From NCBI GenBank assembly GCA_022781395.1, contig JALETS010000118.1, forward strand, positions 1-35,830: a stretch of DNA of 35,830 nt, in the 5' to 3' direction. This document shows, piece by piece, positions 1-35,830 of this stretch; position 1 is the first letter of the stretch, and every line of letters begins with the position of its first letter. The stretch comes from Lachnospiraceae bacterium. GTDB taxonomy: Bacteria > Bacillota > Clostridia > Lachnospirales > Lachnospiraceae. Below the pieces are notes generated by a model. The model was not told the origin of the DNA, did no database searches, and saw only the letters and a list, made by a program, of their open reading frames with translations. A program made the position numbers and the translations under genes.

Positions 1-42
1 CACTATGGCATCCAGCAATGCCGCTCCTGTATTAAAAACCAT
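1..42 (-). CDS. PadR-family regulator, N-terminal fragment
   Basis: Only the first 14 codons are inside the window, reading MVFNTGAALLDAIV, and the gene continues beyond base 1. The ATG at 42 has an AAAGGAG ribosome site 8 bases upstream. This N-terminus matches my memory of Lachnospiraceae PadR-type winged-helix regulators, which continue into the first helix of the DNA-binding domain; so few residues cannot prove it. The gene is divergent from the antiporter at 334. Its own promoter at 183-211 carries a repeated AT-rich element, which fits autoregulation, a common habit of PadR repressors. Any other short wHTH protein could also start this way. Confidence 0.55.
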   Translation of the reverse strand, partial: MVFNTGAALLDAIV

Positions 43-109
43 GCGATATACTCCTTTCCTGCTCCTTACATATTTCATAACGACCTCGCCTGCAAAAAGT
101 ATTCAATTA

Positions 110-206
110 TATAATATTATTTGTAGATATAATATTATTAATTATTAAATATTATATGCTGTATAATATTGTTTCTGTTGATACTATATTCCATATAATA
201 TTGTTT
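110..206. repeat. Cluster of TATAATATT repeats, possible operator
   Basis: TATAATATT occurs at 110-118, 128-136, 162-170 and 194-202, and its reverse complement at 149-157. The copies at 162 and 194 extend to a shared 13-mer TATAATATTGTTT. One copy lies in the promoter spacer of the PadR-type gene and the rest in its predicted leader. AT-richness makes chance similarity easier, but the 13-mer identity and placement argue for a binding site. Confidence 0.45.
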
Positions 207-211
207 GTCAA
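183..211 (-). promoter_or_regulatory. Sigma-A promoter of the PadR-type gene
   Basis: On the minus strand a perfect -35 TTGACA (206-211) is followed after 17 bases by TATAGT (183-188). The spacer contains one copy of the AATATTATA element that recurs downstream, so a repressor bound there would block RNA polymerase. The predicted transcript has an AU-rich leader of about 130 bases before the ATG at 42. Confidence 0.6.
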
Positions 212-333
212 CACTTATTTTATATTTTTAAAATTTAGCAAAATATGTACACAGAAGCCGCTCATATCCATAGAAAGCAGGCCTTTCCTATGATAAACTG
301 TAACTACTACTTGTCAGAAAGAGAGGAGCTATA

Positions 334-1929
334 TTGAATCTATACTTATTATTCTGTGCCGTTGTTCTGTTAATCTGTGTTTTATTTGGACGTTTTTCCT
401 CTAAAATGGGGGTTCCGGCCCTTCTTCTTTTCATGGTGATTGGAATGCTGTTTGGTTCAGACGGTATTTTACATATTCAATTTGAGAATTACGAACTAAC
501 AGAACGCATCTGCAGTACAGCGCTTATCTTTATCATGTTTTACGGCGGTTTCTGTGTAAAATGGGATGCTGCCAAACCTGTTATCGTGAAATCGGTTCTG
601 CTCTCTACCTTGGGTGTTATCCTGACAGCCGGCATTACCTGTCTCCTGTGCCACTTGATACTCAGGATTGGTCTGGCAGAAAGTTTTCTGATTGGTGCAG
701 TTATCAGTTCCACTGATGCGGCATCGGTCTTCTCCATTCTTCGCTCCAAAAACTTAAGTCTGAAACATGCAACCGCACCGCTTTTGGAGATTGAAAGCGG
801 GAGCAACGACCCGGTGGCTTATATGCTGACTGTCATCGGTCTTGCCATGGTACAAGGCAGTGCTACTACCTCCATTCCTTATCTGATTTTTGCCCAGATT
901 GTATTTGGAATACTTTGCGGTATCGGAATTGCAATTCTGGCTATCCTGCTAATGCGCAAACTATCCATCGAAGCAGAGAATCTGGATATGATTTTCATGA
1001 TCGCCATTGCCCTGCTTGCCTATGCCGTTCCTTCCTTATTAGACGGGAACGGCTACCTGAGTGTTTATCTGTCCGGCATTATACTTGGCAACAGCCACCT
1101 GAAAAACAAGGCTAATCTGGTGCATTTCTTTGACGGCATCACCGGCCTTTCACAGATCTGGCTGTTTTTCCTGTTAGGACTTCTTGCATTTCCCCATAAG
1201 CTTCCGGCGGTAATCCTGCCGGCACTTGTGATTGCATTGATTCTGAACTTTATCGCCAGACCGACAGCTGTTTTTGCGATTCTGCTCCCTGCCAAAGCCT
1301 CTGTCCGGCAATGTCTGCTTGTTTCCTTTGCCGGATTGCGTGGAGCTGCCTCCATCGTCTTTGCCATTATGGTCATTGCCAAAGGCGCAACACTTGACAA
1401 CGATATTTTCCACATTGTTTTTCTGATTTCTCTGTTCTCCGTAGCATTGCAAGGCTCTCTTCTGCCTGCCGTTGCCAGAAAACTACATATGGTGGATTAT
1501 GATAATGATGTAAGAAAGACTTTTAATGATTATCAGGAAGAAACCGCCATTACCCTGATGCAGATGAATATTATAAAAGGACATAATTGGGAAAATCGAA
1601 TGATCAAGGATGTGTCTTTGCCGTCCGGTTCTCTTGCTGTAATGATCAAACGAAACGGTGATACCTTAATTCCAAAGGGTGATACGAAGATCCTTGCGGG
1701 AGACAGTATTATTCTGAATATACCGTACTATAATGCCGATAAGGATGTGAAACTGCAGGAAATTACCATTGACCGGAATCATGAATGGTGCGATAAGAAG
1801 ATCATGGAATTAGAGCTTCCCCAAAATATGCTGGTAACCATGATCCGTCGTGAGGATGAAACCATTATTCCGGATGGTCAGACAACCATCCGGAATAATG
1901 ATATAGTAGTAATATGTGAACAGGAATGA
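334..1929 (+). CDS. CPA1-family K+(Na+)/H+ antiporter with tandem RCK_C domains
   Basis: Inner-membrane cation/proton antiporter resembling NhaP2/CvrA. About 12 hydrophobic helices fill residues 1-385, with the family signatures SSTDAASVF near residue 128 and ESGSNDPVAYML near 153. The cytoplasmic tail, about residues 400-531, holds two RCK_C (TrkA_C) repeats, each with an aliphatic-rich strand followed by a G/DxTxIxxGD-like turn (DTKILAGDSIIL and QTTIRNNDIVVI). RCK_C domains of CpaA and KtrC bind cyclic di-AMP, so second-messenger control is plausible but not shown. Start is TTG at 334, chosen because GAGAGGAG lies 5 to 12 bases upstream. It sits beside kdpDE-like and trkAH genes in what looks like a potassium cluster. 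K+ versus Na+ preference cannot be read from sequence. Confidence 0.85.
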   Translation: MNLYLLFCAVVLLICVLFGRFSSKMGVPALLLFMVIGMLFGSDGILHIQFENYELTERICSTALIFIMFYGGFCVKWDAAKPVIVKSVLLSTLGVILTAGITCLLCHLILRIGLAESFLIGAVISSTDAASVFSILRSKNLSLKHATAPLLEIESGSNDPVAYMLTVIGLAMVQGSATTSIPYLIFAQIVFGILCGIGIAILAILLMRKLSIEAENLDMIFMIAIALLAYAVPSLLDGNGYLSVYLSGIILGNSHLKNKANLVHFFDGITGLSQIWLFFLLGLLAFPHKLPAVILPALVIALILNFIARPTAVFAILLPAKASVRQCLLVSFAGLRGAASIVFAIMVIAKGATLDNDIFHIVFLISLFSVALQGSLLPAVARKLHMVDYDNDVRKTFNDYQEETAITLMQMNIIKGHNWENRMIKDVSLPSGSLAVMIKRNGDTLIPKGDTKILAGDSIILNIPYYNADKDVKLQEITIDRNHEWCDKKIMELELPQNMLVTMIRREDETIIPDGQTTIRNNDIVVICEQE

Positions 1930-1968
1930 AATAAGTCGGATTAATCAGTTTGCATGTTAAAGCTTTCA

Positions 1969-2682
1969 TTACAGATTTTCGTTTTCAATCATACGGTAGC
2001 CGATGCCGATCTCTGTCAGAATATACCGGGGATCAGCAGGATTGTTCTCTAATTTTCTGCGGATATTCGCCATATTTACCCGCAGAATCCGATTATTACT
2101 ATCTGCAAAAGGGCCCCAAACATGGGTCAGAAGCGAATCATACGTGATTACCCTTCCGGCATTACGTGATAAATAAGTAAGAATCTTATATTCAATCTGG
2201 GTAAAATGAACGATTTCCCCATTGACTGTAACAAGATGTTTCTCATAATCGATGACCAGTCCCTTGGCCGCATACCTGTTCTCGATCGGTGACATCATAC
2301 CGCCATTCAGGGAAGAGCGCCTGAGCGCTGTACGGATTCTGGCCATCAGCTCCGGAGTGCCGAAGGGTTTGGTGATATAGTCATCTGCCCCGGCATCCAA
2401 TGCCTCAACTTTCTCTTTTTCCTGGGTTCTGGCTGAGATCACAATAATCGGTACATTACTCCACTTTCTGATGCTGTGGATAACCTCTATGCCATCCATA
2501 TCCGGCAATCCCAAATCCAGCAAAATCAGATCAGGACAGCCGGAAGCCGCAAGAGATAGTCCGCTGACTGCATTGACTGCAAAATCTACTTTATAGTCCT
2601 GGTTTTTCAATGTGGTCACAATAAAATTACAGATATTACGTTCATCTTCAATCAATAAAATCTCATGTCTTGGATTCATCAT
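1969..2682 (-). CDS. kdpE: KdpE-type response regulator (OmpR/PhoB family)
   Basis: Cytoplasmic two-component regulator of 237 residues. The receiver domain (about 5-120) has the acidic pair IEDE near 11-14, phospho-acceptor Asp56 in LILLDLGLPDMDG, and the conserved Lys in DDYITKPFG. The C-terminal winged helix (about 140-230) includes the KdpE-like stretch VWGPFADSNNRILRVNMANIRRKLE. The gene overlaps the 3' end of the kinase gene by 20 bases, so the two are translationally coupled. No kdpFABC ATPase is in view. Likely targets are the 11-bp repeat arrays at 3832-3875 and 4376-4441, by inference from family binding habits and position. Confidence 0.88.
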   Translation of the reverse strand: MMNPRHEILLIEDERNICNFIVTTLKNQDYKVDFAVNAVSGLSLAASGCPDLILLDLGLPDMDGIEVIHSIRKWSNVPIIVISARTQEKEKVEALDAGADDYITKPFGTPELMARIRTALRRSSLNGGMMSPIENRYAAKGLVIDYEKHLVTVNGEIVHFTQIEYKILTYLSRNAGRVITYDSLLTHVWGPFADSNNRILRVNMANIRRKLENNPADPRYILTEIGIGYRMIENENL

Positions 2683-3763
2683 TCACCTCATCCTTTGGCA
2701 ATGTAAAATAAAACTCAGCACCCTGTTCGTGATTTCTGGCGCTAATGATACCGTTATGTGCAGCAATAATTGTCTTACAGATGGAAAGCCCGATTCCCAT
2801 ACCTTTGTTAGAGTCTGATTCGCGATTTCCAATATAGGAATTACCGTCAAAAATATTCTGCAGGCGTTCTTCACTGATTCCAATCCCAAAATCCTTCACA
2901 TGAAAAGAAACATATCCCGGATGATCCTCCACGTAACACAGAACCGGTCTGGTAGTCTGAGCATGTGTAATCGCATTTTCCAGCAGATTTATCAATACCT
3001 GTTCAATCAAAATGGCATCCATGGGAATGATCAACAGATCATCCGGCACGGAAACCTGAACAGACGCCTCCGGAAATCTTTTCTTCAGTCTGAGAATGGT
3101 CGCCGAAACAATTTCCTCCACGGACTCATCCGTCTTTTTCACTCTGAAAGACTGATTATTAATTCTTGTAACGGAGAGTAAGTTCTCCACCATATTTAAA
3201 AGCCAGTTAGCATCCTCCTGAATATGCATTACAATGGTGTTTTTCTCTTCTTCGGCAAGCAGAGAGCTGTTTTCCAGATAAGAGGAACTGGCACCAATAA
3301 TGCCGGTAAGCGGTGTACGCAGATCATGGGAAACAGCCCTTAGCAGATTTGCCCGCATTTTTTCCTTCTCAGTCTCTGATAATAATTTATCCTTCTCGGC
3401 AATCATCCGTGCCTGCTGTTTCATATTAGTTGTCATAGTAGTTGTGATCAGAGAAACACCTAATATTTCCAGAAAAGCAATTGGATAGCCGGACAGTGTA
3501 AAATTCAATTCATAATAAGGATAAGTAAACAGATAATTTACACATACTACCGATACTACGGAAGAAACGATTCCCGGCATATAACCGTCCGTAAAACGTA
3601 TTATGATTACCAGTGCCAAAATGTAAATTAGCGCAATATTACCATTATTTTCCGGAACAATAGAGGAAAACAGGAAGGAAAAAACAGTCGCAGCCGCAAG
3701 CCCGGAGCATGTTATAATAATATTTTTCAACGTAGATGACATATGTACAACCATGCCTTTCAT
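2663..3763 (-). CDS. kdpD: Short KdpD-like sensor histidine kinase
   Basis: Membrane kinase with a DUF4118-type bundle of about four helices (residues 13-112), a dimerisation domain with phospho-His146 in AVSHDLRTPLTG, and a HATPase domain with N-box INLLENAITHA, G1 box VKDFGIGIS and G2 box GMGIGLSICK. At 366 residues it lacks the N-terminal KdpD sensor and Usp-like domains of the roughly 890-residue E. coli protein, so signal input must be through the membrane part or a partner. Start 3763 has no clear ribosome site; the in-frame ATG at 3742 has AAAGG 13 bases upstream and may be the true start. The membrane part and the KdpE-like partner support the KdpD name over a generic kinase. Confidence 0.8.
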   Translation of the reverse strand: MKGMVVHMSSTLKNIIITCSGLAAATVFSFLFSSIVPENNGNIALIYILALVIIIRFTDGYMPGIVSSVVSVVCVNYLFTYPYYELNFTLSGYPIAFLEILGVSLITTTMTTNMKQQARMIAEKDKLLSETEKEKMRANLLRAVSHDLRTPLTGIIGASSSYLENSSLLAEEEKNTIVMHIQEDANWLLNMVENLLSVTRINNQSFRVKKTDESVEEIVSATILRLKKRFPEASVQVSVPDDLLIIPMDAILIEQVLINLLENAITHAQTTRPVLCYVEDHPGYVSFHVKDFGIGISEERLQNIFDGNSYIGNRESDSNKGMGIGLSICKTIIAAHNGIISARNHEQGAEFYFTLPKDEVNDESKT

Positions 3764-3831
3764 TCAATCTGTTATTTTATGAACTAAATCTATTATATAT
3801 GATTACTGCCAAAAGAAAAACTATATGTGAT

Positions 3832-3883
3832 GCTAAAATATTGTTAAGAAAAGGCTAAAAAGGCGCAAAGAGAGTGCTATAAT
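3832..3883 (+). promoter_or_regulatory. Four 11-bp direct repeats next to a -10 box
   Basis: Units begin exactly 11 bases apart at 3832 (GCTAAA), 3843 (GTTAAG), 3854 (GCTAAA) and 3865 (GCAAAG), and end 2 bases before TATAAT at 3878-3883. The -35 position has no consensus (CTAAAA), typical of an activator-dependent promoter. OmpR/PhoB-family regulators bind direct repeats of this period. It would drive the 31-codon ORF at 3966 and also lies upstream of the divergent kdpD-like gene, whose possible -10 TATAAT is at 3792-3797. Confidence 0.55.
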
Positions 3884-3965
3884 TTCGTTAAAATCAACCC
3901 GTAATACTGTGTTTCCCATTTAAGTTGTGCTACTATCTCTATAGAAAAAAAGGAAAGGCAGGGTT

Positions 3966-4061
3966 ATGAATATGGGAATTGTAGAAATTTTGATTCTCGG
4001 AGTAGTATTTGTTGCTCTGGGCGGATGTTTGGTTTATTCACTTGTTACCGGTAAACAATAA
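3966..4061 (+). CDS. 31-residue KdpF-like membrane peptide
   Basis: A tiny ORF too short for routine calling. The product starts MNMGIVEILILGVVF, has one hydrophobic helix (about residues 4-25) and ends in SLVTGKQ. A ribosome site AGGAAAGG lies at 3951-3957; a second in-frame ATG at 3972 is an alternative start. It has a TATAAT box and repeat array upstream and a strong terminator just downstream, so it appears to be its own transcription unit. Length and single-helix layout recall KdpF (29 residues), the small stabilising subunit of the Kdp ATPase, and it lies next to kdpDE-like genes; but no KdpABC is nearby and sequence identity is not evident. It could instead modulate Trk or the kinase. 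Confidence 0.6.
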   Translation: MNMGIVEILILGVVFVALGGCLVYSLVTGKQ

Positions 4062-4080
4062 GAGAAATCACAGAGATAAA

Positions 4081-4140
4081 ACAAACCGGAAGGCTGAAAG
4101 CACTCTTCTGAATGCGCTTAGTCTTCCGGTTTGTTTTATT
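4081..4140. terminator. Bidirectional intrinsic terminator
   Basis: A perfect 12-bp inverted repeat, ACAAACCGGAAG at 4081-4092 with its complement at 4123-4134, runs into TTTT on the plus strand; the minus strand also ends in a T-rich TTTGTTTTAT. It separates the two convergent micro-ORFs and can stop both transcripts. Confidence 0.8.
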
Positions 4141-4157
4141 GCATAACTGCTTCATTA

Positions 4158-4301
4158 CTATTGATTCAGGGAATAGCCATATCTGATCCTGCGGTATATC
4201 TTCCATATAATCACAGCAGGAAGACTGAACAGCAGATACAGGGTACTGAGAAGTCCGGCTGCACCACCGATAACCATAATAAGAATCAATCCGATATTCA
4301 T
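4158..4301 (-). CDS. 47-residue membrane peptide of unknown function
   Basis: Starts MNIGLILIMVIGGAAGLL, with a long hydrophobic segment over residues 3-33 that may be one or two helices, then a basic tail (KIYRRIRYGYSLNQ). ATG at 4301 follows AAGGAG by 11 bases, and TATAAT at 4337-4342 (minus strand) gives a promoter. I do not recognise the family. It converges on the 31-residue peptide gene across the shared terminator, and both have 11-bp repeat arrays upstream. Possible roles are a small regulator of potassium transport or of the kinase, or a toxin-like peptide; nothing decides between these. A longer overlapping frame in the same strand runs through the terminator and has no ribosome site, so I prefer this one. 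Confidence 0.5.
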   Translation of the reverse strand: MNIGLILIMVIGGAAGLLSTLYLLFSLPAVIIWKIYRRIRYGYSLNQ

Positions 4302-4375
4302 AGTAATACCCACTCCTTTTCCTTATTCTTAGTGCCATTATAAAAAAATAACCCGCACAGAAAAATAGGGATCGG

Positions 4376-4441
4376 ACTTTCTTAACGGAAGCTGAGCAAA
4401 ATCGAAACGCAATGTTAGCACCGGGTTAGCAGATTCTTAAC
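4376..4441 (-). promoter_or_regulatory. Six 11-bp direct repeats, likely response-regulator array
   Basis: Read on the minus strand, consecutive 11-base units starting at 4441, 4430, 4419, 4408, 4397 and 4386 begin GTTAAG, GCTAAC, GCTAAC, GTTTCG, GCTCAG and GTTAAG. All six start G(T/C)T, and the outer units share GTTAAGAA with the array at 3843. The block lies 33 bases upstream of the TATAAT of the 47-residue peptide gene and about 40 bases upstream of the -35 of the EamA gene on the other strand, so it could act on either. Confidence 0.55.
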
Positions 4442-4481
4442 ATCTATGCATCAGGGCAACAGAAAGAATGTGATATAAAGG

Positions 4482-4510
4482 TTGTATCCCCGCCCGGATT
4501 GCGCTATAAT
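4482..4510 (+). promoter_or_regulatory. Promoter of the EamA transporter gene
   Basis: TTGTAT at 4482-4487 and TATAAT at 4505-4510 are separated by 17 bases. Transcription would begin near 4517, which rules out the in-frame TTG at 4513 as translation start and supports the ATG at 4573. Confidence 0.65.
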
Positions 4511-4572
4511 CCTTGTCAGCAGACAGCAATCGACATAAATCGGCAACTTCAGGGAAAGGCAGGCAGCTTGGC

Positions 4573-5508
4573 ATGAAAAACAGAATCGGCACAAACGGAA
4601 CACTTCTTATCATTCTGGCAGGAATCTTTTGGGGCAGTATGGGAATTTTCGTCCGTGGTCTTACTGCACTCGCCGGTTTTACTTCTATTCAGATTGTCTG
4701 TGTCAGACTGGTAGTCGCCGCCGTTGTGTTCTTATGCATATTATGGTGGAAAGACCGCTCCGGTTTTCGGATTGCACTGCGTAATATTCCTCTTTTTCTT
4801 GGACTGGGCTTATGCAGTATTCTCTTTTTCGCTACCTGTTATTTTACCGCGATCCGCATGATGACCTTATCCATCGCAGCTATCCTGCTTTATACATCAC
4901 CTATATGGGTTATGTTGATGTCACTCTTACTGTTTCATGAGAAAATGACCGGTTCCAAGCTTTTGGCTCTCATCATCTCGTTTATTGGCTGTGTATTTGT
5001 TTCCGGCATCGGATCAGGAAACAGTGTCGTGACCCCTCTTGGTATTTTGATCGGACTTTGCTCCGGTTTCGGCTATGGTCTCTACAGCATCTTAGGCACG
5101 ATTGCCTTGCGTAAGTATTCGACTTATACAGTCACCACATATACCTTTGTTATTGCTGCCATTGGTTCCCTTTTTGTATGTTCTCTCCCCGATTTATGGC
5201 ATAAAATAACGGTTTGCCAAAGCAAACCGTATTTGTGTCTCTTAATATTATTGACTGGAATAGTCACAGCAGTAATTCCTTTTCTTCTTTACACACTGGG
5301 GCTGGAACATGTGGAAGCAAGCCGTGCTGCCATTCTAGCAACAGTTGAACCCATGGTTGCAACCCTGATTGGAATCTTTATATTTCATGAATATCTGACA
5401 CCACTATCAGCACTTGGAATTCTCTGCATTCTGGGTGCAATCGTGATTCTGAACAGACCTGTCAGAGAAAAGCATTCATATGATAAATCTGATCATGGAA
5501 CATCTTAG
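4573..5508 (+). CDS. EamA/DMT-superfamily transporter
   Basis: Inner-membrane protein of 311 residues with about ten hydrophobic helices arranged as two EamA repeats: the first opens at GTLLIILAGIFWGSMGIFVRG, with the usual FWG motif, and the second at GILIGLCSGFGYGLYSILG. Drug/metabolite transporters of this type export amino acids, metabolites or drugs; the substrate cannot be told. ATG at 4573 is chosen because the promoter sits at 4482-4510 and a purine-rich GGGAAAGGCAGG precedes it; an upstream TTG frame would begin before the likely RNA start. The stop codon overlaps the convergent small gene by 4 bases, and no terminator lies between them. The repeat array at 4376-4441 may connect it to the kdpDE-like system. 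Confidence 0.82.
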   Translation: MKNRIGTNGTLLIILAGIFWGSMGIFVRGLTALAGFTSIQIVCVRLVVAAVVFLCILWWKDRSGFRIALRNIPLFLGLGLCSILFFATCYFTAIRMMTLSIAAILLYTSPIWVMLMSLLLFHEKMTGSKLLALIISFIGCVFVSGIGSGNSVVTPLGILIGLCSGFGYGLYSILGTIALRKYSTYTVTTYTFVIAAIGSLFVCSLPDLWHKITVCQSKPYLCLLILLTGIVTAVIPFLLYTLGLEHVEASRAAILATVEPMVATLIGIFIFHEYLTPLSALGILCILGAIVILNRPVREKHSYDKSDHGTS

Positions 5509-5720
5509 AACAAATTAACCTTACCGCAGAAGCTGTCATTGATGACATAATAAGCTGTAAATTCCTCCGGTTTCACATAAATCTGCAAATTCTCTATAGA
5601 CTCCTCTTTATTTCCTTTTGCAACATAATGAGCTTTGACCCTGGCGGTCACATCCTCCATATTTGCCTCATATTCCCGATACTGTAATACAACTTCCGGT
5701 GTCATTTTTCCCTTTTCCAT
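5505..5720 (-). CDS. DUF6465-like small protein
   Basis: A 71-residue soluble protein. Its C-terminal half (ENLQIYVKPEEFTAYYVINDSFCGKVNLF region) has the pattern I recall for DUF6465 proteins of Lachnospiraceae: a beta strand with VKPEE, then AYYV, then a closing G-hydrophobic strand. The N-terminal part is a charged helix. No function is known. ATG at 5720 follows AAAGGG by about 10 bases. It lies downstream of trkH on the same strand, separated by 174 bases that contain an inverted repeat, so it probably has its own promoter. Confidence 0.55.
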   Translation of the reverse strand: MEKGKMTPEVVLQYREYEANMEDVTARVKAHYVAKGNKEESIENLQIYVKPEEFTAYYVINDSFCGKVNLF

Positions 5721-5746
5721 CGTAATAATCCCTTTCTCTCAATCGA

Positions 5747-5777
5747 GTAAAAAATCTTTCATATACGGATTTTTTAC
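5747..5777. repeat. Perfect 10-bp inverted repeat upstream of the DUF6465-like gene
   Basis: GTAAAAAATC at 5747-5756 is exactly complementary to GATTTTTTAC at 5768-5777, with an 11-base loop. It ends 27 bases before the start codon of the small gene. A direct repeat TTACACTT (5774-5781 and 5794-5801, 20 bp apart) adjoins it. Either an operator or a weak terminator for trkH transcripts; the stem is AT-rich. Confidence 0.35.
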
Positions 5778-5894
5778 ACTTTTATCTGATGAATTACACT
5801 TCATTGTTTCCTAATTGTAACATTATTCTCACCAGTCTACAAGTCACAAATATCTGCATACTGTAATATTATGTTCTCAGACTTCAAGCGGCCA

Positions 5895-7349
5895 TTATCT
5901 GCGGGTCCATGTACTTTTGGAAAGCAGAATCAGGATCGGAAAGATTTCCAGCCTTCCTGCCAGCATATCAATAATAAGAATCACCTTGGACAATACACTG
6001 TAGCCGCCAAAATTGCAGGTCGGTCCCACAGCTTCCAACCCGGGACCGATATTGTTAAAGCAGGCCAGCACTGCAGAAAAATTAGTCATTGTAGAAAATC
6101 CGTCCACGGAAATTACAATAAAGCTGCATATCACGATCAGTACATAAGCAGCCAGATAGGCATTAATATTATCCAGGACCCTCTCCTGCACCATCTGATG
6201 ATCCATACGCACCACCTGTACCTTCTGTGGATGAAGGATCTGTCTGACATTGCGCCGCAGACTCTTTAACATAAGCAGGGCTCTTCCGCATTTAAAGCCA
6301 CCGCCTGTACTGCCCGCACAGGCACCTATTACCATAAGACCAAGCAGAATTGCCTTAGAGAAACTGGGCCACAGATCAAAATCCGTGGTGGCAAATCCTG
6401 TTGTTGTCACGATACTTGCCACCTGAAAGGCTGCATAACGCACCGTTTCTCCAAGGGAATCATACATTCCCCTTATATTCCATGTAATCAATACAATGCT
6501 GCCTGCCACGACTGCCAGATAAAACCGCAGTTCCTCATCCTTGAACACATTCTTGATCTGTTTCATAAACAACATATAATAGCAGGCAAAATTCACACCA
6601 AACAACAGCATAAATACCGTGCAGACATTCTGCAGATAAGGACTGTAACCTGCAATGCTGTCATTTCTGACTCCAAAACCGCCTGTTCCGGCCGTTCCGA
6701 ATGCCGTACAGATTGCATCAAACACCGGCATTCTCCCAATCAAAAGGAATATCACGTTCAGTACGGTCAGAAAAAGATACAAAATATACAGAATGGTAGC
6801 AGTATCCTTCATCTTCGGCACTAATTTGCCCACCTTAGGACCCGGACTCTCTGCACGAAGCAGATGCATGGTATATCCGTCACTCTGATTACCGCCTCTG
6901 CCAAGTGCCAGCACGAATACTAGAACACCCATACCGCCCAGCCAGTGTGTAAAACTGCGCCAGTACAGATTGCCTTTGGAAAGCCCTTCCACATTGGACA
7001 GGATGGAAGCCCCGGTAGTTGTAAAGCCTGATACGGTTTCAAACAAGGCATCCACAAAATGCGGTATTTCTCCAGAAAAATAGAATGGAAGACACCCAAG
7101 AAGACTCATCACAATCCAGCTTGCTCCTACACAAACAAGCCCTTCCCTGGCATAAAACCCTTTCTTTGCCCTCCTGCACAACACCGCCAGAATAACAGCC
7201 GCTGCCAGTGTAATGACAATCGCAGAACAAAATCCGTAAACAGAGTTCCTTTCATTTCTATATAAGCTGATCAGCAGCGCCGGCAGCATAAACACTGCCT
7301 CTACCAGTAGGATTCTGCTGATAAATTTTCCCATCATCCGATAATTCAT
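5895..7349 (-). CDS. trkH: Trk potassium uptake channel subunit TrkH
   Basis: K+-translocating membrane subunit, 484 residues with the four-fold helix-pore-helix plan. Pore-loop segments are visible in order: SGFTTTGASIL, FGTAGTGGFG, SIVTTTGFATTDF and FNNIGPGLEAVG, each with the selectivity-filter glycine. It needs the cytoplasmic RCK ring made by TrkA, encoded just upstream. ATG at 7349 is preferred because AGGTG lies 6 bases upstream; a TTG at 7370 in the same frame would overlap trkA and lacks a ribosome site. The spacing to trkA is 13 bases, so they form one operon. Together with the CPA1 antiporter and kdpDE-like genes this makes a K+ uptake, efflux and sensing cluster. Confidence 0.93.
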   Translation of the reverse strand: MNYRMMGKFISRILLVEAVFMLPALLISLYRNERNSVYGFCSAIVITLAAAVILAVLCRRAKKGFYAREGLVCVGASWIVMSLLGCLPFYFSGEIPHFVDALFETVSGFTTTGASILSNVEGLSKGNLYWRSFTHWLGGMGVLVFVLALGRGGNQSDGYTMHLLRAESPGPKVGKLVPKMKDTATILYILYLFLTVLNVIFLLIGRMPVFDAICTAFGTAGTGGFGVRNDSIAGYSPYLQNVCTVFMLLFGVNFACYYMLFMKQIKNVFKDEELRFYLAVVAGSIVLITWNIRGMYDSLGETVRYAAFQVASIVTTTGFATTDFDLWPSFSKAILLGLMVIGACAGSTGGGFKCGRALLMLKSLRRNVRQILHPQKVQVVRMDHQMVQERVLDNINAYLAAYVLIVICSFIVISVDGFSTMTNFSAVLACFNNIGPGLEAVGPTCNFGGYSVLSKVILIIDMLAGRLEIFPILILLSKSTWTRR

Positions 7350-7362
7350 ATAGCACCTATAT

Positions 7363-8721
7363 TTATTCAAAAATATCGTTCAACTGATAGATCACTTCAT
7401 CTCTTCCGGTTACAATAATGACCGTATTGCCTTTAGTAAAATAGGAATCACCGCTGGGCAGTTCATATTTTGCTCCTTTGGTAATACTGACAACACGGAC
7501 ATTTTTCTTTATCTTCAGATCCTTCAAAGGCTGTCCCTGATACATCGTATTCTCATCCACAATAAACTCAATGGCTTCCGCCTGTCCATCCGCGATCACA
7601 TGCACCGACTGGGCTGCCCCGGTCTGATTCTTAACTGCACGCACATATCTTAAAATGCTGTTACAGCACAACTCCTTCGGACTGATAATACTGCCGAGGG
7701 AAAGGGTATCCAGAATACTGTTATTATTTAACCGTCCCAGCTTGGTAATAATCTGAGGCACATTACACTGCCCACCATAGAGAGATATAATAATATTCAT
7801 CTCGTCCAGTCCGGTCAATGTCACCAACGCATCACAGTCTGAGATTCCCTCACTCTCTAACAGGAATTCGCTGCTGGCATCACCGTGTACTACTGTCACA
7901 TCCGGCAACTGATTGGCCAGAGAAAGACATCTGTCATGATCCTGTTCTATGATTTCCACCATAATACCGTCTTTTACAAGAATCTGTGCCAGATAATAGC
8001 TCAATTTACCACCGCCGCATAGCAGTACTCTCTTTGCCTTGTGGGTAATGATACCCATATTCTTAAGAAAAAGAGTCAATTCTCTTGAATCAGCAGTGAC
8101 AAAAATCCGATCCCCGGCCTGCAATGTAAAATTACCGTCCGGAATGATTGCCTTACTGTTCCGTAATACCGCACAGACCAAGATCTTACATTTTACAATG
8201 TTTCCCAAATCATAAAGGCTTGCGTTGCACAGCTTGGAATCCTCTCTGATCCGCAGCTCCACAATTTCCACCCTGCCCTTGGCAAAGGTATCTCTCTTCA
8301 AAAAACCCGGATATTTGATCAACCGCCACATCTCAATCGCAGCCATTTTCTCGGGATTGACCATCATAGACAATCCGAAAAGGCTACGCATTTCATAGAT
8401 TTGATCCGTATATTCCGGATTCCTGATTCTGGCAATCGTATGTATCTTCGGATTCATGACATGAGCCGTTGTACAGCATAGCATGTTTACCTCATCCGCG
8501 CCGGTCATGGCTATCAAAAGCTCTGCTTCCTGTACTCCGGCCTGGGATAAAACCGCCATGGAAGCACAGTTGCCCTGCACTACCATAACATCATATCGTT
8601 CCTCGCTCAGCTCCAGCACACTTGCTTTGGCATCAATCAGCGTAATGTCGTGGCCTTCCGCCGCCAGCTCTTTGGTCAGTGTAGAACCAACCTTACCGTC
8701 TCCGGCTATTATAATTTTCAC
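7363..8721 (-). CDS. trkA: Trk potassium uptake regulatory subunit TrkA
   Basis: Cytoplasmic gating subunit of 452 residues with two RCK_N/RCK_C pairs, the usual full-length TrkA plan. The first Rossmann fold opens KIIIAGDGKVGSTL and the second VLLCGGGKLSYYLAQIL; each is followed by the acidic residue ending strand 2 (DITLIDAK and VEIIEQD) that holds the ribose of NAD(H) or ATP. The RCK_C parts lie near residues 150-220 and 370-450. The start is GTG at 8721, with AGGAGG about 8 bases upstream and no ATG nearby. It is the first gene of the trkA-trkH operon. Confidence 0.93.
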   Translation of the reverse strand: MKIIIAGDGKVGSTLTKELAAEGHDITLIDAKASVLELSEERYDVMVVQGNCASMAVLSQAGVQEAELLIAMTGADEVNMLCCTTAHVMNPKIHTIARIRNPEYTDQIYEMRSLFGLSMMVNPEKMAAIEMWRLIKYPGFLKRDTFAKGRVEIVELRIREDSKLCNASLYDLGNIVKCKILVCAVLRNSKAIIPDGNFTLQAGDRIFVTADSRELTLFLKNMGIITHKAKRVLLCGGGKLSYYLAQILVKDGIMVEIIEQDHDRCLSLANQLPDVTVVHGDASSEFLLESEGISDCDALVTLTGLDEMNIIISLYGGQCNVPQIITKLGRLNNNSILDTLSLGSIISPKELCCNSILRYVRAVKNQTGAAQSVHVIADGQAEAIEFIVDENTMYQGQPLKDLKIKKNVRVVSITKGAKYELPSGDSYFTKGNTVIIVTGRDEVIYQLNDIFE

Positions 8722-8814
8722 TTGGACTTCCTCCTGTACAGCGGGTATTTACTATCACACATAACGAGCTTTACAGAATATGCTCTGAGCAATTTCCTAT
8801 TACATCACAAATTG

Positions 8815-8844
8815 TAAGCTCAGCGAATACACTCGCTGAGCTTA
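8815..8844. terminator. Hairpin terminator at the end of the mannan operon
   Basis: A perfect 12-bp stem (TAAGCTCAGCGA at 8815-8826 with its complement at 8833-8844) and a 6-base loop lie between the fused GH1-ManA gene and trkA. The tract following it on the minus strand, ACAATTTG, is a weak U-tail, so termination may be partial or assisted. Confidence 0.65.
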
Positions 8845-8909
8845 TTATATCATCTTACTATAAAAAGGCAACGTCAAAAAACTGCTAAAAAATATCTGTG
8901 AAAAGCATT

Positions 8910-11222
8910 CTATTTATCTGCCGGTGCAGAAAGAATAAGCTCCATTTCACCCTGTAGGGATGCCTGCCCATAACCGGCCGGAAGAATAAAGTGATCTCCC
9001 TTCTGAATCATCTGACCGTTGATCAGTCCTTCTCCGCTTACCACACTGGCAAGCAGATAGGAATCCTGTGCCTCCAGCACATACGGTTTGGTCACATTCA
9101 GTTTCCATACCTGATAATAATGACAGGAAATCAGTTTATTCATGCTATTATCCGGCAGTCCGTTGGTATCCTTGATACAATCCGAAGCATCCTTTGCCGG
9201 AACCGTAATGACATCGATACTCTTGTCGATATGAAGCTCTCTCAGTTTGCCGTTCTGCAGTCTGTCATAATCATATACACGGTAGGTAATATCACTATTC
9301 TGCTGTGTTTCCAATAACAGAATGCCGCCCTTGATGGCATGCACCGTACCCGGCTCTATCTGGATGAAATCACCCTTTTTCACAGGCACTTCGCGAATCA
9401 GTTCATTCCATCTGCCCTCTGCGATCATCTGACGAAGCTCTTCCCCGGTCTTAGCGTTATGCCCTACCACCAAAGTGGCATTCTCAGGACAATCCAGCAC
9501 ATACCAGCACTCTGTCTTGCCAAGAGACCCATTTTCATTCTTCATGGCATAGGCATCATCCGGATGCACCTGAATACTCAGATCATCCTTGGCGTCAATT
9601 ACCTTGGTAAGAAGAGGGAATCTGTCACCTTTGGGATTGCCGAACAGTTGCGGTTCTTCCTTCCACAACTGTGACAAGGTCTTTCCTGTATACTCTCCCT
9701 CTCTGACTGTACAATCTCCATTGGGATTGGCGCTGATACCCCAACATTCCCCGGTACTGTCACCCTGTACCTCATAGCCCCATTCCTTACCAAGACGTTG
9801 ACCACCCCAGACAGTCTCTTTTAAGACAGGATTGAAAAATAGAATTGGCTTCTTTCCCTGATTCATGGTTAGATTTCCTCCATTGCTTTCCATTGTTTTC
9901 TGATACCAGTAAGCAGAATCCTTGGCAATTCGCTTCTGTGTTGCAAAATCTACATGCACAATGCCGAATCTCTCCGTGTACCCCTTATCCCACTCAAAAT
10001 TGTCTAAAAAAGTCCACAGGAAATATCCCCTCACATCTGCACCGTCATCACTTGCCTTCTGCAAAGCGGATAGATACGCATCCAGAAAAGCGATACGGTT
10101 CGGATCATGGATCTGACCATCGGCCGATACAATGTCATGGCAGGACATCCCATTCTCTGTTATATAAAGCGGCATCCGGTATCTGTCATACAGGAACTGC
10201 ACACCCCAGTAAAGACATTCCGGTGTTACCGGCCAGTTAGCAGCTGTCTTCGGAAATCCTGCCGGTCTGTCCACAAATTCCGGTTCTCCGTCTTTACCGG
10301 CTCTTATCATATAGCCGTTGTAAATATTCTGACCCATAAAGTCAATAGGCTGATGGATCAGTTCCATATCCTCCTCAGTTATCGTAGGAAGATATTCTTT
10401 AAACTGCTCCAGTCCATTGTCCGGATATCTCCCCAAGAATACCGGATCGTTAAACCATGCCACATTCCAGGTCCAGTTGTCCATCGGATTATAGAAGGAA
10501 AACAGAACCTTTCTCGCTGCCTCTATATCCTCCGGCTTATCACTGGCCGGATATGCCATACCACAGGTTGGCGCATAGCCTATCTTGATCGGCTGCTTCG
10601 CATATTTTCTGAGATTGATAACTGCCTTTCCATGGGCACGCAGTGCATTATGTACAATCTGAAATGTCTCCTGATAGGTCTTCCGCAGCCCCGGTGCATG
10701 AACACCGCTCAGATATCCCAGACCGGCGAAGCATTCTGGTTCATTCAATGTAATAAAATATTCACACAGATCGGAAAAATTCTCTGCGATCACTTTGGCA
10801 TATTCACCAAACCAGTCAATAATTTCTTCATTGAGCCAGCCACCCTTATCCTGCAAAGCCTGCGGCAATTCCCAGTGATACATGGTCAAATAGGGGGTTA
10901 TGCCATTCTTATGCATTTCCTGAATCATATCCCGGTATAGGGTAATAGCCTTCTCATTTACCCTGCCTGTACCCTCCGGCATAATCCGGCTCCAGCTGAC
11001 AGAGAAGCGGTATGCCTTTACTCCCAGAAGCCGCATCATTTTATAGTCATCTTTGTACCTGTGAATATGATCACAGGCAACATAAGCATCCTTACCATCC
11101 AGAATATGCCCTTCTTCAGTAAAGGTATCCCAAATCATCTTTCCCGCACCGTCATCAGCATCCCTGCCTTCTATCTGATAGGCGCTGCTGGCAACACCCC
11201 ATACAAAATCCTCTCGAAACAT
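8910..11222 (-). CDS. GH1 beta-glucosidase fused to class I mannose-6-phosphate isomerase
   Basis: One uninterrupted 770-residue frame encodes two enzymes. Residues 1-445 are a full GH1 beta-glycosidase, with acid/base Glu161 in TLNEPE, nucleophile Glu356 in YITENGM and the substrate-binding FEWDKGY near 409. Residues 458-770 are a complete type I ManA, with metal ligands Gln551 and His553 in QVHPDD, Glu571 in TECWYV, His628 in PGTVHAI and Arg648 in the ITYRVYD motif. The first removes terminal glucose from (gluco)mannan oligosaccharides, the second makes fructose-6-phosphate from mannose-6-phosphate. The linker is only about 12 residues and encodes an internal ribosome site and Met453. No signal peptide, so cytoplasmic. 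Start ATG at 11222 has AGAGGAA upstream. It is the last gene of the operon. Confidence 0.9.
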   Translation of the reverse strand: MFREDFVWGVASSAYQIEGRDADDGAGKMIWDTFTEEGHILDGKDAYVACDHIHRYKDDYKMMRLLGVKAYRFSVSWSRIMPEGTGRVNEKAITLYRDMIQEMHKNGITPYLTMYHWELPQALQDKGGWLNEEIIDWFGEYAKVIAENFSDLCEYFITLNEPECFAGLGYLSGVHAPGLRKTYQETFQIVHNALRAHGKAVINLRKYAKQPIKIGYAPTCGMAYPASDKPEDIEAARKVLFSFYNPMDNWTWNVAWFNDPVFLGRYPDNGLEQFKEYLPTITEEDMELIHQPIDFMGQNIYNGYMIRAGKDGEPEFVDRPAGFPKTAANWPVTPECLYWGVQFLYDRYRMPLYITENGMSCHDIVSADGQIHDPNRIAFLDAYLSALQKASDDGADVRGYFLWTFLDNFEWDKGYTERFGIVHVDFATQKRIAKDSAYWYQKTMESNGGNLTMNQGKKPILFFNPVLKETVWGGQRLGKEWGYEVQGDSTGECWGISANPNGDCTVREGEYTGKTLSQLWKEEPQLFGNPKGDRFPLLTKVIDAKDDLSIQVHPDDAYAMKNENGSLGKTECWYVLDCPENATLVVGHNAKTGEELRQMIAEGRWNELIREVPVKKGDFIQIEPGTVHAIKGGILLLETQQNSDITYRVYDYDRLQNGKLRELHIDKSIDVITVPAKDASDCIKDTNGLPDNSMNKLISCHYYQVWKLNVTKPYVLEAQDSYLLASVVSGEGLINGQMIQKGDHFILPAGYGQASLQGEMELILSAPADK
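9864..9881 (-). promoter_or_regulatory. Internal ribosome site and ATG inside the fusion gene
   Basis: GGAGG at 9877-9881 (minus strand) lies 10 bases before an in-frame ATG at 9864-9866, which is Met453 and begins MNQGKKPILFF, the normal N-terminus of ManA. A TAA one base out of frame (9869-9871) sits directly before it. This looks like the former intergenic region of two separate genes, and may still allow ManA to be made alone. Confidence 0.55.
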
Positions 11223-11267
11223 CTTCTATTCCTCTCGCCTTTCTCTGCAATTATCTATATCCAACTC

Positions 11268-12392
11268 TTATGAGACCGGACTATAAGCCCCGATCACAGA
11301 TACCAGATAGAAAGGTACCGCATCATTTTCATGCGTCTCTTTCAGTCTGATTTCTACCTTATGGATACCATTTGCTATATGATGAGCCACGGTAGTGATA
11401 TATAAACAGTCACCCCAGGTCTCATCAAAATTGGCATCCAGCTCTATCGCATTGTCTTCATCCTCATCCACAATGGCAACCGCAACCGGTGCCGGAAGCT
11501 TTACAGATTTACGATACTGTACCGCGATCTCTGTTCCTTCCACCTCAAAGCTGATACTTGCGTTCTTATCCTTCGCAGTCCAGCCGCATCGGAACATATC
11601 ATTGACATACTTCTTCAGTGTATGATCCGCCGTAAAGCCATCACAGACAGGATCACTGTTATGATTCTGATACCGCCCAGCCTGTTCGTAGGCATTAGCA
11701 GTAAGCGGCTGCGGCATGGAAGCCGGCTCCTCCTCCTCCATCATCTGTGTATATACCTTATCCAGAAAATCCGTGATTACTTCTGCTACTAAGGCATGAC
11801 CATCAGAATTCGGATGCAGATCATCCGGTGTGATCTGCCGGTTTGGAATGGCACCTGACAAAACCTCAGGATAGATGGTTGTTTTCATGCTTACACTCGG
11901 CAGATTATAATAGGTTCCGATTTCACGGTGCTTATGCTCCGCACTGATACCGGTATCATAGCAGATATTGTGTACCAACAGAACTGCCGGCTCATAGGCA
12001 TTGCCATATACTTTCCGCACCAGTCCTTCATAGGTCTCCTTGTAGAAATCCGTATCTTCATCATTAACAGAGAACTCGATCACCACAAAATCCGGCTTAT
12101 ACAACAATACATCCTCATCCACTCTGGCCACACCAAACTGTGAAGTAGTTCCTCCTACTCCCGCATTCACGTAAGTAAATGCAGTCTTCGGAAACCTTCT
12201 GACAAACCAGTCATACACTAAATAAGCATAGCAGTTTGTATACTGCGTGGACACGGAACCCTGGGTAATGGAACCACCCAGAAATGCCAGCGTCATCCGG
12301 TCTCCTGTTTTAGCCCTCTGCATCAGTTTCTTCATCCGGTAAAGGTTTCCTCTGTTTACCCATCCCTGTTCCGCATGTATTTCATATCCCAT
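11268..12392 (-). CDS. CE17-like acetylmannan esterase (SGNH domain plus CBM35-like domain)
   Basis: Cytoplasmic carbohydrate esterase that would remove acetyl groups from imported mannooligosaccharides. The N-terminal SGNH hydrolase has nucleophile Ser41 in LAFLGGSITQGS, the Gly and Asn blocks (VNAGVGGTTS and IEFSVNDED) and the catalytic Asp-His in DDLHPN. The C-terminal 150 residues form a beta-rich domain with the position and size of the CBM35 of Roseburia intestinalis RiCE17. I choose ATG at 12392, which puts AGAAAGG 13 bases upstream as in neighbouring genes; an ATG at 12404 in frame would leave only one base of spacing. It follows the GH130 gene after a 154-base gap with a hairpin, and precedes the GH1-ManA gene by 45 bases. 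A GDSL esterase of other specificity is the alternative. Confidence 0.82.
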   Translation of the reverse strand: MGYEIHAEQGWVNRGNLYRMKKLMQRAKTGDRMTLAFLGGSITQGSVSTQYTNCYAYLVYDWFVRRFPKTAFTYVNAGVGGTTSQFGVARVDEDVLLYKPDFVVIEFSVNDEDTDFYKETYEGLVRKVYGNAYEPAVLLVHNICYDTGISAEHKHREIGTYYNLPSVSMKTTIYPEVLSGAIPNRQITPDDLHPNSDGHALVAEVITDFLDKVYTQMMEEEEPASMPQPLTANAYEQAGRYQNHNSDPVCDGFTADHTLKKYVNDMFRCGWTAKDKNASISFEVEGTEIAVQYRKSVKLPAPVAVAIVDEDEDNAIELDANFDETWGDCLYITTVAHHIANGIHKVEIRLKETHENDAVPFYLVSVIGAYSPVS

Positions 12393-12432
12393 ATCGATCA
12401 CCATACCTTTCTCTCAGCCTGCAATCCAGAAA

Positions 12433-12473
12433 GCACCGACAAATGCAGATAGAATTATCTGATGCGCCGGTGC
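12433..12473. other. Intercistronic two-part hairpin
   Basis: Outer arms GCACCG (12433-12438) and CGGTGC (12468-12473) enclose an inner perfect stem CAGATA/TATCTG (12446-12461) with loop GAAT. It lies between the GH130 gene and the esterase gene. There is no U-tract on the minus strand, so RNA processing or stabilisation is likelier than termination. Confidence 0.45.
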
Positions 12474-12546
12474 CTTGTTTATCTTTTACTTTGTCTAAAC
12501 CGTTTCCTGTCCTAAGATTAGAATCATCCGAAACTTTCTGCCGTCA

Positions 12547-13569
12547 TTAGCGAATGCCAATCTCTGTATCAGACTCCGTTACATGGCTGTGGGTCTTGAT
12601 ATAGTCCACAATCTCGTCCAGCTTGGTAAATGCCAGACCAACATAGCTGTCTGCACATCCGTAATATAATGCAATCTTACCGCTCTCGGAATCATGAATG
12701 GTTGCACACGGGAAACATACGTTAGGAACAAATCCTCGCTCCTCATACCACTCTTCCGGTGTCAATAAGAAATTCTCACAACGATACAGAACCTTGGAAG
12801 GATTGTCAATATCAAGGATTGCTCCGCCGATGGAGTATACGAAACCATTACAGGTTCCGCTTACACCATGATAGAATAACAGCCATCCTTCTGTTGTCTC
12901 AATCGGAGCAGCACCGCCGCCAATCTTAACGGACTCCCACCACTCGGAGCTTCTTCCCATTACATGTCTGTGTTTACCCCAGTACACCATATCCGGGCTT
13001 TCACTTAAGAAGATATCGCCAAACGGTGTGTGACCGGAATCGGACGGACGGGAAAGCAGCATATACTTACCATTGATCTTACGAGGGAATAGCACTGCAT
13101 TTCTGTTGAATGGAATAAAAGGATTCTCAATTCTCGTAAATGTCTTAAAATCTGTAGTCTTAGCCATACCGATGGAAGCGCCGTAGAAATCCTGACACCA
13201 GATAATATAATAGGTGTCTTCTACTTTAACAAGACGCGGATCATAAGCGTATAACGGCATAAAGTCATTGCCGTTCTCATCCTTAAACGGAATCTTCTCA
13301 GATTCAAACTCCCAATGAATTGCATCTTTGCTGTGTCCTAAGTAAATATAAGGAATACCGTTTGTCTGTTCGCCTCTGAATACACCGATGAACTCATCAC
13401 CGTAAGGCATAACAGCACTGTTAAAAATTCTTGCAACACCCTCCACCGGATTTCTGCCGATGATTGGGTTCTCAGTATATCTCCAAATTGGTGCACCCTT
13501 TAATCCGGCAGGCTTCTCCTGCCAGGGTACATTCTTTACAACCGGGCTGATCATTTTTACTTCACTCAT
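12547..13569 (-). CDS. GH130_2-type beta-1,4-mannooligosaccharide phosphorylase
   Basis: Cytoplasmic phosphorylase of 340 residues, a five-bladed beta-propeller of family GH130. It releases alpha-mannose-1-phosphate from the non-reducing end of mannooligosaccharides. The general acid Asp110 lies in LYAYDPRLVKV, and the phosphate-binding basic residues appear in FRGEQTN, FNRNAVLFPRKINGKY and SRPSDSGHTPFGD. Size and the short N-terminus match RaMP2-like subgroup 2 rather than the roughly 390-residue subgroup 1. Start ATG at 13569 has AAAGGAG 12 to 18 bases upstream. It is paired with the GH130_1 gene in the same order as in characterised Roseburia mannan loci. Confidence 0.9.
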   Translation of the reverse strand: MSEVKMISPVVKNVPWQEKPAGLKGAPIWRYTENPIIGRNPVEGVARIFNSAVMPYGDEFIGVFRGEQTNGIPYIYLGHSKDAIHWEFESEKIPFKDENGNDFMPLYAYDPRLVKVEDTYYIIWCQDFYGASIGMAKTTDFKTFTRIENPFIPFNRNAVLFPRKINGKYMLLSRPSDSGHTPFGDIFLSESPDMVYWGKHRHVMGRSSEWWESVKIGGGAAPIETTEGWLLFYHGVSGTCNGFVYSIGGAILDIDNPSKVLYRCENFLLTPEEWYEERGFVPNVCFPCATIHDSESGKIALYYGCADSYVGLAFTKLDEIVDYIKTHSHVTESDTEIGIR

Positions 13570-13646
13570 TTTCCTGGTTAACTCCTTTCGAATTTACACG
13601 ATTATTATCTATATTTCTTTACCGATTTTACTTTTCGGTTAATTAC

Positions 13647-14822
13647 TTAGTTCTGCTTGGACAAAAACTCCAGATTTTTCTGGATCAGGTCACATCTCTG
13701 TGCCACACACTCTACAGAACGTAACGGATCTGACGGTGTGTTGAACACATAATCAATCAACTTGTCAATGGTTGTGGTAGCCACATGCATTCTTGTGTCG
13801 CTGGATGCATAGTAGATATACACATCGCCGTTATCTTTCGCAATCGCACCGTTGGTAAATACAACATTGGATACATCACCTACACGCTCTGCTTCTCTCG
13901 GTCCTATAAGCATACCGGAAGGCTCTGCGATTACCTTGGAAGGATCGTTCAGGTCTGTTGCAAAAGCATAGATAACATAACGCAGTCCTGCTGCCGTATT
14001 TCTGACACCATGGGCAATATGGATCCAGCCTTTCTCCGTCTTGATCGGGGTTGCTCCCGCACCATTCTTAGCCTCTGTGATAGTGTGATACTTACGCAGG
14101 GAAGTCATCTTCTCTTCATCAATGACCGCATGGGTAATATCATCACATAATCCAAAACCGATACCGCCGCCGGAACCTGTCTCGATAAAATCATCCATCG
14201 GTCTTGTATAGAATGCATACTTGCCGTCAACAAACTCAGGATGCAATACCACATTTCTCTGCTGAGGAGAACGAAGGGTTGTCAGATTATCCAGTCTCTC
14301 CCAGTTCTTTAAATCCTTGGTACGTACAATACCTGCTGCTGCCACAGCTGCTGACAGGTCATTTACTGTCTTGTCCTTACTCTCGGAGCAGAACACGCCA
14401 TAGATATAGCCATCCTCATGTTTGGTCAGACGCATATCATATACGTTAGTCTCCTCAGGGCAGGTATCAGGCAGTAAAATCGGATAATCCCAGAACTTAA
14501 AGCCGTCGATTCCGTTATCACTCTCAGCCACACCGAAGAAGCTCTTTCTGTCATTTCCCTCGATACGGGCTACCAGATAATACTTGCCGTTTAACTCAAT
14601 GGCACCGGAATTCATTACCGCATTCACACCAAGACGCTCCATGAAATATGGATTTGTCTCCGGATTCAGATCATATCTCCAATGCAGCGGAATATGCTCT
14701 CTGGTCAATACCGGATACTCATACCGGTCATAAATACCGTTATAAAAATCAGATTTGATATTCTTACGATTGATCAGTTTGTTATATTTCTCCATCTCTA
14801 CATAATATCTGCTGTGTAACAT
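13647..14822 (-). CDS. GH130_1-type 4-O-beta-D-mannosyl-D-glucose phosphorylase
   Basis: Cytoplasmic phosphorylase of 391 residues. It splits mannosyl-glucose, made by the epimerase encoded upstream, into mannose-1-phosphate and glucose. The general acid Asp129 lies in [13 protein letters not shown], equivalent to Asp131 of the Bacteroides fragilis enzyme as I recall it. Other family marks are [21 protein letters not shown] and the active-site basic stretch [22 protein letters not shown]. The longer N-terminal helix and the length place it in subgroup 1. ATG at 14822 follows AGAAAGGTAGG. The gap to the epimerase gene is 47 bases. Confidence 0.92.
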
Positions 14823-14869
14823 TCTATTTTCCTACCTTTCTCTCAACCTGCAACTTTGGGTCAGCCGTT

Positions 14870-16042
14870 TTAAGCATTCACATTTCTTCTGATCACTTCA
14901 AGGCACATTCTTCCGTTATGATACGGGCATTTCCAAGGCTCCACAATGGGTTTGCCACTTACTGCTTCGCCCTGTGCATTCACATCCCAGAACCATTCTG
15001 CACCGGGACGCTTATCAATAACATGCTCCTTGATAAACTCCCATTCTGCCCTGGCAGCTTCCAGATACTCCTTATGCTCAGGTGCCAGTTCATAACCGTT
15101 TAAGAAGCCAACCACCGTCTCAGCCTGTACCCACCAGATTCTGTTCGGATCCACAACCCCTTTTTCGCATTCATTGGCCAAAGAATGTCCGTCAAAGGCT
15201 ACCTTGTATACCTGGCTTGTCAGATCCAGAATGATTGGAAGCATTTTATCTTCATATGCCTTATTCCCTAATACATCAGTGCCTCTCCGAATCAGCCATG
15301 CGGTTTCAATGTCATGTCCGTAGGAATGAAGATCCAGGATGGAATTCATCTCTCTGTCAAAGAATACCTCCTGACGATGCAGCTTCGGATTATAAATCTT
15401 CTCTGCAATGGTATCCAGTATCCATTCCAGTCTCTTCTTCACGGCGTCATCATGACTCACACGATATAATTCCGTATATGCTTCAAATACATGAAGCAGC
15501 GTATTCATCGTTTTCTCGGCAATCACACCATTTTCGGAAAGCTTGTCATTCTCGATTTCCTGAAAATCTCTGTCGAAGGCTTCTTTATAACCAATCTCGT
15601 CCATGCATCTGTCCTCGATGATGTGGAACAGTTCCATCGCTGTTTTCAGCGCATTTTCATCCCCAGATGCATCATAATATGATGATAAAGCATAAATGGA
15701 AAATGCCTGATTGTAAGTATGCTTGGTCGTATCCTCCGGCGTACCGTCATATTGTACTGACCAGTATACACCACCCTTTTCTTTGTCTACACAGTATTTC
15801 TGCATAAACTCATAGCCATGCTTTGCTTCTTCCAATAAGGATTCATCCTTAAGGGTCATATAGGCATTGGCAAAAAACCATGTAATACGGCTGTTTAAAA
15901 TGCAGCCCTTCACTGCTTTCTCATCCACCTTCAGGTCATAATCCATGTACCCATAGTAGCCGCCGTACTTATCATCCCTAAGCTTCTTCCAGAAGGGGAT
16001 AATACAGTCTGTCAGATGATTCTTGATCTCATTTACCATCAT
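14870..16042 (-). CDS. Mannobiose/cellobiose 2-epimerase
   Basis: Cytoplasmic (alpha/alpha)6-barrel enzyme of the N-acylglucosamine 2-epimerase superfamily, about 390 residues. It epimerises the reducing-end mannose of mannobiose to glucose, giving the substrate of the GH130_1 phosphorylase. Catalytic histidines appear in SYGHDIETAW (about His243) and CPYHNGRM (about His374), matching the Ruminococcus albus cellobiose 2-epimerase numbering; Trp-rich IWWVQAETV and the N-terminal ILNSRITWFF are also family marks. ATG at 16042 is chosen because GAGG lies about 9 bases upstream; the frame stays open to 16129, but that stretch contains a candidate promoter and no ribosome site. Confidence 0.92.
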   Translation of the reverse strand: MMVNEIKNHLTDCIIPFWKKLRDDKYGGYYGYMDYDLKVDEKAVKGCILNSRITWFFANAYMTLKDESLLEEAKHGYEFMQKYCVDKEKGGVYWSVQYDGTPEDTTKHTYNQAFSIYALSSYYDASGDENALKTAMELFHIIEDRCMDEIGYKEAFDRDFQEIENDKLSENGVIAEKTMNTLLHVFEAYTELYRVSHDDAVKKRLEWILDTIAEKIYNPKLHRQEVFFDREMNSILDLHSYGHDIETAWLIRRGTDVLGNKAYEDKMLPIILDLTSQVYKVAFDGHSLANECEKGVVDPNRIWWVQAETVVGFLNGYELAPEHKEYLEAARAEWEFIKEHVIDKRPGAEWFWDVNAQGEAVSGKPIVEPWKCPYHNGRMCLEVIRRNVNA

Positions 16043-16079
16043 GTCCGTTACCTCACGTGTCCTTATATTTTTTCCTTTT

Positions 16080-16107
16080 ATTGTAACACAGATATACTCC
16101 ACTGCAA
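16080..16107 (-). promoter_or_regulatory. Possible internal promoter before the epimerase gene
   Basis: On the minus strand TTGCAG (16102-16107) and TACAAT (16080-16085) are 16 bases apart in the gap between the permease and epimerase genes. It could give the enzyme genes expression separate from the transporter. Confidence 0.35.
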
Positions 16108-16141
16108 AAGGTGGCCTACCCGTTTTCACACTATTTTCACA

Positions 16142-16990
16142 CTAACCTTTAACCGATCCTGCCGTCAGACCACTGTAAATCTGCTTCTGACAGGTAATGA
16201 ATACAATCAGTGCCGGCAACAGTGATATGATAACGCCTGCACAGATCAGATTGTACTTGCTTCCCAATGGCCCCACGAAAGTATAAAGGGAGGTTGCTAC
16301 TGTGGGCAGATTCTTCTTGTCCTGCAGATACAGATTTGCCGAATAGTATTCATTGTAGGTTCCCACACCTTTTAAGATACAGGAGGTAACAATAGCCGGT
16401 TTCAAAAGCGGCAGGAGGATCTTATAGAAGATTGTGAAATAGGAAGCTCCGTCCACAATAGCTGACTCATCCAACGATACATCTATATTCTCAAAGAACT
16501 GAATATAAATATAAATCGAAATGACATCGGTGCCGCACATCATAATAATGTATCCTATCAAGGAATTGATGAAGTGCAGATTATACATGATCTCATAAAC
16601 TGCTACCTGCATGGCAACACCCGGAAGCAAGGATGCAAACAGGAATAAGTTGCGGATCAACCCGTTACCCGGGAATTTGAAACGATTTAATACATAAGCA
16701 AGCTGGGTTCCCACAAATACCGATACAATCAGTACACATACCAGAATAATGGTTGAGTTGATAAATGCTCTTCCCATATTTGCTTTCTGAAATGCCTGAA
16801 CAAAGTTGTCAAAATTCAACCAGCTTTCCGGCAGTACCATAACATTGGTCTGCTGATATTCCCTGTCTGTCTTGAAGGCTGTGATGACACAGGAAATGAT
16901 TGGCAGTACAGCTACAAAGGAAAAGAATACCAGTGAAAAATATTTGAGGAAAATCGTTATGAATTTTCCGAGTTTCTGTACAACTGTCAT
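16142..16990 (-). CDS. Mannooligosaccharide ABC importer permease (MalG type)
   Basis: Inner-membrane permease of 282 residues, type I importer with about six helices. The cytoplasmic EAA loop, which docks the ATPase, is visible as ESAIVDGASYFTIFYKILLPLLKPA. It pairs with the MalF-type permease encoded immediately upstream: that gene's TAA stop is directly followed by this ATG, with GGGGAG as ribosome site. The ATPase subunit is not encoded in the window; in related bacteria a shared MsmK-like ATPase serves several such importers. Substrate is inferred from the operon. Confidence 0.88.
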   Translation of the reverse strand: MTVVQKLGKFITIFLKYFSLVFFSFVAVLPIISCVITAFKTDREYQQTNVMVLPESWLNFDNFVQAFQKANMGRAFINSTIILVCVLIVSVFVGTQLAYVLNRFKFPGNGLIRNLFLFASLLPGVAMQVAVYEIMYNLHFINSLIGYIIMMCGTDVISIYIYIQFFENIDVSLDESAIVDGASYFTIFYKILLPLLKPAIVTSCILKGVGTYNEYYSANLYLQDKKNLPTVATSLYTFVGPLGSKYNLICAGVIISLLPALIVFITCQKQIYSGLTAGSVKG

Positions 16991-17992
16991 TTATCTCCCC
17001 GCCTTTCTCTGTGCCATTTTAGCCAGTTTCTTATCACGTTTCGCCGTTGCGTTCAAATCTTCATCTTCTGCATTCTTGAAAACGTATTTAAAGAACAGTT
17101 TCTGCAAAACCGTAACAGTCATAATAATCAGTAAGAGCACAATCGCCATGGCAGATGCCAGACCAACCTTCTGCTGTGTATGAGCAATCTCATGCATAAC
17201 TACGAAGTAAGTACCGGTTCCGTTAGCACCGCTTGTTATAACATAAGGCGGCTCGAAAGCACTCAGGGAACCTGTGATGGATAAAATAACATTCAATGTA
17301 ATAATTGTTTTTATGCTGGGCATAATAATATATTTAAACTGTTGGAATCTATTGGCACCATCTAACATAGCCGCTTCATACAATTCGGAATCCACAGACA
17401 TAATGGCTCCTATGAAAAGAACCATATTTTGTCCGAAATAGCGCCATACCGATGTGCCAACCAGAGAAATATTATTTATACTCTGGTCTTTTAACCAATA
17501 CGGAAGATTTTCAAGTTCAAATCCACACCACTGAAGAACTGTATCAAACACGAATCCTCTTGTGTAGAAAAATTTAAAGATAAAACCAATTGCAATACCA
17601 TTAATCAGGTAAGGGAAGAACATAAATCCCTTGAAAATGCTGCCACCTTTTACTTTAAAGCTCAAGACCGTTGCCAGATATAAAGATAAGGCAAGCTGTA
17701 CAATAGAACCACCCATATAATATAAGCTCAACTTCAGAGCTCCGAAACAGTCTTTTCTTTCAAATACCTTAACATAATTATCGAGTCCGATGAATTTTCT
17801 TGCCCCGATATATTTCATCTTGTAAAAACTAAATCCAAACATCTCTGCGAAAGGCAGATATGTAAAAGTAAATAATAACAATAGCGGAATAATCATGAAT
17901 GCTGCCATGACAAAGATCTTCTGTCCGTCTCTGCTGCTTGCCCACTCCCCAAATGTTCTTTTACGTTTTGCCGCCTGCGTTACTGTTGCCAT
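16991..17992 (-). CDS. Mannooligosaccharide ABC importer permease (MalF type)
   Basis: Inner-membrane permease of 333 residues with an extra N-terminal helix (residues 26-50) and about six transmembrane helices in all. The EAA loop reads EAAMLDGANRFQQFKYIIMPSIK. ATG at 17992 is chosen because AGGAGGAG lies about 7 bases upstream; the frame stays open to 18037, but that part lies inside an intercistronic hairpin. It forms the translocation channel with the adjacent MalG-type protein and accepts sugar from the lipoprotein encoded at 18085-19530. Confidence 0.9.
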   Translation of the reverse strand: MATVTQAAKRKRTFGEWASSRDGQKIFVMAAFMIIPLLLLFTFTYLPFAEMFGFSFYKMKYIGARKFIGLDNYVKVFERKDCFGALKLSLYYMGGSIVQLALSLYLATVLSFKVKGGSIFKGFMFFPYLINGIAIGFIFKFFYTRGFVFDTVLQWCGFELENLPYWLKDQSINNISLVGTSVWRYFGQNMVLFIGAIMSVDSELYEAAMLDGANRFQQFKYIIMPSIKTIITLNVILSITGSLSAFEPPYVITSGANGTGTYFVVMHEIAHTQQKVGLASAMAIVLLLIIMTVTVLQKLFFKYVFKNAEDEDLNATAKRDKKLAKMAQRKAGR

Positions 17993-18013
17993 ACACACTC
18001 TCCTCCTGATAGC

Positions 18014-18044
18014 TTGAGCCGGGGAGAAAACTCCCACGGCTCAA
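18014..18044. other. Intercistronic stem-loop after the binding-protein gene
   Basis: TTGAGCCG (18014-18021) pairs with CGGCTCAA (18037-18044), and an inner GGGAG/CTCCC adds five pairs apart from one bulge. No U-tract follows. Such stems after a binding-protein gene usually protect its mRNA and lower expression of the permeases, as in malE-malF. Confidence 0.6.
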
Positions 18045-18084
18045 TATATCTTCAATCACTACTTCTCTATTAAGCAATCGGATC

Positions 18085-19530
18085 TTAGTATAATACTTCG
18101 ATACCGCAAGCTTCCTGTGCATCGTTCCACTTAGCAGTCCAATCTGCCATGATATCATCATAGCTCTCGGAACCTGTAGCTGCTGCTTCAACGATTGCCT
18201 GAACCTTAGCGTCACCGCCTGCATTGAAGGAAAGTTCGGATTCTGCGTTCATCTCGTTCATGAAATCTTCTTCACCCGGAAGAGATGTTAAGTTAGTCAC
18301 AACATTTACGCCATCAAATACGAAGGATGTCTCTGCTGTCTTGGAAATCGGGTAACCACCTTCGAAGTCACACCAGCCGGACTCTTCAACCATCCACTTA
18401 ACAAATACCATAGCTGCTGCCTTGTTATCGTCAGAGGAATTTACATTGATACCATAGCAGTAATCAGGTCCTGCTGTAGTATACTGCTGTCCGTTAACAG
18501 TGATAGGGAAAGGCATATATCCAATATCGTCCGGGTTGTCTCCTGCTGCCTTCATCTGTGCAATAGCCCAGGAACCAAGTACCATAGTACCAATCTCGCC
18601 ATTGTTGATCATTGCTTTACAGCCTTCCCAGTCAGTTGTTGTATAGTCTTCCTCAATCAGGCCGTTTGCAACTGCATCATAAAGGATCTTATATAACGCA
18701 TATGCGCCTGTACCATCACCGTTATCTTTGAAAGGTTCAGCAGTGTGAACAAATTTCTGATTTAACCATGTCTCATCGCCTGTTGTGATTGCACCTAATA
18801 ATGCATCCCACTGGCCACCCATGGTCCAGCCTGCTGCATAGTTGGTGTAAAGCGGAATCGCATCTGTGTTATCCTTGATTGCCTGTAATGCTGCAATGAA
18901 TTCATCGGGAGTCTTAGGAAGTTCTGTAATACCTGCATCCGCAAACACTTTCTTATTGTAAAGAATACCCTGTGCATTTCCCATGTAACCGATACCGTAG
19001 CAGTTGCCTTCAGCATCTTTCCACTGATCAGCGAAGTTAACGTACTGAGACATATCTTCTACAGTTCCGTAAGGAACGAAGTAGGTAGAAAGGTCTGCTG
19101 CGTCTACTGCCGGGATAAACATTATGTCGCCCCAGTCACCTGTGGAAAGACGAAGTAAGGCATCTTCCTGATAATCTGTAACACCTTCTGTCTCAACAGT
19201 GATGTTCGGATATACTTCGTTAAATCTTGAAACCAAATCAGCTATTGTTCCATCTTCCTCACGGTCTGTCTTGTGATGAATGAATTTAATAGTTGTTGTA
19301 AGATCTGTATAGTCCTCTCCCAGCTTGATGGAGCCATATGTAAGGCCACCTTCTTCTGCTGTACCTTCTGCAGGAGCTTCTTCTGCTGCATCATCCGCAG
19401 GAGCTTCCTCTGCCGTCTCTTCTGTTGCAGGAGCCTCTGTAGCTGCTTCGTCAGAAGAACCACCACATCCTACTAACGAGAACGTCATGGCTGCTGCTAA
19501 AGTAAGTGCTAAAACTTTTCTCAGTTTCAT
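18085..19530 (-). CDS. Mannooligosaccharide-binding lipoprotein (ABC importer)
   Basis: Extracellular substrate-binding lipoprotein of 481 residues. The N-terminal signal peptide ends in lipobox LVGC, with the lipidated Cys22. A low-complexity tether of Ala, Glu, Thr and Pro (about residues 27-65) follows, then a cluster 1/SBP_bac_1 fold with YGIGYMGNAQGILYNKKVF and a Trp/Tyr-rich C-terminal lobe. ATG at 19530 follows AAGGAGG; an earlier in-frame ATG at 19560 lies before that ribosome site. It is the first gene of the mannan operon and would deliver (acetylated) mannooligosaccharides to the two permeases. Specificity is inferred from the genes that follow. Confidence 0.9.
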   Translation of the reverse strand: MKLRKVLALTLAAAMTFSLVGCGGSSDEAATEAPATEETAEEAPADDAAEEAPAEGTAEEGGLTYGSIKLGEDYTDLTTTIKFIHHKTDREEDGTIADLVSRFNEVYPNITVETEGVTDYQEDALLRLSTGDWGDIMFIPAVDAADLSTYFVPYGTVEDMSQYVNFADQWKDAEGNCYGIGYMGNAQGILYNKKVFADAGITELPKTPDEFIAALQAIKDNTDAIPLYTNYAAGWTMGGQWDALLGAITTGDETWLNQKFVHTAEPFKDNGDGTGAYALYKILYDAVANGLIEEDYTTTDWEGCKAMINNGEIGTMVLGSWAIAQMKAAGDNPDDIGYMPFPITVNGQQYTTAGPDYCYGINVNSSDDNKAAAMVFVKWMVEESGWCDFEGGYPISKTAETSFVFDGVNVVTNLTSLPGEEDFMNEMNAESELSFNAGGDAKVQAIVEAAATGSESYDDIMADWTAKWNDAQEACGIEVLY

Positions 19531-19573
19531 AATAATGTTTTCCTCCTTTTGATTTCGCATGTTTTTAAGTGCT

Positions 19574-19630
19574 AAGTTAATTTATTTAACTTTAATTTAA
19601 GTATACATCGCTTTACATTTTAATCATCAA
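19574..19630 (-). promoter_or_regulatory. Promoter and operator of the mannan operon
   Basis: Minus-strand TTGATG (19625-19630) stands 17 bases from TGTATA (19602-19607), or 19 from TATACT (19600-19605). Overlapping the -10 is TAATTTAAGTA (19593-19603, plus-strand reading), an 11-mer that is also found in the lacI promoter. Directly downstream is a palindrome AAGTTAA-N5-TTAACTT (19574-19592). The placement fits repression by the LacI protein encoded at 20905. Confidence 0.45.
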
Positions 19631-19990
19631 TTATTATTGTCTATTATATATTATTTTTGTCTATATTGTTTGTTTTTACCTTTTATACAATTTTGTATCT
19701 TCATTTTTGTGCATTTTTACGTCTTTTACTTGTTTTTAACTTTCGTTTTTTAGTTATGTTAATTAATATATTGCTTAAACGCTTTAGGCTTCTCTTTAAG
19801 GAATCGCTTATTCCTCCTATTCCAAACACTTTTCGCCTAATTATTTAGCTTTAATTTAGCTAAATATTGGCGATTATTGTTTTTTTTATATGATTATTGT
19901 AATATAGATATATCAGGATTACAGTCAGATACTGCTTGCAGAAATGCCAATGTAAAATTTACAGACTGAGAGAAAGGTATGGTTATTACT
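19631..19990. other. AT-rich divergent regulatory region, no gene seen
   Basis: Between the binding-protein gene and the AraC gene I see no credible ORF. Contents worth noting: a LacI-like core TTAAACGCTTTA at 19775-19786, and an 11-bp-spaced direct repeat ATTTAGCT at 19843-19850 and 19854-19861, the latter inside palindrome TTTAGCTAAA. These are possible AraC or LacI sites; none is proven. Confidence 0.4.
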
Positions 19991-20893
19991 ATGAATTATA
20001 ATGAAACCTTTTTATATGCAATCAAAGACAAGAGCAGCCTTCCCAAAGGTGTTACCCCTTCCTTTTTCATAGGAACCCCCTATCCTATATTAGAAGAAAC
20101 AGAAAATAAACTGCTCACCATTCTGTCCGGAGGAACCGTGGAAGTGCCGGAAGAATTTGTCCTGCCTATGCAACCATTGGACTGCCATATGCTGCTATAT
20201 ACCAAAAAAGGCTGTGGAACGCTGCGGCTTCCGAAGAAAACATATCAATTAGAAGCTGGAAGTCTTCTTTATCTGGATTGCAGCATTTCCCCTGAATGGG
20301 AGATAGAAATGTCTGAGCCGGGATGGCAATACACTGTTTTCTTTATCAAAGGTGACCAGCTATCCTATTATGAATCATTGGTACCTTTTTCACAGGCTGT
20401 ATTGATAACAGTTTCTTCCTATTCCATCATCCTTCCCAGTCTGGAGAAACTATTGCAGCAGGGTAACAGCGCCACTCTCCGCAATAAATTAGTGGATGCA
20501 AGTGTTTTAAACAGCATTATTACTGAACTTTGGATTGAAGCCTTTCATATGGAAGCGCCGGAGCGGAAATGTCCTTCATACTTAATAGAGATCAAACAGA
20601 CACTGGATACCTTCTTCATGAACCCCCTTCGTCTGGATGACTTAGAAAGTAAATACCATATCAGTAAATATCGTATTTGTCGGGAATTTTCGTCTGTCTT
20701 TGGAATACCGCCGCTCAAATATTTAAACAAACGACGTATGGAAATTGCTAAAAATCTGCTGTTGTCTACCGATAAACATATCCACGAAATTGCCAGTGAA
20801 CTTGGATATGAAAATACAAATCATTTTATTAATTTATTCAAAAAGGAAACCGGCCTGACACCTATGGTGTATCGGGACACGATTTCCTCATAA
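19991..20893 (+). CDS. AraC-family transcriptional regulator
   Basis: DNA-binding regulator of 300 residues. The N-terminal half is a cupin-like sensor domain (PLDCHMLLYTKKG, LEAGSLLYLDCS). The C-terminal 100 residues hold two helix-turn-helix motifs, the second being HEIASELGYENTNHFINLFKKETGLTP, a textbook AraC signature. ATG at 19991 is preferred over the in-frame ATG at 19979, since AGAAAGG then lies 13 bases upstream, the same spacing as at the esterase gene. It is divergent from the mannan operon and probably activates it in response to a sugar; convergent with the lacI gene, 11 bases from its stop. Confidence 0.88.
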   Translation: MNYNETFLYAIKDKSSLPKGVTPSFFIGTPYPILEETENKLLTILSGGTVEVPEEFVLPMQPLDCHMLLYTKKGCGTLRLPKKTYQLEAGSLLYLDCSISPEWEIEMSEPGWQYTVFFIKGDQLSYYESLVPFSQAVLITVSSYSIILPSLEKLLQQGNSATLRNKLVDASVLNSIITELWIEAFHMEAPERKCPSYLIEIKQTLDTFFMNPLRLDDLESKYHISKYRICREFSSVFGIPPLKYLNKRRMEIAKNLLLSTDKHIHEIASELGYENTNHFINLFKKETGLTPMVYRDTISS

Positions 20894-20904
20894 CATATAC
20901 AATA

Positions 20905-21939
20905 TTAATTTATTTTCCCGGGTATGACACTTTCCTTGTAAATAATCTTTCCGTTTACTACTGTCACACCCGGCTTGTAATTTTCATTGGAGATTTTTCG
21001 TATCATCTTCTTAATGGTGTGCTTTGCCATCTCCTTCATATCCACTTCGTAAGTTGTAATTCTTACATCGCACAACCCGGGTGGCTGATAGTTATCATAT
21101 CCCACTACCGAAATATCCCTTGGCACCCGGTAGCCTTCCTGCTCCAGTTTTCGCACCAGCATAGCTGCTGCCACATCATTATTACACACAAACGCCGTAG
21201 GCATTTTATCCGGAAGTTCCATCTCAAAATCGCAATCAGACCGTCCTGTCTGTGGATTTCTGTCGTGAAGAATCCATTTCGGATTCACCTCTATTCCATG
21301 CTCATACAGAGACTTCACATATCCAAAATAACGATCCGTTATGCTCTCGGTAAACAGTACATTACCCACGAAAGCAATATCCCGATGTCCCATATTGAAC
21401 AGATAGTTTGTCATGACATACATACCATAATAGCTGTTGGAAATGACGGCATCACAAATGTCATTCTTATCATGAAAATCCAGAAAGATCACAGGAATCT
21501 CCACCCGTGCCATTAATTCTTTCAGATAATTGTCACGCAAAAGTCCAATAATGACAAGACCATCTGTTTTTCTCTCCTGTACCAGTTTCGGCAGGTTCAG
21601 ATTCTCTTCATCCTCTGCCAGCAATACCTCCAGCATGGTAAAACATCCTTTCTGCACTGCCGCCGTTGCCACTTCCTGATACAATTTCCAGTAAAAGGAT
21701 TCATATTTATCCAGAAACCGGTCGGATACAATCACGCCGATCGTATAGCTTTCATTCTGTTTCGCTCTTTCCCGATACAAGGTAGAAGCAGTCTTGTATC
21801 CCATCTCTTCTGCCTGCTTTTTGATTTTAGCTCGGAGTTCCTCGCTTACACCCTTTTGATCAGACAGTGCTTTAGATACCGTGACCGTACTAACTCCCAT
21901 TACTTTGGCGATATCTGCCATTTTCACCGCTTTTGCCAT
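20905..21939 (-). CDS. LacI-family transcriptional repressor
   Basis: Repressor of 344 residues. The N-terminal helix-turn-helix reads MADIAKVMGVSTVTVSKALSDQKGVS, followed by the hinge and a periplasmic-binding-protein-like sugar domain (about 60-340) with the usual AFVCNNDVAAAMLVRKLEQEG and DISVVGYDN motifs. ATG at 21939 follows GAGGAAG. Its promoter overlaps a 30-bp palindrome, pointing to autoregulation, and the same half-site lies on the mannan-operon promoter. It is a candidate mannan repressor, probably released by a mannooligosaccharide or mannosyl-glucose. Confidence 0.92.
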   Translation of the reverse strand: MAKAVKMADIAKVMGVSTVTVSKALSDQKGVSEELRAKIKKQAEEMGYKTASTLYRERAKQNESYTIGVIVSDRFLDKYESFYWKLYQEVATAAVQKGCFTMLEVLLAEDEENLNLPKLVQERKTDGLVIIGLLRDNYLKELMARVEIPVIFLDFHDKNDICDAVISNSYYGMYVMTNYLFNMGHRDIAFVGNVLFTESITDRYFGYVKSLYEHGIEVNPKWILHDRNPQTGRSDCDFEMELPDKMPTAFVCNNDVAAAMLVRKLEQEGYRVPRDISVVGYDNYQPPGLCDVRITTYEVDMKEMAKHTIKKMIRKISNENYKPGVTVVNGKIIYKESVIPGKIN

Positions 21940-21979
21940 AACAACTTCCTCATATTTTCTATATCTTCCATCTCTTGTT

Positions 21980-22031
21980 TATAATTTAAGTAACCCTACC
22001 TAAATTATAAAGTAATTCAGTTTGTTGTCAA
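21980..22031 (-). promoter_or_regulatory. lacI promoter with overlapping palindromic operator
   Basis: On the minus strand TTGACA (22026-22031) and TATAAT (22004-22009) are 16 bases apart. The -10 is the outer edge of an imperfect palindrome at 21980-22009 with arms TATAATTTA and TAAATTATA and matching GTA/TAC inside. A protein bound there would cover the -10 box. Confidence 0.65.
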
Positions 22032-22065
22032 CACTTTGCAGGAAAATTTTACAACAAAATCCCCC

Positions 22066-23829
22066 CTACATCTGCAACTGCCGCAGTTGATAAAACTCAC
22101 CTTTTTTCTCCATCAGTTCCTCATAACTGCCGAATTCTTTCAGTCCGCCTCTGCCCACCACAGCAATGTAATCTGCATTCTTAATAGTGGCCAGCCTGTG
22201 TGCTACAATTAGTGTAGTGCGATTCTGTACCAGGTTGTCGGTCGCCACACGGATTTTTTCTTCCGAAATACTGTCCAATGCCGAAGTGGCTTCATCCAGA
22301 ATCAATATTTTCGGGTCCCTGATAAAAGCTCTTGCAATTGAGATTCTCTGGCGCTGTCCTCCGGAGAGATTACTGCCATGCTCCATAACCATTGTGTCCA
22401 GACCATCCGGAAGCTGTGCAATAACCTCTGTCAGATTAGCAGCCTCCACAACCTCCTGCAGACGTTCCTCAGAGATATCTTCTTTCCCATAAGTAATATT
22501 TTCCCGAATCGTTCCCGAAAACAGAATCGGAGTCTGCGGTACAACAGCAATGTGGCTTCGATAGCTGTGCAGATCAATTTCTTCTATATCATAGCCGTCA
22601 ATCAACACCTTTCCTGCGGTGGCGTGCAGAAAGCCGATTACCATATTCAGGATCGTGGTCTTTCCGGCACCGGATTCTCCTACAAAAGCAATGGTCTGAC
22701 CTGCCTCTATCTTCAAGTTCAGATGTTCAAACACCGGCTGGTCACCATCCAGATACCGGAAACCGGTATCCTGAAATGTAATTTCTCCGTGCACAAAAGG
22801 CAGTTTCTTCTTATTATAGTTATCCTCCACGTCATGAGAAAGCAGAACATCCGCAATAGAATCTACGGATTCCAGCCCCTTTGCAATCGTGGGCAACAGC
22901 GTAATTATCCCGGACACCTGTGCCACAATAGTGCCGAAATAGGTCTGATACATGACGACTTCACCCACACTGATTTTGCCTTTACTTGCCAGATAACCCG
23001 TAAACCCTAAACAAAGCACCTGAAAAATCTGAAAAGCAACCCAGCTGATAGAGGAAAAGTAGGACTGTACTATGTCCAGTCTGAGTCCTGACTTCGCCAC
23101 ATGCCGAAGCTGATAATCCATTTTATCGGTTTCCTGCTGTTCCAATGCGTGTGCTCTGGTTACGGGAATCATATCTATCATTTCCATCACATGAACCGAT
23201 GTTTCCTCCATATCCTTACGGAACTCTTTGTTATATCTCTTGATCTTACCTTTGAACGTTACCATAATAAGAACCGCTACCGGTATTGTTCCGATAAAGA
23301 AAGCAAAGACCGTAAGGCTCTTAGTCACTACAACCGCCAATGCCACTGCAACATTCAGGATAATACTCAAAACAGTAATGAAAATCTGAGAAGACAATGT
23401 CTCAATCTGTTCCACATCACGCATAATCTTGGACTGCAATCTGCCGGATTGCATCTCCTTATGGTATGTAATGGATAATTGCTGCAGTTTCCGAACAAGC
23501 GCGCTACGCAAATCCTGTTCCACATTCCGGATTGCCCTGGCGTAAAACAGTGTATGAAAATAATTGGTCAGAACATTCTGGGCTATTATTACTACCATAA
23601 TTATTACATTAATTATAATTCTTCTGCCCGCATCTGCCCCCGGATTCGTTACGATGTTAATGATGTTCGAGGTAACAATCGGCAAAACCCATACCGGTGA
23701 ATGCTTGATAACAAAAAACACAACGGATAAAAACAATTCCGGATAATGCCCCTTATAGATTCCAAATAATGTTTTTAAGGAATGATTCTGATTTCGTTTA
23801 AAAGTATCCAGCAAAGTTCCCTTTTCCAT
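22066..23829 (-). CDS. ABC exporter, fused membrane and ATPase domains
   Basis: Half-transporter of 587 residues. The six-helix exporter domain spans about 30-320 and the ATPase domain 345-587. Walker A GESGAGKTT, signature LSGGQRQRISIAR, Walker B ILILDEATSALD and H-loop VAHRLAT are all canonical, so it can work as a homodimer. Drug, peptide or lipid exporters share this plan; substrate unknown. ATG at 23829 follows GAGGAAAG. It begins 23 bases after the GH113 mannanase gene, with no terminator between, so the two are probably co-transcribed. Confidence 0.9.
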   Translation of the reverse strand: MEKGTLLDTFKRNQNHSLKTLFGIYKGHYPELFLSVVFFVIKHSPVWVLPIVTSNIINIVTNPGADAGRRIIINVIIMVVIIAQNVLTNYFHTLFYARAIRNVEQDLRSALVRKLQQLSITYHKEMQSGRLQSKIMRDVEQIETLSSQIFITVLSIILNVAVALAVVVTKSLTVFAFFIGTIPVAVLIMVTFKGKIKRYNKEFRKDMEETSVHVMEMIDMIPVTRAHALEQQETDKMDYQLRHVAKSGLRLDIVQSYFSSISWVAFQIFQVLCLGFTGYLASKGKISVGEVVMYQTYFGTIVAQVSGIITLLPTIAKGLESVDSIADVLLSHDVEDNYNKKKLPFVHGEITFQDTGFRYLDGDQPVFEHLNLKIEAGQTIAFVGESGAGKTTILNMVIGFLHATAGKVLIDGYDIEEIDLHSYRSHIAVVPQTPILFSGTIRENITYGKEDISEERLQEVVEAANLTEVIAQLPDGLDTMVMEHGSNLSGGQRQRISIARAFIRDPKILILDEATSALDSISEEKIRVATDNLVQNRTTLIVAHRLATIKNADYIAVVGRGGLKEFGSYEELMEKKGEFYQLRQLQM

Positions 23830-23852
23830 GATTGCTTTCCTCTTGTATTTTA

Positions 23853-24782
23853 TTATTTATTCCGGTAAAAATCTCTGATAACCGTTTCTGCAGGCTTTCC
23901 ATAGATGTCATAGCCTCTGTCCTTCAAAGCCGCCTGCAGGGAATGCTGCTTCCATGCCCAGTCCCACATACAGAAGCCTTCTACAAAATCACGTTTTCCG
24001 GCCTTTTCAAACATCCTGTTGTACCACGCTGCCTGTTCCTCCAGATTCAGCGCTCCCCGCACGGTCCAGTCATTGGGAACTCTTGCAGAGCCCTCCGTTG
24101 ACATACATCCAGTCTCTGCAAAAAAGAACGGCTTTTTAAACTTTCTGACAATCGCCTCAATTCTGTCTAGTTGACTATCCCAGTCATCAATCGGATAGTA
24201 GCCACTGGAAGATATCACATCCACACAATCCCACCAGGTCACGTTATCTTCCTGGTACTTATCCGTGTTATAAGAGACCGGTCCGTCATATACGGTACGT
24301 ATATCAGCAATCAGTTGTCTCCACTCATTCTCCCGATGCTCCGACATCACCATTTCACAGCCGGCAATAAACATCTCACAGCCGGTCTGCTTCGCAATTC
24401 CCGCATAATGCATCTGAAATTCGGTATAGCTTGCAAACCAGTTACACCATTTGGGTTCACAAGGCACATCCTTATCAAAGAAATTGATATGGGCGCGCCA
24501 GGTACCGTTTTTACAGTTTGCAGTTGGCTTCAGCGCCACCCTAAGACCCTTGACATGAATATAATTGATCATCCTGATAAGCTCCTCATCAGACATAGTC
24601 GCCTGACTATTATAGTCAATCGTTTCTGACTGCGGCGTATCCTGCACACCATTAGGCACCAGAATGATAAAATTTGCCCCTGTTCTCTCTATCAGATGAT
24701 CCATACTTGTATATGCCTCTTTAGTTTCAAAGCTTCCTCTTCCCGCAAATGCTCCGAAGGTAATTCCCTTGATATATTCCAT
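23853..24782 (-). CDS. GH113 beta-mannanase, cytoplasmic
   Basis: A (beta/alpha)8-barrel glycosidase of 309 residues resembling GH113 endo- or exo-acting beta-1,4-mannanases. Putative acid/base Glu143 lies in AGCEMVMS and nucleophile Glu223 in FFAETG; the 80-residue spacing equals that of AaManA (Glu151/Glu231). The start IKGITFGAFAGRGSFET is typical of the family. There is no signal peptide, so it acts on imported oligosaccharides, as the reducing-end mannose-releasing RiGH113 does in Roseburia intestinalis. ATG at 24782 is chosen since AAGGAG lies about 10 bases upstream; the open frame further upstream overlaps the divergent AraC promoter region. Confidence 0.88.
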   Translation of the reverse strand: MEYIKGITFGAFAGRGSFETKEAYTSMDHLIERTGANFIILVPNGVQDTPQSETIDYNSQATMSDEELIRMINYIHVKGLRVALKPTANCKNGTWRAHINFFDKDVPCEPKWCNWFASYTEFQMHYAGIAKQTGCEMFIAGCEMVMSEHRENEWRQLIADIRTVYDGPVSYNTDKYQEDNVTWWDCVDVISSSGYYPIDDWDSQLDRIEAIVRKFKKPFFFAETGCMSTEGSARVPNDWTVRGALNLEEQAAWYNRMFEKAGKRDFVEGFCMWDWAWKQHSLQAALKDRGYDIYGKPAETVIRDFYRNK

Positions 24783-24942
24783 CTGTCGTTTCTCCTTTTC
24801 TTCACTATACAAAGCCGTCCATCCCATCCTAATTTCCCGGCCTCTGATAAAAACAATATAGCAACTCCTCCCCTGCAATGCTATAATAAAAGCACACAAA
24901 AATTGTACAAATCTCTTATCATACATGAGAAAGGATTGGAAA

Positions 24943-25821
24943 ATGAATTATCTGTACGAAAGCGCTGATATCTTAAACTCTCCCTATGAAGCCTTTCTGT
25001 TCGATGCCGCCTATGGGAACTTTCCCATCAGACCACACTGGCATTATTATGTAGAAATTATTTATGTAATAGAAGGAAACGCTTTTATGGAAAGCAATCA
25101 AAAAGAATATTATGTATCTGCCGGGGATCTGATTCTGTTCCATCCCGGAGACATTCATGCTATTTACGCCGCAGATGCCTCTTCCATTAGATGCCTGGTC
25201 CTCAAATTCGATATCAACCGTCTTGTCGTTAAAAGCAGCTATACACCAAAACTGTCTGCCATTCTGCAGTATGCCCGCAAATCCGAGCAGGCCGATATTC
25301 TGTTCCCGGCCCGGCAGATACAGAATCTGCCGATAGAAGACCGCCTTCGCACTTGTATCCGGGAGCTTCAGGACAAAAGCTATGGCTACGATGTCCGAAT
25401 CCACGGGGAAATCAGTTCTCTCCTGATTGAGATGATCCGCATTTGGCAGACAGAAGGACTGCATATTGAGGAGCTTTATTCTGTCTGCTCGGAAGTACAC
25501 AGTTCTCTGCAGAACATCACGGAATATATTGACAGCCACTCCAATGAAATGCTTAAAGTAGAAGACCTTGCTGACATGTGCCACATGAGCTACTCCCATT
25601 TTGCCAAGTGCTTCAAAGAGCTTTATGGACGTTCCTGTAAAGATTACATAGAGCTGATTAAAATAGAAAAAGGGGAAGAACTGCTTCTTTTCACAGATTC
25701 TTCCCTCTCAGAAATCAGCCAGGAAACCGGCTTCTCGGACTGCAGCCACTTCATCAAAACCTTCCGTAAATGGAAAAACATCACTCCCGGGCAGTTCCGG
25801 TTACAGCAGCGCAGGCAATGA
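24943..25821 (+). CDS. AraC-family transcriptional regulator, cupin type
   Basis: Regulator of 292 residues. Residues 15-90 form an AraC-binding cupin with the motif RPHWHYYVEIIYVIEG and a second box GDLILFHPGDIHAI. The C-terminal 100 residues are a double helix-turn-helix, with SEISQETGFSDCSHFIKTFRKWKNITPGQFR. ATG at 24943 follows AGAAAGG by about 8 bases; an ATG at 24925 in frame has no ribosome site. TATAAT at 24882-24887 may be its -10. It is divergent from the GH113 gene, which it probably controls. Confidence 0.9.
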   Translation: MNYLYESADILNSPYEAFLFDAAYGNFPIRPHWHYYVEIIYVIEGNAFMESNQKEYYVSAGDLILFHPGDIHAIYAADASSIRCLVLKFDINRLVVKSSYTPKLSAILQYARKSEQADILFPARQIQNLPIEDRLRTCIRELQDKSYGYDVRIHGEISSLLIEMIRIWQTEGLHIEELYSVCSEVHSSLQNITEYIDSHSNEMLKVEDLADMCHMSYSHFAKCFKELYGRSCKDYIELIKIEKGEELLLFTDSSLSEISQETGFSDCSHFIKTFRKWKNITPGQFRLQQRRQ

Positions 25822-25833
25822 TTTATAAAATTG

Positions 25834-27606
25834 TTATGCCGAAAACTGTGCCATATAGAGCTGATAATAGATACCTCTCTTCGCCATCAGTTCCACCGCA
25901 TTTCCTTCTTCCACGATCTTACCGTCATCAACAACAAAGATACGGTCTGCCTTCTGAATCGTAGACAGTCTGTGTGCAATAACAAAGGAGGTTCTGCCTG
26001 CAAGCAGATGCTCGATACCACTCTGCACCAGAAGCTCTGTCTTCGTGTCAATACTGGAGGTTGCCTCATCCAGTATCAGGATCTTGGGATCGGACACCAT
26101 TGTTCTGGCAAATGCCAGAAGCTGCCTTTGTCCGATAGAAAGTCCACCACCACGCTCTGAAAGCACTGTATCATAGCCTCTCGGCAGTTTCATGATAAAA
26201 TCATGGGCATTGACTGCCTTAGCCGCTGCAATAATCTCATCCTCTGTGGCGTCCAGCTTACCATAACGGATATTGTCTCTGATCGTACCGGAAAAGAGGA
26301 AATTGTCCTGTGTCATGATACCCATCTGCCTGCGCAGGCTCTCGATCGACACATCCTTCACATCATATCCGTCAATCTTCACGGTTCCGCCCTGTACATC
26401 ATAGAAACGGCTGATCAGATTGACGATGGTAGATTTTCCTGCACCGGTAGGTCCTACCAGAGCAATGGTCTCTCCCGGCTTGATCGTAAAGCTCACATCA
26501 TCCAGCACTTTTACCTTATCATCATAAGAGAAATCCACATGTTCAAAGGTTACTTCTCCCGTAATCTCAGGCATTTCCTTCACACCCTCTGCATCCGTGA
26601 TGGCAGGCGGGGTGTCCATAATCTCAAAGATTCTCTCTGCTCCCGCAATATTAGTCACCAGCTGGTTATAGAAGTTGCTGATATTGTGTATGGGCTGCCA
26701 GAACATATTCAGGTAAGTTCCGAAAGCAATGAATACACCTAACGATACCTGATCCACACCCAGAATAACAATTCCTGTGAAGTATAACAGAATGCAGCCA
26801 AGTCCCCAGGACAGATCAATGACCGAACCAAAAGCATCGCTCATACGCACTGCACTGCCAAAAGATTCCCTGTGCTCCTGCAGCAATGTATCAAAGGTCT
26901 TCTCAGTCTCTTCCTGCGCATGAAAGCTGTGTATGATACGCATCCCCGCCATATCTTCATGGAGAAAAGCATTCAGATTGGCTGCTTTCTTACGGAAGAT
27001 CTGCCAACGTGGGTGAGCCTTATATTCGATATAGAAAGTTGCCAATGCCATAAACGGGATGGTCAGCATCGAAGCCAATGCCAGTTTCGGGTTTTTCCAG
27101 ATCATAATAACCACAACCGCAATAACCGTAAGTCCATCCGGGATCAGTGTTGTTACACAGTTTGACAATACATCCTTCAGGGAATTGATATCCCCAATAA
27201 TACGGGACAAAATCTTACCCGTTGGTCTGCTGTCAAAGAAATGGAAATCCAGCTTCTGAATATGCGTATACAATTCCTGTCTGATCGTCAGTAGAATCCG
27301 GTTGCACACCTTCGCCATAATATACATCCGTATTTTTACGGTAACAACCAATGCCAGATTGAGGATAAGAGCGATACCCAACAGCTTATACAAACCATTC
27401 CAATCCTTTATGGCAATGTGATCATCTATCGCCGCTTCCATAATAAGTGGATTTACCAGACTGACCGTTACTCCATAGCCCATGATCAGAAGCACAAGTA
27501 AAATCTGTCCTTTATAAGCAAAAAGATACGAAAACAGCCTCTTTAAGGTCTGCAGCTTGCTTCTCTCTATGCTCTGTTCATCTTCTTTATACGAATTGAC
27601 TGCCAT
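25834..27606 (-). CDS. Heterodimeric ABC exporter, catalytic-site subunit
   Basis: Half-transporter of 590 residues with a six-helix membrane domain (about 30-320) and C-terminal ATPase. Walker A GPTGAGKST, Walker B ILILDEATSSID with the catalytic Glu, and H-loop IAHRLSTI are intact, but its signature is LSIGQ in place of LSGGQ. Its partner has the opposite defect, so the pair should form one working and one degenerate ATP site, as in BmrCD, LmrCD and TM287/288. ATG at 27606 follows GGAGGG and overlaps the partner gene by 20 bases. Multidrug or peptide export are the likely roles. Convergent with the AraC gene, 12 bases from its stop. Confidence 0.92.
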   Translation of the reverse strand: MAVNSYKEDEQSIERSKLQTLKRLFSYLFAYKGQILLVLLIMGYGVTVSLVNPLIMEAAIDDHIAIKDWNGLYKLLGIALILNLALVVTVKIRMYIMAKVCNRILLTIRQELYTHIQKLDFHFFDSRPTGKILSRIIGDINSLKDVLSNCVTTLIPDGLTVIAVVVIMIWKNPKLALASMLTIPFMALATFYIEYKAHPRWQIFRKKAANLNAFLHEDMAGMRIIHSFHAQEETEKTFDTLLQEHRESFGSAVRMSDAFGSVIDLSWGLGCILLYFTGIVILGVDQVSLGVFIAFGTYLNMFWQPIHNISNFYNQLVTNIAGAERIFEIMDTPPAITDAEGVKEMPEITGEVTFEHVDFSYDDKVKVLDDVSFTIKPGETIALVGPTGAGKSTIVNLISRFYDVQGGTVKIDGYDVKDVSIESLRRQMGIMTQDNFLFSGTIRDNIRYGKLDATEDEIIAAAKAVNAHDFIMKLPRGYDTVLSERGGGLSIGQRQLLAFARTMVSDPKILILDEATSSIDTKTELLVQSGIEHLLAGRTSFVIAHRLSTIQKADRIFVVDDGKIVEEGNAVELMAKRGIYYQLYMAQFSA

Positions 27607-29392
27607 CAGCTATCCCTCCTTTCACTTGACTCACAGAGTCATTACTTCTCATTTCTCCGTTTTCCGGCACCGTATCCATAGCACTTCCATACTGAGACTG
27701 ATAAGTCTCATAGTACAGACCGCCTTTAGCAAGCAATTCCTCATGGGTTCCCCGCTCTGCAATAGCGCCGTTTTCCAATACGATAATCTCATCTGCATTT
27801 CTGACTGCACTGATTCTATGTGCGATGATGATTTTGGTCGTATGCTCCAGCGTCTTTAATGTCTCCTGAATCAGATGCTCCGTCTCCATATCAAGAGCTG
27901 ACGTGGAATCATCCAGCACAAGGATCGGATCTCTCTTAGCCAGGGCACGGGCAATGCTGATACGCTGTTTCTGTCCGCCGGACAGACCCACGCCTCTCTC
28001 TCCAATTACCGTGTCATACTGCTCCTCCATCCGCTCGATAAATCCACTGGCCTGGGCATCTGTAGAGGCTTTCCTTACGGTTTTAAAGTCTATGTAATCC
28101 TTTTTACCCAGCTTGATATTCTCATTGATAGTCTCCGAAAACAGGAATACATCCTGCATCACGTAGCTGACACTGGTACGGAGCTGCTCTAAGGACAACT
28201 CCTTTACATCCACATCATCCAGATAGATAGCACCGTCCGTGGCATCATACATACGCTGCAATAACTGTACAATGGAAGTCTTACCGGCCCCGGTAGTTCC
28301 CATAATACCCAGCGTATGTCCTGCCTCTACCGTAAAAGAAATGTCATGCAGGATTTCATGCAGATCCGCCTTGTGGAAAGACACATGGTCAAAGCATATC
28401 CTTCCCCGAACCTTATCGAGTCTGACAGGCTCTTCTTTCTCCACAACGCTCGGCTGCTCCCGATAAATCAGCTTAATCTTTTTATTGGATGCTACCGCGG
28501 AAGAGAAGCTGTTGGTCAGCCACCCCAGCATCTCCATAGGCCACACAATATTCGTGGAATATTCTACGAAAGCCGTCATCTGTCCCAATGTCATCTCACC
28601 GTCAATTACAAACTTACCACCGACTAATATAGTCAACAATGGCAGAACTTTTGTCACGACTGAAAACATCGGATAGTATTTCACAAAAACAGCAGACTGC
28701 TCCATATTCAGATCATAATATTTCTGGTTGTGAGACAGGAATTTTCCTATCTCATATTTTTCCCTGGCAAAAGCCTTAACGGTACGGACTCCTGCCAGAT
28801 TCTCCTCTGCCACTGTGTTAAGTGCTGCATTTTCCTCACTGATCTCCTCATAGACCTGCCCCAGCTTCCGCTCCATGATCACAGCAATGGAACCGCACAG
28901 AATCATGGCCAGAGTAGGAATCAATGCCAATTTCCAGTTCAGCATATACATACACACCAGAATGATGACCGTATGGTAAGCCACTTCTATCAGAAGCATG
29001 CTCACATATCCAAGCGCATCCCATATCCTGTCAATATCCTCCTTGATGCGGGCCATCAGTTCTCCCGTATTGGTCCGGTCAAAGAAATCTGCGCTCAGAC
29101 TCTGCACATGACGGAACAGATCCCGTCTCATATTGCCTGATATCCTGGAACCGTTGATATCGAAGGTATATTCCTTGATATACTGGAAAATACATCTTCC
29201 AAGTCCAATCCCCAGAAACCCCAGTAACAAATACTTCAATTCTCCGATATTACCGCCTACGATAACATCATCCACCACATGCGCTGTAAGCCGCGGCGCC
29301 AGCATATCCAGCGTGACCGCAATAAAAAGTGACAACAGCGCCAACAAATAGGACCATTTATATTCCCATATGTAACTTGATAATTTTTTCAC
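27587..29392 (-). CDS. Heterodimeric ABC exporter, degenerate-site subunit
   Basis: Half-transporter of 601 residues, first of the overlapping pair. Six membrane helices (about 10-310) are followed by an ATPase with Walker A GTTGAGKTS, a canonical signature LSGGQKQRISIAR and H-loop IAHRISAV. Walker B ends ILVLDDSTSALD, with Asp where the catalytic Glu should be, the hallmark of the degenerate partner. The GTG start at 29392 has AAGGGGGAAA upstream and no ATG nearby. It lies 172 bases after a 33-codon ORF, with two hairpins in the gap, so expression may be controlled by attenuation. Confidence 0.92.
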   Translation of the reverse strand: MKKLSSYIWEYKWSYLLALLSLFIAVTLDMLAPRLTAHVVDDVIVGGNIGELKYLLLGFLGIGLGRCIFQYIKEYTFDINGSRISGNMRRDLFRHVQSLSADFFDRTNTGELMARIKEDIDRIWDALGYVSMLLIEVAYHTVIILVCMYMLNWKLALIPTLAMILCGSIAVIMERKLGQVYEEISEENAALNTVAEENLAGVRTVKAFAREKYEIGKFLSHNQKYYDLNMEQSAVFVKYYPMFSVVTKVLPLLTILVGGKFVIDGEMTLGQMTAFVEYSTNIVWPMEMLGWLTNSFSSAVASNKKIKLIYREQPSVVEKEEPVRLDKVRGRICFDHVSFHKADLHEILHDISFTVEAGHTLGIMGTTGAGKTSIVQLLQRMYDATDGAIYLDDVDVKELSLEQLRTSVSYVMQDVFLFSETINENIKLGKKDYIDFKTVRKASTDAQASGFIERMEEQYDTVIGERGVGLSGGQKQRISIARALAKRDPILVLDDSTSALDMETEHLIQETLKTLEHTTKIIIAHRISAVRNADEIIVLENGAIAERGTHEELLAKGGLYYETYQSQYGSAMDTVPENGEMRSNDSVSQVKGGIADGSQFV

Positions 29393-29443
29393 ACCTATTT
29401 CCCCCTTATAACTCCACAGATGTTATGCAGCTTCTTCTCTCAC

Positions 29444-29466
29444 ATAAGCAGCCTCGAATTGCTTAT
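29444..29466. other. Second hairpin in the ABC exporter leader
   Basis: ATAAGCA (29444-29450) pairs with TGCTTAT (29460-29466) across a 9-base loop, between the larger hairpin and the exporter start codon. It may help shape the leader RNA; the stem is short. Confidence 0.35.
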
Positions 29467-29477
29467 ACACGCAGAAA

Positions 29478-29516
29478 GGCTGTGGTAACATAACCTTACG
29501 GTTTATTACCACAGCC
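29478..29516 (-). terminator. Possible attenuator hairpin before the ABC exporter genes
   Basis: A perfect 11-bp stem, GGCTGTGGTAA with TTACCACAGCC, encloses a further AACC/GGTT stem with loop GTAA. On the minus strand it is followed by TTTCTGCG, a weak U-tail. It lies 48 bases after the stop of the 33-codon ORF and 86 bases before the exporter start codon, the position of a conditional terminator. Confidence 0.55.
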
Positions 29517-29564
29517 CTAAAAAGCCTTGCATAAATATTGATTGAATCAGTCTATAATACTCCC

Positions 29565-29666
29565 CTAATCCAGTCCTCTATCTGCGGAGGTAATCTCACG
29601 TAATGTGCCAATGTTTAATTGATTGTTATTAATGTTCAGATTAAAGTTTAAATGCTTATTAAACAT
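29565..29666 (-). CDS. 33-residue Asn-rich leader or signal peptide
   Basis: Short ORF with an ideal ribosome site, AAGGAGGT six bases before ATG at 29666, and a consensus promoter about 45 bases further up, so it is very likely translated. The peptide starts MFNKHLNFNLNINNNQLNI, with eight Asn in the first 18 residues in an alternating polar/hydrophobic pattern, and ends in a charged tail (REITSADRGLD). It has no Cys, no signal peptide and no membrane segment. I do not recognise it. Codons 25-27 (ATT ACC TCC) are exactly complementary to its own ribosome site. The downstream hairpin and ABC exporter pair suggest a regulatory leader like BmrB; an exported peptide is the alternative. Confidence 0.6.
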   Translation of the reverse strand: MFNKHLNFNLNINNNQLNIGTLREITSADRGLD

Positions 29667-29710
29667 ATTATTACCTCCTTCCTGAAATGTATGCCGAACC
29701 ACATGTCGCT

Positions 29711-29739
29711 ATCATAATACAGAAGAATATATCTGTCAA
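29711..29739 (-). promoter_or_regulatory. Consensus sigma-A promoter of the leader ORF and ABC exporter
   Basis: On the minus strand TTGACA (29734-29739) and TATGAT (29711-29716) are 17 bases apart. Transcription would start near 29704, giving a leader of about 310 bases before the first exporter gene. Confidence 0.75.
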
Positions 29740-29759
29740 TCTCTTTTTGGAAATTTTTG

Positions 29760-30470
29760 CTACTCTCCGAGATATGCCTTCTTCACTGCCTCATTATTTA
29801 ACAGTTCCTTCGCGTCACCGGATAATGAGATATTGCCTGTTTCCAAGACATATGCCCGGTCTGCAATAGACAAAGCTTTTTTAGCGTTCTGTTCTACCAG
29901 AAGCACAGTCGTGCCGGACTGGCTTACCTTCTTGATAATATCAAAGATCTCATTTACGAAAATAGGTGACAAACCCATAGACGGCTCATCCATCAGAATG
30001 ATACCGGGCTGGCTCATCAGCGCACGTCCCATGGCAAGCATCTGCTGCTCACCACCGCTTAAGGTTCCTGCCATCTGTGTCTTACGTTCTTCCAGTCTCG
30101 GAAATCTCTCATATACCATCTGCAGATTCTCACGAATCTCATCTTTATCTTTTCTTGTATAGGCACCCATCAGCAGATTATCATAGACTGATAACTGAGC
30201 GAACACACGCCTGCCTTCCGGCACATGCGCCATACCCATGGGTACAATCTTATATCCCGGCGTCTTTGTTATATCTTTACCCTCAAAGATAATACTGCCA
30301 CTGGTTGGCTTGATCAGTCCTGTAATAGTATGCAGCGTGGTCGTCTTACCGGCACCGTTTGCACCGATCAGTGCGATAACCTCACCCTGATTTACTTCAA
30401 AGCTGATGCCTTTGATTGCCTCTATTACACCATAATGAACATGGAGATCTTTTACCTCTAACATTGCCAT
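29760..30470 (-). CDS. livF: Branched-chain amino acid ABC importer ATPase LivF
   Basis: Cytoplasmic ATPase of 236 residues. Walker A GANGAGKTT, signature LSGGEQQMLAMGRALM, Walker B IILMDEPSMGLSP and H-loop VEQNAKKAL are all present; EQN in the H-loop region and the length of about 235 mark LivF rather than LivG. ATG at 30470 has AAAGGCAGG upstream; an in-frame TTG or ATG further up lacks one. Last gene of the livJHMGF operon. The importer may serve leucine, isoleucine and valine, or another hydrophobic amino acid or amide; sequence alone does not decide. Confidence 0.92.
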   Translation of the reverse strand: MAMLEVKDLHVHYGVIEAIKGISFEVNQGEVIALIGANGAGKTTTLHTITGLIKPTSGSIIFEGKDITKTPGYKIVPMGMAHVPEGRRVFAQLSVYDNLLMGAYTRKDKDEIRENLQMVYERFPRLEERKTQMAGTLSGGEQQMLAMGRALMSQPGIILMDEPSMGLSPIFVNEIFDIIKKVSQSGTTVLLVEQNAKKALSIADRAYVLETGNISLSGDAKELLNNEAVKKAYLGE

Positions 30471-30514
30471 ACTAATATCCTGCCTTTCTTGTACTGACTG
30501 CAATCCCCCTGTGA

Positions 30515-31273
30515 TTACTCACCAAGATATGCGGTAATAACTTCCGGATTGTTCAATACCTCCTGGGTATCTCCCTGGGCCAGCACCTCACCGAAATTCA
30601 ATACCGTCAGTTTTTCACAAATACCGGAAACCAGCTTCATATCATGCTCAATCAGCAGGATCGTCATATCAAAATGGTTTCTCACAAACTGAATCGTATT
30701 CATCAGTTCCTTTGTCTCATTGGGATTCATACCGGCTGCAGGCTCATCTAACAGCAGAAGCTTCGGGCTTGTTGCCATAGCTCTTGCTATTTCCAGTTTT
30801 CTCTGCTGTCCGTAAGGAAGATTTTCTGCCTTATATTCGGCAAACTCCTCTAATCCGAACACCTTCAGAAGCTCCATAGCCTTCTCATTCATTTCCTTCT
30901 CTACCTTGTAATAACGAGGCAGCCTTAAAACGCCCTCCAAAGTGGAATACGAATGGTGGTTATGTAAACCAACTTTTACATTATCCAAAACCGTCATATC
31001 GCCAAACAAACGGATATTCTGAAAAGTTCTGGCAATTCCGGCTTTACAGATATCAATGGTTTTCTTACCGGTCACGTTAACGCCGTCTAAAATGATAGCT
31101 CCCTCATCCGGCTGATACACTCCGGTCAGCAGATTAAAAACCGTTGTTTTTCCGGCACCGTTCGGCCCTATCAGACCATACAACTGTCCCTTTTCTATTG
31201 TAACATTAAATGCATTTACCGCTCTCAAGCCACCAAAGGAGATTCCTAAATTCTTAACCTCTAATAATGCCAT
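30515..31273 (-). CDS. livG: Branched-chain amino acid ABC importer ATPase LivG
   Basis: Cytoplasmic ATPase of 252 residues. Walker A GPNGAGKTT, the LivG-specific GIARTFQNIRLFGDMTVLDNV segment, signature LPYGQQRKLEIARAMA in the variant typical of LivG, Walker B LLLLDEPAAGMNP and H-loop IEHDMKLV are visible. ATG at 31273 lies 2 bases after the livM stop, and its ribosome site GGAGG is inside the end of livM, so translation is coupled. The 44-base gap to livF carries only livF's ribosome site. Confidence 0.94.
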   Translation of the reverse strand: MALLEVKNLGISFGGLRAVNAFNVTIEKGQLYGLIGPNGAGKTTVFNLLTGVYQPDEGAIILDGVNVTGKKTIDICKAGIARTFQNIRLFGDMTVLDNVKVGLHNHHSYSTLEGVLRLPRYYKVEKEMNEKAMELLKVFGLEEFAEYKAENLPYGQQRKLEIARAMATSPKLLLLDEPAAGMNPNETKELMNTIQFVRNHFDMTILLIEHDMKLVSGICEKLTVLNFGEVLAQGDTQEVLNNPEVITAYLGE

Positions 31274-31275
31274 CT

Positions 31276-32337
31276 TTATGCCTCCTTTTCTGCCTTCTTA
31301 TTACCGAGAAAGCGCTGTGCCAAACGTTTTCTGAAAAAGATCGCATTAGGACTCCAGTTGAAGATCATCATCACGATCAAAACAATGGCGTAAATCAGCA
31401 TACGGTAATCACTTAAGCCTCTTAATACCTCCGGTAATAACGTCAGAAGCACTGCCGCAATAATAGAGCCGCGGATATTACCGATACCGCCCAACACCAC
31501 GAATACCAGTATCATTATGGACATATTATATCCAAAGTTCTTTGGCAATGCATTTAAAGTTGACAGGTTATGTGCATAGAGTACACCTGCCACACCTGCC
31601 AGAGAAGCAGATACGGTAAAGGCAATCAATTTATATTTAGTTATATTGATTCCTACAGACTCGGCAGCAATACGGTTATCACGGATAGACATAACTGCAC
31701 GTCCCGTTCTGGAATTAATGAAGTTAAGTACAATAAAAAGCGTTACCAGAATCAGAATCACACCAACTGTGAAATTGGAATCATGAGGTGTGCCCGTAAC
31801 ACCCTGTGCTCCCTTAATCAACATCAACCCATCAGGCTCCATATTCAGGGACATTGCATCCTTCATGGAAAAATGAATGCCGTTGCTGTCCACACCAAGA
31901 TATAAAGCATTGATAATATTCTTAATAATCTCTCCAAAAGCCAGTGTTACGATCGCTAAATAGTCACCGCGAAGCCGCAGTACCGGAATGCCAACCAGAA
32001 ATCCAACCAATGCCGCTGCCGCTGCACCAATAAGGATCGCAATAAAAAATCGCAATCCACCGGGTAAAGCATCCTTAAATGCAAGAGAAAAAACTGCGCT
32101 GGTAAAAGCACCGACACACATAAACCCTGCATGTCCCAGACTCAGCTCGCCCAGAATACCAACGGTAAGATTCAGGGCAATCGCTACGATTACATATGTA
32201 CAAAAGGGAACCAAAAGTCCCTGCACCAGACTGGATACGTGTCCGGTAGCTACCAGAATCTGTACAATAATATATGCTAAGATCACCATACCATAGGTAA
32301 TCAGATTATTCTTCGTTGTTTTACTTAATTTCTTCAT
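31276..32337 (-). CDS. livM: Branched-chain amino acid ABC importer permease LivM
   Basis: Membrane permease of 353 residues with about ten helices. Family marks are LGELSLGHAGFMCVGAF near residue 63 and the cytoplasmic ATPase-docking segment SIRDNRIAAESVGINITKYK. ATG at 32337 follows GGAGG by 5 bases. It follows livH after 26 bases. With LivH it makes the heterodimeric channel. Confidence 0.94.
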   Translation of the reverse strand: MKKLSKTTKNNLITYGMVILAYIIVQILVATGHVSSLVQGLLVPFCTYVIVAIALNLTVGILGELSLGHAGFMCVGAFTSAVFSLAFKDALPGGLRFFIAILIGAAAAALVGFLVGIPVLRLRGDYLAIVTLAFGEIIKNIINALYLGVDSNGIHFSMKDAMSLNMEPDGLMLIKGAQGVTGTPHDSNFTVGVILILVTLFIVLNFINSRTGRAVMSIRDNRIAAESVGINITKYKLIAFTVSASLAGVAGVLYAHNLSTLNALPKNFGYNMSIMILVFVVLGGIGNIRGSIIAAVLLTLLPEVLRGLSDYRMLIYAIVLIVMMIFNWSPNAIFFRKRLAQRFLGNKKAEKEA

Positions 32338-32363
32338 AGTATCCTCCAGCCTTTCCTCAAATC

Positions 32364-33245
32364 TTATACCTTCTCCTGAATCTTTTTACCCAGAAGTCCG
32401 GTAGGCTTCACCAGAAGCACAATAATCAGAATACCGAATACAATCGCATCCGCTAACTGGGAAGAAATATAAGCCTTACTTAAATTCTCAATGACACCCA
32501 GTAGGATGCCACCGATAAAAGCACCGGGAATAGAACCTATCCCCCCGAATACTGCTGCCACGAAAGCCTTAATACCGGGCATTGAACCGGTGTAAGGAGT
32601 TAAAGACGGGTAAGCGGAGCACAGAAGCACACCTGCTATGGCTGCCAGCGCAGAACCGATTGCAAAGGTAACGGCAATCGTACCGTTCACATTGATACCC
32701 ATCAGTTGGGCAGCACCCTTATCCTCAGATACCGCCGTCATGGCACGTCCGATTTTAGTCTTTTTCACAAATAAGGTAAGACCCACCATAATAATGATGC
32801 TGACGACCACTGTTACAATCGTCACACTCTTGATAACCAACTGTCCGTCAAACAATTCCAGATTCGGCAAGGTTACCACATTCGTAAATGCCTTTGTATC
32901 CGAACCAAATACTAACAACGCTATATTTTGTAAAAAGTAGCTGACACCAATCGCTGTGATTAAAACAGCCAGAGGAGAAGCCCCACGAAGCGGCTTGTAT
33001 GCCACTCGTTCGATGGTTACGCCCAGCACTGTACACACTGCCATGGAAATCACAATCGCAAGAAGTGGATTCAGTCCCATACTGCTGACGGTAACAAATA
33101 CCACGTATCCTCCAATCATAATGACATCACCATGGGCAAAATTAAGCATCTTGGCAATACCGTAGACCATTGTATATCCAAGCGCAATCAGTGCATAAAC
33201 GCTTCCCAAACTTATTCCGTTGATCAAATGGGCTATAAAACTCAT
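32364..33245 (-). CDS. livH: Branched-chain amino acid ABC importer permease LivH
   Basis: Membrane permease of 293 residues with about eight helices. LGYTMVYGIAKMLNFAHGD near residue 25 and the docking loop MTAVSEDKGAAQLMGINV are LivH signatures. ATG at 33245 is chosen because GGAGGG lies about 6 bases upstream; an in-frame start at 33269 lies before it. A 195-base gap with two hairpins separates it from livJ. Confidence 0.93.
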   Translation of the reverse strand: MSFIAHLINGISLGSVYALIALGYTMVYGIAKMLNFAHGDVIMIGGYVVFVTVSSMGLNPLLAIVISMAVCTVLGVTIERVAYKPLRGASPLAVLITAIGVSYFLQNIALLVFGSDTKAFTNVVTLPNLELFDGQLVIKSVTIVTVVVSIIIMVGLTLFVKKTKIGRAMTAVSEDKGAAQLMGINVNGTIAVTFAIGSALAAIAGVLLCSAYPSLTPYTGSMPGIKAFVAAVFGGIGSIPGAFIGGILLGVIENLSKAYISSQLADAIVFGILIIVLLVKPTGLLGKKIQEKV

Positions 33246-33303
33246 ACTATCCCTCCATGTCAGAACCAATTACTGCATTGACTTATCTTAATATCATATT
33301 TCA

Positions 33304-33382
33304 CAGCATGGGAAGAACGCAGTATCTGCATTCCCCAAAAATTTCAGCATGGGAAGAACGCAGTATCTGCGTTCTTCCATGC
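33304..33382. repeat. 30-bp direct repeat, second copy forming a long hairpin
   Basis: Two 30-base copies beginning CAGCATGGGAAGAACGCAG, at 33304-33333 and 33345-33374, differ at one base. The second copy extends into an inverted repeat, GCATGGGAAGAACGCA (33347-33362) with its complement at 33368-33382, one G bulged. The first copy lacks the full partner arm. It looks like a local duplication in the livJ-livH spacer. Confidence 0.7.
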
Positions 33383-33389
33383 AAAACTT

Positions 33390-33430
33390 AGATTTTCTTA
33401 GGCGATGTTCTGTATCGCCTTAGAAAATCT
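33390..33430. terminator. Strong hairpin after livJ
   Basis: A 17-bp stem with one mismatch (33390-33406 with 33414-33430, 7-base loop) begins 10 bases after the livJ stop. In the livJ direction it is followed by AAGTTTTG, giving a short U-tail. Partial termination here would make binding protein in excess over the permeases; read-through is needed because livH has no clear promoter of its own. Confidence 0.65.
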
Positions 33431-33440
33431 TTTTGCATTT

Positions 33441-34685
33441 TTACATTGCTGTATAAGCACCATCTTTAATAACAACTGCCTTAGGCGCTTTCGTAGGTTC
33501 ACCGGAAGCATCCCATGTGATACCCTCACCTGTCAGACCATCTACTGAGATCTCTGTCATTGCTGCCTTTAATGCTGCACAGATTTCTTCTGTAGACATA
33601 TCTGCTGTGATACCTGCCTTCTCAGCTGCTGCTTTGATAGTATAGATTGTATCATAACCGTCTGCTGCGAACTGGTTCGGTGTCTCACCATATTTTTCCT
33701 GGTAAGCAGAAACGAACTTAACAGTTAAGTCGTCTGTTGCATCTGCTGCGAAAGGAGTTAATAACATAACACCCTCAGCCAAGGTTGCATCAAAGTTCTC
33801 AACATTTAAGATACCGTCTAATCCGTCACATCCGAAGAAAGCTACATCAAAGCCCATATCTGCAGCCTGTGTTAAGATCAGGGAAGCCTCTGTATAGTAG
33901 ATAGGAAGGAATACCAGATCAGCGCCTGCATCCTTAGCCTGCTGTAACTGTACAGAGAAATCTGTCTTGTTATCAGCTGTAAACGCTCCTGCTGCTACGA
34001 TTTCAAAAGGCTGGTTTGCTGCTTCTGCCACAAACTTCTCGTAAATACCGGAAGAATATACATCAGAGCTGTCATAAATAACAGCAACCTTGGTTGCAAG
34101 ACCATTCTCACCGATATACTGTGCGGATGCAATACCCTGGTTAGGATCTGAGAAACAGATACGGAATGCATTATCATTGGCAACACATTCTACTGCAGAA
34201 CCTGAAGGTGTAATCTGGAACATCTGATCCTGTGCTGTCTTATCAGATACTGCGATAGAACATGCACTGGTTACACAACCGTCAAGTACCTGTGCACCCC
34301 AGTCCTTTAATGCATTGTAAGCATTAACAGATTTTTCGGCATCCAGCTCATCATCCTGGAAGTTTAACTCTACTGTCATGCCGTTGATACCGCCTGCTGC
34401 ATTGATTTCATCAACTGCAATCTGGGAGCCGTTCATAGCAGCATTACCATATACAGCTGCACCACCTGTCAGAGGTCCGATACCACCGATCTTAAAAGTA
34501 CCGCCACTGGTCTCTGCAGATGCTTCTGCATCTGCGGACTCTTCTGTTCCTGCAGCTTCCTCTGTTGTCTCTGCTGCAGTCTCTGTTGCTGCATCACTTG
34601 TTGTACTTGCGGAAGAACCGCAGCCTGTCAAGACTGCTGCTGTCATTGCGCCTGCAAGTACAAGGCTTAACATTTTTTTCTTCAT
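33441..34685 (-). CDS. livJ: Branched-chain amino acid-binding lipoprotein LivJ/LivK
   Basis: Extracellular substrate-binding lipoprotein of 414 residues. The signal peptide ends in lipobox VLTGC with lipidated Cys22, then an Ala/Thr/Glu-rich tether (about 25-58), then a type I periplasmic-binding fold (FKIGGIGPLTGGAAVYG, AVDEINAAGGING, GCVTSACSIAVSD, RICFSDPNQG). ATG at 34685 follows AAGGAGGAG; the frame is open to 34784, but that stretch is the promoter and leader. First gene of the liv operon, with a consensus promoter and structured leader. Confidence 0.93.
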   Translation of the reverse strand: MKKKMLSLVLAGAMTAAVLTGCGSSASTTSDAATETAAETTEEAAGTEESADAEASAETSGGTFKIGGIGPLTGGAAVYGNAAMNGSQIAVDEINAAGGINGMTVELNFQDDELDAEKSVNAYNALKDWGAQVLDGCVTSACSIAVSDKTAQDQMFQITPSGSAVECVANDNAFRICFSDPNQGIASAQYIGENGLATKVAVIYDSSDVYSSGIYEKFVAEAANQPFEIVAAGAFTADNKTDFSVQLQQAKDAGADLVFLPIYYTEASLILTQAADMGFDVAFFGCDGLDGILNVENFDATLAEGVMLLTPFAADATDDLTVKFVSAYQEKYGETPNQFAADGYDTIYTIKAAAEKAGITADMSTEEICAALKAAMTEISVDGLTGEGITWDASGEPTKAPKAVVIKDGAYTAM

Positions 34686-34705
34686 AATTTTTCTCCTCCT
34701 TTTTA

Positions 34706-34764
34706 TTTCAAAGATATAAAGAAAGGGACTCCTATTTTGTAAATAAGAAGTCCCACCTTTGAAA
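34706..34764 (-). other. Structured leader RNA of livJ, possible attenuator
   Basis: Arms TTTCAAAG (34706-34713) and CTTTGAAA (34757-34764) enclose an inner stem GGGACT/AGTCCC (34725-34730 with 34749-34754) that extends through the AT-rich loop. On the minus strand the inner hairpin is followed by TTTCTTT, so it can read as an intrinsic terminator. It fills nearly the whole leader between the RNA start (about 34767) and the ribosome site. I do not recognise a known riboswitch. Confidence 0.5.
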
Positions 34765-34773
34765 CTTGAGAAA

Positions 34774-34802
34774 ATAATAGTCAAATTCTACAATTTTGTC
34801 AA
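34774..34802 (-). promoter_or_regulatory. Consensus promoter of livJ
   Basis: On the minus strand TTGACA (34797-34802) and TATTAT (34774-34779) are 17 bases apart, with predicted RNA start near 34767. Confidence 0.75.
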
Positions 34803-34837
34803 TACTTTTTTGTTAATTTTCCAGTCAAATTTTCAGC

Positions 34838-35830
34838 CTATTTTTCCATTTTCCAGAAATAAGCGCTATAAGGAGGCAGCTCGCTGCCACCACCAAAGTC
34901 ATGCATCTGCCCGCTGATCAGATCCACAGCTGTTCCGCAGCCTGCATCAAAGTGAGCCGTATAACTCTCTCCATCCGCATTGATTGCCACCATCACACGC
35001 TCATTTTCACTCTTACGCTCGAAGATGCATTGTTTATTGGTCAGCACAACCGATCGGAATGATCCGTAATTAAGTGCCTCGGAATGTTTTTTAGCTTCAG
35101 TCAGCCTGCTAATCCATTCTCCCAACTCATTCCAGATTGGCTCATCAAAGCATGCCCTGAGAGCCGGATCTCCCTCGCTTTTATTCGCTTTAGCGCCCCA
35201 CTCGCTGCCATAGTATACACAGGGAATACCCGGCATACCGAAAGCCAGCGCATAGATAAGCGGCAAATGCTTCTCATTCGTCAGATTACTGGCAATCCTG
35301 GTTACGTCATGATTATCCACAAAGGTAAGCAGATGTTTTCCTCTATATAAGGTCCAGTTTTCAGGACCAAACTGTCGAAGCAGTGAATGGACAATTTCAA
35401 ACATATTCATGCTGTTAAAGCTGGAAAACAATCCTTTGTAGCACTCATAATTGGTTACGGAATGCAACATGGAATCGTTCATCCACTGATTATAATCACC
35501 ATGCAGTGTTTCACCTAAGAGGAAGAAATCCTGCTTCAATCCGTCACAATAGCTGCGCAGCCTGCGCAGGAAATCATGGTCGAGACAATATGCCACATCC
35601 AGACGCAGTCCATCGATATCGAATTCCTCAACCCATCCTTTTATGCTGTCCAGAATATGATTAATCACATCCTCGTTTCTCAGATTCAGCTTCACCAGAT
35701 CGTAATTGCCTTCCCAGCCTTCATACCACAATCCGTCATTATAATTGGAATTACCACCAAGATTAATATGAAACCAGCTAAGATAAGGGGAATTCTCTCT
35801 GTTCTTAAGTACATCCTGAAAAGCCCAGAA
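34838..35830 (-). CDS. GH13 alpha-glucan hydrolase (amylase/neopullulanase type), 3' part
   Basis: The frame is open from the window edge to the stop at 34838, giving 331 residues; the start lies outside, and the TTG at 35731 is internal. Catalytic regions are present: region II DIDGLRLDVAYC with the Asp nucleophile, region III LLGETLHG with the acid/base Glu, and region IV FVDNHDVTRI with the third acidic residue. A beta-sandwich C-terminal domain follows. FWAFQDVL and WFHINLGG near the visible start recall cyclomaltodextrinase/neopullulanase-type enzymes. Whether it is secreted cannot be seen. It ends 36 bases before the livJ promoter. Confidence 0.88.
   Translation of the reverse strand, partial: FWAFQDVLKNRENSPYLSWFHINLGGNSNYNDGLWYEGWEGNYDLVKLNLRNEDVINHILDSIKGWVEEFDIDGLRLDVAYCLDHDFLRRLRSYCDGLKQDFFLLGETLHGDYNQWMNDSMLHSVTNYECYKGLFSSFNSMNMFEIVHSLLRQFGPENWTLYRGKHLLTFVDNHDVTRIASNLTNEKHLPLIYALAFGMPGIPCVYYGSEWGAKANKSEGDPALRACFDEPIWNELGEWISRLTEAKKHSEALNYGSFRSVVLTNKQCIFERKSENERVMVAINADGESYTAHFDAGCGTAVDLISGQMHDFGGGSELPPYSAYFWKMEK

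Follow-up and report, generated by a model that had tools for sequence, protein, structure and literature searches.

A promoter, a strong Shine-Dalgarno (SD) sequence, a 33-codon open reading frame (uORF), a hairpin and a pair of ABC exporter genes all lie on the minus strand of the window, the 35,830-nucleotide stretch of Lachnospiraceae DNA analysed here, and this arrangement raises the question of what the short ORF and the hairpin do ahead of the exporter. All five elements had been described in an initial annotation of the sequence and all were confirmed. The same annotation had read them as an attenuator of the bmrB type; its attenuation logic ahead of a BmrCD-like exporter was upheld, whereas the sensing that it placed in the peptide or its asparagine codons was not, and the part found to be conserved is an RNA pairing centred on the SD. 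We consider it likely that the leader attenuates transcription in response to ribosomes that are held up at initiation on the uORF, as with vmlR; a ribosome stuck at the uORF start would then probably turn on a multidrug-type exporter.

Leader elements and the exporter pair

The promoter was the top-scoring match among the 6 kb scanned. The sequence AAGGAGGT is found 6 nt upstream of the uORF ATG at 29666, the uORF stop codon occupies 29567-29565, and 48 nt past the stop begins an 11-bp perfect stem formed by GGCTGTGGTAA (29516-29506) and TTACCACAGCC (29488-29478). Element B, which the initial annotation overlooked, lies near the 3' end of the uORF. Three alternative pairings are found in the leader: A:B (SD:anti-SD), B:C (antiterminator) and C:D (terminator). 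The U-tract of the window hairpin is poor and a terminator scan did not list the hairpin; in many relatives the T-run is longer. The 234-nt leader folded better than 200 of 200 shuffles (z -3.87), and because of this result and of the order from SD to terminator at 81 of 91 exporter loci, the layout is not ascribed to chance. Comparison with Rfam 15 gave no match at the gathering cut-off in the window and none at E ≤ 1 for positions 29370-29780.

Table 1. Features of the leader and of the exporter pair, in window coordinates.
Feature	Position	Strand	Evidence or remark
Sigma-70-type promoter	-35 TTGACA 29739-29734, 17-nt spacer, -10 TATGAT 29716-29711	-	11/12 match
Element A, uORF SD core GGAGGTAAT	29670..29678	-	A:B paired in 304/312 cells, 39 leaders
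uORF MFNKHLNFNLNINNNQLNIGTLREITSADRGLD, 33 codons and stop	29565..29666	-	Peptide not conserved, no codon-position constraint in relatives
Element B (anti-SD), ATTACCTCC within uORF	29586..29594	-	9-nt perfect complement of A GGAGGTAAT; pairs with C too
Terminator-like hairpin C:D	29476..29518	-	5' arm holds GGTAAT (29510-29505), complement of B; weak U-tract TTTCT after
ABC exporter half 1, GTG start, Walker B LDD	27587..29392	-	Pfam and solved-chain matches
ABC exporter half 2, Walker B LDE	25834..27606	-	Pfam and solved-chain matches

Both exporter halves match the Pfam ABC membrane and ATPase domains, no peptidase domain was found among these Pfam matches, and the two ORFs (29392-27587 and 27606-25834) share a 20-nt overlap. 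For half 1, the top solved chains were of the eukaryotic P-glycoprotein type, and the best of half-transporter size was BmrC/YheI (7.5e-94); the solved relatives of half 2 include TM_0288 (1e-117) and BmrD/YheH (2.6e-109). A split of the LDD and LDE forms of Walker B between the halves is expected for such heterodimeric exporters. Judged by sequence, the exporter is a BmrCD-like heterodimeric pair, the halves of which would form a dimer. Genes resembling those for branched-chain amino-acid uptake are present upstream of the leader. The region adjoining the pair (22066-25821 of the window) holds another ABC exporter half, a GH113 glycoside hydrolase and an AraC-type regulator.

Conservation of the leader and of its pairings

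Exporter half 1 was matched in 62 of the 77 genus genomes. Upstream DNA was compared for 58 orthologous loci of at least 75% identity and for 33 further loci with 67-75% identical exporters (91 loci in total); the latter (L139-L171), mostly labelled Lachnospiraceae and including a Roseburia hominis An869 copy (L144), were taken from 80 loci of a named-genome scan, and one genus orthologue with a missing N-terminus (G352) stands outside the 58. The rest of that scan (L092-L138) seems, from the lengths of the contigs, to repeat contigs of the genus set. SD, ATG, B motif and terminator were all present at 81 of the 91 loci (50 of 58 in the genus and 31 of 33 further), the uORF being 27-56 codons long across the 81. 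In 80 of the 81 leaders, compared with 0.8 in shuffles, a loosely defined promoter pattern (TTGAC/TANNNT) was located no more than 150 nt ahead of the SD. The full layout was absent at 8 of the 58 same-genus loci. No such leader was found upstream of the exporter at L017 and L020, a terminator without such a uORF was present at L021, L024, L031 and L047, B and an SD were about 173 nt apart at L056, and the leader region was cut by contig ends at L044, L145 and L159. The initial annotation had tied its reading to conservation of the short ORF and the hairpin among relatives: ORF, hairpin and promoter are indeed kept.

A long palindromic repeat (about GCATAAGCAGAGTCAGAA ... GAGTCTGCTTATGC) recurs in the stretch that separates the terminator from the exporter at L004, L011, L023, L025, L028, L040, L044 and L060, and some leaders have two copies of it. 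Two terminator-like hairpins in series separate uORF and gene at L156, L186, L229 and L248.

The exact SD/anti-SD pattern was found in 40 of the 77 genus genomes, at one locus each (matches on both strands being the same palindromic place), and not in controls. Among 299 family genomes, one per genus, it was found in the window and at one place in G216, apparently the beginning of a coding ORF, against 2 control matches. When the pattern was relaxed, 9 genomes matched at 10 places, and the controls gave 5 matches. Two covariance models were therefore used, R1 spanning B to D and R2 spanning A to B. R1 matched 54 of the 77 genus genomes at 55 places (coordinates compared by eye). Of these places, 53 lie at the exporter, and in 5 of the 53 the match spans only the 3' portion of R1; one is at a contig edge (G340) and one is a weak extra match (G343); it had no match in the 15 genus genomes without an exporter match.

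Across the 299 family genomes, R1 gave 37 places, 33 of which were inspected besides the window. By eye, 11 had the full layout, ahead of 8 exporter-1 orthologues, 1 rsgA gene (L186) and 2 unclear genes (L211, L243); one exporter leader (L188) was degenerate, and the other 21 places were rejected as ordinary terminators or chance. R2 also gave 37 places, which overlap the R1 list, and 32 were inspected besides the window: 21 precede exporter-1 orthologues (L242 assigned by eye, the rest by blastp), 5 precede other or unclear genes (L215, which is L211 again, L220, L237, L243 and L244) and the remaining 6 were false, with exporter-like coding sequence accounting for 2 of these. The exporter-1 orthologues preceded by family copies are 42-69% identical over the part covered. 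R2 matched 7 of 265 class genomes: the window, three places that appear to be true copies (L227, L248 and L251) and 3 false matches. L248 is the only copy outside the family, in another Clostridia family, and its exporter is 44.5% identical.

Covariation was assessed in hand-chosen alignments of 33 leaders (A1) and 39 leaders (A2). The B:C core (6 pairs) was intact in 198 of 198 cells of the 33 aligned leaders, with 1 compensatory change and G-U changes elsewhere. Every covariation measure of this core was matched by 10 of 500 shuffles because the helix hardly varies, and slid B:C partners paired in 6.5 to 69.5% of cells. The A:B helix (8 pairs) was intact in 97.4% of cells in the 39 leaders, 9 of which, like the 25 loci added to the swap test below, were picked from model and pattern matches and by eye with A:B in mind, a choice that favours A:B. 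Pairs in this helix changed from UA to CG in 3 leaders and from GC to UA or UG in 2. None of 500 shuffles reached its percentage paired or its covariation score and 1 reached its number of cells changed on both sides; 81 reached the number of pairs changed on both sides and 118 the number of pair types.

A swap test was used to compare the fit of each leader's own partner with that of another leader's partner. With the 81 loci in 45 clusters, and the terminators of L040, L156 and L167 set by hand, B:C gave about -13.0 versus -11.3 kcal/mol (p ≤ 5e-5) and A:B gave -12.2 to -12.4 versus -12.0 to -12.1 kcal/mol (p 0.001-0.005); C:D served as the positive control and A:C was null (p 0.26-0.37). 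This test is less biased toward A:B than the one with 68 clusters, and weaker for A:B. With the 25 loci added and second terminators used for some loci (L186, L229, L248), the 68 clusters gave z -7.0 to -7.1 for A:B, z -9.6 to -10.0 for B:C and z about 0 for A:C; B:C is the cleaner result in view of how the added loci had been picked. Joint changes were seen in single leaders: L156 changes all three elements (A GGAGGCA, B GATTGCC, C GCAATC), as does L225 (A GAGGTAAAG, B CTTTACCTC, C GGTAAAG), and L232 has B AGAAATACC opposite C GGTATTTCT. In silico, these data point to a mutually exclusive antiterminator and terminator.

The uORF peptide and the proposed switch

The uORF peptide is not conserved at the level of sequence, because codon positions diverge equally (0.211, 0.211 and 0.229, 560 cells each, in same-genus, same-frame, equal-spacing pairs of less than 35% divergence that are not independent of each other). 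A search with the window peptide against the 299 family genomes matched the window only. The frame over B is (E/K)ITS-like in 65 of the 81 leaders and KLP-like in 16, and the third frame does not occur; since there are few independent frame switches, the use of two frames out of three may be chance. Asparagine accounts for 8 of the first 18 residues of the window uORF, all within the 22 codons before B, and by fraction this is the most Asn-rich of the 81 leaders, in which Asn ranges from 0 to 8. From uORF start to B, Asn was present at 2.0 times the composition expectation over the 81 leaders, and F, M, A and H at 1.8-1.9 times. Proline makes up 2 of 1677 residues in the same stretches and Glu is also strongly depleted, perhaps because codons for P and E could act as competitors of B and A. 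In 58 of the 81 uORFs the second codon specifies Phe or Leu. The start codons of L015, L049 and L141 were set by hand in the peptide, composition and folding analyses.

Folding was predicted with and without a ribosome footprint. Before C is made, A:B had at least 5 expected pairs in 80 of the 81 leaders. Once C is made, expected B:C pairs were 1.27 in the free leader versus 5.44 with a ribosome on the AUG (81 leaders); with the ribosome in place B:C rose in 66 leaders and fell in 6, and at least 4 expected B:C pairs were predicted in 47 of 81 leaders compared with 5 of 81 when free. When the footprint was moved in two-codon steps, B:C was 5.4 at codon 1, 4.8 at codon 3 and 2.1 at codon 5, and then near the free value. 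Footprints in the middle of the uORF keep A:B, and those over B abolish both A:B and B:C. In the folding model, B is thus expected to become available to C only while a ribosome sits on roughly the first four codons. For the window leader itself, B:C was 0.0 when free and 0.84 with a ribosome on the AUG, A:B was 8.84 without a ribosome, and the best partial fold masks C by a neighbouring stretch of the uORF, not by B; this low predicted B:C pairing is the proposal's main weak point for the window leader. Because the window's C:D helix (-28.8) greatly exceeds B:C (-9.7) in strength, antitermination would have to be kinetic.

According to the proposed mechanism, A would pair with B when no ribosome is present, so that the C:D terminator forms and the exporter is off. 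During normal translation the ribosome would leave A, cover B and reach the stop, and C:D would form again. A ribosome held on about the first four codons, possibly by inhibitors of initiation or early elongation, would mask A while B stays free; the free B would pair with C, the terminator would be weakened and the exporter pair would be transcribed. The encoded peptide would hardly matter, the switch being the SD of the uORF itself. We infer termination and read-through in cells, and likewise the inducing drugs and the exported substrate.

One alternative, close to the reading of the initial annotation, is an attenuator specific for nascent peptide or codon, in which stalling at the peptide or at Asn codons, in a drug context or upon Asn starvation, would free the antiterminator. 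We regard this as unlikely: the 8 Asn in the window's 22 pre-B codons, the nearly twofold Asn excess over the 81 leaders and the preference for Phe or Leu at codon 2 would fit such sensing, but the Asn count falls to 0 in some leaders, F, M, A and H show almost the same enrichment, codon positions diverge equally, two frames are used over B, and ribosomes in the middle of the ORF leave A:B in place in folding. The exporter family, moreover, is not an amino-acid system, and an Asn attenuator was rejected because a conserved run of cognate codons is absent. The variable peptide also bears on the option that the peptide is itself the product, be it a cargo for export, as the initial annotation allowed, or a toxin or a signal, in which case the hairpin would be a plain terminator or a stem for processing. 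Although the ORF has a promoter and a strong SD and an exporter follows downstream, it is the RNA pairing that is conserved and not the peptide sequence or frame; with no conserved precursor, and no peptidase domain among the Pfam matches of the exporter, an exported peptide or RiPP precursor was rejected, and we hold a peptide product of any kind to be extremely improbable.

Two further explanations leave the peptide aside. A ligand-binding riboswitch or protein-bound leader could form the same hairpins with the uORF incidental, and a small stem (TGAC..GGTCA) between B and the terminator does recur in part of the genus; the stretch is unrecognisable, however, in the other loci of the alignment, the conserved core consists of SD, ATG and anti-SD, and the Rfam comparison was negative at E ≤ 1, which makes this explanation quite unlikely. 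It is very unlikely that control is exerted mainly through translation coupling or mRNA decay, with SD occupancy protecting the transcript, rather than through termination: the SD:anti-SD pairing alone could work as a translational on/off device for the uORF, but the T-run terminator-like hairpins and the B:C covariation fit best with C as the target. Arrest at initiation, sensed through the SD, remains the preferred reading.

Relation to known systems and possible significance

We tentatively propose, as a possibility somewhat short of an even chance, that these leaders form an undescribed attenuator class spread over Lachnospiraceae, with a single copy in another Clostridia family, in which occupancy of the SD, and not the peptide, would report arrested initiation whatever the codons. 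The class would control exporters and, as isolated single copies, rsgA, ABC exporters of other types and a predicted ABC-class ATPase, and would thus constitute a translation-stress regulon of gut commensals. A switch of the proposed kind would give common gut bacteria a defined RNA device for sensing ribosome-targeting drugs and increasing efflux. With the ribosome-binding site as sensor, attenuation could run on any peptide, and searches for conserved uORF peptides would therefore miss such leaders. The A:B:C:D pairing rules would make it possible to annotate the class and to catalogue its targets.

The comparisons with known systems refer to the available excerpts of the cited reports. In Bacillus subtilis, the bmrB leader ORF, with anti-antiterminator, antiterminator and terminator, precedes the heterodimeric exporter bmrCD (PMC4191407). 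The present leader shares with it a leader ORF, alternative structures and a heterodimeric exporter, the halves of which are related to BmrC and BmrD; compared by description, the terminator-like structure of bmrB lies within the ORF, whereas here the hairpin lies past the stop and the anti-antiterminator is SD:anti-SD. For B. subtilis vmlR, ribosome arrest at the start of a uORF encoding MIN is described to block the anti-antiterminator so that the antiterminator forms, and uORFs encoding MDN or MDK are as effective as the one encoding MIN (PMC9226507). The present leader would resemble vmlR in that a blocked footprint at the uORF start releases the anti-antiterminator in folding; as described, vmlR has a 3-codon uORF, an SD in a single-stranded stretch before the stem and an ABCF gene, whereas here the uORF has 27-56 codons, the SD is itself a pairing arm and an exporter is downstream.

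Leaders of clostridial cplR and of Listeria lmo0919/vgaL contain a uORF, an anti-SD element (so termed in a figure legend) and an intrinsic terminator, and cplR reporters with lincomycin and retapamulin depended on the uORF start (PMC10201436); according to the excerpts, the cplR uORF has the consensus MR[I/M] and precedes an ABCF gene, in contrast to the long uORF and exporter found here. Long-range pairing of the uORF in E. coli toiL-topAI is described to be released by start-codon arrest with tetracycline or retapamulin, the outcome concerning topAI translation and Rho termination (PMC12121999) where the present leader has an intrinsic terminator. A survey of premature terminators describes attenuators before ABC transporter genes (ABC-leaders), one of them before a multidrug export operon in lactobacilli (PMC2965389); no SD/anti-SD description was found in its excerpts, and the likeness is by description only. 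The present leader is described neither in the excerpts of PMC11109978 and PMC2965389 nor in the open-access literature, judged by titles and abstract openings among the matches listed. With start-codon arrest known from vmlR and toiL, an anti-SD from cplR and exporter control from bmrB, the switch logic is therefore already known. Different here are the SD as a switch arm, the long uORF with an unconserved peptide, the gene association and the lineage, and a conserved family of this known kind of switch appears to be undescribed.

Same-type leaders were also seen ahead of genes other than the exporter pair. The gene at L186 (G129) is rsgA, a ribosome-assembly GTPase (TIGR00157, 148 bits, cut-off 100). 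Copies precede an ABC exporter with an N-terminal extension at L172/L220, another ABC exporter pair at L244, a PF09818 ABC-class ATPase at L237 and a 94-aa ORF at L243. At L211 (G144:C5) the full element stands without an adjoining exporter and is possibly a relic; a 53-aa ORF is next to it, and an ORF several hundred nt after the element is presumably rqcH-like.
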